Source: Nitrospirota bacterium (lineage in GTDB: Bacteria > Nitrospinota_A > UBA7883 > JACRGQ01). Taken from it: a DNA stretch of 60,823 bases. Positions 1-60,823 of the stretch are shown one piece after another. The position numbers were made by a program, and so were the translations under genes. Position 1 is the first letter of the stretch, and every line of letters starts with the position of its first letter. The stretch lies in the NCBI GenBank assembly GCA_024275955.1, contig JAJRYD010000037.1, positions 1 through 60,823 on the forward strand, read 5' to 3'. The notes under the pieces were generated by a model. The model saw nothing but the letters and a program-made list of their open reading frames with translations. It had not been told where the DNA came from and did no database searches.

Positions 1-1
1 C

Positions 2-121
2 TTCGAGATGTTGGAGGCTGAGGCTATGAAAGAGTCGGATATGAAAGCGTGGGAGAAGATGCAAAAGGCTAGAAGCAGGATGTTTGATATAATCTTTGCA
101 GAGCCTACAGAGGCGGCATAA
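2..121 (+). CDS. C-terminal end of an unidentified protein (partial)
   Basis: An open frame enters from the left edge and runs 39 codons to a TAA at 119-121. The visible end is a charged, helical stretch (around AWEKMQKARSRMFDIIF) followed by a short acidic tail. I do not recognise the family, and the start lies outside the window. It has no close downstream partner, since the next 340 bases contain no convincing gene. It could also be a chance open frame, though its codon use and amphipathic pattern look coding. Confidence 0.4.
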   Translation, partial: FEMLEAEAMKESDMKAWEKMQKARSRMFDIIFAEPTEAA

Positions 122-468
122 ACAGATGAGAATGCAATATCATTTCAGACTCATTTATCGATTGGAAAATACTGCGGTTTGACTTTTAGCTCGTTCCATG
201 CCATCATGTGCCATTACTGTCCATTGGGCTCCAACAATTGAGCGTCACTTGATCATGCTTGTGGGAACATCCTCTTTTTAAGTTAGCTGAATACTTGAAG
301 CTAACCCGACCAGGCTTTATCGAATGGCTTAGTAAGGCTAGATTCCCGTCTCCGAGATTGGGACTCCTGCGTTTCAACTGAGAGGGGAACTGCGATTGGG
401 TGACAAGCCAAAGGTGGATAGTGGTGTCTTTCAAGGAGACGAAAATAGTAACGATGGGGGGCATAAAG
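122..468. other. Gene-free stretch before the zinc-ribbon gene
   Basis: I see no gene, tRNA or strong terminator here. Open frames on the minus strand across 204-651 are antisense to the zinc-ribbon gene and show no recognisable motif. The block probably holds the promoter of the zinc-ribbon gene, but I cannot pick out clear -35 and -10 boxes. Confidence 0.4.
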
Positions 469-660
469 ATGATGGCGCGCAAGGCCCACTGTCCCAACTT
501 TAACCATGGTCGTACAAACGTGCCTGTGCGTAATTGTCCCGTGTGCGGCGAGGTTGTGAATAGCAAGATTTCCCAAAAGGTATGTAGCGAAGGAAAACAT
601 GCAAAAGGCAGACGTGAACAAAACGCTTACTGTATAGATTGCGGTGCGCAACTCACTTAA
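469..660 (+). CDS. Small zinc-ribbon protein
   Basis: A 63-residue basic protein with cysteine and histidine pairs spaced like a zinc ribbon: a CP..NHGR stretch near the start, a CPVCG knuckle in the middle, then C...KHA and a C-terminal CIDCG. The pattern resembles short uncharacterised zinc-ribbon proteins of Deltaproteobacteria. The start at 469 (two adjacent ATGs, 469 and 472) is preferred because a GGGGGG tract lies just upstream and the residues encoded further upstream do not look conserved. Role unknown; a nucleic-acid or metal-binding adaptor is possible. The next genes start more than 300 bp downstream, so operon membership is uncertain. Confidence 0.6.
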   Translation: MMARKAHCPNFNHGRTNVPVRNCPVCGEVVNSKISQKVCSEGKHAKGRREQNAYCIDCGAQLT

Positions 661-792
661 TAGAGGTAACTGCTATACCAGCAGTTCATAGGGTGTTGAA
701 AATGGATAGCTACGATAGATGGGACTTGGGATAAATTTGAGCAGTGGATAAGAAACACCACAGGGCCGGACTTCCGCTGATGCGTAAGGCCG

Positions 793-921
793 ATGGGTAA
801 ACGAGCTAACCGGCAAATGGTTGCCGAGTTCGTGCAGGCCAACATTAAAGAGAACAATGGGGTTTTTCCTGAAAAGAACGGATTTATCGAGAGAATAGAA
901 AGGATACAAATAAAACTATGA
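793..921 (+). CDS. Small ORF or gene remnant upstream of the nucleotidyltransferase
   Basis: A 42-codon frame starts at ATG 793 and ends with TGA at 919-921. Its product reads MGKRANRQMVAEFV... and ends FIERIERIQIKL. The upstream bases 700-772, in another frame, encode another coding-like fragment (DKFEQWIRNTTG) that ends in a stop. Together they look like a decayed short gene whose frame has been broken between 770 and 793, or two unrelated small peptides. No family is recognised. Confidence 0.3.
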   Translation: MGKRANRQMVAEFVQANIKENNGVFPEKNGFIERIERIQIKL

Positions 922-1004
922 GTAAGGTGAAGGTTGCTATCGTTGAGGGCGGAAACGGATTAGGCATCTCTGATACATGCTATCCCATATTACATGGAGC
1001 AACT

Positions 1005-1817
1005 ATGACCGATTCCAGCGATCTAGCTACTGCCACTAATATAACGACAGCACTTTTGCTGGCCGCAGGTATGGGAACTCGTCTGCATCCATTGACTCTG
1101 GATACCCCCAAGTGTCTCACTGAGGTCGGAGGTGTTCCAATCCTCAAACGTCTGGTCGACAATTTGCGCGCGCAGGGGTTCAAGAGACTGATAGTAGTGA
1201 TTGGACACTTGGGGAACTGTATCAAAGAATTTTTGCAACAGCACGCTGGTGATATGCAGGTTGATTACGTTACCAACCCAAACTACCGGACAACCAATAA
1301 CATCTACTCTCTCTGGCTGGCTCGGAAGCAGATCCGGGAGCCTTTTTTGCTGGTGGAGAATGATCTTGTTTTCGAGACCTGTATGCTGGATGAGATGCTC
1401 CACACTGACAAGATGGCAATTTCCAAGATACTTCCCTGGATGAACGGTACCACTGTAGAGCTTGGACCCGATAGACAGGTTACAGCTTTTCGCATGGGTG
1501 GTGATGTTTGTAATGATGCACGCCAGTACAAAACGGTCAATCTCTATAGCTTTTCTCTTAGTTCATGGAACAAGATTGAGGAAAGGTTAAGCCGATATGT
1601 CTTGAAAGGCAAGCTCGGTGGGTATTATGAAGTTGTATTTGCCGAGATGGTTGCTAACGGCACTCTCTCTTTCGACGCAGTCTTCTTCGATAAAGATAGG
1701 TGGTACGAGATTGATACCAATGTGGACCTGCGCGAGGCAGGTAATATGCTTTCCCGACCCCGTTCCATCGCCAGCCGTTCTCTAGTTGTCGCCGAGTCTG
1801 CGGCCCATCATGTCTGA
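1005..1817 (+). CDS. Nucleotidyltransferase of the LicC / inositol-phosphate cytidylyltransferase type
   Basis: A 270-residue single-domain NTP transferase. Its N-terminus carries the nucleotide-binding signature AAGMGTRLHPLT followed by the PK motif, and a central NNIYSLWLA plus a VENDL acidic motif mark the sugar- or alcohol-phosphate cytidylyltransferase branch. The family joins CTP or another NTP to a phosphorylated alcohol or sugar. ATG 1005 is chosen because it has GGAG a few bases upstream and puts the signature about 12 residues from the start, as in relatives; an upstream ATG at 918 would add 29 non-conserved residues. The stop overlaps the methyltransferase start (ATG 1810). With a CDP-alcohol phosphatidyltransferase two genes on, CTP-dependent activation of an alcohol phosphate is the likeliest reaction. 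The alcohol (choline, ethanolamine, inositol or another) cannot be read from sequence. Confidence 0.8.
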   Translation: MTDSSDLATATNITTALLLAAGMGTRLHPLTLDTPKCLTEVGGVPILKRLVDNLRAQGFKRLIVVIGHLGNCIKEFLQQHAGDMQVDYVTNPNYRTTNNIYSLWLARKQIREPFLLVENDLVFETCMLDEMLHTDKMAISKILPWMNGTTVELGPDRQVTAFRMGGDVCNDARQYKTVNLYSFSLSSWNKIEERLSRYVLKGKLGGYYEVVFAEMVANGTLSFDAVFFDKDRWYEIDTNVDLREAGNMLSRPRSIASRSLVVAESAAHHV

Positions 1818-2631
1818 GATTGATCACGCATCAGTCAACCAGTATTGGGAGAACGTCAAATCCTCGATCCTTGGGCCTTACATGATGGATGATTTCGGCT
1901 TTCCGGAGAGTGCTGGAGATTTTCGTTTTCAGGCAGAATCTCTGATTGTTCGGCGTTTGCTTCGTGGCGTAGAACACAATGGCACGGTTCTCGATCTTGG
2001 TAGCGGTGTTGGGTACTGGGCCGAGGAGTTCGCCCGCAGTTTCTCGCAAGTGGTCGCAGTCGAAGGCAGTAGTGCGCTCTCTCCGGCCTTAGAGAAGCGA
2101 TGCGCCCCGTATCCCAACGTTCAAACAATACATGGCAATGTCCTCTCATTCGAATCCGATGATCACTACAGTCTGGTCTTCCTCGGTGGTCTGCTGATGT
2201 ATCTCAACGAAAATGACGTGACTACCTTATTGCAAAAGTTGATTCCGCGTCTCGGACCGGATGGGGTTGTCCTCTGCCGCGAGTCTACGGTTCGGGGTGA
2301 AACTATCACGCGCACTGGCGGCTATCCAGTCGTTTATCGTTCTGTGTCGGACTACAAACGTATTTTCAAACAATGTGGATTAACACTCAGGCATGTTGAA
2401 AGAAATGAGCCTTATGTTTTGATGCAGATGGGGTGTGAGCTGATCAAAAAATGGAAGCAGGCCGTTCCGAAACCGTTGCAGGCTCTCCAACTCGTCGGTC
2501 GCCTGACCTATTGGAGCTTACGTTTGGGGGCTCCATGGATCAAGCGTCTCCCAAAAGTTCTAGGAATTCCGTTTCCAAGCTTGGAAAATCATTTCTTTGT
2601 GCTAGGAACCGGATCGATTGTTAATGAGTAA
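1810..2631 (+). CDS. SAM-dependent methyltransferase
   Basis: A 273-residue class I methyltransferase. Motif I is VLDLGSGVGYWAE, followed by an acidic VAVEGS end to strand 2, a GNVLSF motif II region and an LVFLGGLLMYL post-motif segment. The start at 1810 overlaps the stop of the nucleotidyltransferase by 8 bp, and the stop overlaps the start of the next gene, so the three genes are very probably co-translated. The C-terminal 70 residues are basic and hydrophobic (WKQAVPKPLQALQLVGRL), which could favour membrane-surface binding. Likely substrates are the headgroup alcohol, its phosphate or the finished phospholipid, as in N-methylation of phosphoethanolamine. This is inferred from context. 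Confidence 0.8.
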   Translation: MSEIDHASVNQYWENVKSSILGPYMMDDFGFPESAGDFRFQAESLIVRRLLRGVEHNGTVLDLGSGVGYWAEEFARSFSQVVAVEGSSALSPALEKRCAPYPNVQTIHGNVLSFESDDHYSLVFLGGLLMYLNENDVTTLLQKLIPRLGPDGVVLCRESTVRGETITRTGGYPVVYRSVSDYKRIFKQCGLTLRHVERNEPYVLMQMGCELIKKWKQAVPKPLQALQLVGRLTYWSLRLGAPWIKRLPKVLGIPFPSLENHFFVLGTGSIVNE

Positions 2632-3334
2632 TCTATTAGATAAATATCTGGAAAAATCTCAAGGAAACTTTATCTATCGGAACCTAGCTAACGTAACATC
2701 GATTCTCGGTGTGCTTCCCCTTATGTTGCTGTTTATGGAAGATGGTTATCGTTATCTGATCCCGTTAATCATTTTCAATAATTTTATGGACGACCTCGAT
2801 GGTCTGCTGGCGGCTAAGCTGAATATCCGTAGCCGGTTCGGCGCCGACCTCGATAATGTCTGCGATGCAGTCGCCCATGTCGCTCTCACCTTGGCGGTCG
2901 GCGCACATTTCGGTGGACTGGTCTTGATGACAAGCATGATTGCCGCCGCTTCGGTCATTCTTCGCGCAACTTCCAGGCTCAATCCAGATGTGGTGGCTGG
3001 TAGCGGTTCACCAACGAATGAGCTGATGCGTCAGATGCTGTTTGTCATCCTGTTGACGCAAATGTTTGATGTTGAGCCTGGGCTTTATCTGGTTCTGATA
3101 TTTATGTTGCATTCGGTGACTATGGTCGCGCCGTTCAAGTTAACTATCCTTATTCGAGGGCTGGCAAAGACTGCTACCGCGGTTACTTTTGTGAACGTGG
3201 CGCTGGTAGCGGCATGGCTCATACCGGCCGTTACGCCGCTCATAGCATTGGTCTTCATCACCACGTACTTGTATTCATTTATCGCCGGAGGGAGGCAATG
3301 GCTAAGGAAACGGGCAAACAAAACGTTTTATTAG
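2624..3334 (+). CDS. CDP-alcohol phosphatidyltransferase
   Basis: A 236-residue multi-span membrane enzyme. It carries the family metal-binding motif with all four aspartates in correct spacing: DDLDG, then LLAA, eight residues, G, ADL, D, NVC, D. The usual AR of the motif reads AA, so the conserved arginine is replaced, though a lysine follows directly. The family swaps the CMP of a CDP-alcohol for an acceptor alcohol or diacylglycerol in the inner membrane. ATG 2624 sits inside the stop region of the methyltransferase (TAA 2629-2631). It closes the nucleotidyltransferase-methyltransferase-transferase operon and would build the lipid from the activated headgroup. The specific product is unknown. 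Confidence 0.82.
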   Translation: MSNLLDKYLEKSQGNFIYRNLANVTSILGVLPLMLLFMEDGYRYLIPLIIFNNFMDDLDGLLAAKLNIRSRFGADLDNVCDAVAHVALTLAVGAHFGGLVLMTSMIAAASVILRATSRLNPDVVAGSGSPTNELMRQMLFVILLTQMFDVEPGLYLVLIFMLHSVTMVAPFKLTILIRGLAKTATAVTFVNVALVAAWLIPAVTPLIALVFITTYLYSFIAGGRQWLRKRANKTFY

Positions 3335-3640
3335 ATAAGCCAGCAAGCCGTTGAAACTGCCGTAGAAATGGAAAAGTGTGGGAAAGATACCTACGGCTAT
3401 TTTTTTCGTATTCTCTCCGTTTCAGTGACCGAAAGTACCCCTTGTAAAGCGGAACGAGGGGTCGCCCGAAGGGCGGCGGTAATTTTAGTTGGTAATCCTT
3501 TCCACCACTTCGTCGGGGGCGAGAACCTCTTCAAGGCTCCGTTCGACAACCTTACGGCACCTTCTAAAAAGGAAAGGATTTTTTAGCAACCTGAACGGCA
3601 AATAACTTTTAAATAGTTTGCATCTTTGTTTATCGCTAGC
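3335..3640. other. Gene-free stretch between convergent operons
   Basis: No convincing gene. A 72-codon plus-strand frame (3368-3586) has poor composition and no motif. On the minus strand, 3480-3600 carries a coding-like tail (RKVVERSLEEVLAPDEVVERIT) without a clear start, possibly a relic of an older gene. Confidence 0.35.
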
Positions 3641-3665
3641 GAAAACCGAACCCGCGTGTGCGGGC
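3641..3665 (-). terminator. Candidate rho-independent terminator of ahbAB
   Basis: A 5-bp G+C-rich stem (CCCGC/GCGGG, loop GTGT) lies four bases beyond the ahbB stop, and on the minus strand it is followed by TTCGGTTTTC. The stem is short and the T-run interrupted, so efficiency is uncertain. Confidence 0.45.
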
Positions 3666-3668
3666 GTG

Positions 3669-4151
3669 CTACGAGCCGAAGTAGCGCATGCTCGACTTTT
3701 TGAACTCGCGCGTGCTGTAGAGTACCTTGTATTCCTTCACTCCGGTTTTTTCCGATATCTTTTTCGCTATCTCTTCCACCTCGGCCTTCGATTCGCCGTG
3801 AATCATCGTAAATAGATGGTACGGCCAGTCTTCGAACGAAGGTCTTTCGTAGGCGTGCGACACTTCGTCGAACTCTGCCATGATAGGCCCTAGCCGTTTG
3901 CGGTCTTCCACGTCCGGTACCTGCCATATACCCATACCGTTCGCTTTGAAGCCGGCATTCTGGTGCCTAAGCGTCGCTCCGTATCTGCGTATCCATCCCT
4001 TTTCCTTATAGGATGCTATCTTTTCTATAATCTCATCCTCGGTAAGGCCTACCTGCTCGGCGATATCTTGGTACGGGCGGATAGTGGATGGAATATTATC
4101 CTGTAGAAACCGCATTACCTGTTTATCTATATCGTTAATTTCAGGATTCAT
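3669..4151 (-). CDS. ahbB: Siroheme decarboxylase, AhbB-like subunit
   Basis: A 160-residue Lrp/AsnC-type protein: an N-terminal winged helix (roughly residues 5-65) and an alpha-beta C-terminal domain. The stretches ERPSFEDWPYHLFTMIHG and YSTREFKKSSMRYF are characteristic of AhbB/NirD-type siroheme decarboxylases. With AhbA the family removes the C12 and C18 acetate carboxyls of siroheme to give didecarboxysiroheme, on the way to haem (alternative route) or haem d1. The start overlaps the end of ahbA by 11 bp, so the two are translationally coupled. No ahbC/ahbD or nir genes are in the window, so which end product is made cannot be decided here. Confidence 0.85.
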   Translation of the reverse strand: MNPEINDIDKQVMRFLQDNIPSTIRPYQDIAEQVGLTEDEIIEKIASYKEKGWIRRYGATLRHQNAGFKANGMGIWQVPDVEDRKRLGPIMAEFDEVSHAYERPSFEDWPYHLFTMIHGESKAEVEEIAKKISEKTGVKEYKVLYSTREFKKSSMRYFGS

Positions 4152-4608
4152 CTTTTTTATCCTTGAATTTGAAGTTGACCTTGATTTTAAACATCTGCGT
4201 CGCCGGCATATTGCGGACTTCGGGTATACCGCCTTTCTCGCATACCTCTGCCAGAATCTCTTCTATCCGCTCCGCCGATTCGGCGATGACGGTGAACCAG
4301 AGGTTGTACTGGTGGTTTCGTTCGTAGTTGTGCGTTACCTCCGGGTAGGTGGAAACTATCGAGGCGACCTCTTCCAGCTTTTCGGCCGGCACTTTTGCAG
4401 AGCAGAGCGTACTTTTAAAATGCAGTTTTCGCGAATCGAATGTCGCCCCTATCCTGCGGATTACATCGGCACTTTTAAGCTTGGTTACCCGTTCAAATGC
4501 CTCTTTTTCGGAAATGCCGACCTTCTCGCCTATCACCCTGTACGGCTGGGCCGCTATCGGGAAACCTGTCTGTATCAGATTAAGTATATCTCTATCTTGC
4601 CTATCCAT
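4141..4608 (-). CDS. ahbA: Siroheme decarboxylase, AhbA-like subunit
   Basis: A 155-residue Lrp/AsnC-type protein with an N-terminal helix-turn-helix (DILNLIQTGFPIAAQPY, then IRRIGATFDSRKL) and a C-terminal domain containing VTHNYERNHQYNLWFTV, the AhbA counterpart of the AhbB motif. It is first in a two-gene operon read leftwards and forms the heterodimeric siroheme decarboxylase with the next gene. Despite the fold it is an enzyme subunit in this family rather than a transcription factor; this rests on established knowledge of AhbAB. It could alternatively feed haem d1 synthesis. Confidence 0.85.
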   Translation of the reverse strand: MDRQDRDILNLIQTGFPIAAQPYRVIGEKVGISEKEAFERVTKLKSADVIRRIGATFDSRKLHFKSTLCSAKVPAEKLEEVASIVSTYPEVTHNYERNHQYNLWFTVIAESAERIEEILAEVCEKGGIPEVRNMPATQMFKIKVNFKFKDKKDES

Positions 4609-4892
4609 CTATGCCTCCATGTTAAGGCTGTCGAGTTTACCACAAGGGAGCTGGATGGGGGAAATTTAGGGGGAAAGGCACGACATTAAGCTACTAATTG
4701 TAGCGAAAAACCTCTTTAAGGGCCCTTTTGCATGCTTTAGGAGTCTAAATAGCTTCAAACAGCTTATTTTTAGCATATGCAAAATGGTGTACCAAATTTT
4801 CAACCAGTTTAAAGCTTTCAAAAGCCCTTGATTAAGGCTCAAAAACAGTCGCGCCGCCTGCGGGCTCCCGCTATACGGAAAAAACCTCTTTT

Positions 4893-5021
4893 GGGACTGT
4901 TTTCAAAAGAGTTTTTTGAGCATTTTAAGGAGAAGTTCATTTTCTTACTTCTTAAAAATAGAGCCTTTATCGGTTGGTAATTTTAAACAAAATCAAATTT
5001 ATCGCATTTGGCAACAGACCC
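4893..5021 (+). mobile_element. 130-bp inverted-repeat element, copy A
   Basis: A 129-bp element starting GGGACTGTT and ending AACAGACCC, so the ends are inverted repeats. It is flanked on both sides by CTTTT (4888-4892 and 5022-5026), a perfect 5-bp target duplication. A central imperfect palindrome (GAAGT...ACTTC) is conserved with the other copies. It holds no ORF and so is non-autonomous (MITE-like). Confidence 0.85.
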
Positions 5022-5110
5022 CTTTTTTTGAAAAAAAGCCTAAAGGTTGTTTCCAGAAATTCCGAAAAGGTGTTAAGCGGTGTGATAGATAGAAAAAAGT
5101 TTCACGTCTG

Positions 5111-5143
5111 TTTTTAAAGCATTCAAAAACAATGCTTTAAAAA
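5111..5143. repeat. Perfect 13-bp inverted repeat
   Basis: TTTTTAAAGCATT and its exact complement AATGCTTTAAAAA are separated by the 7-base loop CAAAAAC. The stem ends in an A run on the plus strand and a T run on the minus strand, so it could act as a bidirectional weak terminator or insulate flgM. Confidence 0.6.
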
Positions 5144-5164
5144 GAAAAGGATTTAGCTAGAAAT

Positions 5165-5191
5165 TAAGGATTTCTGCTAGAATGCCGAAGA
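5165..5191 (+). promoter_or_regulatory. Sigma-28 (FliA)-like promoter of flgM
   Basis: TAAG (5165-5168), a 15-base spacer, then GCCGAAGA (5184-5191) matches the FliA consensus TAAA-N15-GCCGATAA closely. It lies about 60 bp upstream of flgM, whose expression is often driven by sigma-28. Two imperfect copies of GGATTTNNGCTAGAA (from 5149 and 5168) overlap it. Confidence 0.5.
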
Positions 5192-5252
5192 GATAGATAA
5201 GCGTGAAAGAGCATATTATTACGGGTGTTGAAGTTGAACAGGAGGTGGAACG

Positions 5253-5576
5253 ATGAAGATTTTCGGATCTGACCCCGATTACCTCAAAAAGAATCGGGTG
5301 GGAGACTCTGGAAAAGCTAGGAGTACGGAAGCCAAATCTGCCGAGGCGGCAAAGGCGAAATTGGCTGGCGAATCTACGCAGGTTAGCGGCGAGAAGATTG
5401 CCGTATCTGACTTGGGTAAGGAGATAGCCAAAGTAAACTCCGAGGTTAAAGCTTCTCCCGATATTCGTACCGAAAAAGTTGCCGAGATAAAAGAACGGGT
5501 AGACAGCGGCGAATATCATGTACCGGCAGACAAAATTGCCGGAAAGATTATAGAAGATATAATCAAGATGGGCTGA
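5253..5576 (+). CDS. flgM: Anti-sigma-28 factor FlgM
   Basis: A 107-residue hydrophilic, largely disordered protein. The C-terminal half (residues 65-105) carries the FlgM signature: KASPDIRTEKVAEIKERVD, then SGEYHVPADKIAGKII. FlgM binds the flagellar sigma factor FliA until the hook-basal body is complete and FlgM is exported. A strong ribosome site (GGAGGTGG at 5241) lies four bases before ATG 5253. No other flagellar genes are nearby, so flgM is a lone gene here. The alanine- and lysine-rich N-terminal half is typical of the family in Deltaproteobacteria. Confidence 0.85.
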   Translation: MKIFGSDPDYLKKNRVGDSGKARSTEAKSAEAAKAKLAGESTQVSGEKIAVSDLGKEIAKVNSEVKASPDIRTEKVAEIKERVDSGEYHVPADKIAGKIIEDIIKMG

Positions 5577-5619
5577 CTTGGCCTACCGAGATGGTAACGC
5601 TACTCGGTTGGCGTAAGTC
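5575..5619. terminator. Long hairpin between convergent flgM and 5647 genes
   Basis: GACTTGGCCTACCGAG pairs with CTCGGTTGGCGTAAGTC across a 12-base loop, starting at the last codons of flgM. There is no T tract, so it is either a factor-dependent terminator or an RNA-stabilising hairpin shared by the convergent transcripts. Confidence 0.4.
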
Positions 5620-5646
5620 GGTCTGTCCAACTTCTACGGTATCCTC

Positions 5647-6201
5647 TTACTTTATTTCCTCTTTTAAAACCGCATCTGGTTTTTTCTGGTATCGGTTCGC
5701 CTTGTAGTAATCATTAATAAAATAGTTGACCATTCTGCTCACTTGGCGCTCTACACCTTTTGGGAAATCTGGCCCAGGAGTTACATTAAAAGAGCCAAGC
5801 ATCCATATAGTCCCTTTACGAAGCTCGTAGCGGGTACGGATAACATTAAGGTTGTATATGTTAAGGTCAACAGCGTATACTTCCTGCGCATTTTCCCCCT
5901 CTACCAGATTTACATTAACGTTGATTTTTGAAAGCGGGGATATATCGAGATCATCGACTATTTTTATACCTTTGGTCATCAACTGTGTTTCCACCGCAGT
6001 CTTAACGCTTTCGGGGGTTAGCATCCCGTCCTGTGGGAACGGTTCCACCACGACGACGAACTGGTTTGGAAGCCCCCTTAGGTTTTCCTGCTTTATAGTT
6101 AAATGCCCTGCGTCGCCTATAACTGTGCCTTCCATAGCAAAAAGATTCACCGGCAAAAATAAAGCAGAGACGGCAATCAGAGCGATAAATTTTTTTCTCA
6201 T
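5647..6201 (-). CDS. Secreted protein of unknown function
   Basis: A 184-residue protein with a clear signal peptide (MRKKFIALIAVSALFLPVNLFA, cleavage expected after the last Ala). The start at 6201 is chosen because it places the signal peptide at the N-terminus and has AAAGGA eight bases upstream; the longer frame to 6258 would bury it. The mature part is mostly beta strand and amphipathic helix, with a VVVVEPFPQDG segment, paired INVNVNL and YAVDLNIYNL strands, and a lysine-rich tail. I do not recognise a family. It is probably periplasmic or outer-membrane associated. Transcribed convergently with flgM. Confidence 0.6.
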   Translation of the reverse strand: MRKKFIALIAVSALFLPVNLFAMEGTVIGDAGHLTIKQENLRGLPNQFVVVVEPFPQDGMLTPESVKTAVETQLMTKGIKIVDDLDISPLSKINVNVNLVEGENAQEVYAVDLNIYNLNVIRTRYELRKGTIWMLGSFNVTPGPDFPKGVERQVSRMVNYFINDYYKANRYQKKPDAVLKEEIK

Positions 6202-6352
6202 AATATTTGTCCTTTCCATAGCTTCGTCAATTGTAACTCCCTGAATGGAAAAGGACAAAGCGATATTTAATCTAAAGCGAAGAAAAAACGAAAATAGCTA
6301 TTAAAACCACCGCTTGAAGCTTTGTTTCGTTAGCTAAAAACCAGCTTGCCGG

Positions 6353-6361
6353 TGCTATAAT
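6353..6361 (+). promoter_or_regulatory. Extended -10 promoter of cstA
   Basis: TGCTATAAT at 6353-6361 is a perfect TATAAT hexamer with an extended -10 TGn, about 46 bp before the cstA start. No good -35 box is seen at the usual distance, as expected for extended -10 promoters. Confidence 0.5.
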
Positions 6362-6406
6362 CGCACTCTACGTTAACCAAACAGTCTTTTAAAATAGAGG
6401 AAACTG

Positions 6407-8062
6407 ATGAATGCCGCTCTCATACTCGCGGTTTCGATAGTTCTGTTTCTTGTCGCCTACCGCACATACGGCAGTTATGTCGCTAAGGTGGTTGGGCTTA
6501 GCGATAGCAACCAGACACCAGCCCACAGGCTGAATGACGGGCTGGACTATCTGCCAGCTCCACTGCCGGTGGTTATGGGACATCACTTCGCCACAATCGC
6601 CGGAGCCGGTCCTATTGTCGGGCCGATACTTGCCATCTATTTCGGCTGGCTTCCGGCGCTGGTATGGATTCTTTTCGGCGCTGTATTCCTCGGCGCGGTA
6701 CACGACTTTCTCTCTCTCGTAGCCTCAATGCGGAACGACGGCCGTTCGATAGGCTCGATAATAGAACAGTACATAGGCAAAACCGGCAAAAGGCTCTTCA
6801 TACTATTTTCCTTTCCGGCGCTTGTGCTGGTTATCGCGGTTTTTATGGATGTAGTGGTTAAAACCTTTGTCAGCCAGCCATCGGTAGGAACAGCATCTAT
6901 ACTGTTTGTAATTCTGGCGCTTGGGTTTGGCATCGCTAGAAACAGATTCGGCGTATCACTAGTACCGGCAACCATTGTCGGCGTAGTAATGATGGCAATC
7001 TGCGTATCGACAGGCGTAGCTTTCCCGCTTATTCTCTCAAAAACTGTATGGCTGGCAATAGTTACCAGTTATATTTTTCTAGCGGCAGTAGCTCCGGTCT
7101 CATGGCTGTTACAGCCGAGAGACTATTTAAATTCCTATCTTCTCTGGGCGGTAATGCTGATGGCTCTGCTTGGCATATTCACGTTCCACCCCGATATGCG
7201 TATGCCGGCGGTAACTTCGTTTAATGTTGATGGGCGCTACATGTTTCCAATTTTATTCGTAACCGTCGCGTGCGGAGCGATATCCGGCTTTCATTCGCTG
7301 GCCGCCTCCGGTACCACCTCCAAACAGGTAAACATGGAAACAGACGCAAAGCTGATAGGCTACGGCTCAATGCTGATAGAAGGCATCCTTGCGGTAGTTG
7401 CGCTTATATCTGTCGCCTATCTCGCGCCTTCCGCTTACGAAAGCATTAAAGACAGCGGGCCTATTACGATATTCGCAAGCGGTGTAGGCACCTTCGCATC
7501 AAAAATCGGCATACCTATGGAGACAGGAATAATTTTTGCCGCGATGGCTATATCATCGTTCGCGCTTACCACTCTCGACTCATGCGTCCGGCTGGCACGT
7601 TACGCCTTTCAGGAGTTCTTTAGCTCCAACGCCGCAGAACTAGAGAAATACCCTATAGTAAAAAACAGGCTAACCGGCACAGCTATAGCTACAGCGGGCG
7701 GACTACTGCTAGCTTTAAGCGGCGGGGCTAAGTTTTTATGGCCCCTGTTCGGCTCCGCAAACCAGCTACTCGGAGCGTTGGCGCTTCTCGCCGTAGCGGT
7801 CTGGCTGGAAAAAACCGGCCGAGAATCGCTTTTTGTCAAAATTCCTATGGCTCTGATGTTTGCGGTATCGCTTACCGCGCTTGCGTTCCTGATAGAAGAA
7901 AACCTCGCAAACAAAAACTACGCCCTCACACTGCTGGCAACGGCACTATTCGGGCTAGGCGTCTCTCTGGCTGTTCAGGCCTACACAAGCCTCAACAACT
8001 TCAAGAGAGGAAAAACAATTCCAATTTCCGACAGCCCCGAATCTGATAGAAGCCGACCATAA
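6407..8062 (+). CDS. cstA: CstA-family carbon-starvation / pyruvate-peptide carrier
   Basis: A 551-residue integral membrane protein with about 14-16 hydrophobic segments. Family hallmarks are an N-terminal YRTYGSYVAKVVGL, DYLPAPLPVVMGHHFATIAGAGPIVGP, FGAVFLGAVHDFLSL, PRDYLNSYLLW and a SGFHSLAASGTTSKQ loop. CstA relatives move pyruvate or peptides across the inner membrane, and the family is shared with BtsT. The protein is shorter than the roughly 700-residue E. coli CstA and belongs to the short form found in anaerobes. AGAGGAA lies a few bases before ATG 6407. A monocistronic unit with the downstream STAS gene 157 bp away. Confidence 0.88.
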   Translation: MNAALILAVSIVLFLVAYRTYGSYVAKVVGLSDSNQTPAHRLNDGLDYLPAPLPVVMGHHFATIAGAGPIVGPILAIYFGWLPALVWILFGAVFLGAVHDFLSLVASMRNDGRSIGSIIEQYIGKTGKRLFILFSFPALVLVIAVFMDVVVKTFVSQPSVGTASILFVILALGFGIARNRFGVSLVPATIVGVVMMAICVSTGVAFPLILSKTVWLAIVTSYIFLAAVAPVSWLLQPRDYLNSYLLWAVMLMALLGIFTFHPDMRMPAVTSFNVDGRYMFPILFVTVACGAISGFHSLAASGTTSKQVNMETDAKLIGYGSMLIEGILAVVALISVAYLAPSAYESIKDSGPITIFASGVGTFASKIGIPMETGIIFAAMAISSFALTTLDSCVRLARYAFQEFFSSNAAELEKYPIVKNRLTGTAIATAGGLLLALSGGAKFLWPLFGSANQLLGALALLAVAVWLEKTGRESLFVKIPMALMFAVSLTALAFLIEENLANKNYALTLLATALFGLGVSLAVQAYTSLNNFKRGKTIPISDSPESDRSRP

Positions 8063-8219
8063 AACTATTAAAGCCGCGAGCTTTACAAACTCTTCAGCCT
8101 AAAACATATTTTATGGAGAAAACGGATACTTGCTCTGCTCCAATTTTTCATTAGATAACAGCTGTTTAGATTACGGAAAAACTGCTATATTTGGTAACAG
8201 TTTTGGATGGCTGTTCGCC

Positions 8220-8531
8220 ATGGTAGAGATATCCTTAGCCGAGATAGACGACGTAGCTATTGTTTCCATAAAAAAGTCTGTCTCGCTTGTTTCGCTCGTC
8301 ACGCATCACAATAGTATCTTTGCTGGTCAGATTTTTCAAAAAACAAAGAGAAATAAAATAATCCTAGAGATGGAGAATGTTATAAAAATAGATTCCGCTG
8401 GAATAGCCGAAATCATTAAGGTATATAGAAAACTTAAGCATAATGACGGGACACTGGCACCGACGGGGATGAATAGCGACATCTCCCGTTCTATACGTTC
8501 TGCGGGGCTCGACAAGGTTTTGAATATTTGA
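8220..8531 (+). CDS. STAS-domain protein (anti-sigma factor antagonist-like)
   Basis: A 103-residue single STAS domain: an N-terminal beta strand pair, the NKIILEMENVIKIDSAG segment containing the serine that partner-switch kinases phosphorylate, then IAEIIKVYRKL and SIRSAGLDKVLNI. Relatives (SpoIIAA, RsbV) bind and release serine-kinase anti-sigma factors. ATG 8220 is preferred to the upstream ATG at 8130, since the extra 30 residues are not STAS-like. A receiver-HATPase gene 2.3 kb away at 10872 and a PP2C gene at 12088 could be partners, although the restriction-modification genes lie between. Divergence around the strand-1/helix-1 region is notable. Confidence 0.7.
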   Translation: MVEISLAEIDDVAIVSIKKSVSLVSLVTHHNSIFAGQIFQKTKRNKIILEMENVIKIDSAGIAEIIKVYRKLKHNDGTLAPTGMNSDISRSIRSAGLDKVLNI

Positions 8532-8585
8532 GCACAAGACGAATTGCCCTTAGAACAGCCCCGCTGAGCTTAGCCTAAAATATTT

Positions 8586-9656
8586 TCAAGCAATGCCCCA
8601 ATAATTGCTCTTTAGGTCTAAATAACCTCTTTCTTTTTGGAAATCATGAAAATCATTATTACCTACTGACGGGAACTCATTTTTAATTTCTTTCGATAAT
8701 TCTGATAAAACAACATCACCAATAGTATCTGAATATTTTCCTCTAAGTGCTTTTTCGTACCATTCCCCTAGTTCTTCTACTGTAATAATTGACTGAATTC
8801 TGTCTCGCCAGCCTATTTGTGTTAACAGTGAATCAATGACTCGTTCCTCTGCACATTTACAAACGATCACTATTTTATGTGCTGCTATTGAAGTAACTAT
8901 ATTTTCTGCCATAGCCACATCTAGCGACAAATGCTTTACCTGAACGATAGAACCAAAATTCGCAAACATATCAAGACCTCTATCAGCTGCATTGGTAACA
9001 CCTACCCGATAAAAATGCGCGTCTAAAGTTTTCCTGCTATCACTAACAGAAAGATTAAGAACCTTCTCAGCAAACACACTAAACTCATCAATTATCAGCT
9101 TGTTTTTATCTTCATAATAAATATCTACTTTTATATCTATTGCACGAATTACAGACTCAAATAGCGCGTAGACTACTATCTCAAAGACCTTATCAAGGCT
9201 TCGTTTTAGGCCTGGCTGACTCCAAAACTGGTCTAGAAACTCATTTAACAGAAATGTTTCTTTAGCACTAGCTAAGCAGTAGTTCAGTGCACTTTCTAAT
9301 TGTAAATGCTTATCTCCAAAAGACTTATAAATGTATGCCTCAACTATTCCATTGCGCTTCCGGTTCTCTTTGCCAAGTTCGGCAAGAGTTGCTGGGTTAA
9401 TCGCATTATCTTCAAATAGATTATCTTGGAACTTTGCACTTGAGGTACTTACCCTTTCAAGGAATTGCATGCACACAATATCGCGCCATTTTTTTGATTT
9501 TGTTCTATATGTTTCTAGTTTTTTTAGGTTCAATTTACTCTCAGAACCCGTTCGGTCACGATTCAATATCTCAGCAATTTGAATTGGCTTGTAAAGGTGT
9601 ACCCTTGATTTGTCTATAACTGAATCTAATGATTTTCTGGCTTCATCAATATTCAC
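8586..9656 (-). CDS. HaeII-family type II restriction endonuclease
   Basis: A 356-residue protein. Its N-terminus (residues 1-35: DEARKSLDSVIDKSRVHLYKPIQIAEILNRDRTG) closely resembles the HaeII/NgoBI restriction enzymes, which cut RGCGCY and have about 350 residues. A likely catalytic region lies near the IIDEF and SIVQVKHLS segments. It follows the methyltransferase gene with a 4-bp overlap, the standard arrangement for a coupled restriction-modification pair. Base composition is clearly A+T-richer than in neighbouring genes, which suggests recent acquisition. Family assignment is from memory of the HaeII group; recognition specificity is inferred. Confidence 0.75.
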   Translation of the reverse strand: MNIDEARKSLDSVIDKSRVHLYKPIQIAEILNRDRTGSESKLNLKKLETYRTKSKKWRDIVCMQFLERVSTSSAKFQDNLFEDNAINPATLAELGKENRKRNGIVEAYIYKSFGDKHLQLESALNYCLASAKETFLLNEFLDQFWSQPGLKRSLDKVFEIVVYALFESVIRAIDIKVDIYYEDKNKLIIDEFSVFAEKVLNLSVSDSRKTLDAHFYRVGVTNAADRGLDMFANFGSIVQVKHLSLDVAMAENIVTSIAAHKIVIVCKCAEERVIDSLLTQIGWRDRIQSIITVEELGEWYEKALRGKYSDTIGDVVLSELSKEIKNEFPSVGNNDFHDFQKERGYLDLKSNYWGIA

Positions 9657-10636
9657 ACTCTTGCTCCACGCTCAAGCCCAACCAAGAAAGGTTGCTTATA
9701 GACAGCCCTTTTCTTTTTATGCTCTATTGCCTCCTTCATAGCTTTTGCTATTTCTTTGATTACCGGCACGGACACACTATTTCCAGCCTGTTTTCTAAGC
9801 TGCGTATATGGAACGACAATTTTGAAATCTTCAGGAAAGCCTTGTAGCCTTAAAAGCTCTCTTGCAGTTGGTCGACGAACACCGTTTACGAGTAAATAGT
9901 TATATGAAGCACCCGCGCGAAGAGCACAAGAAAACTCTAACGCTGAAATATTTCCGCTTTTATTTTCATGCCACATAGAAGGAAAAGGTGGCACACCTTT
10001 TACTTTCTTAATTCGATTCTTTTGTATTTTGTCAGATACCCAGTACTTACTTTCAACCGCTTCATCATTCTCCAAAATATCAGATAGGCTTTTTCTTTTT
10101 AGCATTGGGTTGGGAAATTTGAACTCTAAATCATCTCTAAACCCAACAATAAAAGCTCTTTCCCTCTTGTGTGGTAGGCCATAATTTAGTGTGTTCAGTA
10201 CTTCATGATGCGTGTGATAACCAAGAGCCTCAAGATGTTCAATTATTATCTCAAATGTCCTGCCACCATCATGTGATTTCAAGCTTTTGACATTTTCAAG
10301 TAAAAAAGCATACGGCCTTTTCACCTTCAATATTTCTTCAATGTTAAAGAATAATGTACCCCTCGTATCAGAGAACCCCTTCCTGTCTCCGCAAATGCTA
10401 AATGCCTGACATGGAAAACCACCTAGCAGTATATCGTGGTCAGGAATGCTACTAGGCTCAACTTTTGTAATATCACCATCCGGCACTTCTCCAAAGTTTG
10501 CCTCATATGTCAACTGTGCAGATTTGTCCCACTCAGAGGAATATACGCATCTTCCACCGATACTCTCAAATCCTAGGCGTATGCCCCCCATACCAGAGAA
10601 CAAGTCGATAAATTTAAAATTATTCATATTTTCCAT
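9653..10636 (-). CDS. DNA cytosine-5 methyltransferase (HaeII-like system)
   Basis: A 327-residue m5C methyltransferase with the canonical motifs in order: I (DLFSGMGG, residues 11-18), IV (GGFPCQAFS, catalytic Cys76), VI (ENV, 114-116), VIII (HKRERAFIVG), a target-recognition region near 195-250, then IX (RELLRLQGFP) and X (QAGNSVSVPV). It methylates the recognition site of the nuclease encoded immediately downstream, protecting host DNA. Two ATGs (10636 and 10627) are possible starts. A+T-rich upstream sequence and gene body mark the pair as a horizontally acquired island between a STAS gene and a response-regulator gene. Confidence 0.88.
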   Translation of the reverse strand: MENMNNFKFIDLFSGMGGIRLGFESIGGRCVYSSEWDKSAQLTYEANFGEVPDGDITKVEPSSIPDHDILLGGFPCQAFSICGDRKGFSDTRGTLFFNIEEILKVKRPYAFLLENVKSLKSHDGGRTFEIIIEHLEALGYHTHHEVLNTLNYGLPHKRERAFIVGFRDDLEFKFPNPMLKRKSLSDILENDEAVESKYWVSDKIQKNRIKKVKGVPPFPSMWHENKSGNISALEFSCALRAGASYNYLLVNGVRRPTARELLRLQGFPEDFKIVVPYTQLRKQAGNSVSVPVIKEIAKAMKEAIEHKKKRAVYKQPFLVGLERGARV

Positions 10637-10767
10637 GATGATCTCTGCATTATAAATATTAATTTACCTTAAACTAAACTCATCGAGCAACGTGCAAATC
10701 GATTTTCTAATACTATACATTATTATCTACCTTCATCATATATTCCCCAAGTTCAATGAGGAAGTGC

Positions 10768-10797
10768 ACCACCAAGAAGGAGGTTATTCTTGGTGGT
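10768..10797. repeat. Perfect 11-bp hairpin downstream of the receiver-HATPase gene
   Basis: ACCACCAAGAA and TTCTTGGTGGT flank an 8-base loop. It lies about 75 bp past the stop of the minus-strand receiver-HATPase gene and upstream of the methyltransferase start, with no T tract. It could be a terminator, or an operator for the restriction-modification operon. Confidence 0.45.
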
Positions 10798-10871
10798 TAT
10801 GGGAAACAATTACAAACAGCCTTAAGCAGGCTCCACGAAGACTAGCCTCCATTCTTCAACATTACAAAGAG

Positions 10872-11771
10872 TCAAAGCAGGTATCGCTTCCCTTTTACTC
10901 TGGCCCGTATCTCGTTGCCCTTACCTATGTACTCAAGAGAATCAAAGCTCATACTATTGGCCATGGCGATACCTCTCCCATGACTGTCGAAAGCGCGGTC
11001 GGGTGAAAACTCGAGATACTTTTCCCAGTCGAAACCGTTTCCCTCGTCCTTTATGCGAAACTCTACATAAGCATTAAACTTTTTAAACTCGAGAGTTCCA
11101 ACCTTTGAGAAGTTTTCAGGAAGTTTTACCCTCCTATTAACCTCATCTCGCCATTGGTTCTTTGTGTTCAAGACGCTTTTCTCGTTATATGTAATTCCCA
11201 GATTGCCGTGCTCTATCGCGTTAATCATCAGCTCTGAAAGGCCAAGCACCAAATCTTTCGGCTTTGAACCTAACTGCGACATAAGCATCGAAAGCCTGTC
11301 CGCCTCATCCAGTGTTCTAAACATAAACGAACCTTCTTTCATCAGCACTATTGATGAAAGCGCTCTGGATGTTTCTTCATTAAGCGATTTGTATTTTTTG
11401 TAGTCGGCAATAGCCGCTCCAACTATTATAAGAAGTGTGTCGTGGCCGTATGGCTTAGTAAGATAGTAGTATGCTCCGGCCTTTAGTCCCTCACGTATCT
11501 CTTTATCCGAGTCTCTCGCTGTCTGCATTATTACAGGCATCGTTTTAAGCGTTTCATGCTTTTTAATATGAATAAGCACATCTATACCATCCATACCGGG
11601 CATCGTCCTATCCAGCAATACAACGGAATATCTCTGCGGATTATCTTCCAACATTTTCAAAGCCTGAGCGCCATCTTCGGCCATTTCGACAAAATAACCA
11701 GCAGGCTCAAGATGACCGCGAAGCGACAGCCTAGCAACCCTAGAATCATCGACAACAAGAATTTTATTCAC
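10872..11771 (-). CDS. Response regulator with a serine-kinase-type HATPase output domain
   Basis: A 299-residue fusion. Residues 1-125 form a receiver domain (VVDDSR acidic pocket, phosphoacceptor in LLDRTMPGMDG, KPYG lysine). A linker helix leads to a GHKL ATPase of the RsbW/SpoIIAB class (roughly 170-295) with the N-box ELMINAIEHGN, a DEGNGFDW G1 box and an HGRGIAM G2 box. The family phosphorylates STAS antagonists or binds sigma factors; here phosphorylation of the receiver would gate that activity. The phosphatase gene at 12088 is on the same strand upstream, separated by 316 bp holding a repeat element. Cytoplasmic. A missing histidine-kinase H-box argues against a classical hybrid kinase. 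Confidence 0.82.
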   Translation of the reverse strand: MNKILVVDDSRVARLSLRGHLEPAGYFVEMAEDGAQALKMLEDNPQRYSVVLLDRTMPGMDGIDVLIHIKKHETLKTMPVIMQTARDSDKEIREGLKAGAYYYLTKPYGHDTLLIIVGAAIADYKKYKSLNEETSRALSSIVLMKEGSFMFRTLDEADRLSMLMSQLGSKPKDLVLGLSELMINAIEHGNLGITYNEKSVLNTKNQWRDEVNRRVKLPENFSKVGTLEFKKFNAYVEFRIKDEGNGFDWEKYLEFSPDRAFDSHGRGIAMANSMSFDSLEYIGKGNEIRARVKGKRYLL

Positions 11772-12087
11772 CCAGCACTCCCCCCACAGCCACTACCCTG
11801 AGCCACCCATTCAGCGATACATAGTAGCAGATAAAAGGTTCTCAATAAATAATAGGACTGTTTCCAAAAGAGTTTTTTGAGCGTTTTAAGGGGAAGTTCA
11901 TTTTCTAACTTCTTCAAAAATAGAGTCTTTAGAGATTGGTAATTTGTGGAAAAATCGAATTTATCTCATTCGGCAACAGCCCCATAATAGATTAAAGCAA
12001 GGGTGGCGCTGTGGCACGCAGTTATCTGATAAATAATAACAACAACAGCGCGTAGCTAGAACATAATTAGAAGGTATCGCCTAACAT
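11772..12087. other. Intergenic stretch with a repeat element
   Basis: This block holds no gene. It contains inverted-repeat element copy B (11854-11983). The remaining 186 bp are A+T-rich without clear promoter boxes. Confidence 0.5.
11854..11983 (+). mobile_element. 130-bp inverted-repeat element, copy B
   Basis: A 130-bp element from AGGACTGTT to AACAGCCCC, flanked by the perfect 5-bp repeat ATAAT (11849-11853 and 11984-11988). The first base of the left end has changed from G to A. The central palindrome GAAGTT...AACTTC is intact. It separates the receiver-HATPase gene from its probable partner phosphatase. Confidence 0.85.
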
Positions 12088-13254
12088 CTATTTAGAAGAA
12101 ACCTCCAATAGTTCTATCCCAACGATTGTTATGTCGTCCTCGGAATCGTTCATTCCCAGATGGGGGTCTATCGTGTTTCCACTTGCGTCTCCCATCTCTT
12201 GTAAAACATTTCCTATAAGTTCCGAAACGCTAGAGCCGGAATAGGCCGATACGATGCCGCGCAAATCTTCCAGACCGAAGCTTTCATCCTTGAAAGCCAT
12301 CATTTCAAAAAGTCCATCAGTATAGAAAACAAGTTTGTCACCCGTTTGCAGTTGGAGATGCCCAATGGAGATATCGGCATCTTCAAAAAGAACCAACGGC
12401 ATGCCATGCCCCTTAGTTCCAGCTACCGGCAGGGCCGAAACAGCTCCGTCTCTTACATGAAAGAACTGCGGATGACCATTGCATGAGTAATGGAACATAA
12501 GCGTTTCATGGTCTATCTCACCGCTTATAGAAGTGAAATACTCTCCATCGCCAAAGATGCTGGAGCCGCACAGCCTTTTATTAAGTTCGTTTATGGAACT
12601 TTCTAACCCAACACCTGTTTGGGAAATTATCGAATTATGAACTATGTCGGTAGCTATACTGCGTAAAAGACACGGCACAGAATGCCCCGACTGATCTTTA
12701 ACGCTTATCACAGTTTTCCCTTTACTACCGTTAGCCGCCGGCATCTCCTTGATAAAATAATGATCCCCTCCCTCTTCCGCGCACGGCATAGATACGGCAA
12801 AAGTGGAAAGCTTATTACCGTTTCCAATATCTATACGACTGGGAGCCTCTCCGTTAATAACGTCTAATATCCCTTTGGCGCCTTTTACATCAAGCCTTAA
12901 GGAATCGGCGTAATCGTTAAGCTGGGAGACAAGCTGTGTAAGCTCTACCGATTTTAAACGCTCAAGCTCTTCCACTCTTTGACGTTCCGCTATATTCGTA
13001 ACAAGCGGGTTAAAAAGAAAAAAGTAGAGAACCGGACATACCGTTATAACCAGAAGAAACGCGTCAACAACCCCTTCCAATACCGGATGAAGGGGCGGAA
13101 AAAGGGAAAACAGAAACATTATCAGCCCTTCCGCTATAAAAATGGAAAGGGCGATAATGAGCAATAGCCGAGCGGGACCCATCTTGAAAGAAGCTTGCTT
13201 AAACCCGCCGCTAAGCTCTTGTTTTCCCTCTAGTCCGCTACTATCACTATGCAA
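12088..13254 (-). CDS. Membrane-bound PP2C-type (SpoIIE/RsbU-like) phosphatase
   Basis: A 388-residue protein. Two transmembrane segments (about 28-50 and 60-85), a short coiled-coil linker (ERQRVEELERLKSV), then a PPM phosphatase domain from about 140 to the end. Metal-binding aspartates are seen in GGDHY, VKDQSGH, FYTDGLFEM and DDITIVGIEL. RsbU relatives dephosphorylate STAS antagonists and so release a sigma factor or other target. The glycine after the GH pair in the usual DxxGHG motif is serine here. Upstream of and co-oriented with the receiver-HATPase gene, it is a plausible opponent of that kinase domain. Sensing is probably through the membrane segment, since there is almost no periplasmic loop. 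Confidence 0.78.
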   Translation of the reverse strand: MHSDSSGLEGKQELSGGFKQASFKMGPARLLLIIALSIFIAEGLIMFLFSLFPPLHPVLEGVVDAFLLVITVCPVLYFFLFNPLVTNIAERQRVEELERLKSVELTQLVSQLNDYADSLRLDVKGAKGILDVINGEAPSRIDIGNGNKLSTFAVSMPCAEEGGDHYFIKEMPAANGSKGKTVISVKDQSGHSVPCLLRSIATDIVHNSIISQTGVGLESSINELNKRLCGSSIFGDGEYFTSISGEIDHETLMFHYSCNGHPQFFHVRDGAVSALPVAGTKGHGMPLVLFEDADISIGHLQLQTGDKLVFYTDGLFEMMAFKDESFGLEDLRGIVSAYSGSSVSELIGNVLQEMGDASGNTIDPHLGMNDSEDDITIVGIELLEVSSK

Positions 13255-13387
13255 CAGGCTCTCCTTTTTTACGAAAAGTTACTTTTTCATCTGCTTTCAA
13301 ATAATTATACAACACTCAAACTCTTTCCTCGGTTTTTAAGTGGACACAAATTTATCGGAAACTTATATCGGGGCTAGAAGCAGTTTT

Positions 13388-14773
13388 CTACTGCCGATAA
13401 AAAATAACAGGAACGACAAATTCAAAATGCCTGCCAATAAGCAGTTTCCATTCGGCAAACGAGGCAGGAAAAGTAGATATTATCCCTATATCAACTTTAG
13501 GAATCTGTCGAAGATTGTCAACAGCGTAAACTTTTTTTCCAGTAAAACTGCCTGCCTCCCTGCCGATAAAAAACATTACTTTAAAGCCACTGTTTTCAAG
13601 AAAGCATGCAAGCTGTTCGGCATTTCGCCCAGTGCCGGCAATCGCGACACTTGCCCCACGCTTACGCATATTTCTTTTAAACTCAACAGGGGTCGGAAAG
13701 CTTTCTTCCCATTTATTATCGTAAACTACTATCTGCGGTTTAAACAGTTTTTCGGCAATCTTTCGTTTTCTTACTTTTAAAAACCTTTCACCAACAGTTT
13801 TCATAACACTCTCTTCGCCAAAAGGTTCTAGGTTTACAGGTTCAAACTTCGGGTGTTTCAACGCCTCTTTCATCGCGAGGGAAAGATCACTGCCGGATGG
13901 CTCTGCCCATCTGTCTCCCGCCATAAAATAGCAGTCAAGCGCTTCCGGCGCTGGAATTTTTTTCAGCTTATATTTTAAAAGCCTGCTGTTGCGCCGGTTA
14001 AGAAAATCAAGCTGACCGCCAAAGCCTGTAGCGATTACCGGCAGTCCAGATGAGACCGCCTCAAGGTACGGCCTGCCGAAACCTTCACCCCTAGTAGGGA
14101 GCAGATAACAGTCTGCCGAGTGATAGAGCTTTCGCATCTGCGGTGTTGAAGGGCGCTTACCGCGCACTTTGATGTTCCCCACGGGGGCGCCTTTCTCTAA
14201 GCTTTTAAGTATTCCTCTCAGCTTTCGCGCAGAGGAGGCGGAGCATTGCACCACCCACTCAACATCCTCTCTACCGCCAAACGTAAAGACAAACTCCTCC
14301 AGCATAATGTCCCACCCTTTTCGAAGGCTCAAATCAAGAAAAACCGAAAGAAATCTAAACGGCCCGTTCCTCGCTATTTTTCTCTCCGGCGGTTTAAAGT
14401 CTCTGCCTGCCATATCGGGGACTACAAAAATTCTTTTTTTATTAACGCCGCCTTTGGCGAAAGTTTTTAAATTGAATTTCGAAGCGACCCACACCTCGTC
14501 CATCCTGTTCATAATATCTGCCCAAAGCCTCGGCACAGAGTCGGACTCAAGCATCACCCTCCCTATATTCACCGCAGTTTTATCTATCCGAAAAAGGTGG
14601 GGAAACCCAAAATGCACAACTACGTCGAAACCGGAAACCTTGGCCTTTTTATCAAGCCCGTCTTTTATGGAAACGCGGTAGCCATAACGCTTAAGGCTTT
14701 TGGCAAATTCCATAAGACCATAGCCGTAACCGGAAAATTTAGGCCTGTACGAACATAAGCAGACCGATTTCAC
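13388..14773 (-). CDS. Glycosyltransferase (GT-B fold) with an extra C-terminal Rossmann-like domain
   Basis: A 461-residue protein. The first 330 residues form a GT-B glycosyltransferase: an FGFPHLF region, RMDEVWVASKFN in the N-lobe, and in the C-lobe LPTRGEGFGRPYLEAVSSGLPVIATGFGGQ, the GT4-type nucleotide-sugar site with its conserved Glu. Residues about 365-461 form a second nucleotide-binding-like domain (VAIAGTGRNAEQLACFLENSG) not usual in this family. The start overlaps the stop of the radical SAM gene by 4 bp. It is the last gene of a four-gene minus-strand operon, so it probably adds a sugar to the product shaped by its partners. Cytoplasmic or membrane-peripheral. Substrate unknown. 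Confidence 0.78.
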   Translation of the reverse strand: MKSVCLCSYRPKFSGYGYGLMEFAKSLKRYGYRVSIKDGLDKKAKVSGFDVVVHFGFPHLFRIDKTAVNIGRVMLESDSVPRLWADIMNRMDEVWVASKFNLKTFAKGGVNKKRIFVVPDMAGRDFKPPERKIARNGPFRFLSVFLDLSLRKGWDIMLEEFVFTFGGREDVEWVVQCSASSARKLRGILKSLEKGAPVGNIKVRGKRPSTPQMRKLYHSADCYLLPTRGEGFGRPYLEAVSSGLPVIATGFGGQLDFLNRRNSRLLKYKLKKIPAPEALDCYFMAGDRWAEPSGSDLSLAMKEALKHPKFEPVNLEPFGEESVMKTVGERFLKVRKRKIAEKLFKPQIVVYDNKWEESFPTPVEFKRNMRKRGASVAIAGTGRNAEQLACFLENSGFKVMFFIGREAGSFTGKKVYAVDNLRQIPKVDIGIISTFPASFAEWKLLIGRHFEFVVPVIFYRQ

Positions 14774-16539
14774 GAGGAAACACCAGAGCTGAACTTCTCC
14801 GGCTGAATAACCTTGCCGCCGATGTCAACCCCCATAACATTGGCCGAAAGCCTTTTCGCGAGTGATAGAACCCCAGAGTAGCCTGACAAATCCTCACTAT
14901 TATGATTTACCTGCACTATCACAAGGTCGGCCCTAAAGTTTTTAAGAGAAGTAAATGTCTCCGATGAAAGCGTGCCTTTATTAAGGCTCCCCTCTCCAAA
15001 AGTGAAAACATTTTCACCGGCGAAACTTCTCCGCAACTGCTCCCTAATAAGAAGATAAACCATTTTAGCAGAGCCGAACTCCGCGAGCAGTTTACCTGTC
15101 TGCCATTTTGGGCCGGAACCTATTACCAAAATTTTCCCAAAACCTTCTACCGCCATGCCGACGGATGAAAAATCGGCATTCCTAAAGCGGGTAGAACCGC
15201 CGTAAATAGAGGCAACCCTCCTTGCCTCTAAAACAACCTTTTCAATCTCATCCGCTAGGTAGCCGGAATAACTCTGCAAAACATTACGGCCGCCGTCAAA
15301 CTTTTTCCAGCTTTTATTCTCAAGAGAGCCAAGCTTGTTTGCATAGCTAAAAAATGGAGTGCCGGGCTGCGGAGTGCAGATAGATATCTGAAGATCGCAT
15401 AGAAGCTCCTTTTGCAGCAGTTCTTTTATAAGCTTGGTCGTGGCGCGGTCTTTTTCCGGCGTAGAGCCGGAAGCGCCGTATGTGAAAGTACCGTAGATTT
15501 TTATCCCTACATCTTTCGCCTCTTTCAACACGGAGCGAAGCCTTTTGATAGAGTGCGACTTGCCGATACTTTTCGCCACAGATTTATCTGCCGTTTCTAT
15601 CCCTACCCTTAGTTTGTAGTAGCCGGCTTTTTTCATCCATTCCAGCATCTCTCTATCTATATTCCAGTAACCGCACATCGCGTTATATTTCAGGCTGTCG
15701 AGATTTTTGGCGATTATCGATTTACAAAGTTCTACTATAAAATCTTTCCTCCCATTATGCAGTTCGTCGTCGAAAAAAATCCCTTCCATCTCATCGTATT
15801 TTTCCTTCATCGCTAATATCTCATCGGTAACATCATCTACATTGCGCGGCCGCCAACTGCCGGCGCCTCCGTAATAGATATTGGTAGCGACACAAAAATC
15901 GCAGGCAAGCGAACATCCCCTGCTCGCGAACAGTTCAAGCTCGCGGTACTCGTTTACCACAGGCTCTATGTAATCTATTCTTCTCACATCTTCGTCCTCG
16001 GGCCACGGCAGGCTGTTTGGGTCCAGCAACTCTCTTCGTCCATTAGGAAAAACCCCTTTTATGCCGGACGGCTCCGCCCCTTGCAAAAGCTCAAGAACGG
16101 CGTACTCGTACTCGCCTATACAAACGCAGTCGGCCCCTGCCTTCAAAACATCTTCTGGAAAAGCAGAAGGATGCTGGCCCGCAAAGACAATTCTGCATCC
16201 GGTTTTTTTCTTCACCTTCGAGGCAAGTTTGATATCGAGAGAAAATGAGAGAGTGGACGATTCCATAACAAGCATTTCCGGTTTTTCGGAGAGTATCTTT
16301 TCTAGGTATGTCTCGTGGTTCCAGTTATTCAGGTTGCCATCGAGAAACTTTATTTCGCAGTCGGTCTCCCGTTTTAAAAGAGCGGAGCAGTACGCCAGCA
16401 TAAACGGATAGAAGGTCATCCATCCCTTTTTATGATCGTACCACGAAGGTTCTTCCACTGCCGACCAGCGGGATGGGAAATGCACATACCTCTCACCATC
16501 AGGCCCGATACCTACCGAGTTCGCCAGTACCGTTTTCAC
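14770..16539 (-). CDS. Radical SAM protein with N-terminal B12-binding-like domain
   Basis: A 589-residue protein of the B12-binding radical SAM class. Residues 1-170 form a Rossmann domain ending in the typical AGADCVCIGEYEYAVLELL. The radical SAM core begins with the cluster motif CSLACDFC at about residue 210 and includes GIFFDDELHNG and KLRVGIETADKS. From about 430 there is an additional domain with GKILVIGSGPKWQTG. The usual base-off histidine motif (DxHxxG) is not evident, so B12 binding is uncertain. It overlaps both neighbours by 4 bp, so all three are co-translated. A role in methylating or rearranging a glycan or metabolite is inferred. Confidence 0.82.
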   Translation of the reverse strand: MKTVLANSVGIGPDGERYVHFPSRWSAVEEPSWYDHKKGWMTFYPFMLAYCSALLKRETDCEIKFLDGNLNNWNHETYLEKILSEKPEMLVMESSTLSFSLDIKLASKVKKKTGCRIVFAGQHPSAFPEDVLKAGADCVCIGEYEYAVLELLQGAEPSGIKGVFPNGRRELLDPNSLPWPEDEDVRRIDYIEPVVNEYRELELFASRGCSLACDFCVATNIYYGGAGSWRPRNVDDVTDEILAMKEKYDEMEGIFFDDELHNGRKDFIVELCKSIIAKNLDSLKYNAMCGYWNIDREMLEWMKKAGYYKLRVGIETADKSVAKSIGKSHSIKRLRSVLKEAKDVGIKIYGTFTYGASGSTPEKDRATTKLIKELLQKELLCDLQISICTPQPGTPFFSYANKLGSLENKSWKKFDGGRNVLQSYSGYLADEIEKVVLEARRVASIYGGSTRFRNADFSSVGMAVEGFGKILVIGSGPKWQTGKLLAEFGSAKMVYLLIREQLRRSFAGENVFTFGEGSLNKGTLSSETFTSLKNFRADLVIVQVNHNSEDLSGYSGVLSLAKRLSANVMGVDIGGKVIQPEKFSSGVSS

Positions 16540-17573
16540 TTTTTCTCCTTTTTCGGCTCAAGTTTAAATAGCATCTCTACCGCTTTTTTATTTTGGGGCA
16601 TCAGCGTTGTCGCGGTCTTCGCGCAGTCTAGCGCGAGTTCTTTTCTGCCCTGCTTTAAAAACACCTCCCCCATATGGAGGTAAGCAGATGCCACCCGTAT
16701 GTCATCCTTATTGCCGTCGGCATATATCGCCTCAAGATAATATTTCGACGCGTTACTATATCCGCCTACCTGTTGGAAGCAATAGGCCAAGTTGTAAAAA
16801 TTTTCAAAACTAGGGTCGGCTCCAGAGAGTTTTTTAAAAACAGGGAGCGCCTCTCTAAAGTAGTTCGTACTCAAAAGCATCTTGCCTAAATCTCTATCGC
16901 TCTTAATAGAAAAATTCTTTTTTATGTAATCGGTGCGCGCCCGCTCGCTCTCTTCCCTGCCTCTAGCGTCGACATGGTGTATCACCGTAGCTTTCGGACA
17001 AGTCTCTACCCTATATCCAAGGTCAAGCGCCCTATGACAGAAATCTACATCATCATGCTGGTAGTTTCTACGGTTCTCGTCAAACTTAACAGCCTTCCAT
17101 ACCTGCTTTTTTATCATCATAAAGTAGCCGCTTATATAGACATCGTGGTCGGTTTCGGTATAGTCAAGCAGTACCGGCCCTGCAAGCGGGTTCCCCCGCT
17201 CCATCTTCTGCCAGTCCCACCACCTGTCGCCGTTGCCGTCCAGCCCTTCGCACCCAAGTATATCGAAATTTTGCACCGCTCTGATGTTTCTCCACCAATC
17301 GGGTGTAAACTCCACATCGTCGTCGAGAATAATGATGGTATCGTACTGCGCTCCGGCGGCGTTAAAGTTACGCATTTTCGAAACTTCTGCCCTATCTGCC
17401 CAATGCGCTTTTTCTGTGTAGATAATGCCGGGGTCCGGCCTATGTCTACCGCAGACAAGTATCTCGTAGGAAGGAACAGACTGCGCCTTAATGCTCTTTA
17501 TAAGCGTGTCGATTCTGTCCGGCCTTTGCCCGCCGGTAATTATGCAAAACGATATTCCCTGTTTTTCACTCAT
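16536..17573 (-). CDS. Family 2 glycosyltransferase with C-terminal TPR repeats
   Basis: A 345-residue protein. Residues 1-235 are a GT-A glycosyltransferase: FCIITGGQRPDRIDTLIKSI start, an ILDDDVEF acidic (DxD) motif, and HDDVDFCHRALDLGYRV in the acceptor region. Residues about 245-340 contain three TPR-like helical repeats (FYNLAYCFQQVGGYSNASKYYLEAIY; VASAYLHMGEVFLKQGRKELAL), which likely mediate protein contacts. It overlaps the radical SAM gene by 4 bp. Inferred role: transfers a sugar in the same pathway, possibly as part of a complex held together by the TPRs. Confidence 0.8.
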   Translation of the reverse strand: MSEKQGISFCIITGGQRPDRIDTLIKSIKAQSVPSYEILVCGRHRPDPGIIYTEKAHWADRAEVSKMRNFNAAGAQYDTIIILDDDVEFTPDWWRNIRAVQNFDILGCEGLDGNGDRWWDWQKMERGNPLAGPVLLDYTETDHDVYISGYFMMIKKQVWKAVKFDENRRNYQHDDVDFCHRALDLGYRVETCPKATVIHHVDARGREESERARTDYIKKNFSIKSDRDLGKMLLSTNYFREALPVFKKLSGADPSFENFYNLAYCFQQVGGYSNASKYYLEAIYADGNKDDIRVASAYLHMGEVFLKQGRKELALDCAKTATTLMPQNKKAVEMLFKLEPKKEKK

Positions 17574-17708
17574 CTAAAAATTGATACCTCCACAGATGAA
17601 TATATCGGAACTTTTGCGCCAGACTGTACAGCCAAAGCGTATAAAACCGCCGCTACTGGTGCTTTTTGGTAATTATACAGCTCCCGCGATACTAGGCGAA
17701 CCTGCCTC

Positions 17709-19034
17709 TCACCTGCCGGAAACAGCCGCATGCCCCATAAGAAAAGAGTGATCCATATTCCCCTCTTCGTATCTCCACGCGCCGAACCTGCCTACGGAGC
17801 TTATACCGTTTGGCTTTAAATAGCTGTTTATCGTTTTAAGCGCGGCATCCCGCCCTAATGTCGGGATAGGATACAGATACGGCAAACGCTCCTGCCAAAC
17901 GGAAACTATCCGCTTTTTATCCATCTTTGTTATTATTCCGGCTGTTATCAGCCCGTCTATCGTCTGCCTTACCGCATCGTCCTTTGTCAGCTTTCTGTTT
18001 TTCCCCATCGAAACCTCGCAAAGAAGCGACGAAAAGGATCCCCCTTCAGGCAGATTGTTCGGCGAGTAGTTGGAAAAATATGTAACACGGTAAAATGGAA
18101 CCCTAGAGTCGGGAAAATATACCCAGCATCTGCCGTTAGTTTTAATCTTGCGGTCTATCCCTATGCCTACCATCCAGCCGGAATTTTTGCAAAGCGCGTC
18201 TGCCGCTTTTAAAACCTCTGTAGGAGGTTTATCAATTACCTTTTTTACAAGATGGTCCAGAGGCATGGTGGTGATAAGCTTTTTATAGCTTACAGACTCG
18301 CCGTTTGCGAAATGAATACGTTTCGCCACCGCGTCCAGCTTTACCGCCCTATGCTTAAACGAAATCTTTTCCTTAAACGGTTCGGCAATATTTTCAAAAA
18401 GCCCGCCTGTGCCTCCGTTTAGCGGAAAAATAAAACCGGCATTCGGCCCCCACGAAACAACATCCCTGCCTGTTTTTACCGCCTCCCTTACTTTGGCAAG
18501 GCTCGGCAGAGAAACACGGCCGTCTATCCAGCGATACCCCATTTTGTCTAACGGAAAAGCCCAAACCTTTCGGTTGTACGCAAGCATAAAATGCTCAGCA
18601 ATGCCAGAGCCTAGAGACACCTGTATCCATTCCTCGAAGTTATTCGGCCGAAAAGAGCCAAAGCCTTTAACAGCCCTTTCTATCCCCTCTAGGCATTCCC
18701 GCATCGCCCTTGCCGGTAGTCTATGGATATTATTCTGCAAAGGAAACGGTATAAACCGCTTACCTATCTTTATAAACGCCGCCCTTGTATGCTTTATCCC
18801 ACTGCCCCCAAGCGCGTCGTTTATCACTTTTTTAAAAAGTTTATCTTTGGTAAAGATGACATGCCCGCCGAGGTCCCAAGTGAAACCGTTTTTATCGAGC
18901 CTGCTGGAAGAAAGACCGCCGACCCTGTTAGTAGCCTCAAAAATACGCCAGCTTTTGCCTCTCGGCTTTAAAAGCCGATACCCAGCGCCAAGCCCCGCCG
19001 GGCCTGCCCCTATCACCGCGATATCAAGATTCAT
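17709..19034 (-). CDS. FAD-dependent amine-oxidase-type oxidoreductase
   Basis: A 441-residue protein with an N-terminal dinucleotide-binding motif (VIGAGPAGLGAGYRLL), an FEATNRVGGLSSS FAD-ribose motif and TWDLGGHVIF. These place it in the flavin amine-oxidase/protoporphyrinogen-oxidase-like superfamily, near UDP-galactopyranose mutase-type enzymes. The C-terminal RFGAWRYEEGNMDHSF resembles the isoalloxazine-binding end. It opens the minus-strand operon with the glycosyltransferases and radical SAM gene, 135 bp ahead of the second gene. Oxidation or mutase chemistry on a nucleotide sugar or glycan is inferred; a haem-pathway role is less likely in this setting. Confidence 0.72.
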   Translation of the reverse strand: MNLDIAVIGAGPAGLGAGYRLLKPRGKSWRIFEATNRVGGLSSSRLDKNGFTWDLGGHVIFTKDKLFKKVINDALGGSGIKHTRAAFIKIGKRFIPFPLQNNIHRLPARAMRECLEGIERAVKGFGSFRPNNFEEWIQVSLGSGIAEHFMLAYNRKVWAFPLDKMGYRWIDGRVSLPSLAKVREAVKTGRDVVSWGPNAGFIFPLNGGTGGLFENIAEPFKEKISFKHRAVKLDAVAKRIHFANGESVSYKKLITTMPLDHLVKKVIDKPPTEVLKAADALCKNSGWMVGIGIDRKIKTNGRCWVYFPDSRVPFYRVTYFSNYSPNNLPEGGSFSSLLCEVSMGKNRKLTKDDAVRQTIDGLITAGIITKMDKKRIVSVWQERLPYLYPIPTLGRDAALKTINSYLKPNGISSVGRFGAWRYEEGNMDHSFLMGHAAVSGR

Positions 19035-19236
19035 AGCCTGATACTTTAATAGGGCAGGCAGATTATTAATAGGTAAAACTTTAAAAGGGGTGGCCTTTCA
19101 TAAATCTCTATCCCTGCTTCCAAAGTGAAAAGAGGCATCGGCCTCTTGAACGCCGGAAGAGCGCACCCTTTAAGTATAAAACCGCCATTTTGGCAAAGGG
19201 CTTGGCTTTTCTCTGCCGATGCAATCTAATACCTGC

Positions 19237-20121
19237 ATGGAACGAAAAATAGGAATAGACCTCGGCGGTACGTCGATTTCGTTTATAGACCTCTATTCGC
19301 CCCAAAAGATAATAGACGAGAGAAGAATCGACACGCCATGCTCGGCAGGCGGTATCACCGAAGCTATAGTCAACGTGCTAAAAGATATGCTTCCACTCGT
19401 CGATGAAAAACCGGCCGGCATCGGCATAGCTGTAGCCGGTCAGGTGAACCCGATAGCGAAATCGGTAATATTTTCCCCAAACCTCCCGTTTAAGGAGGAG
19501 TTCCCACTTGGCGGTATCATCCATGAAAACCTTAATCTCCCTGTAGTGCTGGAAAACGACGCAAACTCTGCCGCTATAGGCGAAAAGGTTTTTGGGGCGG
19601 CAAAAGATATCGACGACTTTATAGTGCTAACACTCGGTACGGGGATAGGCTCCGGCATATTCGTAAACGGCAAACTACTGCGTGGACATACGCACGCTGG
19701 GGGCGAAGCTGGGCATATGGTTATCGACCCTACAGGCCCAAAATGCGGATGCGGACGCAACGGATGCCTAGAAGTCTTCGCTTCCGGTACGGCAATATCG
19801 CGCCGCGCCGCCAACGAAACCGGAGTAATGCTATCGGCAAAAGAGGTATGCGAATCGGCAAAAGACAATGAGAGACTACAGGAATTGCTAAAAGATGCCG
19901 GAGAAAAACTTGCCGAAGGCCTCGCATCGCTCGTAAGCATCTTTAACCCTGAGGCTATTTTCTTTGCCGGCTCGCTCGCCAACGCGCCAAAATATTACTT
20001 CGAGCCTGCGTTCAAGGTTGCCCGTTCAAAAGCGTTCGGCACTACGGGGACGAACCTGCGGCTTGAGATATCGGAGCTAAAGGAAAAGATAGGAATGCTT
20101 GGTGCCGCGGGGCTGGTGTAG
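19237..20121 (+). CDS. ROK-family sugar kinase
   Basis: A 294-residue ROK protein. The ATP motif IGIDLGGTSISF is at the N-terminus, the sugar-binding ENDANSAAIGE with its catalytic Asp is near 105, LGTGIGSGI follows, and the zinc motif CGCGRNGCLE is near 170. Relatives phosphorylate glucose, N-acetylglucosamine or related sugars. The absence of an N-terminal helix-turn-helix makes it a kinase, not a repressor. ATG 19237 is chosen because the protein then starts directly before the ATP motif; an ATG at 19219 adds six residues. Divergent from the glycan operon, with a 200-bp gap that must carry both promoters. Confidence 0.85.
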   Translation: MERKIGIDLGGTSISFIDLYSPQKIIDERRIDTPCSAGGITEAIVNVLKDMLPLVDEKPAGIGIAVAGQVNPIAKSVIFSPNLPFKEEFPLGGIIHENLNLPVVLENDANSAAIGEKVFGAAKDIDDFIVLTLGTGIGSGIFVNGKLLRGHTHAGGEAGHMVIDPTGPKCGCGRNGCLEVFASGTAISRRAANETGVMLSAKEVCESAKDNERLQELLKDAGEKLAEGLASLVSIFNPEAIFFAGSLANAPKYYFEPAFKVARSKAFGTTGTNLRLEISELKEKIGMLGAAGLV

Positions 20122-20215
20122 AGGGGGGGGACTGCAATTCCATTTCAGCCGTGAGGCCGACGGAAGCATGAATTATTAACGCAAAAAAACCTTTAATCCT
20201 TTTTATGTGGAACAG

Positions 20216-22528
20216 CTAGTTGTTGCTTACTACGTTATATATCGTCGAGATAAGTTCATCCATTCTAAACGGCTTAACCAACTGCCTGCATCCATGTTGC
20301 AAGCAGTAATTCTCGGCAGTAATATCGACCGAACCTGTTACAAGCACAAATCGACTTAAATATTCCGGTTTGTTTTCATAAAGCCAATTACCTAGTTCTA
20401 GACCTGTCATAACCGGCATTTTGATATCGCTTAAAACTACATCGAACTCTTCTTTCTCCAAATAATCGACTGCCTCTTTGCCGTTTGATGCCATTTTAAC
20501 AATCGCCCCCTTCTCGGAGAGAGTTCGCGATACAAAATTAATAATACTTTCCTCGTCCTCCAGCAAAAGAACCTTGACCCTAGCGATGTCGACAGCTTTG
20601 AATTTATCATTCGCGTCGTCAGTTTCCGCCGGCCTATCTTCTGTGTTCGTTGGAAGAATTATTGTAAACCTGACTACACAATCTCCAATATTTTCAGCCC
20701 GCAGACTGCCGCCATGCTCCTCGATAATTCCATGCGCTATCGAAAGACCCAACCCTGTTCCCTCGCCGACTTCTTTCGTTGTAAAGAAGGGGTCGAAAAT
20801 ATTTCCCAGCTTGTCTTCCGGTATTGTTTGCCCGTCATTTTCAATAACTATTACTATTTTATCATTATCAAGCTTACTGCTGATTCTTATCTCCCCCTTA
20901 ACGTTAGCTTCTTTCATTGCCTGATAGGCGTTGATGATGATATTTGAAAATACCTGCTGTAGCTGATTAAGGTCAGCGCTCATCTCCGGTATATTTTTAT
21001 CGAATAACCTTTTAATCTCAATGTTATCCGCCTTGAGATGATACTCATGCAGTTGAACCGTATCTTCAAGTATCGTGTTTACATGGCAAGCAGATTTTCC
21101 AGGCTCGAATTTCCTCGAAAACTTCAGCAGGTTTTGCACAATACTGCTCGCCCTTGCCGACTGCTTTTTGATGATTTTTAATTCTTCAACCGCCTTTTCA
21201 GATAAGCCAGCCGATTCCATCACAAGGCTGTCGGCATAAAGAATAACGGCAGTGAGCGGATTGTTAAGTTCGTGAGCGACACCAGCGACAAAAGTGCCTA
21301 TTGAAGAGAGTTTCGATGCCTGTACAACCTGCTGTTGAAGCCTTTTCTCTGCTGTTATATCAAAAAGGATTCCCCTAAGCGTGACCGATCCATCTTCATG
21401 CGTAACCACGTCAACCACATTCCTCAGCCAGATAATCGCTCCATCGGCCGCAATCATACGATATTCGAATTCGCGATTTCGAACATTCTCAACTGCATCT
21501 TCGTAATGTTCAAACGCCGCATCACGGTCGTCGGCATGTATATGCTCAAGCCAGAATCCCTTTTCATACCACCTTTTCGGCTTGTAGCCTGTTATCTCCT
21601 CCGCTTTACCGCTAACGAATGTGAAGCATTCTATCGAGTGGTCGTATTCCCAGCCGATGATACGCACTCCCTCCACTAACAGCCGGTATCGTTCTTCATT
21701 TCTTTGCAGAGCGTTCTCTTTTGCCGCTATCTCCTCTCTAAGGCCCTCGACGTAATCACCTTCCAGCATGCCTCTCACTAGGTCGCTTTGGGTTATCAGG
21801 CCGGTTAAGCGCCACTTTTCGTCCATCACCAGAAACCGTCTGTGTTTTTTTTCATCCATTCGCCTAATCGCTTCGACAAGAGGCGTGTCAGAAGCTACAA
21901 ATTCAACCGGCGTACTCATCCATGAACCGAGTTTTTCTTTTAAAAAATTGACTCCCTGTGACATCAGCCTAGATACATCCCGCTCTGTAATAAGACCAAC
22001 CGGCCTAAAATCGTCTTCAACAACCACACAGCTGATAGAGCGTTCAGCCATAAGCTTGATAGTATTAATAAATAAATCGTCAAGGTTCGCGGTTAAAACA
22101 TTTCGAGTCATTACGTCATATACCGACTTCCTTTGGTTTAATCTTGCGCCAAGTTCTTTAATAATATCTGTTTGGGTAACAACGCCTTGTCCTACACCAT
22201 CCCTATCCAGAACTACGAGATGGCGTATTCTTTCAGATCTTAGTATTCCGTAAATTTCAAGAATATTTGCATCGATCGAAACTGTAATTACAGGAGAACT
22301 CATAACTTCTGAGATTTTTGTCGAATAAATATCTATTCTCCGACTGGCGATTTTAATGATGTCCCTTTCGGTCAAGATACCAAGCGGCCTGCTACCCTCA
22401 GCAATAATAAGGCAACTTATATGGTTTTCTGACATTATTCGCAAAGATTTTGAAAGCGACGTATCGGGCGGCACGGAGACAGTGTTTTTCTGCAGAATAT
22501 TTCTGACAGGTATGTTATTCAGCTTCAT
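20216..22528 (-). CDS. Hybrid histidine kinase with four CBS domains and a PAS domain
   Basis: A 770-residue cytoplasmic sensor. Two tandem CBS pairs (about 1-125 and 130-260, each with an ITERD-type loop), a PAS/PAC domain (285-405), a HisKA domain with the phosphoacceptor His in VAHELNNPLTA, an HATPase domain (N-box NIIINAYQAM, GLGLSIAHGI) and a C-terminal receiver (EDEE pocket, Asp in VLSDIKMPVMTG). CBS pairs usually bind adenosyl ligands (ATP, AMP, SAM), so energy or nucleotide state may be the input. There is no membrane segment. No cognate response regulator is adjacent. Convergent with the ROK gene and 138 bp from xseA. Confidence 0.85.
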   Translation of the reverse strand: MKLNNIPVRNILQKNTVSVPPDTSLSKSLRIMSENHISCLIIAEGSRPLGILTERDIIKIASRRIDIYSTKISEVMSSPVITVSIDANILEIYGILRSERIRHLVVLDRDGVGQGVVTQTDIIKELGARLNQRKSVYDVMTRNVLTANLDDLFINTIKLMAERSISCVVVEDDFRPVGLITERDVSRLMSQGVNFLKEKLGSWMSTPVEFVASDTPLVEAIRRMDEKKHRRFLVMDEKWRLTGLITQSDLVRGMLEGDYVEGLREEIAAKENALQRNEERYRLLVEGVRIIGWEYDHSIECFTFVSGKAEEITGYKPKRWYEKGFWLEHIHADDRDAAFEHYEDAVENVRNREFEYRMIAADGAIIWLRNVVDVVTHEDGSVTLRGILFDITAEKRLQQQVVQASKLSSIGTFVAGVAHELNNPLTAVILYADSLVMESAGLSEKAVEELKIIKKQSARASSIVQNLLKFSRKFEPGKSACHVNTILEDTVQLHEYHLKADNIEIKRLFDKNIPEMSADLNQLQQVFSNIIINAYQAMKEANVKGEIRISSKLDNDKIVIVIENDGQTIPEDKLGNIFDPFFTTKEVGEGTGLGLSIAHGIIEEHGGSLRAENIGDCVVRFTIILPTNTEDRPAETDDANDKFKAVDIARVKVLLLEDEESIINFVSRTLSEKGAIVKMASNGKEAVDYLEKEEFDVVLSDIKMPVMTGLELGNWLYENKPEYLSRFVLVTGSVDITAENYCLQHGCRQLVKPFRMDELISTIYNVVSNN

Positions 22529-22666
22529 GCCGTACCCATACTAAACTTCCCCATATAGTTCTGCTTCACCATTCCCCTCCGGTTGAATCCTACCAAATCC
22601 GATAAAAACTTTCACGCTAATTGCGCCGATATCATAACGCAGGGGCATTCTATCTTCATTCTCTTT

Positions 22667-24010
22667 TTAGATATCCCGCTTCCGAACCTCCACATCAAGC
22701 TTGCCTTTATGGAGGCGGAGTTCCAGAGAGTCGCCTTCTTTTACCTGCCCAGCGTCCTTTAGCACTTCGCCGTTAGGCCTCACTGTTATCGAGTATCCTC
22801 GCTCAAGAACTTTTAGCGGCGAAAGGCTGTTAAGCTTTCCGCCCGCTACTGCGTATTGACGTTCTTTTGTCGCCACTATCGAAGAGATAGACTTAGCGAG
22901 ACGCGATTTGAGATTAGCGACGTTTTCCTTTTGCCTACGCACCAGATTTTCGGGGCGCAAAATCTGCAAATGCCGATAGAGTGATGCGAGTGAGCCACGC
23001 TCATTATCCATATTCCTTTTAAGCACGTTAACAAGCTCTGTAAAATTTTCATCTACCCTCTGCCTATACTCCTCTAAATACCTAGTCGGGTATCTAAAGA
23101 CGCTACTCTCTACAGTGCTTACAAACCGGCTTTTATAAATCTCTAAAAGGTTACTAAGCGCGAGGCTCATCCTTTTACCGAAACTCTCTACGGTATAGAT
23201 AACATCCGCCCTCTCTTTTACCGACTGCTCAGCCGCCGCGCTCGGGGTCGACGCTCTAAGGTCGGCAACCATATCGGCTATCGTGAAATCTATCTCATGC
23301 CCGACCGCGCTTATGATAGGAATCTTTGAGCGATGAATCGCATCGGCCACCACCTCCTCGTTAAACGCCCAAAGCGATTCCGGCGAGCCGCCGCCCCGCC
23401 CAACTATAAGAAGGTCTACGTTACCGTAAGCGTTAAAGTCGTCAATCGCTTCGGCTATGCTGTCTTTCGCGCTTTCACCTTCCACGTTAGTAGGAGCTAG
23501 AATTATCTTTATGCCGGGGTCTCGTCTTTTTAGTATGCGGGCGATATCTTTAAACGCCGCGCCGGTAGCCGACGTTACCACCCCGATAACTTTTGGAAAA
23601 ACAGGTATCGGTTTTTTAACAGATTCATCAAAATATCTTTTGGCGGATAACTTCTTTTTCAACTGCTCAAAGCGCATCTGGAGCGCGCCAAGCCCTGCTG
23701 GCTCTATCTCTTCTATCACTAGGTTATACTTGCTGTACGGCGCGTAGGAGGAAATCCGTCCCCTCACAAGAACTTTCATGCCAACTTCCGGCTCAAATTT
23801 TAGAACAGAACTTTTCTGTTTCCAGAGGTTCGCGTCAAGCACAGCCTTATCGTCTTTAAGGGTGATATAGATATGCCCGGATGAGTGGCGCATAAATTTG
23901 CTTACCTCCCCCTCTATCCATACGGATGGGAACTCGCCTTCAAGCTTGCTTTTTATAAGTTTCGATATTGCAGAAATAGAATAAGGCTTTACCTTCTCCG
24001 GCAGGGGCAT
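22667..24010 (-). CDS. xseA: Exodeoxyribonuclease VII large subunit
   Basis: A 447-residue protein of normal XseA length. An N-terminal OB-fold (SISAISKLIKSKLEGEFPSVWIEGEVS, then GHIYITLKDDKAVLDANLWK) precedes the catalytic core with VIGVVTSATGAAFKDI, VGRGGGSPESLWAFNEE and SAVGHEIDFTIADMVADLRASTPSAAAE, then a coiled-coil arm and a C-terminal RGYSI strand. It degrades single-stranded DNA together with XseB, whose gene is not in this window. It lies 2 bp downstream of argJ and is the last gene of argC-argJ-xseA. Confidence 0.93.
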   Translation of the reverse strand: MPLPEKVKPYSISAISKLIKSKLEGEFPSVWIEGEVSKFMRHSSGHIYITLKDDKAVLDANLWKQKSSVLKFEPEVGMKVLVRGRISSYAPYSKYNLVIEEIEPAGLGALQMRFEQLKKKLSAKRYFDESVKKPIPVFPKVIGVVTSATGAAFKDIARILKRRDPGIKIILAPTNVEGESAKDSIAEAIDDFNAYGNVDLLIVGRGGGSPESLWAFNEEVVADAIHRSKIPIISAVGHEIDFTIADMVADLRASTPSAAAEQSVKERADVIYTVESFGKRMSLALSNLLEIYKSRFVSTVESSVFRYPTRYLEEYRQRVDENFTELVNVLKRNMDNERGSLASLYRHLQILRPENLVRRQKENVANLKSRLAKSISSIVATKERQYAVAGGKLNSLSPLKVLERGYSITVRPNGEVLKDAGQVKEGDSLELRLHKGKLDVEVRKRDI

Positions 24011-24012
24011 CG

Positions 24013-25191
24013 TCAGCTCCTGTAGTCGGCGTTGATGGTTACATAATCTTTGCTAAGGTCGCAAAAAAGATACGATGCCGATGCCTTGCCCATGTTTAGC
24101 ACTAGCCGCATAGGCACTTTTTTCTTTTTCATCTCTTTAGATAATTTGGATTCCATATTTTCAAACAACACGCCTTTGCGGTAGGCGCAATGCTTCCCGA
24201 AATATAGTTCCATCTTATCCGGGTTTATAGCGACGCCGGAATAACCTGCGGCAACTAAAATACGCCCCCAGTTAGGGTCTCGTCCATGAAGAGCGGTTTT
24301 CACCAGAAGCGACCCGGCGATAGACCGCGCCACTGCGATAGCTTCGTTTTTGGTTTTTGCTTTTTCAACTTTTATCTCGGCTAGGCATGTCGCCCCTTCG
24401 CCGTCTACAACTATACTCTCCGCGAGTGAAAGACAAACTTCGCCTACAGCTTTAGCGAACCGCTTATGGCCAGCGGTTCCCTTTTTTATAGTTTTATTGC
24501 CGGCCATGCCGTTTGCCATGATGATAACGGAATCGTTGGTACTTGTATCGCCATCGACGGTGATGCGGTTGAACGACCCGTCAACAGCCTCTTTTAAAAC
24601 CGATTTTAAAAGAGCCTTACCTATAGAGGCATCGGTAACTATAAAGCCGAGCATAGTCGCCATGTTGGGGTGAATCATCCCCGAACCTTTGGCTATACCA
24701 AAAATAGTTACCAGCTTACCGTCAACTTTAATGGAAGCTTTGGCAGTTTTTGGTTTTAGATCTGTGGTCATTATAGCCCTTGCAAAACCTGCATAGCTTT
24801 TACCAAGAGCTTCTGCAAGTTTAGGGATAGCTTCGATTACTTTCGGCATAGGCATTAGCTCTACCGTACAGCCGGTGGAAGCGACAAGCATTTCGTACCG
24901 GCTACAGCCAAGCTCTTTCGCGAGGAGTGTCGCGGTTGTTATTGCGTCTTTCATCCCTTGTTTACCTGTACCGGCGTTAGCACACCCGCTGTTACAGATA
25001 ACGGCTAAATGCTTTGGAGATTTTTTGAGATGCTCCATGTCTACTATCACCGGAGCCGCCTTCACCATGTTTCTAGTAAAAACACCAGCCACATTGCAAG
25101 GTGAATCGCTTACTATTATCCCTATATCTTCCTTTTTATCTTTTTTTATTCCAGCATTGACAGCGGAAAACTTGAAACCTTTTGGAGTCAT
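24013..25191 (-). CDS. argJ: Bifunctional glutamate N-acetyltransferase / amino-acid acetyltransferase
   Basis: A 392-residue ArgJ. The self-cleavage site is in GMIHPNMATMLGF (Thr is the expected N-terminal nucleophile of the beta chain), with STGCTVELMP for the oxyanion hole and GDTSTNDSVIIMANG further on. It transfers the acetyl group from N-acetylornithine to glutamate in the cyclic arginine pathway. Ten bases separate it from argC, and two from xseA downstream. Whether it is also able to use acetyl-CoA cannot be told from sequence. Confidence 0.93.
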   Translation of the reverse strand: MTPKGFKFSAVNAGIKKDKKEDIGIIVSDSPCNVAGVFTRNMVKAAPVIVDMEHLKKSPKHLAVICNSGCANAGTGKQGMKDAITTATLLAKELGCSRYEMLVASTGCTVELMPMPKVIEAIPKLAEALGKSYAGFARAIMTTDLKPKTAKASIKVDGKLVTIFGIAKGSGMIHPNMATMLGFIVTDASIGKALLKSVLKEAVDGSFNRITVDGDTSTNDSVIIMANGMAGNKTIKKGTAGHKRFAKAVGEVCLSLAESIVVDGEGATCLAEIKVEKAKTKNEAIAVARSIAGSLLVKTALHGRDPNWGRILVAAGYSGVAINPDKMELYFGKHCAYRKGVLFENMESKLSKEMKKKKVPMRLVLNMGKASASYLFCDLSKDYVTINADYRS

Positions 25192-25200
25192 GCCGGTTTC

Positions 25201-26208
25201 CTAAAGGCCGGCAGTCTCGGCAAAGCCGAACCGGATGTTGAAACATTGGACAGCTTGCCCGGCCGCGCCTTTAAGCAGGTTGTCTATAGCGCTAAAGATT
25301 ATAAGCTGGCCGGTTCGCTCGTCTACTATCGGTTTTATATGGCAATGGTTCGTGCCTTGCACGTCGCTAAGCTTCGGGTTTTCATCGCAGACAGTTACGA
25401 ACGGTTCGTCCTTATAAAACTCTTTGTACGCTTCTTCCATATCTTCCTGCGAAAAAGTATTTTCCATTTTTCCATAAAGAGTTGCGTATATGCCTCTGTT
25501 AAAACTGCCGAGATGAGGCACGAACGAAACCTTAATCTTTACTCCTGAAAAACCTGAAAGAACCTCTTCCATCTCCGGCGTGTGGCGGTGTGTCGGAGCG
25601 CCGTAGCCTTTCATGCTCTCATTCACCTCGCAAAAAGAGAAAGCCTCGCTCGCCTGCCGCCCGGCACCGCTGACACCAGTTACGGCGTTCGCTATTACGG
25701 CAGGCTCTACCATCTCGTTTTTTATTGCAGGAAGAAGCCCCAGTACCGTAGCTGTCGGGTAACAGCCGGGAACCGCTATAATCCGCGCCTCTTTTATTTT
25801 ATATCGGTTTATCTCCGGCAGGCCGTAGACAGTAGGCCCAAGAAGCTCCGGCACTTCATGCTCCTTGCCGTACCACTCTTTAAAAACCGACGCACTTTTA
25901 AGACGAAAATCGGCTGAAAGATCTATTACCATCTTCCCTTCGCCGTGCCATTCCTTCACCCGTTTGGCGGAGGCACAATGGGGAAGGCAAGAAAATATCA
26001 CCTCGGCAGATTTCACATCGGCGGAATCGGTGGCGCAAAACTCCATATCCGGTGCATTTGGCCCAAACAGTTTTGATAGCGGATGCCCAGCGTTATTTCT
26101 GGAGGCGCACGCTACCAGCTCTATGCCGGGGTGCGAGAGGCCAAGCTTTACTGCCTCCATGCCGGCATAACCGGACGCGCCTACTATCGCTACTTTTTTA
26201 GTTTCCAT
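25201..26208 (-). CDS. argC: N-acetyl-gamma-glutamyl-phosphate reductase
   Basis: A 335-residue protein with the NADP motif VAIVGASGYAGMEAVKLG at the N-terminus, a VPGCYPTATVLGLLP catalytic cysteine region and the GVSGAGR segment followed by HRHTPEME. It reduces N-acetylglutamyl phosphate in arginine synthesis. ATG 26208 is preferred since it puts the nucleotide-binding strand at residue 5; the frame extends 18 codons further upstream without conserved sequence. It leads the argC-argJ-xseA operon. Confidence 0.93.
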   Translation of the reverse strand: METKKVAIVGASGYAGMEAVKLGLSHPGIELVACASRNNAGHPLSKLFGPNAPDMEFCATDSADVKSAEVIFSCLPHCASAKRVKEWHGEGKMVIDLSADFRLKSASVFKEWYGKEHEVPELLGPTVYGLPEINRYKIKEARIIAVPGCYPTATVLGLLPAIKNEMVEPAVIANAVTGVSGAGRQASEAFSFCEVNESMKGYGAPTHRHTPEMEEVLSGFSGVKIKVSFVPHLGSFNRGIYATLYGKMENTFSQEDMEEAYKEFYKDEPFVTVCDENPKLSDVQGTNHCHIKPIVDERTGQLIIFSAIDNLLKGAAGQAVQCFNIRFGFAETAGL

Positions 26209-26490
26209 AACCCCATACTCTATTTCCGTATCGCCAAAACGGCAAGCTATTAATCCCAGCAAGCCACTAGAGGCTCTCCTCGCAGGCGATAGATATTTCT
26301 AATGGATAACGCATGCTTAACATTCTCGCACCGTTGTCGCCTACGGCGAGGCACTGAATAGAATTTTAAAGCAACGGTAGGCGATATGCTCCGTATCGCC
26401 AGAACAGCAAGTTTTCTTCCATAAAGATTAATTATTACAAGGTCTGCCGTAGTGAAAAAACATTTTAAGGATAATTTGTAAACAACGGTT
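26209..26490. repeat. Intergenic stretch with direct and inverted repeats
   Basis: A block upstream of argC contains two copies of CCGTATCGCCARAACRGCAAG (26229 and about 26391) and a GGCGATA/TATCGCC hairpin near 26380. These and GTTGTCGCCTACGGCGAGG form an inverted-repeat set. There is no gene; the block probably includes the argC promoter. Confidence 0.4.
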
Positions 26491-27903
26491 TTATTTATCG
26501 CATGCGATTGCTGGCTCCCGCCCTTGCGGGTGGCTCCCGCCTTTGCGGGTGGCTCCACGCGCGGCGTGGAGTGCCAACGGTATCGCTTCGGCTATTATCG
26601 GGTGGCCGAATGTCATCTCGGATAGTTCTTTAGCCTTCATTCCAGCTTTGATAGCTACCAGACCTGTATGAATCAGCTCTGTAGCTCCGGCACCGCAAAT
26701 ATGAAGGCCAAGAATAGCGCCGTCATCCCCTACCAGCACTTTTACAAGCCCTGCAGTTTCGCCGGAAGCATGCGCGCGAGCAAGCGAACGGATAAAGCAG
26801 ACCCCTTTCGTATACGGCGTGCCGTTTTTCTTTAGCTCCTCTTCACGTTTGCCGACGGAGCCTATTTCGGGATTTGAAAAAACCACCGAGACTATATTTT
26901 CATAATCGGCTTTTGCGGAACCGCCAATAATATTTTTTGCCGCCACAACCCCCTCGTGGTGGGCAGTGTAGGCGAGAAGCGATTTTCCCGCCACATCGCC
27001 GACCGCGTAAACGGAACTATTGGAACTCCGCAAACCTCTATCGGTAATAACATAACCGTTCGCGTCTACCCTTATACCTGCCTTTTCCGGCGAAAGCTTT
27101 TTCGTAAGCGGGCTTCTGCCTATAGCTACAAGAACGGAACGCGACTTGATGACCTCTCCTCCACCCAAAGTTATTTTACAGAGACTGCTACCATGCTCTA
27201 CCGTTTCAACTTTTACGCCAAGCTTAAACGTTACGCCGGTTTTCTTTAATTCCCTTTTTACCGTCGCCCTTATCTCCGCCTCTTCGGCAGGCAAAATATC
27301 GTCAAGCGCCTCTACTACCGTTACCTCCGATTCCATGCCGGAAAAGAACGTAGCCATTTCGATGCCGATAACCCCGCCACCGATAATCGTTATCGAGACC
27401 GGAATTTCATCAATGCCGAATATTGTGTCGGAATTATATATTCTCTCGCCTTTGCCGAATATATCGAGAGGCTCACTGCCGGTGGCTATCACCGCGTGAT
27501 TAAATTCCAAAACCGTCTCACCGTTATTGAGAGAGATGCTGTTTGGAGATAGAAAAGATACAAAGCCTTTAATTATCTCCACCCCGTTTTTTTTGTATGT
27601 CGCCATCAGCCCTTTTTGCATAATGCCGACAACCTCCCTTTGGTGTTCCTTTATCTTCTGGAAGTCCGGTTTCGATATTTCGGCGCCTATTTTTTTAGCG
27701 AAGTTTTTGCTTCTGTAAAGATGTTCGGCAGAGAGCCACGACTTGGAAGGAACGCACCCCCTGTTGAGACAGGTGCCGCCTATATCGCCGGAATCTATGA
27801 TAACCGTCTTTAACCGCGCGTCGGCAAGCGCTTGCGCTACGGCAGAGCCGCCAGGCCCGCCGCCGATTACCGCGACATCTACTTTAGTTACGCTTTTATC
27901 CAT
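26491..27903 (-). CDS. lpd: Dihydrolipoyl dehydrogenase-type flavoprotein
   Basis: A 470-residue pyridine nucleotide-disulfide oxidoreductase. FAD motif VIGGGPGGSAVAQAL, the redox pair GGTCLNRGCVPSK, an NAD motif ITIIGGGVIGIEMATFFS, AVGDVAGKSLLAYTAHHEG, and the C-terminal HPIIAE in place of the usual HPTxSE, with the catalytic His and Glu kept. It reoxidises lipoyl groups of 2-oxoacid dehydrogenases or the glycine cleavage system; a lipoate ligase-like gene is at 46924. The last 20 or so residues (AARGATRKGGSHPQGREP) are encoded by G+C-rich tandem hairpin repeats and are not part of the normal fold, which suggests the original stop was overrun. Confidence 0.87.
   Translation of the reverse strand: MDKSVTKVDVAVIGGGPGGSAVAQALADARLKTVIIDSGDIGGTCLNRGCVPSKSWLSAEHLYRSKNFAKKIGAEISKPDFQKIKEHQREVVGIMQKGLMATYKKNGVEIIKGFVSFLSPNSISLNNGETVLEFNHAVIATGSEPLDIFGKGERIYNSDTIFGIDEIPVSITIIGGGVIGIEMATFFSGMESEVTVVEALDDILPAEEAEIRATVKRELKKTGVTFKLGVKVETVEHGSSLCKITLGGGEVIKSRSVLVAIGRSPLTKKLSPEKAGIRVDANGYVITDRGLRSSNSSVYAVGDVAGKSLLAYTAHHEGVVAAKNIIGGSAKADYENIVSVVFSNPEIGSVGKREEELKKNGTPYTKGVCFIRSLARAHASGETAGLVKVLVGDDGAILGLHICGAGATELIHTGLVAIKAGMKAKELSEMTFGHPIIAEAIPLALHAARGATRKGGSHPQGREPAIACDK
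26513..26571. repeat. Tandem 19-bp G+C-rich hairpin repeats at the lpd 3' end
   Basis: Two copies of GGCTCCCGCCYTTGCGGGT (26513-26531, 26532-26550), each able to form a CCCGC/GCGGG hairpin, are followed by a third related unit GGCTCCACGCGCGGCGTGG. They lie within the last codons of lpd on the minus strand and could serve as a hairpin barrier in its mRNA. Confidence 0.7.
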
Positions 27904-27936
27904 AGGTTTTAGAGTATAAGCGGAAAAGACAGAGAA

Positions 27937-28827
27937 TTAACCAGATGATGGAGAAAGGGCGTCACCGTAAAAGAAACGCTCGCCTATATACTGTTTTTCC
28001 ACCTTGCCGTTAATGACAGGCAGAGGCTGGCTTGCCGAGAAGATAGCTATAGCGGTATCGATCTTTACCCACTGCCCCAGAGCTACTATATTTTTATCGG
28101 AGAGTTCAACGCATCCTCTTGTATCTGGGGTTCTCTCTCCGATACCTGTGCCATGTATCCATATCCCGCCGCCTGTTCTTCTTTTTTTTCTGTCATGCCT
28201 GTTTGGATAGTTAAGAACGAAAGCCTGCGGGCCGTATATGTTTGGAAGTTCGTCGTCATGCTTTATCTTGGTTACTTTATAAAAGCCTTCGGGGGTTTTC
28301 ATATCGCCTTCGAGCTCCTTTGTTCCCATTATCGACCCAAGCGATACAACATACTCCTCAACCACTTCGAAATAATCGTGTCTTTCCCTTAACACTAAAA
28401 GTTTTTGAGAAGATTTATCTACCGCTATAACATACGCTTCGGGTAAAGGCTGTCGTATCGGCGGCAACATCCTTTCCAGCTCCTTTTCCGGTTCCGGCTT
28501 TACCAGTTCCGATGGAACGGTAATCGCCTCCAGAGCCGAGAGAGACTCTGCTTCGCTGGAAACAGTGGCGGAGGCACCTTGCTTAACGGTATCTTCGACA
28601 ACAGGAATGGAGGAAGAAAGAGAGGCTGTCGACTCGCCGATCAGAAAGCTTTTGTTAAAGGCAACTCCGGCCAATGTCAAAAACAGCAGGGCAAAGGCAA
28701 CGCTAACAACTATCCTTTTGTCTATTCCCTGAGGCTGGGTGAAGGCGTTTTCGACATCTCTGTTCGCAAGAGCTATCCTTACACGGGTTTTTATTACGAA
28801 AACTAAACGGTCAAAGCTCTGAGTCAT
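27937..28827 (-). CDS. L,D-transpeptidase (YkuD domain), membrane-anchored
   Basis: A 296-residue protein with a cytoplasmic N-terminus, one transmembrane segment (about residues 34-55, VVSVAFALLFLTLAGVAF), a proline- and serine-rich periplasmic linker and a YkuD domain from about 130. The active site shows as IWIHGTGIGERTPDTRGCVELSD (His and the TRGC cysteine). It makes 3-3 cross-links in peptidoglycan or attaches proteins to it. It follows the AMIN/Cds6-like lipoprotein gene by 13 bp, and similar NTF2-like domains occur next to or fused to L,D-transpeptidases in other bacteria, so the two products probably act together in the periplasm. Confidence 0.87.
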   Translation of the reverse strand: MTQSFDRLVFVIKTRVRIALANRDVENAFTQPQGIDKRIVVSVAFALLFLTLAGVAFNKSFLIGESTASLSSSIPVVEDTVKQGASATVSSEAESLSALEAITVPSELVKPEPEKELERMLPPIRQPLPEAYVIAVDKSSQKLLVLRERHDYFEVVEEYVVSLGSIMGTKELEGDMKTPEGFYKVTKIKHDDELPNIYGPQAFVLNYPNRHDRKKRRTGGGIWIHGTGIGERTPDTRGCVELSDKNIVALGQWVKIDTAIAIFSASQPLPVINGKVEKQYIGERFFYGDALSPSSG

Positions 28828-28840
28828 TCAGCGCACCTAT

Positions 28841-30052
28841 CTAATAAACTGGTAACCTCTTACTACTCCATATTTCAGTTATTATTTTCCACTCATTCCC
28901 CTCCATTGTCAAAGTAAGCTGTTTCCAAACCGTGCTTTTGAGGGTTTTTGAGCTGTACTTCTGGAGAAAAGAGACTTGCGCCATATCGCCGTCAAGGCCA
29001 AGCTCCACTCTTTCTATGACGATTGACGGCATTCCCCGAAGGGCGAAGGTAGCTGTTTTCTTTTTTATAAACTCTGCTTTTCCTCTGCCTTTGGAAGACT
29101 TGAATCTGTCCGAATAGAAACTTGAGTAGGCATCTATATCCTCCGCATTCCACGACTCCAGCCAGCTGTCCACCGTTTCGAGCAGGCTCTCTTTGGTTCC
29201 GGCATTTTCATCGGCAGTCTTTGCTGTATCAGAAGAGAGCAGTTCCAAAAGCTCAGGCGGTTCGTACGGCACCGGCACTGGCACTGGTACAGGAATCACC
29301 GCGGAGGAAGATTTGTTATTCGACATCTGGCTCTGCTCGGCAAGGCGCGTCTCTATCTGGCTTAACTGATCTTCCATAAAAAGTATCCGTGCCTGTTGCG
29401 TTTTTGTCATGCTCCGCGTCTCTTCCAGCTGTTTTTGCGCTTCTTCGGCTTGTTGTTTCAACAGCAGGTTTTGCTCTTCAAGGTTTAGTATCGTTTGCTT
29501 CGATTCAAGAAGCTTTCTATTAAGCTCTATTTTCTCGTCGGCAAGCTGTTCGCCGGAAGCGGAAGATATGTCAGCAGATCCCTTATATTTTTGAACAGGC
29601 TCCGAGATAGCCCTACCTATCGCGGTCGACGAGGTGGCGGCTATCATAACCTCCAGATAATTCTTCTTCTTGTTAATCATAAATGGCGAATCGGCATAAA
29701 GCTCTATTTCGACACGAACCGAGTTTACCTTGTGAAAAGTAACGACAGAAATGGCGGCGACGTTTTTATCTTTTAAAAACATCTTCCTCGGCTTGAAATC
29801 TAGCGTTACGGAAGGCAGTTCGATAGCAAGCCTAAGAGGATCCGACAGTTTGTAGGTAGTGTATTGAAAAGGCCTCGAACCGTACAGCTTTACCTGCGTG
29901 CCGTTATCGGCCTCGGCAAAGGTGATCCTTTTAAGATGGTTGGAGGTATCTTGCGGTCCGACATCATTTTCGGAGGAAAAAATATGAGTTGTCTTACAGC
30001 CGGCCAAAAGCATCAGCAAAGCAAACAGGATAACGGTTTTTTTAAGGTACAT
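28841..30052 (-). CDS. Lipoprotein with AMIN domain, coiled coil and NTF2/Cds6-like domain
   Basis: A 403-residue lipoprotein: signal ending in the lipobox LLAGC (Cys about 19), an AMIN domain (about 40-135, YKLSDPLRLAIELPSV), a long coiled coil (about 165-245), a run of alternating Val-Pro residues, then a C-terminal NTF2-like domain (WLESWNAEDIDAYSSFY to the end) of the kind seen in Cds6-type L,D-transpeptidases. AMIN domains target proteins to septal peptidoglycan or secretin complexes. Next to the L,D-transpeptidase gene, it is probably a cell-wall localisation or regulatory partner. Confidence 0.75.
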   Translation of the reverse strand: MYLKKTVILFALLMLLAGCKTTHIFSSENDVGPQDTSNHLKRITFAEADNGTQVKLYGSRPFQYTTYKLSDPLRLAIELPSVTLDFKPRKMFLKDKNVAAISVVTFHKVNSVRVEIELYADSPFMINKKKNYLEVMIAATSSTAIGRAISEPVQKYKGSADISSASGEQLADEKIELNRKLLESKQTILNLEEQNLLLKQQAEEAQKQLEETRSMTKTQQARILFMEDQLSQIETRLAEQSQMSNNKSSSAVIPVPVPVPVPYEPPELLELLSSDTAKTADENAGTKESLLETVDSWLESWNAEDIDAYSSFYSDRFKSSKGRGKAEFIKKKTATFALRGMPSIVIERVELGLDGDMAQVSFLQKYSSKTLKSTVWKQLTLTMEGNEWKIITEIWSSKRLPVY

Positions 30053-30053
30053 G

Positions 30054-30287
30054 CTAGTTCAATCCGCAGGCACCTGTGTTGCAGGTAGAGAGAGGCATAT
30101 TGCAAGATCTTTTCGCGCATTCATCAGCAGATGGGCCAGCTATGGTCGCTGAAAAGGTGGAAAGTTTTCTGCTGACGTTGACAGTTCGACAGTCTGGACA
30201 TTGGATGCCGTCAAAGCCGGCAGGCGAAAGCCTCATCTCTTCAAACCGGCAACCGCACTCTTCGCAAGAATACTCGTAAATCGGCAT
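30054..30287 (-). CDS. FmdB-type zinc-ribbon protein
   Basis: A 77-residue protein. The N-terminus MPIYEYSCEECGCRFEE and the following CPDC form the zinc ribbon of the FmdB family, which has a regulatory or unknown role. The C-terminal half adds three further cysteines (CAKRSC, CNTGAC) that could bind metal. One base separates it from the lipoprotein gene downstream and three from the gene upstream, so it is in the same operon. Confidence 0.87.
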   Translation of the reverse strand: MPIYEYSCEECGCRFEEMRLSPAGFDGIQCPDCRTVNVSRKLSTFSATIAGPSADECAKRSCNMPLSTCNTGACGLN

Positions 30288-30290
30288 CCT

Positions 30291-31082
30291 TTAGTTTCCA
30301 AGCCTGTTGATTATTTTTCTCATAAGTTTTTCGGTTATTACGATAGACGGCTTGCCATCTACCCACCTACGGTTTTTGAGAACCTGCGCGAACGGAACTA
30401 CCGTCACTTCCGACCTGCCGGAGCCTAAGTCGTACATCCTCACGGTAAACCTGAATCGAACAACCCTAAACCCGTCACCAAATGGATTTATCGCGGCAAG
30501 CTGGATTTTAGCTAAATCAGAATCATTCACCCAATCGGTTATTATCACGCCACTCGATTTGTCGATGGCAATCAACGGCATGGCGAGTGATAAATCAAGA
30601 ACTTCGTCCCATAGCTTCGCTATAGAGATATCGTAGGCTTTGGTAAGCGCGTTGTGTCCCTTATCGCTTTTTTCGACATTAATGGGGGGAAGGTTTTTAA
30701 TCTCCCTTTTGGTAAGCGGCCGTGGAGGCGGGGTATAGCCGGAACCTTTTGCTGTCGGCTTTACCTGTTTTGGAGCTGACGATGGCGCGGTCTCTATAGG
30801 CCTTTTTGCGACAGCGGCAGGGCCAGAACCAAAAAGAACCTTATCGTCGCCCGAATTGGCCGCAACCTCTACTGGAGCCAGCTGACCGTAGGTAAAATCT
30901 TCCTCAAAAACTGGTTTTGCCCCTATTGAAACTTCATTAGGGGTTTTTTTCTCTTTGGCCGCTTTTGCCGCCTTTGAATCTTCGTGTTCATAGATAAGTT
31001 TGTTCGGCAAGATGGTGCCGCACCCTGAAACAAAAACTGCTAACGCAACTATAAAAACTGATTGAAATATATTTTTAACCAT
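30291..31082 (-). CDS. DUF3576-like lipoprotein
   Basis: A 263-residue lipoprotein with lipobox VSGC (Cys about 21), a low-complexity linker rich in Ala, Pro and Lys (60-130), and a C-terminal domain (about 145-263) starting AYDISIAKLWDEVLDLSLAMPL and GVIITDW. That domain resembles DUF3576/BamC-type helix-grip domains. Probably an outer-membrane biogenesis accessory, but the match is by pattern only. First gene of a four-gene minus-strand envelope operon (this gene, FmdB, AMIN lipoprotein, L,D-transpeptidase). Confidence 0.65.
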   Translation of the reverse strand: MVKNIFQSVFIVALAVFVSGCGTILPNKLIYEHEDSKAAKAAKEKKTPNEVSIGAKPVFEEDFTYGQLAPVEVAANSGDDKVLFGSGPAAVAKRPIETAPSSAPKQVKPTAKGSGYTPPPRPLTKREIKNLPPINVEKSDKGHNALTKAYDISIAKLWDEVLDLSLAMPLIAIDKSSGVIITDWVNDSDLAKIQLAAINPFGDGFRVVRFRFTVRMYDLGSGRSEVTVVPFAQVLKNRRWVDGKPSIVITEKLMRKIINRLGN

Positions 31083-31365
31083 CGCCGTAAAGTACCACTA
31101 GGAGATAAGCCTGTCAATTTCAAAACCTTGCACTGCTTCTTTAATTAAGGAAACGGCAAAAAAAGGAACTGATTTTTCGCTATACTTTCGTGCCTAAAAG
31201 GTTGGTAACAGGGAACAGCTTGATACGAATACTCTAAATCGAATATACTGCCAGTTCGCCTTATATGGAGAGTGGGGGGGCTCCTGACGAAATGGTTTTT
31301 CCATTTATGAGCCTTCAGATTTTGAACATGTATATCTTCTTAAAATGGAAGATGCGGGAGGGATT

Positions 31366-32211
31366 TTGACCAGTAAGTACAAACAATCATTTAAGATTAT
31401 GGAAAAAAGGGAACTCTGTCCAGACACCTTTTTCTACGCGATAGAGGCTCCTTTCATAGCAAAAAAACTTGAAGCGGGGCAATTCGTAATTGTGCGGCCA
31501 AATGATAATGGAGAGAGGATTCCGCTCTCGATATGCGGATGGGACAGTGATAAAGGGATAATTAACGTAATTATCATGTCGGCTGGGCGTACTTCGGGAG
31601 AGATTAACGCCATGAACGTAGGCGATTGCCTTGCCGATGTTGTAGGGCCACTTGGCGAAAGGTCGCATGTCGAAAAGACAGACGGAACTGCCGTCGTTAT
31701 CGGCGGCGGCTACGGTACCGGCGCTGTTTTGCCTACGGCACTAGACCATAAAAAACTGGGCAATAAAATTGTCGGCATAGTCGGCGCCAGAAGCGAGAAC
31801 CTCCTTCTTATGGTTGACGAGCTAAAGGCGGCTTGTGACGATGTTCTTCTAACCACCAACGACGGTTCTATCGGCATTGAGGGGTTTGTTACCCACGCTC
31901 TGCAAAAGCTTATTGACGACGGAGTAAAAGTAACTTCTGTTCTCGCTGTCGGCCCTGTTCCTATGATGATGGCTGTCTGCAAGATGACAGAGCCTCTTAG
32001 CATTAAAACATGGGTTTCGCTAAACGCCATTATGGTAGATGGAACAGGTATGTGCGGCGCATGCAGAGTCTCTGTCGGCGGTGAAACCAAGTTCGCCTGT
32101 TTTCACGGGCCGGATTTTGACGGCCATAAGGTAAACTTCGATGAACTTATAAAGCGTCAGAAGATGTTTGTTGAAAAAGAAAAAGAGGCTCTGGAAGCCG
32201 TTTCCAAATAA
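31366..32211 (+). CDS. nfnA: NfnA-type ferredoxin-NADP reductase subunit
   Basis: A 282-residue flavoprotein with a ferredoxin-reductase fold: FAD-binding RIPLSICGWD, an NAD(H)-binding GGGYGTGAVLPTA and a C-terminal iron-sulfur region with MCGACR and a further Cys (FACFHGPDF) for a [2Fe-2S] cluster. With NfnB it couples NADH and NADPH pools to ferredoxin by electron bifurcation; the related SudB works in sulfide or glutamate metabolism. TTG 31366 is chosen because GGGAGG lies 4-5 bases before it; an ATG at 31345 lacks a ribosome site and adds seven residues. NfnB starts 10 bases after the stop. Confidence 0.85.
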   Translation: MTSKYKQSFKIMEKRELCPDTFFYAIEAPFIAKKLEAGQFVIVRPNDNGERIPLSICGWDSDKGIINVIIMSAGRTSGEINAMNVGDCLADVVGPLGERSHVEKTDGTAVVIGGGYGTGAVLPTALDHKKLGNKIVGIVGARSENLLLMVDELKAACDDVLLTTNDGSIGIEGFVTHALQKLIDDGVKVTSVLAVGPVPMMMAVCKMTEPLSIKTWVSLNAIMVDGTGMCGACRVSVGGETKFACFHGPDFDGHKVNFDELIKRQKMFVEKEKEALEAVSK

Positions 32212-32221
32212 GGGGAGATTT

Positions 32222-33724
32222 ATGGCAGATTTAAGCAATAAAAAAAGAATGGCTCTCCCTATGCAGGAGATGCCGCTTCATCCTGGCGAAGAGAGAGTTA
32301 AAAACTTTGAAGAAGTGCCGATAGGCTACAGCGACGAGATGGCCAAGCAGGAGGCGCTTCGCTGTATACAATGCACAAAACCTGGATGTATTCCTGGGTG
32401 TCCCGTCGGTATAGACATACCGGCTTTCATTCAGCTTATCGAAGATGGCGACTTTGGAGGCGCGGTAAAGAAGATAAGGGAAACCAACTTCCTGCCGGCT
32501 ATATGCGGCCGTGTATGCCCGCAAGACAAACAGTGCCAACTCGACTGTGTCGTAGGAAAAAAGAATAAACCTGTCGAAATAGGAAGCCTGGAAAGATTCG
32601 TATCCGACTACGAGAGAGACAACGGCGGGCCGGTACTGCCGGACATCGACCCAGATACCGGCAAAAAAGTAGCTATTATCGGCACTGGGCCGGCTGGGCT
32701 TACCGCCGCTTACGAACTCCGCAAGAAGGGACATGCCGTTACCTGCTTTGAGGCGTTTCATCGGCCTGGCGGGGTGCTTGTTTACGGAATACCCCGTTTT
32801 AGACTTCCGCTAGATATTATTGACGCCGATGTAGCGTTCCTCGAGGAGATGGGCGTGGAATTTGTTTACAACATGATTATCGGCAAGGTGCTTACGCTTG
32901 ACGATCTTCTTAAAAAAGAAGGCTTTGACGCGCTGTTCATCGGCACGGGGGCCGGCTTGCCGAAAATGCTCGGCATACCGGGCGAAAACGCTAACGGCGT
33001 TTACTCCGCTAACGAATACCTTACACGCATATACCTGATGAACGCTGATAAGTTCCCCACCTACACCACACCTTTGGTGCAGGGCAACAAAGTAGCTGTT
33101 GTAGGCGCCGGTAACACAGCTATGGATGTTATGCGGACAGCCAAAAGGCTAGGAGCGGATGTTACATGTTATTACCGCAGAGCGAGAGAGCAGGCTCCGG
33201 CAAGAACCGAAGAACTGCATCACGCGGAAGATGAGTTCATCAACTGGAAATTTCTCTCAAACCCTGTCGAAATAATGTACGACGAGAACAACAAGGTTAC
33301 CGCCATCAAGTGTGAGAAGATGAGGCTGGGCGAGCCAGACAGCTCCGGCAGGCAAAAACCTGTCGGCACCGGCGAAACTTTCATTGATGAAATAGACACT
33401 CTGATTTTCTCTCTTGGCTGTAATGTAAACCCGATTATCCCATCGACCGACAAAAAAGTTACCACCAATAAATGGGGCATCGTGATGGTTGACGAAAAGA
33501 ACTACATGACCAATAAGCCGGGAGTTTTTGCCGGCGGCGATGCCGTTACCGGCGGTTCAACGGTTATTCTTGCTATGGGACAGGCAAAAGTGGCGGCAGA
33601 GAACATGAACAAGTACCTTAAAGGCGAAATCAAATGGGGCGAGGCTAATGTGCCTGACAACCCAAATTGGCCCGGTATCGTTTGGGATAAGCCAAAGCCA
33701 AAGAAAGCGGCAACCCAGAAGTAG
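32222..33724 (+). CDS. nfnB: NfnB / glutamate synthase small-subunit-like oxidoreductase
   Basis: A 500-residue protein. N-terminal iron-sulfur part with CIQCTKPGCIPGCPVG and CGRVCPQDKQCQLDC ([4Fe-4S] sites), then the FAD motif IIGTGPAGLTAAYELRKKG and an NADP motif VAVVGAGNTAMDVMRTAKRLG. ATG 32222 follows GGGGAGA and gives the expected N-terminus; the frame is open for 18 codons further upstream, overlapping nfnA. With NfnA it forms the NADH-dependent ferredoxin:NADP oxidoreductase found in anaerobes. A GltD role in glutamate synthesis is less likely without the large subunit. Confidence 0.87.
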   Translation: MADLSNKKRMALPMQEMPLHPGEERVKNFEEVPIGYSDEMAKQEALRCIQCTKPGCIPGCPVGIDIPAFIQLIEDGDFGGAVKKIRETNFLPAICGRVCPQDKQCQLDCVVGKKNKPVEIGSLERFVSDYERDNGGPVLPDIDPDTGKKVAIIGTGPAGLTAAYELRKKGHAVTCFEAFHRPGGVLVYGIPRFRLPLDIIDADVAFLEEMGVEFVYNMIIGKVLTLDDLLKKEGFDALFIGTGAGLPKMLGIPGENANGVYSANEYLTRIYLMNADKFPTYTTPLVQGNKVAVVGAGNTAMDVMRTAKRLGADVTCYYRRAREQAPARTEELHHAEDEFINWKFLSNPVEIMYDENNKVTAIKCEKMRLGEPDSSGRQKPVGTGETFIDEIDTLIFSLGCNVNPIIPSTDKKVTTNKWGIVMVDEKNYMTNKPGVFAGGDAVTGGSTVILAMGQAKVAAENMNKYLKGEIKWGEANVPDNPNWPGIVWDKPKPKKAATQK

Positions 33725-33747
33725 TTTTCACTTTTTTAAATTCCTTT

Positions 33748-33783
33748 AAAGGGGCGGTTGGTAAAACAGCCGCCCCTTTTTTA
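33748..33783 (+). terminator. Strong rho-independent terminator of nfnAB
   Basis: A 10-bp stem (GGGGCGGTTG/CAGCCGCCCC, one G-T pair) with a 6-base loop and a following run of six T, 24 bp after the nfnB stop. The stem is flanked by A and T runs. Confidence 0.9.
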
Positions 33784-33983
33784 CCAGCGAGCCGCGCAGT
33801 CCTCGCAGGCTAGCCACACAACGGCGTGGAGGCCGTGGCACAGCCACGCGGTAGTCGCCACGCGGAAAACGAGCGTAAGCGAGTTTCTGCGAGCCTTCCA
33901 GCCCCTCTTTCAATAAACGGCTTGAGCTAAAACAAACTCTCTAGTGGCGCAGGCGGCTATCGCCTGTGGTCTTGTCCCGATAG
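33784..33983. other. G+C-rich intergenic stretch with hairpins
   Basis: This stretch contains overlapping inverted repeats such as GTGGCACAGCCAC and CGCCACGCGG, plus the imperfect pair CGAGCGTAAGCGAG. It is remnant or regulatory sequence just upstream of the decayed lipoprotein gene. Confidence 0.4.
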
Positions 33984-34959
33984 GAACAACCTCCCTCTGG
34001 CTGTGGAGGTGGGAGTAGTTCCGGCTCTACGATGACAACCACTTCTGATACTACCGCCCCCACAACGACAGCCAGCCCAGCCGGCGGTACATACAGCAGT
34101 TCCCAAACAGTTACCCTTACTGCTAGTGAAACGGCGACAATTTACTACACGACAGACGGCACTACTCCTATCAACAGCTTCAACGGTTTATTCCAGTGCA
34201 ATCAGCATTACAGCCGATACCACTCTTAAATACTTTGCGGTAGATAGCGCTGGCAATAGCGAAAGTGTAAAAACCGAGACTTACATTATGGGGCTGTTTC
34301 CAAAAGAGTTTTTTGAGCATTTTAAGGGAAAGTTTATTTTCTAACTTCTTTAAAATAGAACCGTTAGAGATTGGCAATTTGTAGCAAAACCAAGATTGTC
34401 TTATTCGGCAACAGCCCCATTATAGAGAGAAAAGTTCCCGATACAGGTCAGACAACTTCTTACACAGCAACATTCGGCGAGGATAACGACTACACTATCA
34501 ACCCGCCCTCCTATACAGATAATGGCGATGGAACTATCACCGACAATGTAACCTGCCTTATCTGGCAGAAATGCAGACCAACGATGCCTCCTGTAGCGGT
34601 ACAGCGACCACCCACAACTGGTACGAGGCTGTAGGTACGACAGATGCAACTATAACGCAGGGGGTGCGACAAATGTTTGCGGTAATCTGTCGCTTGCCGG
34701 CAATACAGATTGGAGACTGCCAAAACCGTTTGAACTTATGCTAATTGCCGATTCTAGAACATTTAACCCTGCGATAAACTCTACCTATTTCCCTAGTACC
34801 GTTTCGTCGATCTATTGGTCGGCTACTATCGGCATTAACGATTCTCCCACTGCGTGGCACGTGAATTTCTCCGATGGTTATATGCTTTTCGACTCTGGTC
34901 ATTTCATCAACTATAAGGCATTCTCCTACTATGTCCGGTGCGTTCGTCTCGGACAGTGA
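33984..34959 (+). pseudogene. Decayed lipoprotein with chitobiase-like and DUF1566 domains
   Basis: Joining three frames gives a recognisable protein. A lipoprotein-like SGCGGGSSSGS stretch lies at 33996, with the signal peptide lost behind an in-frame stop at 33981. Next is a chitobiase/CHB_HEX_C-type domain (TTAPTTTASPAGGTYSSSQTVTL; IYYTTDGTTP) with a frameshift near 34165 before TVYSSAISITADTTLKYFAVD. Last is a DUF1566 domain (YTATFGEDNDYTINPP; GTITDNVTCLIWQ), frameshifted near 34569 and 34650 and ending at 34959 with YVRCVRLGQ. A 129-bp repeat element (34290-34418) sits between the domains. Such proteins are secreted, often surface-bound; this copy is non-functional. Confidence 0.85.
34290..34418 (+). 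mobile_element. 130-bp inverted-repeat element, copy C (inside the pseudogene)
   Basis: A 129-bp element from GGGGCTGTT to AACAGCCCC, flanked by the perfect 5-bp repeat ATTAT (34285-34289 and 34419-34423). It lies between the chitobiase-like and DUF1566 parts of the decayed gene, so it shows insertion into coding sequence. Confidence 0.9.
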
Positions 34960-35196
34960 GTCGGTTATTTGGTAATTTGGTTCTTCAACTTTTTCCCTCC
35001 CCTTGCGGTAGCTAAAAGGGGGGGGGTGATTCGCAGTGATGGAGGGATTCAGCAATTAGACATCTAACCCTTCCTTCCAGTACTCATTTTTAACTCCGCT
35101 TGGCCTTTGGTCCAATGCTCGGAGAAACTTCGCATCGATTGAAATATAAATGATGTTTGTTTTGTCCGTCACGGGAAGCCAGTTCTGCACTGCGAG

Positions 35197-35847
35197 CTAC
35201 TTAGCTGGCGACGGATTCAGAGAAGCGGCAACAGCTTTTTCTATATAAAGCTGTAAAAGTTCTACTATGCTCTCTTCATCCCACTTCTGCGGGCCTACCA
35301 CATGATGAAAGATGATTCCGTCCGGCCCTATGATCATAGTTTCCGGAAAGCCGGTAATCATATACCTCTCAGAAATACCGCCCGGCTTGAAAGGCTGGCC
35401 TTGCTTTTCAGGGTCTATAAGAATTGGGAAAGTAAGCTTAAATTCGGCTACGAACGGCTGGACGATGGAGGCGCCTTCTTCATCCACGCTTACCGCCAGC
35501 ATTTCGAAATGTGGCCCTTTAAGCTTTTGATAAAGCCTCTCCATAGACGGCATCTCATCGCGACATGGAGGACACCATGTAGCCCAAAAATTGAGGAACA
35601 CCACCTTGCCGCGATAGTCGGAAAGTTTTACATTTCTCCCTTCGAGGTTTGGTACCTCGAAGTCCGGCGCGTCTCTGTTTTGCATCGGGCCGGCCTTTGC
35701 CGTCTGCTCGCTCTGCTTCTTTAGCTCCGGCCGTGTTTCTATATCTATAATGGTGTTAAGAAACATGCCGACAAGAAGGAGGCTGAAAAAAGCGAACGGG
35801 TAAAACGCCTTTACTCTTTCTTCCTTAAGAAGAAGTTCAGTTTGCAT
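35197..35847 (-). CDS. Membrane-anchored TlpA/ResA-type thiol-disulfide oxidoreductase
   Basis: A 216-residue protein with an N-terminal membrane anchor (VKAFYPFAFFSLLLVGMFL) and a periplasmic thioredoxin domain starting near 70, with active site WATWCPPCRDEM, an insert (PFKPGGISERYMITGFPET) with the cis-Pro segment, and GPDGIIFHHVVGP. Relatives reduce apocytochrome c thiols or other periplasmic disulfides. The haem-c proteins in this window make cytochrome maturation a plausible role. ATG 35847 lies inside the last codons of the PCYCGC-type gene, so the two are co-translated. Confidence 0.85.
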   Translation of the reverse strand: MQTELLLKEERVKAFYPFAFFSLLLVGMFLNTIIDIETRPELKKQSEQTAKAGPMQNRDAPDFEVPNLEGRNVKLSDYRGKVVFLNFWATWCPPCRDEMPSMERLYQKLKGPHFEMLAVSVDEEGASIVQPFVAEFKLTFPILIDPEKQGQPFKPGGISERYMITGFPETMIIGPDGIIFHHVVGPQKWDEESIVELLQLYIEKAVAASLNPSPAK

Positions 35848-36331
35848 ATCTGGCATCTACCGCCGCTCTTATCTCTTTGTCCGTTTTCCCCTGCCCGTTC
35901 ATTTCATGCGCCATTATCCCTTCGTCGAGGCAGGTTTTGCACATCGACGCATGATTATCGGCAAAACAGCTAAGGAGGCTTTTATGTTTGAACCTCGGGT
36001 TCTCCTTGCACCTGCAGTAGCAGTAAAGCGAATCAAACGTTTTGGGGATTTCGGAAGCCCAGCGGTAAACACGGCCTACATAAGCGTCAAAATAATCTGG
36101 AGAAAGGATAGGGCCTGTCTCTAAAAGGTCGTCACGGCCGGTAGGTATAACCTTTACACCGTCCACCACCACAGTATTCGACGCGACCCTTTGCTCCACA
36201 GCTGTACTGTCGCCAGCACCGCCGCCGGAGGTAAACAAAAATCCTGCCATCCCTGCCAGCAGGAGAACCGCGACCGTTATTAAAATCGTTGTTTGGTTAG
36301 ACTCTTTTTTGCCTTTATTCTTTTTTGCCAT
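35837..36331 (-). CDS. PCYCGC-type cysteine-rich anchored protein
   Basis: A 164-residue protein with a single N-terminal transmembrane anchor (TILITVAVLLLAGMAGFLF) and a C-terminal cysteine cluster, YCYCRC followed by HKSLLSCFADNHASMCKTCLDE. The arrangement matches the PCYCGC family (PF13798 by memory), a probable metal or copper-handling or redox protein on the outer face of the membrane. It overlaps the thioredoxin-like gene by 11 bp, which suggests a shared periplasmic thiol or metal function. The exact reaction is unknown. Confidence 0.7.
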   Translation of the reverse strand: MAKKNKGKKESNQTTILITVAVLLLAGMAGFLFTSGGGAGDSTAVEQRVASNTVVVDGVKVIPTGRDDLLETGPILSPDYFDAYVGRVYRWASEIPKTFDSLYCYCRCKENPRFKHKSLLSCFADNHASMCKTCLDEGIMAHEMNGQGKTDKEIRAAVDARYAN

Positions 36332-36416
36332 TTAAAGCCTCTAAAATATGTTTTATCGAAGAAAGTCTCTTTAAATATAAGAAGCCGACAGTGTAGCATA
36401 GTTCCGGTATTTATAC

Positions 36417-37589
36417 CTACCGCGCCTGTCTAAACTCTTCCCGCACCTTTTTAACGCTTTCTCGGCTGTCAAAAAGGTCTATTACCGTAGCGGCCATCGC
36501 CGTTGCCGCTTTTAGCATATTATCAGTCCCTTTTTTGGATGTTACCGCCTTTAAAAACCCGCGCGAGTGGTTCACCGTTTTTCTGTCGCCGACAGCAAAC
36601 TCCGGGTGGAGAGCCGGAACAACCTGCCCCAAATTGCCGATATCCGACGACCCTATCTCCTCTGTCTCGCCAAGCCTGTCTTCTTTGAGTCCGGCGCTTT
36701 TAAGATTTTTTGCGAAAATTTTTCCAAGCGTTCTGTTTGGTTCGAACGGTAGATATACAAGCCGGTTCTTTACTGTTTTGAGCCTGCATCCTGTAGACTT
36801 TGCCGCTCCATGCGCACATTCCATAAGTTTTTTAGAAACCAGCTCAAAGTCCGGCATCGTCAATCCCCGCGCCATAAATTTTGCCGAGGCATATTCGGGG
36901 ATTATGTTCGGGGCATCGCCTCCGTGTGTAACTATTCCATGCACTCGCGAAAAGTTCGGCATCTGTTGGCGCATAGCGTTTACCGAGTTAAAAAGGCTCA
37001 GCACCGCGTCGAGCGCGTTTATCCCAAGCTCTGGGTGCGCCGCCGCGTGCGAAGCTTTGCCGTAGTAATGGAACTCCACCTCCATGATAGCAAGCATCCT
37101 AGCTACCACTCTTGTTTTATTGGAAGGATGCACCATCATCGCGGCATCGACACCATCAAACCAGCCGTCCCTTATCATAAGCATCTTGCCGCCGCCGCCC
37201 TCTTCGGCAGGCGTTCCTATAATTTTAAGCATGCCGCACTCTTTGCCTAAAAGGTTTTTAACCGCCAAGCCAGCGCCGTAAGCGGCGGCGGCTATAAGAT
37301 TGTGCCCGCAGGCGTGTCCTATTTCCGGAAGCGCGTCGTACTCCGCTATTATCGCTATGGTAGGTTTTTTAAACCTGCCTTTCCAGCTAGCCTCGAAAGC
37401 GGTCTTTAGCTTTGCCTTTCCCCGTTTAACAGAAAAACCTTCCTTTCGCAGTTCCGCTATCATCAGGCTGGAGGAAAACTTTTCCTCGTAGTTAAGCTCG
37501 GGGTTGTCAAAAATTTTGCCGCTTATTCCAAGTATGGATAGAGAAAGTTTTTTGATTTCCGCTTCAATTTTCCTAAAGCTTGGCTTCAT
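36417..37589 (-). CDS. M20-family amidohydrolase
   Basis: A 390-residue protein of the M20/amidohydrolase group (aminoacylase or AbgB-like). The metal region shows AIIAEYDALPEIGHACGHN at about 75-95, then TPAEEGGGGKMLM, MVHPSNKTRVV and a dimerisation lid (YYGKASHAAAHPELGINALDAV). It probably hydrolyses an N-acyl amino acid or a similar amide; a peptidoglycan-recycling role is possible. It overlaps the end of the HPr-domain gene by 4 bp and is downstream of it in the same minus-strand unit. Confidence 0.82.
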   Translation of the reverse strand: MKPSFRKIEAEIKKLSLSILGISGKIFDNPELNYEEKFSSSLMIAELRKEGFSVKRGKAKLKTAFEASWKGRFKKPTIAIIAEYDALPEIGHACGHNLIAAAAYGAGLAVKNLLGKECGMLKIIGTPAEEGGGGKMLMIRDGWFDGVDAAMMVHPSNKTRVVARMLAIMEVEFHYYGKASHAAAHPELGINALDAVLSLFNSVNAMRQQMPNFSRVHGIVTHGGDAPNIIPEYASAKFMARGLTMPDFELVSKKLMECAHGAAKSTGCRLKTVKNRLVYLPFEPNRTLGKIFAKNLKSAGLKEDRLGETEEIGSSDIGNLGQVVPALHPEFAVGDRKTVNHSRGFLKAVTSKKGTDNMLKAATAMAATVIDLFDSRESVKKVREEFRQAR

Positions 37590-38977
37590 GTCATTATGTT
37601 CCTTGCTACCCGTATGTAGTTAAGCTCTTTGGGGATATTCTCATCTTCGCAGTAGTTGCTTTCGGCTAGTATTTTTAAATCAGCCAGAGTTCTCTCGTCG
37701 CCTTCGAATATTACAGTTTCCAGCTCTTCGTCGGCCGCCAGCCCGCCTGCTTCAAGCAGGTCAAGCACCGACCTCGCGTCGAACTTCCTTTTGCCAAGAA
37801 ACATGAAAACATCGGTGCCATGTTCTTCTACCACCAGCGTTACATAATAGGCAGGGCGGGCATGGAAACCGGCTGGTTTTGGGATAGGAAGCTCAATTTC
37901 GCTTTTGCGCACGAACATGGTCATTATCTTTTCCGCGATAGGCTTATGCTCCATTACAAACATATGGGCATAGTAAAAGGCGAAATGTGAAAGAAGTTTT
38001 AGAACCTCGTTTTTATTTACTATCTGCGCTATTCTGTTTCGGCTTTCATCCACCTGTATCTCATTCTCATGCCGTTCGTAGAAATGTATAATCCACCTAG
38101 CCATTTCTAGAAGATGCATCGGTACCGCTATCCCTGCCCTCAGCTTGGCCAGCTCGGGGGTGATTCTCTCAAAATATGTCTGCCGGACATGAGTGTCGTA
38201 TTCCGACTGTATGCTGTGAAGAGTATTCTCAAGAACCTTCACCTTGGTCTCGTTTAAACGCGAAGGTATCATCTTTGCCAGCTCTTCCGGCTCCGGCCTA
38301 TTGCCGTATTTTTCCCGATGTATATTTACCGCCATTTTTCTGTAGGTTTCGGCAATGCGCATAATGCGTGATTCGGATGTTTTGTACTCCTCAAGCATTA
38401 TGTCGTTCGGCAGTTTGTAAGCCTTGCTGTCATCTTGAGATCTGTACGGCGCTACATCTATCTCCCCGATGTCGCACCCGTTACGAGAAAGCTCTTCCAG
38501 TGCTTCTTTAATCAGGTTTCTTTGTATCTTATTTATAAACTCGATAACCTCTTTGGCATGATCGAGAAAATCGTGTAGCGAGTCGTCCTCTTCGGTGTAG
38601 AAATAGTCGCCATACCTGTTGAGTATGTGGCTAAGCTCGAAAGCGGCAACGGCGAAGTTCCTTATGCTCGCTATCAACTCGGTAAAGTAGTACCATTTTT
38701 TGTTGAGCCTTGCGCCATAGTCGTCCAAAAAGGACTGAAGCTTTTCCGCCTCGTTAGTTATGTTAAAAAAAAAGCGGGTAGAGACCTTAACCTTTTCGTC
38801 AAGAACGATGCCGGCAACCTCGAAAAACGGGCGAGCGTTGTCCTTTAAAGGTTCTATAAATTCCTGCTCGGCTATTACCTTGTGAAGGGAGTGCCTCGGC
38901 AGGGGGCTGATGCTTTCCATTGAATCATTCCCTTTTTTATCTGGAGTAGTTTCTATTTCCTCTTTCATCAGCCCCAA
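37586..38977 (-). CDS. HPr-like domain protein with a large N-terminal helical region
   Basis: A 463-residue protein. Residues 370-463 form an HPr-like domain with the phosphorylatable histidine in GFHARPAYYVTLVV (His372) and the regulatory stretch DARSVLDLLEAGG. The 369 preceding residues are mostly helical and rich in charged residues, with no family I can name. HPr normally relays phosphate in the PTS; no EI, EII or HPr kinase is in the window. Fusion to a large helical module suggests a regulatory, non-transport role. It overlaps the downstream M20 gene by 4 bp. Confidence 0.72.
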   Translation of the reverse strand: MGLMKEEIETTPDKKGNDSMESISPLPRHSLHKVIAEQEFIEPLKDNARPFFEVAGIVLDEKVKVSTRFFFNITNEAEKLQSFLDDYGARLNKKWYYFTELIASIRNFAVAAFELSHILNRYGDYFYTEEDDSLHDFLDHAKEVIEFINKIQRNLIKEALEELSRNGCDIGEIDVAPYRSQDDSKAYKLPNDIMLEEYKTSESRIMRIAETYRKMAVNIHREKYGNRPEPEELAKMIPSRLNETKVKVLENTLHSIQSEYDTHVRQTYFERITPELAKLRAGIAVPMHLLEMARWIIHFYERHENEIQVDESRNRIAQIVNKNEVLKLLSHFAFYYAHMFVMEHKPIAEKIMTMFVRKSEIELPIPKPAGFHARPAYYVTLVVEEHGTDVFMFLGKRKFDARSVLDLLEAGGLAADEELETVIFEGDERTLADLKILAESNYCEDENIPKELNYIRVARNIMT

Positions 38978-39288
38978 TTCTAAACCTTTATCGCAAAAAA
39001 TTCTAGATTTACCAATAACGCTCTAGCTTGCCAAGCATTGCTCAATAGGGCAAAAGGCTATTTTCATAACAGTTTAGGTGGTTTTTAATTCAAAATCTTG
39101 GCAACAAACCTAAAAAACAGGAGCAGATAAATGGTTTTGAAAATTTCATCCCGCTTGGTAGAATCATGGCAGACAGTGATAGACAAAATAAGATTAGACG
39201 CGAGACTTCACAGCGGCCGCTTCTGATTCTTAAGTCCCGTAAAAAAACACCACAGAATAAAAGGAAAAACGGGGGGAGGAGGAGGCTT
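38978..39288. other. Divergent promoter region of the HPr and chemoreceptor genes
   Basis: No gene is visible in this A+T-rich stretch. A strong purine-rich ribosome site (GGGGGGAGGAGGAGG, 39271-39285) precedes the chemoreceptor. The stretch TTGGCAACAAACC near 39099 resembles one end of the 130-bp elements but lacks the other end. Confidence 0.4.
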
Positions 39289-40735
39289 ATGAATTGGATG
39301 GTTCACAGACAAAAGCCTCGGGGCGAAGCTTCTGATAACCATCGCTTCCATTCTTACCGCCATATCTATCGCGAATCTTTACTGGGGCCACCGGCAGTCG
39401 GAAAAGCTCGTTTTGGAAAGGGCGCAGGAACTATCCAATACGGTAAGTAATCTTATTTTGAGTTCGCTGAATTTTATGATGGTTCAAGGCACCATCTCCG
39501 AACGTAAAATGTACCTGAACGAAATTCAAAAGCTTCACGGCCTTAACGAGGTGAGGGTCATTCGTAGCGAAAGCGTCGACAAGCAATACGGTGGAGGGCT
39601 TAAAGAGGAAAAGCCGAAAGACGAACTCGATAGGGATGTTTTGAGAACCTCCAAACCTATTTTTAGAATTGAAATCAATAACGGCAAAAAGAACTTCCGC
39701 GCCGTCATTCCGTTCCTGATGGAAAAACCGAAAGAAGGAGACGAAAGCGCGATTAACTGCTTTGATTGCCACGAAGGAAAGGAAGGCGAAGCTATAGGGG
39801 CATTAAGCATCCTTGTACCCCTAGAGAAAGCCGAAAAAGCTATAAACGATAACCGCGACGTGATGGGTATCTTCTACCTCATTGAACTGCTGACAATACT
39901 CTCCATTTTCTTCTGGGTGATAAGGAGCAAGGTAATGACCGTGCTTCAGGGAATATCAGAGAGGCTTCACGGCACGTCCGGCGAAGTGAGCGACATATCA
40001 TCCTCTATGGTCGGTTCCAGCACCATTATATCCGAAGGCGCGGCACGTCAAGCGGCATCAATCGAAGAAATTTCCGCCACACTTGAAGAACTCGCTCTAG
40101 GCGGGCAGAGAAACGTGGAAGGAGCGAACGAAGCTAACTCTCATATGCGCGAATCAATGGGCCAGCTGAATAAAAGCACTGATGAAATGCATGCCGTTAA
40201 AACCTCGATGGACTCGATCGTAGCTTCGTCAAAGGAGATATCTAAAATCATCAAGATAATAGAAGAGATAGCTTTTCAAACAAACCTTTTGGCGCTTAAC
40301 GCCGCTGTAGAAGCGGCGCGAGCCGGTGAAGCTGGAAAAGGTTTTTCCGTAGTAGCCGAAGAGGTTCGCAACCTCGCTCAGCGCTCCGCTTCTGCCGCGA
40401 AAGATACGACGATACTGGTGGAAAATGCGGTCCAAAAAGCGAACGAAGGCGCGTCGATTGTGGTACGCGCATCGGAATCTCTTGACGGCGTGCTAGAGAG
40501 CGCAGGGGAGACCGAATCAATAATAAAAGAAATCGTAAAAACCTCCGAAAACGACAGGGATATGATAATGCAGACAAAAAGCTCCGTTGGAGACATAGAC
40601 ACTGTAACGCAAGAAAACGTGCTAAAAGCCGAGCAGGCCGCTGGGCATTCAAAAAACCTAGACCTCCGCACGGAAGACCTAGTGAGGATAACCAAAGAGC
40701 TGAACGATATAATAAACGGCCTAAACAACGACTAA
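39289..40735 (+). CDS. Chemoreceptor with periplasmic haem-c motif, apparent frameshift at the start
   Basis: A methyl-accepting chemotaxis protein. An N-terminal membrane span ([20 protein letters not shown]), a periplasmic domain of about 120 residues with the haem-c motif CFDCH (INCFDCHEG), a second membrane span ([20 protein letters not shown]), then the cytoplasmic signalling domain with the conserved hairpin tip [40 protein letters not shown] 39289 has an excellent ribosome site but leads into the wrong frame after three codons; an extra four bases (39298-39301) separate MNW from [11 protein letters not shown], which is in the receptor frame from 39293. The gene may be broken, or start at ATT 39293. 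Geobacter has receptors of this kind. Confidence 0.8.
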
Positions 40736-41220
40736 ACCGTTCCGCCGCATCTTCCGTAATTGAAAACCTCGCTTGCGAAAAATGTTCACCTTGCTTGAGA
40801 AAAGTTGACACCCCCTCCCTGTAATGCCAAATTGCCGCAATTTCATCGTTTTAAGGGCTTAGTTTGCCGTGCCGTTGGCCGAATGCGGCTCCATATGTCG
40901 CCGGACAGCCCTTTTCTGTGCTGTTGTGCCACGGTTTATCTGTCTTTTAAAGCCCGTTTAAACGGTTAGTGGGGCTGTTGCCGAATAAGACAAATTTGAT
41001 TTTGTTTAATAATAGTCGCTCGCTAAAGGCTTTATTTTAAGAAGTTAGAAAATGAACTTCCCCTTAAAATGCTCAAAAAACTCTTTTGGCAACAGTCCCT
41101 TTAGGTGTAAGGCTTTTTATTCGATTACCTAACCAGCATTTGTTAAGAAAGCTACGCCTTTCGTGCCAGACGAAATAAAGCCTATCTATCAACGAAAGTA
41201 ACTATTAAGACGCAAAAGGC
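40736..41220. other. Long intergenic region with a repeat element
   Basis: No gene visible. Element copy D (40971-41099) occupies the middle. The flanks are A+T-rich, and no promoter can be assigned with confidence. Confidence 0.45.
40971..41099 (-). mobile_element. 130-bp inverted-repeat element, copy D
   Basis: A 129-bp element from GGGGCTGTT to AACAGTCCC, opposite in orientation to copies A-C and highly similar to them, with GAAGTT...AACTTC in the centre. The flanking five bases (TTAGT and TTTAG) do not form a perfect duplication, so the target repeat here has decayed. Confidence 0.8.
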
Positions 41221-42156
41221 TTAGGAAGCGATAGAGCGGAAATATTCTATCGTTTTGTTCAGCCCTTCCTCAAGCGACCATTTTGGGTCGAAGCCAAGCA
41301 GTTCTTTTGCTTTGGTTATATCCGGCTTTCTCTGTTTGGGGTCGTCTCCCGGCATCGGCTCAAAAACTATTTCGCTTTTTGACCCAAGCATCTCTTTTAT
41401 CTGGGTAGCCATCTGCAAAATTGTCATCTCTTTAGGGTTTCCGATATTAACAGGAGTAGTTATGGAAGAAAACAAAAGCCTTACTATTCCTTCCACAAGG
41501 TCGTCTACATAGCAAAAGCTTCTGGTTTGCGAACCATCACCATAAACAGTTATCGGTTCGTTTTTAAGAGCCTGCATTATAAAATTCGGCACAGCTCTGC
41601 CGTCCATCACCCTCATTCTGGGGCCGAAAGTGTTAAAGATGCGGATTATTCGTGTGTCAACCCACCCCTGTTTCTGGTATGTGTGGGTAATCGCTTCGGA
41701 AAACCTTTTTGCTTCGTCGTAGCAGGAACGCGGGCCGACACTGTTTACGTTGCCCCAATAGCTTTCCGGCTGCGGCGATAGCTCTGGATCGCCGTATATT
41801 TCAGACGTGGAGGCCATAAAGAAAACCGCTTTCTTCGCCTTTGCAAGCTCAAGGCAGTTGTAAGTGCCAAACGATCCTACCTTGAGAGTTTCAAGCGGAT
41901 GCTTGGAATAGTCGACAGGACTTGCCGGAGAAGCAAAGTTAAGAACATAATCAAGCGCCCCTCTATGCTCCAGCTTTTTGCTTATATCCTGTTTGACAAA
42001 TCTGAACTTAGGCTCGTTTTCAAGATGCTTTATGTTGGAACCATCCGAGCAGATAAGATTATCGACAGCTATAACGCTATGCCCGTCGGCTATAAGCGTA
42101 TCGGCAATATGCGAGCCAAGAAAACCTGCGGCACCGGTTATCAGGATTTCGGCCAT
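41221..42156 (-). CDS. UDP-glucuronate decarboxylase (UDP-xylose synthase)-like epimerase
   Basis: A 311-residue short-chain dehydrogenase-type protein: NAD motif [16 protein letters not shown], the [16 protein letters not shown]-type substrate region ([10 protein letters not shown]), [20 protein letters not shown] with the catalytic YxxxK, and a C-terminal [19 protein letters not shown]. The pattern matches Uxs, which converts UDP-glucuronate to UDP-xylose. It overlaps the ugd gene by 16 bp, which supports the UDP-Glc to UDP-GlcA to UDP-Xyl sequence. A closely related epimerase activity cannot be excluded. No dedicated xylosyltransferase is nearby. Confidence 0.85.
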
Positions 42157-43448
42157 TCGCCCCTCCCCATACTATAATACTCAAATCCAAGCCTTCTCTT
42201 TCTAGCCGGATCGTAGAGATTACGCCCGTCAAAAATAACAGGGATATTCATCGCCTCTTTAATCTTTTCAAGATTGAGAAACTTAAATTCCCGCCATTCC
42301 GTTATCAAAAGCATTGCATCAGCGCCTTCACAAGCCTCGTACGAGCTGTTGCAGCAGGTAACGTCGGGCAGAATCGCCTTGGTAGCCTCCATAGCGATAG
42401 GGTCGAACGCCTTTACCGTGGCACCCTCTTTTTCCAACGCCTCTATTATCTCTATCGACTTTGCCTCGCGCATATCATCGGTGTTCGGTTTAAACGCAAG
42501 GCCTAAAACCGCGAACACCTTACCTTTCATATCGGGGAAACGCGCCTTTATCATATCTACAAAATGTGATGCTCTACGCTCGTTGGTATCGACCACATTT
42601 TTTAATAAAGAAAACTCGTTCCCAAGCCCGGACGAGGTATGTATAAGCGACTTAACATCTTTAGGAAAGCAGGAACCGCCGTACCCAAGCCCCGCGTTTA
42701 AAAAGCTTCTTCCTATTCTCTGGTCGTGTCCCATACCTTTCGCGACCTGCTCCACATCGGCACCGACCTTTTCGCAAATATCGGCAATCGAATTGATGAA
42801 AGAAATTTTGGTCGCTAAAAAAGCGTTGGAAGCGTACTTGATTATCTCCGCCGAGTTCACATCGGTTATAAGTATCGGCGCTTCAAGCGATGCGTAAAGC
42901 TCTAAAAGCCTAAAAGCTACTTGGCGCTTAGACGCGCCTATCACTATTCTGTCGGGGTTGAGCGCGTCATGTATAGCGGAGCCTTCCCGCAAAAACTCGG
43001 GGTTGGAGACAACATGATAGTCGTAGTTATTCGGGTTGTTCTCACTCACTATGTTGTGAACGAGGTCGCCCGTACCTACAGGCACGGTACTTTTGTTTAC
43101 GATTATCTTATCGCCGTTCATATGCTTGGCAACTTCTTTAGCCGCCGCCTTTACAAACGATAAATCTGTCTCACCGTCGTCTTTTGGCGGCGTGTTTACG
43201 CAGATAAAAATTATTTCGGAATTTTCAACCGCGTTTTTGATGTCGGTAGTAAAGGAGAGGCGGCCTTCGTTGCGGTTTCTTACTACAAGCTCTTCCAAGC
43301 CAGGCTCGTAAATCGGCATCTTGCCGTTTTCCAGCATTGCGATTTTTTCAGAGAGCTTATCCACGCAGATGACATCGTTGCCAAGTTCGGCAAAAACCGT
43401 TCCAGTAACAAGACCAACGTAACCGGTACCGATAATGCAAATATTCAT
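42141..43448 (-). CDS. ugd: UDP-glucose 6-dehydrogenase
   Basis: A 435-residue UDP-glucose/GDP-mannose dehydrogenase. NAD motif [38 protein letters not shown], the catalytic Cys in [16 protein letters not shown] at about 260, and [21 protein letters not shown]. It oxidises UDP-glucose to UDP-glucuronate, the substrate of the next gene. Eight bases separate it from fmt upstream. Confidence 0.92.
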
Positions 43449-43455
43449 TTACTTT

Positions 43456-44403
43456 TCAACCTTTCTCGTTAGTGAAACGGGAACCGTCGCCAAGCCTCGC
43501 GCCGTTTGCCCAGCTCAAAGCAGAGATTCCCTTTTTCCCTTCCGGCCTAACCTCAAAGATGGTCAATTTACCACTTCCGGTTTCCACTTCCAAACTATTA
43601 CTCAAAACCTTTAGTCTGCCGACCGCTTCTACACTTCTACTCCCTTTGGCTCCAACCAAGCGGGAACGCAATATCGCCACCCGCTTAGCCCCAAACCATG
43701 TGTAGGCGGCTGGAAACGGTGATAGCCCCCTCACCTGCCTGTCTATAACCTCTGCCGGCTGGTTCCAGTCAATCACCCTCTCGGCTGGCTCTAGTTTCGG
43801 GGCGAAGGTTGCCATAGATTCATCCTGTGCCTCTGGGGTTATCTCGCCTTTAGCAAGCAGTTCCAGCGTTCTAACCATAAGGGGTGCCCCTTTTGCCGCT
43901 AACTCGTCGTGGAGGTCTCCCAGCGTCGTTTCAGGCGTTATCGGAACTATCTCCTTTAAAAGCATATCGCCCGCGTCCATCTTTCTAGCCATCAGCATAG
44001 TTGTAACGCCTGTCTCCCCGCACCCCTCCATAATAGCCCTTTGCATAGGAGCGGCGCCCCGAAACAGCGGAAGCAGGGAGCCGTGCAGGTTAACGCTGGC
44101 GGTTTTGGGTATCTCTAAAACCTTTTTTTTAAGTATCTGCCCAAAAGCGACCACCACTATAAAATCCGGTTCCAAAGAGGCGAGCTTCTCCACTGCCTCT
44201 TTGCTGTTTACCGTTTCCGGCTGATAAACAGCTAGCCCCAGCTCTTGGGCCGCTTTTTTAACCGGCGGGGGAAGTCTCTTACGGCCCCTCCCTTTGGGTC
44301 TGTCGGACGGCGTTACGACAAGTAATATTTCATCTCCGGCATTGTGCAGAGCCTTAAGGGTCGGCACCGCAAAGTCCGGCGTTCCCATAAACACGATTTT
44401 CAT
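43456..44403 (-). CDS. fmt: Methionyl-tRNA formyltransferase
   Basis: A 315-residue protein. N-terminal IVFMGTPDFAVPTLKAL, the folate-binding NLHGSLLPLFRGAAPMQRAI and a C-terminal OB-like domain with VRGLSPFPAAYTWF. It formylates initiator methionyl-tRNA. ATG 44403 is the standard start; the open frame extends 37 codons further but lacks conserved residues. def, its usual neighbour, is absent. It is first in the minus-strand run fmt-ugd-uxs and divergent from purL, with 72 bp between the starts. Confidence 0.93.
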   Translation of the reverse strand: MKIVFMGTPDFAVPTLKALHNAGDEILLVVTPSDRPKGRGRKRLPPPVKKAAQELGLAVYQPETVNSKEAVEKLASLEPDFIVVVAFGQILKKKVLEIPKTASVNLHGSLLPLFRGAAPMQRAIMEGCGETGVTTMLMARKMDAGDMLLKEIVPITPETTLGDLHDELAAKGAPLMVRTLELLAKGEITPEAQDESMATFAPKLEPAERVIDWNQPAEVIDRQVRGLSPFPAAYTWFGAKRVAILRSRLVGAKGSRSVEAVGRLKVLSNSLEVETGSGKLTIFEVRPEGKKGISALSWANGARLGDGSRFTNEKG

Positions 44404-44475
44404 TCCAAATAGCCTAACATGCCGGACAGCCAACGGTTGCTCAAAGCCGACGCTGGCACTATAATGCCACCCTTT

Positions 44476-46686
44476 ATGGAAACCAAAATAACTCTTGAGA
44501 CTGCTCTTGAACATGGCCTTACCGAAGGGGAGTTCGCCAAAATAGGCGAGATACTAGGGCGCTGGCCTAATATTGTGGAGCTTGGAATTTTTTCCGCTAT
44601 GTGGAGCGAGCATTGCTCGTACAAAAGCTCGCGCGTGCATCTCTCCAAGTTTCCTACAAGCGGCCCGCAGGTAATACAAGGCCCGGGAGAGAACGCCGGC
44701 GTAGTAGACATCGGCGACAGCTACGCGGTGATATTTAAAATGGAATCGCACAACCACCCTTCCTACATAGAGCCTGTGGAGGGGGCGGCGACAGGCGTGG
44801 GAGGAATACTGCGCGACGTGTTCACTATGGGCGCAAGGCCGGTGGCTACTCTCGACTGTCTGCGGTTCGGCGAGCCTAGCCACGAAAGGACAGCCTACCT
44901 CGTGAGCGGAGTAGTTAAAGGGATATCCTCCTACGGCAACTGTATAGGCGTTCCTACTGTCGGCGGTTCCACCCGTTTCCACAAATGCTACAACGGCAAC
45001 ATACTGGTAAACGCCATGAATCTTGGCATCGCAAAAACCGATGCCATCTTCTACGGTTCCGCTAGCGGAATAGGCAACAAAATAATGTACATCGGCTCCA
45101 AAACCGGACGCGACGGGATACATGGCGCTGTGATGGCATCCGACAGTTTCGGCGACGAGTCGGAAAGCAAGCGGCCTACCGTGCAGGTGGGCGACCCTTT
45201 TACCGAAAAACTTTTAGTAGAAGCATGTATGGAGATTTTCGAGAAAAACCTCGTGGAAGGTATTCAGGATATGGGAGCGGCTGGGCTTACCTCTTCCGCT
45301 TTCGAGATGGCCGATAGAGGCGGAAGCGGGGTAACTATGCACCTCGACAAAGTGCCTGCCAGAGAGACAGGTATGACACCTTACGAGTTTATGCTTTCCG
45401 AATCGCAGGAGCGGATGCTGTTAGTAGCAAAACCTGAAAACGAGCAGGCTATAAAAGCGGTTCTAGGCAAGTGGGATTTAGAAGCGGAAACTATAGGCGA
45501 AGTAGAAGACCACGGCTATGTAAAGCTGATGTTCAACGGTGAGCTGGTGGGGGATATCCCTGTTGCGCCTTGCGTGGCGGCGGCACCGAAATACGACAGA
45601 CCGAGGAAAAGACCAAAATATCTTGACGAGGCATGGAGGTTCGACTGCTCCTCACTACCGCAAACCGACATAGAGGAATCTTTTTTCAAACTGCTCTCAA
45701 GCGTTAATCTAAATTCCAAAAGATGGATAACAGAGCAGTACGACTCGATGGTAGGCATCGGCACCGTTGACGGGCCGGGAGGCGACTCTGCGGTAATAAG
45801 AGTAAAAGGAACCAAAAGGGCTATAGCTGTATCGGCCGGATGTAACGAGCGGTATGTATACCTAGACCCTGAGAGAGGCGGTAAAATAGCTGTCGCTGTG
45901 GCGGCTAGAAATGTTGCATGCAGTGGCGCGAAACCGCTTGCCACTACCGACTGCCTTAACTACGGCTCTCCGGAAAAGCCGGAGGTTATGTGGCAGTTTG
46001 CCGAATCTATTAAAGGTATGGCAAAAGCGTGCGAAAAGCTTGGCGTGCCTGTGGTAAGCGGTAACGTAAGTTTTTATAACCAAACAGGAGATACCGCGAT
46101 ATACCCAACCCCTATGATAGGCATCGTAGGGGTGCTGGAAGATGTTTCAAAAGCTGTAAGGCACTCGTTCCAAAATGAAAACGATGTTATCTTCCTACTT
46201 GGCGAAACTTTTGCCGAAATCGGCGGAAGCGATTATCTAAAAACGATTCATGGCGCGGATGCAGGCAGGCCGCCGGCGATTGACCTTGAAAAAGAAAAAG
46301 CGCTTATAGAACTTTTGCAGGAACTTTCAAAAGAATCTTTGATAAGCTCCGCGCATGACATTTCGGAGGGCGGTCTTTTGCAAACGCTCGCCGAAAGCTC
46401 TCTTGGAGGTAAGTGGGGATGCAGGGTAGATATCGACAGCGATATGCGTAGCGACTTTTTCCTCTTTAGCGAATCGCAATCGCGCGCGGTGGTAAGCATG
46501 CCGGAAAAGAACGAAGAAAAGGCGATTGAGCTTTTCAATAAACATGGTGTGCCGTTTAACGCTATCGGCAGAGTGGAGGAGAGACGGTTTCGTATTTCCA
46601 TTAACGGCAAATCGCTTATAAAGACAACCGTTGAGAATTTAAGAAACCTGTTTGAAGGTTCTTTCGAGAGTGCCGTATTTAAGTAA
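44476..46686 (+). CDS. purL: Phosphoribosylformylglycinamidine synthase subunit PurL
   Basis: A 736-residue small-type PurL. Key stretches are [15 protein letters not shown] near 40, a [21 protein letters not shown] metal and ATP region, [14 protein letters not shown], and [11 protein letters not shown] near the C-terminus, all in usual order. With PurS and PurQ it converts FGAR to FGAM in purine synthesis; those genes are not in the window, and purE is at 55307. ATG 44476 is chosen to give the usual N-terminus ([15 protein letters not shown]). Upstream ATGs at 44464 and 44419 are possible. Confidence 0.93.
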
Positions 46687-46923
46687 GCCAAAAGGCTTTT
46701 AAAGGTGTCGCATTAGAGTGATTACTGTAGATGTTACATAATTCGGGAACAAAATAAGTTGAAAAAGAAAGTTAAAAAACAGACCTCCAGCATCCACTTC
46801 TTTCTAAAAGGAGAGGATTAAGGGGGTGGTCTCCCTTACCTTTCTGTCCCGCACTTGCAGGAGGCCTTCCCTTCTTGAAAAGGGAAGGAAAAACAGTAGA
46901 ATGATTTTTTCAAATGGTCTCAA
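46687..46923. other. Intergenic hairpin region
   Basis: Short AAGCC/GGCTT stem after the purL stop, then a CCTTCCCTT/AAGGGAAGG hairpin at 46865-46888 within purine/pyrimidine-rich sequence that also resembles parts of the 52798 and 59404 repeat family. No gene. Confidence 0.4.
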
Positions 46924-47601
46924 ATGCTAAAGGGGCGTTTGATTATCGATCCTTTTCTTTCCGGCATAGAAAACATGGGCGTGGACGAAGCACTTTTCGA
47001 CAGAGCCGGAAGCGACGGCAGTTTTCCTGTTACGCTAAGGCTTTACGGCTGGACACCGCCTACGGTGAGCATAGGGCGGCGGCAGGGTATAGAAAAAGTG
47101 AACAGCTTGGCATGCAAAGCTAGAGGCGTTGAGATAGTAAAACGTTTCGGCGGTGGCTCTGCCGTTTACCACGACGAGGAGATAACCTACTGCTTTGTTA
47201 CTAGGCTCGATGTTATACCTCTGCCTTCTACCGATAAATGGAGAAAGATTTTCGCACTGCTTCTTAAAAAACTTGGGCTGACACCAGAACCTTTTCACGG
47301 TAAAGCGGGCGAAGCGCGTACAACCTGCTTTGCCTCTGCCGAAGAAGATGAACCTACGATAGACGGCAAAAAGTGGGTCGGCTCCGCTAGAAGAAAGTCG
47401 AAAGCAGTTTTCCTTCAGCATGGTTCAATACTATTAAAAAGCCAGCCTCACTTTTTAAAAGAACTTATTAAAAATAGTGATGCCGATAGTTCAATAGGAC
47501 TACTAGAGCTACTACCGCCGAAAATAGATGCGCAAACGATTGCCAACGCTTTTATAAAATCGGTGGAAGAAGTTTTCGGCCTAAGTTTCAGTTCCGACTA
47601 A
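46924..47601 (+). CDS. Lipoate-protein ligase A family protein
   Basis: A 225-residue protein of the BPL/LplA/LipB fold. MGVDEALFDRA at 18, RLYGWTPPTVSIGRRQ, then the conserved KRFGGGSAVYHDEEITYCFV, and a Lys in the IDGKKWVGSARRKSKAVFLQHGSI segment. It transfers lipoyl or octanoyl groups to the lysine of lipoyl domains, which the lpd product would recycle. Whether it is LplA, LipM or LipL-like cannot be settled from sequence. It is monocistronic. Confidence 0.8.
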   Translation: MLKGRLIIDPFLSGIENMGVDEALFDRAGSDGSFPVTLRLYGWTPPTVSIGRRQGIEKVNSLACKARGVEIVKRFGGGSAVYHDEEITYCFVTRLDVIPLPSTDKWRKIFALLLKKLGLTPEPFHGKAGEARTTCFASAEEDEPTIDGKKWVGSARRKSKAVFLQHGSILLKSQPHFLKELIKNSDADSSIGLLELLPPKIDAQTIANAFIKSVEEVFGLSFSSD

Positions 47602-48264
47602 TTGTCATCACTGTATGTGCCAGGTAATTCGGGGACCGTTTTTGGCAAACTCTACAGGTGTTTTTCCTTATCAATGTCCTAATGTATTCTATCCGCACGC
47701 TCGTGCATGCCATCTTCGTCCATCGTCCGTGGTTCTTCTTTGGACGCGCATGACACTATGAGAAAAAGATTTGGTAAAAGCAACGGTACAAATCTGAACA
47801 TTTACCCACCTCCGGTTTCGATTCGGTCAACTTCAAGTTAATAGCCCGACAATTCTGACAACCCGATAGAGACGTCTAACTCCAGCGATGGCTCTGCTCC
47901 ACTCACTACGCTCGCCACAGGCCACGCCGGTGCGCAGCTTGCACAGGAGAAGCGAGCAGTACAAGGCACGCGAAGTAACGAGTGAGGAAGCGTAGGTTGC
48001 CTATGTGAGAGAACAAGAGAGACGACTAGATACTGACAAACAACGAAAGTTGCGGTGAAACGTCTGGGAATCGCCACGACTTAGCAGGCGCGGGCGACTA
48101 CTCGCTCCACGCCGTAGCATGGGGTTATCCGAAGCAAGGAGCTTGCACAGGAGAGGCGAGTAATACAAAAAGCCCGAAGTTCTTGGCGAGGGAGCGCAGG
48201 TTATCTGCGTGACCAAGCAAAAAGCAAAGGCGACAACGTAGTTACGAAGTCTATCCGAAGCAAG
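47602..48264. other. Long gene-free region with an insertion-like element
   Basis: No protein gene. The first 270 bp are without clear features. From 47879 a distinct element with 9-bp flanking direct repeats and an internal tandem repeat runs to the end of the DUF507 gene. Confidence 0.5.
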
Positions 48265-48266
48265 CT
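47879..48266. mobile_element. 388-bp ORF-free insertion with internal tandem structured repeat
   Basis: Flanked by AGACGTCTA at 47870-47878 and 48267-48275, a 9-bp direct repeat consistent with target duplication. It truncates the DUF507 gene: removing the element would extend that protein by nine codons. Two diverged repeat units inside (47936-48025 and 48140-48232) share AGCTTGCACAGGAGA and a stem at 47990 and 48193 with compensatory changes. Confidence 0.55.
47936..48232. repeat. Two diverged tandem units, 204-bp period, possible structured RNA
   Basis: Unit 1 (47936-48025) and unit 2 (48140-48232) align with roughly 70 percent identity. The stem GCGTAGG/CCTATGT in unit 1 becomes GCGCAGG/TCTGCGT in unit 2, keeping pairing. 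TATCCGAAGCAAG precedes unit 2 and recurs after it. Confidence 0.5.
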
Positions 48267-48549
48267 AGACGTCTATGCCGCGCCGTTTTTTGTTCTCTTC
48301 TGTGTAGTGGCGCTGATATATGGTGTCCCAATCTTCTGTGCCTTCGCGTATATCCCGTCCGTAAGATGCTATGGTTTTCCGTACCGCTATATCTATCTCG
48401 TCTTCCATCGTCAGCTCGTCTGTAAGCACTTTCACCACACCGAGCCTTAAGTCGTTATCTTCGACAAAATATTCTATACGATCGTCGGCCAGTATCGCTT
48501 TTAGTATCTCTTTTGAGAGATGGTTTATCTTTTCTCTTGTCAGTTTCAC
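48265..48549 (-). CDS. DUF507 family protein (shortened by an insertion)
   Basis: A 94-residue helical protein beginning MKLTREKINHLSKEILKAILADD and containing ELTMEDEIDIAVRKTIASYGRDI, the DUF507 pattern. Function is unknown in the family, which is common in Deltaproteobacteria and Aquificae. It overlaps the paralogous gene upstream by 4 bp. Its stop coincides with a 9-bp repeat flanking the 388-bp insertion: the sequence beyond the other side would give SIGLSELSGY and a stop, so the original C-terminus was probably longer. Confidence 0.85.
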   Translation of the reverse strand: MKLTREKINHLSKEILKAILADDRIEYFVEDNDLRLGVVKVLTDELTMEDEIDIAVRKTIASYGRDIREGTEDWDTIYQRHYTEENKKRRGIDV

Positions 48550-48827
48550 AGTATCAGCCCTCTTTCGCGCGCAAGTTTGTTTTTAATCATCTGGAACACT
48601 TTTCGGTAATTGACGTTATTTTCGTCTATTGTTTCTTCCTGCTCCCTTAATATCTCCTTCACTTCCTCGTTGAGTGCGTCATCGACCATCAGGTCGGCGG
48701 TAATAGCCCCTTCCACAAGTTCGTTGACAGATTTAACGTCGCAGTCGTATTCGATCATCTTCTTTTCAGCGAGATAGCTTACTATTCTCTCCGACAGGTA
48801 ATTAACTGTATCTTTACCAAGTTTCAT
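48546..48827 (-). CDS. DUF507 family protein
   Basis: A 93-residue helical protein, MKLGKDTVNYLSERIVSYLAEKK, with LMVDDALNEEVKEILREQEE in the middle. It is a paralogue of the next gene downstream, and the two are translationally coupled, which suggests a heterodimer. Function unknown. It follows the PHP phosphoesterase gene by 12 bp. Confidence 0.85.
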   Translation of the reverse strand: MKLGKDTVNYLSERIVSYLAEKKMIEYDCDVKSVNELVEGAITADLMVDDALNEEVKEILREQEETIDENNVNYRKVFQMIKNKLARERGLIL

Positions 48828-48839
48828 CTTTCTCCCACC

Positions 48840-49682
48840 TTAGGCTATAACAGGTTTTCCTGTTCTGTTGTGTGCCAAAAAATTCTCAAACTCTTTTTTA
48901 TCCAAACCCGCGGAAAGGATTTTCCGCGGCGAATTTTCGTTTCCATGATAGTCGCTCCCCCCGCATATACCGAGGTTGTAGCGTTCCGCCAGTTCCATAC
49001 ATTTTCGCTCATCGCCAGGCGAGTGTGAGGAGTGATAAACCTCTATGCCGTCAAGCCCCTCATCTACCAGCGATGGAATAAGAGTACTTACGCCTGTCGC
49101 AAAAGGATGCGCTACATAGGCCACACCTCCGCTTCCGTGAAGCAGTGCTATAGCTTCTACCGGCGAAAAGAAGTCAACCGCTTCATAAGCATCGGAACTA
49201 TCTCCAAGAAGACGTGAAAAACAGTCGTCAAGGTTTCTCACAACTCCCTTTTTAATCATAAAACGGGCAAGGTTGAGCCTGTTATACGAACTCCCGCCTA
49301 TATTTTCGCCAAGCTCGTCCCAATCTATCAAAGCCTTTTTGGAAGCATTCAGCTTTTTAACGATAGAAAAAAGCCTATCTTTTCTTTTTGTCGCAATTTT
49401 CCCAAGTACTTCAAGCAGTTCTTCATTCTCTGAGTCGATAAAATAGCCAAGAATATGCACCTCTTTGCCTTCGTTGGTGGCGGTAAGCTCTATGCCTGGT
49501 ATAAACTCCGCCCCTTCGCACTTAGAGCATATATCGTGTCCGGCCACAGAGTCGTGATCTGTGAGGGAGAATGTTTGAAGACCGCTTTCCAGTACCTTAT
49601 CGCAAAGGGACTCTGGTGAATCAAGCCCATCTGAAAAGGAGCTATGGAGGTGTAAATCGGCCACTATTTCCCGCACAAACAT
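48840..49682 (-). CDS. PHP-domain phosphoesterase
   Basis: A 280-residue PHP protein of the TrpH/YciV type (RNase AM or 3',5'-nucleoside bisphosphate phosphatase-like). Metal ligands appear in DLHLHSSFSDG (residues 9-19), SLTDHDSVAGH, IPGIELTA, YVAHPFATG and GGSDYHG. It hydrolyses phosphate monoesters or short RNA; substrate unknown. First gene of the unit with the two DUF507 genes and divergent from gspE, with 146 bp between the starts. Confidence 0.87.
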   Translation of the reverse strand: MFVREIVADLHLHSSFSDGLDSPESLCDKVLESGLQTFSLTDHDSVAGHDICSKCEGAEFIPGIELTATNEGKEVHILGYFIDSENEELLEVLGKIATKRKDRLFSIVKKLNASKKALIDWDELGENIGGSSYNRLNLARFMIKKGVVRNLDDCFSRLLGDSSDAYEAVDFFSPVEAIALLHGSGGVAYVAHPFATGVSTLIPSLVDEGLDGIEVYHSSHSPGDERKCMELAERYNLGICGGSDYHGNENSPRKILSAGLDKKEFENFLAHNRTGKPVIA

Positions 49683-49828
49683 ATCCTCCTTTTCTTCTTT
49701 TCAAGTTTTGACCGATGCATTATACTACATCCTGTAGGCACGTTTAAAGTGCTGATTTAAAAAACCAAACTGCCAAAATTGGGGGAAGTAGGCTTTTTTG
49801 CCAAGATAGGCAAAGAGGCTCTTGAAGT

Positions 49829-51475
49829 ATGGCTGTAAGGGGAAAAAAGAGGCTGGGCGACCTACTGATAGAAGCTGGTGCCATCACACCAGAACAGCTT
49901 TGCACTGTTCTCCAAAAGCAAAAAGAACTCGGTTATAGACTTGGGAAAACTTTAATATCTATAGGCCTCCTAACGGAAGATAGAATACTTTCTATCCTTT
50001 CACGACAGCTTGGGCTAGAGCTTCTCGATATCGACCGGATAGAGCCGGACCTCGCAGTTTTGAAAAAAATTCCCGAAACTATGGCCCGCAAATTGATACT
50101 TTTCCCTATCAGGCAGGAGGGAGGCACATTAACCATCGCAATGGCCGACCCGCTTGACCTTCCGGCTATAGACGAGCTTTCGTTAAAACTTTCGTGCGAA
50201 ATAAGAGTCTGTGTCGCGCCCGAGCATCAGATAGAGCGGTCGATAACAAGACATTATGGAATAACAGGCTCCGCCCAAGAAGCTCTGCGCGCCATGAACG
50301 GCGGCAAGACTGAAACCAGAGTGAGCGGTACGGCGAACAGGGAAGAGCTTATACCAGAATCGGCACCAATAGCCAAACTTGTAGAGACAGTAATCCGGCA
50401 AGCGGTTAACGACAGAGCGAGCGACATCCACATAGAACCAGACGAAAATGAAGTTGTGATCCGTTACCGGATAGACGGCATGCTGTTCGTAATTTCCACC
50501 CTCCCCGGAAAACTGCAGTCGACCGTAGCAAGCAGGGTGAAGGTAATATCCCGTATGGATATAGCAGAGACACGGCTTCCGCAGGATGGCCGTTTTATGC
50601 TTACACATAACGGAAAGATGATAGAGTTCCGCACTTCGTCATTTCCTACGATTTACGGAGAGAACGTAGTGATAAGAATATTGAACGTGGAAACGACAAA
50701 AAAAGAGCTTTCCCAGACAGGGCTTACAGGTATGTCGCTTGAAAACGCAAGGAAGCTTTTCAGCTTTCCCTTTGGAATGGTGATAGCGACAGGGCCGACA
50801 GGAAGCGGCAAAACAACCACCCTCTACTCGGCACTACAGCTTCTCAATAAACCGGAGAAAAATATAATCACAGTGGAAGACCCTGTGGAATACCGCATTG
50901 CAGGGGTGAGACAGTCGCAGATAAACCCTAAAGCGGGGCTTGGCTTTGGCAACAGCATGCGTTCAATCCTGCGGCAGGACCCAGATATAATAATGGTCGG
51001 CGAAATAAGAGATACAAAAACCGCGGAGACAGCTGTGCAGGCGGCGATAACCGGCCATCTGGTACTCACGACACTACATACCACCGATGCCGCCAGCGCC
51101 GTGATACGGCTGGTCGACCTTAGGGTGGAGAGGTTCATGGTCGGCTCCGCTCTTCTTGGGGTAATAGCACAGCGGCTCGTAAGGACCATCTGCGAAAGAT
51201 GCCGAAAAAAGCTGGATGGCAAAAATATTTTTATCGGAACAGGTTGCTATAAATGCCGAAAAAGCGGCTACGCTGGGCGTACCGGAATTTTTGAAACACT
51301 TCTTATCGACGATAGACTTCAAGAGATGATATCGAAGGGAGCATCATCTTCCGAAATAACGGAGTATGGCCGAAAAGAAAGAGATATGACGACAATGAGA
51401 GAAGACGGCATAGAAAAAGTGCGCGCCGGCATTACCACCATTGAAGAACTAAACCGCGTAAGCCCGGAAATCTAA
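49829..51475 (+). CDS. gspE: Type II secretion / type IV pilus assembly ATPase
   Basis: A 548-residue secretion ATPase. N-terminal MshEN domain (residues 1-130: RLGDLLIEAGAITPEQL, ILSRQLGLELLDI), a linker (ESAPIAKLVETVIRQAVNDRASDIHIEP), Walker A GPTGSGKTTTLYSAL, aspartate box and DPDIIMVGEIRDTKTAETAVQAAITGHLVLTTLHT, and the C-terminal zinc motif CERC...CYKCRKSGYAGRTGIFE. It powers pseudopilus or pilus assembly. The platform gene follows after 7 bp. Neither the pilins nor the secretin are in the window. A TTTGCC/GGCAAA hairpin lies just upstream, before the GAGG ribosome site. Confidence 0.88.
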   Translation: MAVRGKKRLGDLLIEAGAITPEQLCTVLQKQKELGYRLGKTLISIGLLTEDRILSILSRQLGLELLDIDRIEPDLAVLKKIPETMARKLILFPIRQEGGTLTIAMADPLDLPAIDELSLKLSCEIRVCVAPEHQIERSITRHYGITGSAQEALRAMNGGKTETRVSGTANREELIPESAPIAKLVETVIRQAVNDRASDIHIEPDENEVVIRYRIDGMLFVISTLPGKLQSTVASRVKVISRMDIAETRLPQDGRFMLTHNGKMIEFRTSSFPTIYGENVVIRILNVETTKKELSQTGLTGMSLENARKLFSFPFGMVIATGPTGSGKTTTLYSALQLLNKPEKNIITVEDPVEYRIAGVRQSQINPKAGLGFGNSMRSILRQDPDIIMVGEIRDTKTAETAVQAAITGHLVLTTLHTTDAASAVIRLVDLRVERFMVGSALLGVIAQRLVRTICERCRKKLDGKNIFIGTGCYKCRKSGYAGRTGIFETLLIDDRLQEMISKGASSSEITEYGRKERDMTTMREDGIEKVRAGITTIEELNRVSPEI

Positions 51476-51482
51476 AACTGTC

Positions 51483-52706
51483 ATGCCGACTTTTATCTAT
51501 AAAGCGAGGTCTATGAATACCGCTGGGATAATAAAAGGCGAAATAAACGCAAGTAGCAGTAACGAAGCGGCGACGATACTTATGAAAAACGGACAGTTGC
51601 CGTCACTAATAATAAAAAAAAGGAAAACTATCTTTTCAGGCTCTCTTAGCGAAAGCTTTAACCAGCTTGAAAAGGTAACACTGGAAGAACTAGCGCTACT
51701 AACCACCCAGATGTCGACCCTTCTACGCGCCGGCATAACTCTGGTGGAGGTGCTCGACACTCTCACAGAGCAGGCGGAAAACAAAAGGCTAGAAAAAGTT
51801 CTAAAAGAGATAAAGCAGAGCGTGGAAGGCGGAACTTCGCTTAGCGAATCTATCCGTCTTTATCCTGATATTTTCCCTGAGGTATATTCGAGCATGGTAA
51901 TCGCCGGGGAGCTGTCGGGCAGGCTGGATGAAACTATGGACAACGCGGCGGAACTGTTGGAAAAGGAGATAGCGACTAAAAACAGGATAAGAGAGGTGAC
52001 CCGTTATCCAAAAATCGTAACTGCCGCCATTGTTTCCGCCGTCGTTTTGCTTATGACTTTCGTGGTTCCACGGTTCGTAAAAGTATTCGGCAAGGCAGGT
52101 CTTTCACTCCCGATGCCTACCAAAATTCTTATGTTCCTAAACAGCGCGTTCCACGATTATTGGTGGCTTTTGCTTTCTGCTTTTGCCATAACTGCTACGG
52201 TGGTTTTAAAGCAGTTGAAAACAAAAAAAGGACGGCTAACATGGCATTACCGCATGCTTAGGCTACCTCTGCTCGGAAGCCTTGTTACAAAAATAAAATT
52301 GGCCCAGTTCTGCGCCGTTTTTGCCGGTCTTATCAAATCTGGAATACCGATAATAGAATCTATCTCCGTTGCCGGCCACTCTACCGGCAACGACTACTTA
52401 AAAAAAGTTTTCGCAACCATCTCCGAACAGGTAAAAGAAGGAAAAGGTATAGCGGAGTCTATGAAGGAAAGCTCTATCATTCCGCCTATCACCGTAAAGA
52501 TGGCGGCGGCAGGCGAAAAATCCGGCATGCTGGACGAAATGCTTTTAAAAGTTTCCGCTCACCTAAACGAATCTGCCGACAGAGAGATAAAAAGACTCTC
52601 CTCTTTTATGGAGCCGGCGCTGATACTAATACTCGGCGGCATCGTTCTCTTTCTCGCGCTTGCGATACTAATGCCGATGTGGGATTTGACAAGGATGGCA
52701 AGCTGA
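51483..52706 (+). CDS. gspF: Type II secretion / pilus inner-membrane platform protein
   Basis: A 407-residue GspF/PilC protein. Two T2SSF domains (about 70-195 and 273-395), each with an LTTQMSTLLRAGITLVEVLDTL or FCAVFAGLIKSGIPIIESISVAG pattern, separated by the first membrane helices (VVLLMTFVVPRFV, YWWLLLSAFAITATVVL); the last helix is near the C-terminus. It contacts the ATPase encoded just upstream. Orphan pair. Confidence 0.9.
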   Translation: MPTFIYKARSMNTAGIIKGEINASSSNEAATILMKNGQLPSLIIKKRKTIFSGSLSESFNQLEKVTLEELALLTTQMSTLLRAGITLVEVLDTLTEQAENKRLEKVLKEIKQSVEGGTSLSESIRLYPDIFPEVYSSMVIAGELSGRLDETMDNAAELLEKEIATKNRIREVTRYPKIVTAAIVSAVVLLMTFVVPRFVKVFGKAGLSLPMPTKILMFLNSAFHDYWWLLLSAFAITATVVLKQLKTKKGRLTWHYRMLRLPLLGSLVTKIKLAQFCAVFAGLIKSGIPIIESISVAGHSTGNDYLKKVFATISEQVKEGKGIAESMKESSIIPPITVKMAAAGEKSGMLDEMLLKVSAHLNESADREIKRLSSFMEPALILILGGIVLFLALAILMPMWDLTRMAS

Positions 52707-53166
52707 CCACGCTAGGCGCAGAACCGATAGTAACTCCGCCGCCTCCGGCGTACGCGTTCCGCCTGCTTTTAAATTTTTAATCAATGGCTGGGAAAACTTG
52801 GCAGTGTGTCAGTTTGAATTCCGGTGGTTTCTCCTCCTTTGAAAAAGAAGGAGACTGAGGGGCGGTACCCCTTAAAACTAGACCCTCCGTCCCGCACTCG
52901 CTGGGGGGCACCCTCCCCTTTAGCTTTGCAAGGGGAGGAGAAAAATGACTGTAATTTTCAAACTGATACATTACCGAAAACGTCAGATTAATTAAAAGAT
53001 GTCGGCACCTCGTTTTCGCAGTGCTGTAGATGCAGTTTCTGGCGTTTCTTAAAAAAGTTCCCCCATGCAGACTGTAGCCTGCACGCAAGTAGCGTGGGGC
53101 GAGGCGCTGGATGAAAAACGTTTCTTTCTTGTAAAAGCCTTTCGCAGTTCTTAAAGTGGAAGAACT
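52707..53166. other. Intergenic region with a long repeat element
   Basis: Holds the 52798-52975 repeat. The remainder lacks genes; the short frame on the minus strand is a shadow of the repeat. Confidence 0.5.
52798..52975 (+). mobile_element. 178-bp inverted-repeat element (second family)
   Basis: Starts TTGGCAGTGTGTCAGTTTGAA and ends TTCAAACTGATACATTACC, an inverted repeat of about 18 matching bases. It is flanked on both sides by GAAAAC. Internal hairpins: TCCTCCTTT/AAAGAAGGAGA and CCTCCCCTT/AAGGGGAGG. No ORF. Confidence 0.65.
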
Positions 53167-54087
53167 ATGAGCATCGTTGAAGCGGTAAGACTAAAAAGAA
53201 GTTTTGGGGATTTCCTCGCGGTCGCCGGTATCGACTTTTCGATAGACTCCGGCAGTTGCTACGGCCTTTTGGGGCCGAACGGCGCGGGCAAAACGACGAC
53301 GGTAAAAATGATACAAGGGTTTTTACCAAGAAGTAGCGGTTCGCTTATGGTTATGGGAAGAGATATAGAAAGCAAGCCGGCGAAAACTAAATCCCAGATA
53401 GGCGTGGTACCACAGGAAAATAATCTTGATAGAGATTTAACGGTTTTACAAAATCTTCTTACATACGCCCGCTATTTTGATATCAGCCCGAACGAGGCGG
53501 TAAGCAGGGCAGAGGAGCTTCTTCGCTTTTTGGAGCTTGATGGAAAATGGGAAGCGCAGATAACCGCTCTTTCCGGCGGCATGCAAAGACGGCTCGCCAT
53601 CGCGCGGTCGCTTATCAACAGGCCGAGGCTACTAATTTTGGACGAACCAACAACAGGGCTTGACCCGGAGGCGAGACACCTTATCTGGCGCAGGATACAG
53701 ACGCTTAAACAGCAGGGAGTAACGATAATCCTCACGACGCATTACATGGAAGAGGCCGAAAGGCTGTGCGACTTCGTAGCTATGATGAACAACGGCACGA
53801 TACTGATGGAAGGTAAACCGGCAGACCTTATAGAAAAAGAGGTCGGCAAGGAAGTAATAGAGGCTACCATCAGCAAAACTGAGATTGAAAAATTCTCGCT
53901 TGAGATGGAGCGGATGAACATAAAGCAGGAGCAACGCGGCGAGACCGTCTACCTATACCCCAATAAGACAGGAAGTGAAAATGTACTGCAAAAAGTGATG
54001 GAGTACCGGCATTCATCGCTGATACATAGAAAGGCATCGCTTGAAGATATTTTTCTTAAACTTGCCGGAAGGAAACTGGATGAATAG
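53167..54087 (+). CDS. ABC-2 transporter ATP-binding protein (NodI-like)
   Basis: A 306-residue ATPase. Walker A GPNGAGKTTTVKM (about residue 37), Q-loop GVVPQENNLD, signature LSGGMQRRLAIARSL, Walker B LLILDEPTTGLDPEA and H-loop TTHYMEEA. The C-terminal 80 residues form the extra domain common in ABC-2 drug- or polysaccharide-type exporters. The permease gene overlaps by 8 bp. Substrate unknown. Confidence 0.9.
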   Translation: MSIVEAVRLKRSFGDFLAVAGIDFSIDSGSCYGLLGPNGAGKTTTVKMIQGFLPRSSGSLMVMGRDIESKPAKTKSQIGVVPQENNLDRDLTVLQNLLTYARYFDISPNEAVSRAEELLRFLELDGKWEAQITALSGGMQRRLAIARSLINRPRLLILDEPTTGLDPEARHLIWRRIQTLKQQGVTIILTTHYMEEAERLCDFVAMMNNGTILMEGKPADLIEKEVGKEVIEATISKTEIEKFSLEMERMNIKQEQRGETVYLYPNKTGSENVLQKVMEYRHSSLIHRKASLEDIFLKLAGRKLDE

Positions 54088-54856
54088 CCCTAACCTGAAA
54101 CGGGGACTGCATGTATGGCGACGCAATTTCGACGTTTTTAAATCGTATTACATACCGTCGCTTACAAGAAACATACTAGAGCCTCTTATACTCCTTTTCG
54201 GCCTAGGGCTTGGGATAGGAACATTGGTCGAAACGGTGAACGGCCTTTCCTATCTGGAATTTATAGCTCCCGGCATGCTGGTCTCTTTTGGGATGATTAC
54301 CGCCACTTTCGAATGTACCTTTGGAGCCTACACAAGGATGGCGGAGCAGAAGGTATACAACAATATGCTGGCGACACCGCTGGCGATAGAAGATATAGTG
54401 CTTGGAGAAATTTTATGGGGAACTACCAAAACACTTTTCTCCGCTATGGTTATGCTCGTAATTCTAATGCTTATCGGCCTGTTTAAAGAGTTTGCGATGA
54501 TACCTCTCATACTTCTTAATATGCTGGCACTCGGCGCAACCTTTAGCGCGCTCGCTATCTGCGTCTCTGCGAATGTGAGCAACTACGAATCTTTTAATTT
54601 TTATTTCACAATAGTAATAACGCCGCTGATGCTCTTTTCCGGCATATACTTTCCTGCCGATAAAATGCCGGAATGGTTTGAGAACCTTATGCTCGCCTTC
54701 CCCACTCCGCACGCGGTAAACATAAACCACTACCTTTTCTACGGTATCAATAGCGGCGACGCTATTACCGGCGCAATATATCTTCTTCTATTTGTCCCTG
54801 TAGCCGTAATGACAGCAGGCTACTTCGTAAGAAAACGGCTGATACCTGCCGGCTGA
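54080..54856 (+). CDS. ABC-2 transporter permease (NodJ-like)
   Basis: A 258-residue membrane protein with six hydrophobic spans, an ABC-2-type permease: YYIPSLTRNILEPLILLFGLGLGIG, then SYLEFIAPGMLVSFGMI and FFYFTIVITPLMLFSGIYFPADKMPEW-type C-terminus (FTIVITPLMLFSGIYFP). ATG 54080 lies inside the stop region of the ATPase gene. The pair resembles NodIJ, lipooligosaccharide-type exporters, but the cargo cannot be named from sequence. Confidence 0.87.
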   Translation: MNSPNLKRGLHVWRRNFDVFKSYYIPSLTRNILEPLILLFGLGLGIGTLVETVNGLSYLEFIAPGMLVSFGMITATFECTFGAYTRMAEQKVYNNMLATPLAIEDIVLGEILWGTTKTLFSAMVMLVILMLIGLFKEFAMIPLILLNMLALGATFSALAICVSANVSNYESFNFYFTIVITPLMLFSGIYFPADKMPEWFENLMLAFPTPHAVNINHYLFYGINSGDAITGAIYLLLFVPVAVMTAGYFVRKRLIPAG

Positions 54857-55306
54857 CCACGCAAAGCGTAAAGCCGCCCTCCGCCAAGCAAAAAATAAAA
54901 CCTTTCGTTAATTTTGAAAGTTTGCCAGCGGGGGTCTGTTGCCAAATCCGATAAATTTGATTTTGTTTAAAATTGCCGATTGTTAAAACATCTATTTTGA
55001 AGAAGTTAAAAGATAGATTTTTCCTTCAAATACTTTTAAAACCATTTCGGCAACAGCCCCAGCGGATATCGCTACCGCCTACGGCGGAACGCTTACTCTC
55101 GCCTATACGGCATATTTAAGAGAAGATATTATAAGCTTACCGGAAGGCGATTCTCACAGTTGGAAAGCCTAATGAATTATCACCATCAATGGCAGTTTTG
55201 GCAAAAGGGTCTCTTTTAAAAACTGCCGAACCACACCTGCCGTCCGCATGTTGCAAAGCGGGCGTTTTCGGGTAGAATTTAGTTTTTAGATTTAGAGGGT
55301 TTATTC
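54857..55306. other. Intergenic region with a repeat element
   Basis: Contains element copy E (54932-55060) followed by a CCGCC/GGCGG hairpin near 55075. No gene. Confidence 0.5.
54932..55060 (-). mobile_element. 130-bp inverted-repeat element, copy E
   Basis: A 129-bp element from GGGTCTGTT to AACAGCCCC in reverse orientation relative to copy A, with perfect 5-bp flanks AGCGG (54927-54931 and 55061-55065). The interior is more diverged than in copies A-D. Confidence 0.85.
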
Positions 55307-55762
55307 ATGGACGTTGTGATTTTTTTTGGTAGCGAGTCTGACCGTGAGACGATGGAAAAGGCGGGAAAGACGCTTGACGACTTTGGGGTTTCGTACGAGA
55401 TGCATGTTACATCGGCACACCGCACGCCGGAGAGAACCAGAACGCTTATCGCCGAATCGGAAAAGGCGGGAGCGAAGGTATTTATCGCCGCCGCCGGGCT
55501 GGCGGCGCATCTTGCCGGTGTTGTCGCCGCGCATACCGACAGGCCTGTGATAGGGGTTCCTATGGATGGCGGGCCTTTAAAAGGTCTCGATGCTTTGCTG
55601 GCAACTGTACAGATGCCAAAAGGGGTGCCGGTTGCCTGCACCGCTATCGGCTCGCACGGTGCCGTAAACGCGGCACTGACCGCTGTAAGGATACTAGCTC
55701 TTTTTGACGAAACGCTTAAAGAGAAAAATAGAGACTATATAAAAAAAATGGAAGAAGCTTAA
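55307..55762 (+). CDS. purE: N5-carboxyaminoimidazole ribonucleotide mutase
   Basis: A 151-residue PurE. N-terminal VVIFFGSESDRETMEKA, substrate-binding VTSAHRTPERT and the GLAAHLAGVVAAHTDRPVIGVPMDGGPLKG region. Length and motifs fit class I PurE. It isomerises N5-CAIR to CAIR. Its stop overlaps the stop of the convergent helicase gene by 4 bp. purK is not in the window. Confidence 0.93.
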   Translation: MDVVIFFGSESDRETMEKAGKTLDDFGVSYEMHVTSAHRTPERTRTLIAESEKAGAKVFIAAAGLAAHLAGVVAAHTDRPVIGVPMDGGPLKGLDALLATVQMPKGVPVACTAIGSHGAVNAALTAVRILALFDETLKEKNRDYIKKMEEA

Positions 55763-57174
55763 AACTTTTTTCCGCCGTACTTCTTTTTATAATGCGCCAT
55801 CCGTTCCGCTTGCGACATACCCTTTTTGACCGTTCCAGAGGCTCCGGTTCTTTTTTCGCCGCTAGGTCTTCCAAGCGCGGAGCCGGCTCTTGTCTTACCG
55901 GCTCTAAACGGCTTGCTGTCGTGGCCCTTCGCTCCGCTGGACGCACGGCGTAGCGGCGGTCTGCTACCGCTTACACCCCTTCCACCGCCGGCAGAGCGGT
56001 CGGTCGGTCTTGGCTTTGGCCTGTACGGCCCAGACTTGTCCTTTAACAGCTCGAAATCTATATGATCTACCTTTATTTTCTGTTCTATATAATCTTCCAC
56101 TTCCGGCAGATGCTCCACAAAATCTTCGCACGCTATGGTGTATGCCACCCCCTTCGCGCCGGCCCTTGCCGTTCTGCCTATGCGGTGGACGTAGTTTGCG
56201 GCGGCGTTCGGCACGTCGTAGTTAAAGACATGAGTTATTCCATCGACATGAATGCCTCTCGCCGCGACATCGGTAGCAACGAGAATAGGAATTTTACCGC
56301 TTTTAAGATTTTCTATAATTCTCAACCGTTTGCTCTGAGCTATATCGCCGGTAATAGCTTCGGCGTTAAACCCATTGCCCTTTAGCTTAAAGCAAAGCCT
56401 TTCGGCGGTTCGCTTCATGTTGGTGAAAATAATAACCTTCGGCATATCTTCTTTGGATAGAAGCGTAAGGAGAAGGGGCAGTTTTTCCTCTTTAGATACA
56501 TGGAAAAGGTGTTGCTCCACTTTATCGACCGTTATCTGGTCCGGTTCTATTTCTATCACTACCGATTCCCGCATAAACTGCTCGGAAAGCCTCCGCACGC
56601 GTGAGTCGAGCGTGGCGGAAAAAATCATCGTCTGTCTTTTACTTTTGTGCGGCGCTTTCCCCAGTATGAACCGCACGTCCGGCATAAAGCCCATGTCGAA
56701 CATTCTGTCGGCTTCATCGACGATAAAATACTTTACCCCGCTAAGGTCTACCTTTTTGCTCTTAACAAAGTCGATAAGCCTTCCCGGCGTGGCGACAACT
56801 ATCTCTACGCCTTTACTAAGCTTTTTTTCCTGCTCCTCATACCCTACACCGCCGTAAATAGGCAAAGAGTCGTACTTAATATATTTGCACAGCTCCTTAG
56901 CCTGCTTGTCTACCTGTACGGCAAGCTCTCTTGTCGGCACAAGGATAAGGGCGCGTATCTCTCTCCCTTTATCATCCGATTCCAGCATCCTCTGTATTGC
57001 CGTTATAAGAAAAACAGCAGTCTTGCCGGTGCCTGTCTGCGACTGGGCTATAATATCTCTGCCTTCAAGGCTTTCCGGTAGCGCCTGTTCCTGCACAGGA
57101 GTACAATGTTCGTACTTCATATCCTGTATCGCTCTCTGGACTTTCTGGTCAATATTCAGTGATTCAAATTTCAT
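55759..57174 (-). CDS. DEAD-box RNA helicase (RhlE/CshA-type)
   Basis: A 471-residue helicase. Q motif and Walker A AQSQTGTGKTAVF, DEAD in FIVDEADRMFDMGF, SAT in MIFSATLDSR, VATDVAARGIHVDG and HRIGRTARAG. The C-terminal 90 residues are basic and rich in Arg, Gly and Ser, an RNA-binding tail. It unwinds RNA in ribosome assembly or mRNA decay. Convergent with purE. Confidence 0.9.
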   Translation of the reverse strand: MKFESLNIDQKVQRAIQDMKYEHCTPVQEQALPESLEGRDIIAQSQTGTGKTAVFLITAIQRMLESDDKGREIRALILVPTRELAVQVDKQAKELCKYIKYDSLPIYGGVGYEEQEKKLSKGVEIVVATPGRLIDFVKSKKVDLSGVKYFIVDEADRMFDMGFMPDVRFILGKAPHKSKRQTMIFSATLDSRVRRLSEQFMRESVVIEIEPDQITVDKVEQHLFHVSKEEKLPLLLTLLSKEDMPKVIIFTNMKRTAERLCFKLKGNGFNAEAITGDIAQSKRLRIIENLKSGKIPILVATDVAARGIHVDGITHVFNYDVPNAAANYVHRIGRTARAGAKGVAYTIACEDFVEHLPEVEDYIEQKIKVDHIDFELLKDKSGPYRPKPRPTDRSAGGGRGVSGSRPPLRRASSGAKGHDSKPFRAGKTRAGSALGRPSGEKRTGASGTVKKGMSQAERMAHYKKKYGGKKF

Positions 57175-57269
57175 TACTTACATCCGGTTTTGGGGCATTA
57201 ACATAGAAATTGTAAAGATTCGAGACGATAACACTTTTACGCCTCTCAAACAAGGAATGGAACGGCCGG

Positions 57270-57605
57270 TCAAAAACTTTTTACAGCCTCTTCTTCACTG
57301 CCTAGAACAGATATTTTGTCTTTCAGCCTAGTGTAGGTAAACAGCTCGTCAATCTCTTTTCCAAGGTTCATCACTTTCAGCTGACCGCCTATCCCGCTTA
57401 TCTTTTTTATCGCCATTACAATCCGCCCAAGCCCAGAGCTGGTTATAAACCTGACCTTCTCGAAATTCAGCAGGATTTTCGTTGACCCGTCATCCAGCAC
57501 GGAACTAACCGCGTTGGTAAAGGCTTCGAGATCTTTCGATTCCTTTATGTTACCGCCGATGTCAAGTATTGTAACTTCATCCACTTTTCTTACTTTAATC
57601 TCCAC
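57270..57605 (-). CDS. STAS-domain anti-sigma factor antagonist
   Basis: A 111-residue STAS protein. VTILDIGGNIKESKDLEAF, then FEKVRFITSSGLGRIVMAIKKI, with the phosphorylatable serine in the TSSG motif. RsbV/SpoIIAA-type antagonist. It follows the haem-motif phosphatase gene by 45 bp on the same strand, so its natural activator is very probably that phosphatase. The opposing kinase is not adjacent; the only GHKL kinase of the right class in the window is at 10872. Confidence 0.85.
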   Translation of the reverse strand: MEIKVRKVDEVTILDIGGNIKESKDLEAFTNAVSSVLDDGSTKILLNFEKVRFITSSGLGRIVMAIKKISGIGGQLKVMNLGKEIDELFTYTRLKDKISVLGSEEEAVKSF

Positions 57606-57650
57606 TTAAACCCTCGCTTTTCGATGAATAACAAAGCCACAAACAAAGCC

Positions 57651-59303
57651 TTACTTTTTAGTTCCAAAAAAATCGACCAGAACCATTGTAACATCATCCG
57701 CATGCGGGGCGCCATTTGTATATTCTTCCATACTTTTCACCAGCATATTCAATAGGTTATCCCTTTTAAGCTCTCTTCCCTCTTTCAAGATAGAGATAAT
57801 ACGCTCTTCTCCAAAATATTCTCCGTTAGAGCCTCTCGCTTCCGAAATCCCATCAGTATAAATGAGAAGCCTGTCGCCCTTATTAAGCTGGTACTCATTT
57901 TCCTGAAAATCACTATCTTCAAATGCCCCTACAAGCCCGCCACTCAACTCCAGCGTTGAAATGGTGCCGGTATTAGAATTACAGATAATCGGAGAGGGGT
58001 GACCGGCGAGAGAGTAGACCATTTTGCCTGTCTCTTCGTTTATTATGCCGTAAAAGATGGTGGCGTTAGAATCGTCCGGTGTCATATAGGTAAGAAACCT
58101 GTTTACAGAGTTGACTACGGCAGATGGGGAGATGGTATCCCTCGCGTCATAAGCCAAGACAGTTTTTATTATCGAAACAAGCAGGGCGGCAGGCGCGCCA
58201 TGGCCTGTAGTATCTGCGACAAAAACCCCTATATATTTTTCCTTAAACTCAAATATGTCGTAAAAATCGCCGCTTACATACATGCATGGCGAATAGTATG
58301 TATGGAACTTTATATCTTCGGTTCTCGGAAGCTTATGCGGCAGTAGCCTTCGCTGTACTTTTTCTGCCAATTTCATGTCATCTTCGATAATCCTGTTTTT
58401 TTCGCGCAGTTCTTCCGTTTTTTTCATAACAGCCGCCTTCAGCCTATCTTTCTCACCTACCTGCTCATGCTGGTACCCCTCAACCGCAGAGATAAACCTG
58501 TTGAACGTGGCAGAAAGATCGCCTATCTCGTCGGTAGATTCCACATCTACCCTCGCGCTAAACTCCTCCTTTTCAGAAATCTCGTTTATCTGCTCGACAA
58601 TATTGCTTATCGGGTTTAAAACCACTTTTCGAAAAAGAAAAAATGCCGCAAACAGCATAACCAAAAGCGCCACCGAAGCATACTTCAGCATCAATATAAG
58701 GTTTTCCATGATATGGTCGTGAGTTTTTGCCAGCGATACCGAAGCATAAACAACCCCCCTTACCTTATGGTCGTCCCCGTGGCATACCTCGCACTCCTCG
58801 TCGTTTGGAATAGGTATTATCATCCGAAGAAGGTGGCCGGCATTATGGTCGTTTTCGAAATAAACCTCGCTTTTCATTGTCCTAACGGCACGCCCCAAAG
58901 CGACATTGTCCGTGAAAAGAACCTGTCTCGCGTCGTTTGTGTATCTTCTTTTAAACTCCTCGCCGGCAAATATCTCGTTCACCTCTATTATGGTTTTGTC
59001 GTCGGCGAACGCCTCCTCGCCCGTTGTGCGCAAAATTTCGATATTCTCCACACTTCCCATCTCGTGGTAGCTATCTGCGATAGAGCGCATAAGCGTGGCA
59101 TTTCCGGTAATCATTACAGGCTTTAAAACATTGGCTATAAAGTCTTCGACATGCTTCACGCCGTCCCGCTGAGAATCGAGAACTATCTTTTTTTCCATCT
59201 TGCTAAAGGCAAACATAAGAAAAGCAAGCCCAAGAATGGAAAGCAACAGCATAAAAGCTGTTACTTTGACTAAGAGACTTGAACGCCTAAATTTTCGCGT
59301 CAA
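57651..59303 (-). CDS. Haem-c-sensing PP2C phosphatase (RsbU-type)
   Basis: A 550-residue transmembrane sensor. N-terminal membrane span (LLVKVTAFMLLLSILGLAFLMFAF), a periplasmic sensor domain of about 160 residues with a CxxCH haem-c motif (ECEVCHGDD), a second span (YASVALLVMLFAAFFLF), HAMP (about 230-285), a coiled coil, and a PPM phosphatase domain (about 320-545) with VSGDFYD, VADTTGHGAPAAL, YTDGISEARG and DDVTMVLV. It dephosphorylates the neighbouring STAS protein. Redox-dependent haem or ligand sensing in the periplasm is inferred from the CxxCH motif. Confidence 0.88.
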   Translation of the reverse strand: MTRKFRRSSLLVKVTAFMLLLSILGLAFLMFAFSKMEKKIVLDSQRDGVKHVEDFIANVLKPVMITGNATLMRSIADSYHEMGSVENIEILRTTGEEAFADDKTIIEVNEIFAGEEFKRRYTNDARQVLFTDNVALGRAVRTMKSEVYFENDHNAGHLLRMIIPIPNDEECEVCHGDDHKVRGVVYASVSLAKTHDHIMENLILMLKYASVALLVMLFAAFFLFRKVVLNPISNIVEQINEISEKEEFSARVDVESTDEIGDLSATFNRFISAVEGYQHEQVGEKDRLKAAVMKKTEELREKNRIIEDDMKLAEKVQRRLLPHKLPRTEDIKFHTYYSPCMYVSGDFYDIFEFKEKYIGVFVADTTGHGAPAALLVSIIKTVLAYDARDTISPSAVVNSVNRFLTYMTPDDSNATIFYGIINEETGKMVYSLAGHPSPIICNSNTGTISTLELSGGLVGAFEDSDFQENEYQLNKGDRLLIYTDGISEARGSNGEYFGEERIISILKEGRELKRDNLLNMLVKSMEEYTNGAPHADDVTMVLVDFFGTKK

Positions 59304-59403
59304 CTAAAACTACCACCGAGGAAAGATTGAAAAGCTTTTGCATTAATCACCAGTTACCATGATACCGCAATAAGAGAGATATGTTGCCCCCTAGCGCATT
59401 TTT

Positions 59404-59582
59404 GGCAGTGTATGCCGGTTTGAAAATCAGAGTCATCTTTATCCTCCACTTCGCGAAAGCGGAAAGGGGTGCTGTTCTGCTGAGTGCCGAGCGGAGCGGT
59501 CATCCTTAAAAGTGGCGCCACCGCTTAGCTCTCCTCCTTTAAGAAAGGAGGGGAAGCTACTAGAATTAAAACCGACGCACCA
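59404..59582 (+). mobile_element. 179-bp inverted-repeat element (second family)
   Basis: Begins GGCAGTGTATGCCGGTTTGAA; the right end reads in reverse as CTGGTGCGTCGGTTTTAA. It is flanked by AGCGCATTT and AGCGCACTT, an imperfect duplication. Contains a CTCCTCCTTT/AAAGGAGG hairpin. The right end abuts the cvpA stop codon. Confidence 0.55.
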
Positions 59583-59590
59583 GCGCACTT

Positions 59591-60316
59591 TTAGTCAAGA
59601 GACTCTATAAGCTTGTCCATTTTTTTTCTGCTTTCTTCCGGCTCGATAAGCTTGCCCCTTGTTTTAGCTTTTACCGTAGGCTCTATCTTTTTGAGAGCCG
59701 GTTTTGGTGAATCGCCTTTGGAAGCTTCTTCCTTCTTTTTATTTTTCTCTTTAATCACTAATCGCTCGATCGCCATCTTCGTCTCTACGGCGCCTTTAAA
59801 CTTATCAATCCCCTTTTTAAGGCTATCGGCGACAGCTGGAACCTCTACGGAGCCTTTGGTCGAAATCTGCCTCATCGAATTGATTATCAGCTCGGCTACT
59901 ATGGAATCGTTGGCCAGTTTTTCTTTGACCGATGGAAAAAGAGAGAGCGGCGAAAGGAAAATCGCTACAAAAAAAGCCCATTTCGCCACTCCTATTATGG
60001 CGCCGGCCCCGTGGTTTATCTCGGCGGGGATATGCTCCAGCCCAAGCTTTTTATGGGCAAAAACCCCGATAAGCCTAACCGCTATATATAAAAGAGCAAA
60101 TAGAAGAAAAAATGTTATCAGGTCGGCTATAAGGGATGTCTTAATCACCTTTTTCATGAACGGCGCCGTATGCGGGTGAAGCGTGATAGAGCCGAAGTAC
60201 CCGACAGCCCATGCCAAAAGGGTGAAAAACTCTTTTAAAAACCCGCGTAAAGAGCTATAGGCTATGCAGGCGAGAAGGAACAGCCCCGCGGCTAAATCAA
60301 ACCAGTGAAGAGACAT
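59591..60316 (-). CDS. cvpA: CvpA family protein
   Basis: A 241-residue protein with four N-terminal membrane helices (WFDLAAGLFLLACIAYSSLRGFLKEFF; LLAWAVGYFGSITL; LITFFLLFALLYIAVRLIG; AIIGVAKWAFFVAIFLSPL) and a basic C-terminal tail of about 75 residues. CvpA proteins are linked to colicin V production and, more broadly, envelope integrity. ATG 60316 places the first helix at the N-terminus; ATG 60325 is three codons longer. The long hydrophilic tail is unusual compared with the 160-residue E. coli protein. Confidence 0.75.
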   Translation of the reverse strand: MSLHWFDLAAGLFLLACIAYSSLRGFLKEFFTLLAWAVGYFGSITLHPHTAPFMKKVIKTSLIADLITFFLLFALLYIAVRLIGVFAHKKLGLEHIPAEINHGAGAIIGVAKWAFFVAIFLSPLSLFPSVKEKLANDSIVAELIINSMRQISTKGSVEVPAVADSLKKGIDKFKGAVETKMAIERLVIKEKNKKKEEASKGDSPKPALKKIEPTVKAKTRGKLIEPEESRKKMDKLIESLD

Positions 60317-60575
60317 TGAAATCATTCTGTTTTATCTTCACCCCTATAATCAAGCTAAAAATAGCGGCATCGCGCCGGAAACAGGATAAAATGAGACTAC
60401 ACCCAGCTTTTACGGGGGAAAAAACCGTTTTAGAATACCTTCATCAGTGCCGGAATTTCGGCAATATGCAGGCTTGAACCGCGATGGCTTGTCATCCTTT
60501 AACTTCAATTAGCTCGTAAAAACGAGTAGGAATTGAAAAGCTCTAGGAAACTTATTTTACGCTACCGCAAATAAA

Positions 60576-60706
60576 GGGGCTATTGCCGAAATAGTTTTTA
60601 GAGTATCTATAAGGAAATACCCATCTTTTAACTTCTCCAAAAATAGATATTTTAGAGGTCGACAATTTTAAGCAAAATCAACTTTATCGGATTTGGAAAC
60701 AGTCCC
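60576..60706 (+). mobile_element. 130-bp inverted-repeat element, copy F
   Basis: A 131-bp element from GGGGCTATT to AACAGTCCC, flanked by ATAAA (60571-60575 and 60707-60711), a perfect 5-bp repeat. The interior is diverged; the right end still matches copy A closely. Confidence 0.85.
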
Positions 60707-60716
60707 ATAAAGGACA

Positions 60717-60752
60717 AAGACGACTCTGATTTTCAAGCTGGCACACTACCAA
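60717..60752. repeat. Single end of the second element family
   Basis: GACTCTGATTTTCAAGC then TGGCACACTACC is the reverse complement of the left end of the 59404 element, with about 30 matching bases. The other end is not found; copy F lies directly upstream. Confidence 0.55.
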
Positions 60753-60800
60753 AGTTTCATTAAGGTTTGTGCCGATAGATATAGAGAGGTAGACTAAAGT

Positions 60801-60823
60801 ATGGCGGAAAACAACACCACAGC
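60801..60823 (+). CDS. Start of an unidentified gene (partial)
   Basis: ATG 60801 opens a frame reading MAENNTT to the window edge, with GAGAGG about 11 bases upstream. Too short to assign a family. Confidence 0.35.

Follow-up and report, generated by a model that had tools for sequence, protein, structure and literature searches.

A conserved operon joining a predicted eukaryotic-type UDP-galactopyranose mutase, two glycosyltransferases and a B12-type radical SAM protein in a Nitrospirota bacterium

What could a bacterium build with two glycosyltransferases, a B12-type radical SAM protein and a flavoprotein encoded side by side, and on which sugar would the radical enzyme act? The question arises from a contig of a Nitrospirota bacterium (JAJRYD010000037.1, assembly GCA_024275955.1), whose 60,823 nucleotides, the whole stretch of DNA analysed here, are called the window below. 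In the ORF list of the window, four long ORFs, all on the minus strand, fill positions 13388-19034 (Table 1). The initial annotation of this region described a glycan operon of four genes with 4-bp overlaps among the last three, and the extent and overlaps it gave proved exact to the base; as it also stated, no recognised export or polymerase gene lies within the operon.

Table 1. Genes and junctions of the operon, in transcription order (window coordinates; rSAM, radical SAM)
Feature	Position	Strand	Remarks
Predicted UDP-galactopyranose mutase (UGM), eukaryotic-type	19034..17709	-	441 aa; gene 1; FAD fold
Gap between mutase and GT-A	17574..17708	-	135 bp; GGAGG-type ribosome binding site ahead of the GT-A ATG
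GT-A glycosyltransferase + TPR	17573..16536	-	345 aa; gene 2
GT-A/rSAM stop/start overlap	16536..16539	-	4 bp, GTGA
B12-type rSAM protein	16539..14770	-	589 aa; gene 3
rSAM/GT-B stop/start overlap	14770..14773	-	4 bp, GTGA
GT-B glycosyltransferase	14773..13388	-	461 aa; gene 4

This arrangement is not due to chance, since orthologues with 48-63% identity stand in the same order in other genomes and the 4-bp GT-A/rSAM overlap is kept. The conserved reading frames being those of the minus strand, we took the small plus-strand ORFs that overlap them to be spurious. The GC content of the four genes (46-48%) equals the window composition and thus gives no sign of recent import. Around the operon, we observed a ROK-family sugar kinase gene (19219-20121), divergent from the mutase and also adjoining it in G002 and G008; just downstream and on the same strand, a signalling pair of partner-switching-like type, namely a SpoIIE-type phosphatase (12088-13254) and a HATPase-domain response regulator (10872-11771); a compact restriction-modification pair (8586-10636) in which a HaeII-type restriction endonuclease (Pfam E 5e-135) overlaps a C5 cytosine methyltransferase; and a second nucleotide-sugar pair (41221-43448), where a UDP-glucose/GDP-mannose dehydrogenase gene overlaps that of an NAD-dependent epimerase/dehydratase.

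The product of the first gene had been called an FAD oxidoreductase. The FAD fold stands, with Pfam matches to Amino_oxidase/NAD_binding_8; the net oxidoreductase does not. In a phmmer search of all solved structures, the protein matches the UGM of T. cruzi (4DSG) with E=5.6e-101, and a profile search matches the same structure with E=6e-124, over residues 5-439. It is homologous over its full length to both 4DSG and the A. fumigatus enzyme (3UTE), whereas a typical bacterial UGM (1I8T) is a weak match (E 7.5e-5). Global alignment with the T. cruzi enzyme gives 44% identity, and the ten residues of a published UGM active-site list (PMC4192007) are all identical: His62, Val63, Arg176, Asn201 and Tyr317 of T. 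cruzi correspond to H58, V59, R173, N198 and Y306, and Arg327, Tyr395, Arg423, Tyr429 and Asn433 to R316, Y388, R416, Y422 and N426. Judged by its sequence, the FAD gene is a eukaryotic-type UDP-galactopyranose mutase, a ring-contracting isomerase; its predicted product is UDP-galactofuranose or a near analogue, the case being strong at the sequence level and the activity itself deduced from it. With such an isomerase as its first gene, the operon most likely both provides UDP-galactofuranose and consumes it. UDP-galactose could be supplied by galE, which scores above its cut-off elsewhere in the genome. The mutase differs from the eukaryotic UGMs in being bacterial and in being encoded alongside a radical SAM enzyme in one operon. 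Among unrelated bacteria, a minority encode relatives at 40-43% identity; more distant ones, at 30-36%, are on plasmids and, where annotated, are only called FAD-dependent oxidoreductases.

The two glycosyltransferases belong to different families. GT-A is a family 2 enzyme (Pfam Glycos_transf_2) with a DDD motif at aa 84-86, followed by C-terminal TPR repeats (aa ~258-328; Pfam TPR_12 and alignment). GT-B is a family 4 enzyme, as indicated by Pfam (Glyco_trans_1_4/Glycos_transf_1) and by the GT4 enzymes that it matches in PDB searches by profile and by fold; its AlphaFold model is poor in its central part (mean pLDDT 72), so the fold match was used for the GT4 call only. It ends in a Rossmann-like domain (aa ~370-461) that resembles CoA_binding below the Pfam cut-off. 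Solved structures gave no clue to the donor specificity of either enzyme, the matches being generic TPR and GT4 ones only.

In the radical SAM protein, a B12-binding domain (aa 44-151) precedes a radical SAM domain (aa ~206-362; Pfam and alignment), PF02310 and PF04055 both scoring above their cut-offs. The initial reading of a glycan operon that includes a B12-type radical SAM enzyme is supported. The CX3CX2C cluster motif is at aa 209-216, and C209, C213 and C216 are invariant in 16 aligned relatives, as are many further core residues. The protein continues into an extra Rossmann-like domain (aa ~445-589 by alignment; AlphaFold pLDDT 85.5), for which Pfam gave nothing over cut-off. Neither this domain nor the C-terminal one of GT-B nor the TPR repeats of GT-A figure in the initial annotation. 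In a maximum-likelihood tree of 41 sequences, drawn without those of HpnJ, AprD4, GenK and GenD1, it falls in a fully supported 27-member clade with a long stem, apart from which the HpnJ-like protein of its own genome branches. The clade also spans Omnitrophota, CSSED10-310, Lindowbacteria, Auribacterota and a Deltaproteobacterium. At most loci examined, a glycosyltransferase gene adjoins the radical SAM gene or is one gene off; such neighbours were seen in Omnitrophota, CSSED10-310, Lindowbacteria, the Deltaproteobacterium and at a paralogue locus of the same genome. With the tools we used, the clade appears to have no identifiable characterised member.

Other radical SAM genes of the family were also noted. 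At the paralogue locus just mentioned (L050, 6995-9637, on contig C23 of G000), glycosyltransferase genes lie on both sides of a gene for an 880-aa fusion of the radical SAM protein with TPR repeats and a class I methyltransferase domain; G005 and G008 have paralogues of about the same length (880-884 aa). In four family genomes (G008, G005 on C100, G009 on C83 and G010 on C84), a few hundred bases separate a flagellin gene from a different B12-type radical SAM gene; in L075 (contig C40 of G008, 4840-7429), the latter is directly upstream, with fliD downstream.

What the radical enzyme does has to be approached through its characterised relatives. Its best curated profile is HpnJ (TIGR03471), matched by all 16 members compared; the window protein scores 151.7 bits against a cut-off of 577.6. 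HpnJ catalyses the final step towards bacteriohopanetetrol cyclitol ether, a glycosyltransferase and a deacetylase having acted before it (PMC12583986). The similarity spans aa 43-436 and so takes in the B12-binding region and the radical SAM core, and the setting is alike in that the sugar on which HpnJ acts is added by a glycosyltransferase of the same gene set (PMC12583986); the differences are the extra C-terminal domain and the neighbours, which here are UGM, GT2 and GT4, with no HpnI/HpnK and no deacetylase. That the gene is HpnJ itself was rejected, the score being far under the cut-off and the most HpnJ-like gene of the genome being elsewhere (C6, 369 bits). Among solved structures, the top relative by both profile and fold is AprD4 (6FD2), the radical SAM 1,2-diol dehydratase of apramycin biosynthesis, which acts on a sugar (PMC5461906). 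This fold match (TM 0.60 by query, 17% identity) is partly expected of any B12-type radical SAM enzyme; the AprD4 profile NF033070 gives only 37.4 bits for a cut-off of 500, the substrate of AprD4 is an aminoglycoside, and no gene for a reductase like its partner AprD3 was found in the operon.

The initial annotation had envisaged a C-methylated or rearranged sugar. Rearrangement is supported by way of the predicted mutase (pyranose to furanose); C-methylation is not supported. GenK and GenD1, the class B radical SAM C-methylases of gentamicin sugars (PMC5461906), resemble our protein as B12-type radical SAM proteins modifying sugars, but no specific similarity to them was found: they are absent among the NCBIfam families that match it, and the fold search gave other methylases, below AprD4. 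The radical enzyme could still be a class B C-methylase, placing a methyl group from methylcobalamin on a sugar carbon to give a branched or C-methyl sugar: it has the B12-binding domain, the methylases TsrM and MgmA rank closely behind AprD4 in the fold list and, with cobalamin-bound OxsB, match at E 1e-12 to 1e-17, and elsewhere in the genome a MetH-like protein (below the metH cut-off) hints that cobalamin may be used. Neither HpnJ nor AprD4 is a methylase, however, and the classical DxHxxG motif is absent, as it is from many B12 radical SAM enzymes; we regard methylation as unlikely. Since the two nearest characterised enzymes both act on sugars and neither methylates, the guess, over large distances, tilts the other way: by analogy, a deoxygenation or dehydration (AprD4-like) or a rearrangement (HpnJ-like) would be a better guess for the radical step than C-methylation.

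Gene order across genomes bears on which of the four parts belong together. We used a family set of 11 genomes and a phylum set of 24. The radical SAM orthologue is found in 8/11 family genomes (61-66% identity in the seven others), and UGM-GT-A-rSAM-GT-B occur in the same order and strand in six, that of the window included, so that the neighbourhood conservation which the initial annotation proposed to look for is indeed present. The exact 4-bp GT-A/rSAM overlap is kept in six other family genomes (it is seen at loci L035-L040, L042 and L071). At the phylum scale, 13 of the 14 genomes with the radical SAM gene have the GT-A orthologue versus none of the ten without (p=6e-6, Fisher test ignoring kinship); the two genes are adjacent in 11 genomes; in G003 they are on different contigs, and in G011 45 kb lie between them. 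Other families have the pair without mutase and GT-B, and its neighbours vary there: in G012 and G020 an HldE-like gene, in G019 both a MocA-hexapeptide fusion and a methyltransferase, in G018 a flagellin gene. From these different sugar genes beside the pair, we infer that GT-A and the radical SAM protein form a core that various genes have joined: the pair is the older core, to which this family has added mutase and GT-B. The radical enzyme thus need not act on galactofuranose itself, and, as other families of the class have the pair without a close mutase, the link between mutase and radical chemistry is not obligatory.

One may then ask whether the mutase is just an independent neighbour of a functional unit made of GT-A, rSAM and GT-B only. 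It is separated from GT-A by 135 bp here and by 89-492 bp in the five relatives with the full order, so that it may be transcribed separately; it was not found in G004 (82% complete), where GT-A-rSAM-GT-B is present, and it is on another contig in G003, where the cassette is broken over contigs. Yet it stands directly upstream on the same strand in the six genomes with the full order, and 7/8 family genomes with the radical SAM gene have it versus 0/3 without (p=0.02 in a Fisher test on a small sample, ignoring kinship), which leaves independence improbable in our opinion.

We lean, with some confidence, towards a cytoplasmic glycan-assembly cassette joining UDP-galactofuranose supply, sugar transfer, radical alteration of a sugar and a further GT-B sugar. 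The mutase would convert UDP-galactopyranose to UDP-galactofuranose; one of the two glycosyltransferases, perhaps the TPR-bearing GT-A given its place in the conserved core, would move a sugar onto an acceptor, the TPR repeats possibly being a docking site for the acceptor or a partner. The radical SAM protein would then change a C-H or C-O bond in a sugar of the growing glycan, GT-B would attach a further sugar, and the end product would be a glycan (surface sugar) carrying galactofuranose.

Two acceptors come into consideration for this cassette. The first is flagellin, which the TPR repeats would dock, GT-A beginning a glycan for the radical SAM enzyme to modify. In G018 (L046), GT-A and rSAM have a flagellin gene upstream of them on their own strand, flagellin matches were found in 14/14 phylum genomes with the radical SAM gene versus 4/9 class genomes without (p=0.004, ignoring kinship), and the TPR repeats match protein O-GlcNAc transferases, among others. 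These TPR matches are generic, however, and the 4/9 count may come from a loss or two within one family; flagellin is adjacent at that single locus among the loci read and is not in the window, the flagellin genes of this genome being on other contigs and the nearest window genes not being flagellar. We hold flagellin glycosylation to be quite unlikely. The second is a lipopolysaccharide or glycolipid headgroup, decorated in the manner of HpnI-HpnK-HpnJ on hopanoids, which is doubtful but deserves consideration: HpnJ is both the best curated profile and the last enzyme of a glycosyltransferase/deacetylase/radical SAM route (PMC12583986), the core pair has HldE-like genes beside it in G012 and G020, and the paralogous radical SAM gene at L050 is accompanied by a heptosyltransferase-like gene of the GT9 family and by an ABC transporter. 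Against it, none of the four genes predicts a lipid-linked step, the operon lacks an HpnI/HpnK-type deacetylase, and no LPS gene was found among the annotated window genes. Between flagellin and a lipid-linked glycan, the evidence favours neither.

The boldest reading would make the 27-member clade a new class of radical enzymes that edit glycans by rebuilding the carbon skeleton of a sugar already transferred (into a carbocycle or a deoxysugar), in this family on a galactofuranose-containing glycan; we consider it very unlikely and offer it as speculation. The parts are of known kinds for a glycan tailoring cassette; their combination and the radical SAM clade appear uncharacterised. Our literature search on UGM with radical SAM, flagellin glycosylation with radical SAM, and cobalamin radical SAM with polysaccharides, which left most subscription journals outside, returned nothing relevant.

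The conserved gene set ties the radical SAM clade to a UDP-galactofuranose donor pathway and a TPR-bearing glycosyltransferase; with such a specific donor pathway, the search for a substrate narrows from any metabolite to a few glycans. Bacterial annotations of "FAD-dependent oxidoreductase" can moreover hide homologues of the eukaryotic-type mutase, here with a complete active site, and such homologues bear on the prediction of galactofuranose in bacteria.
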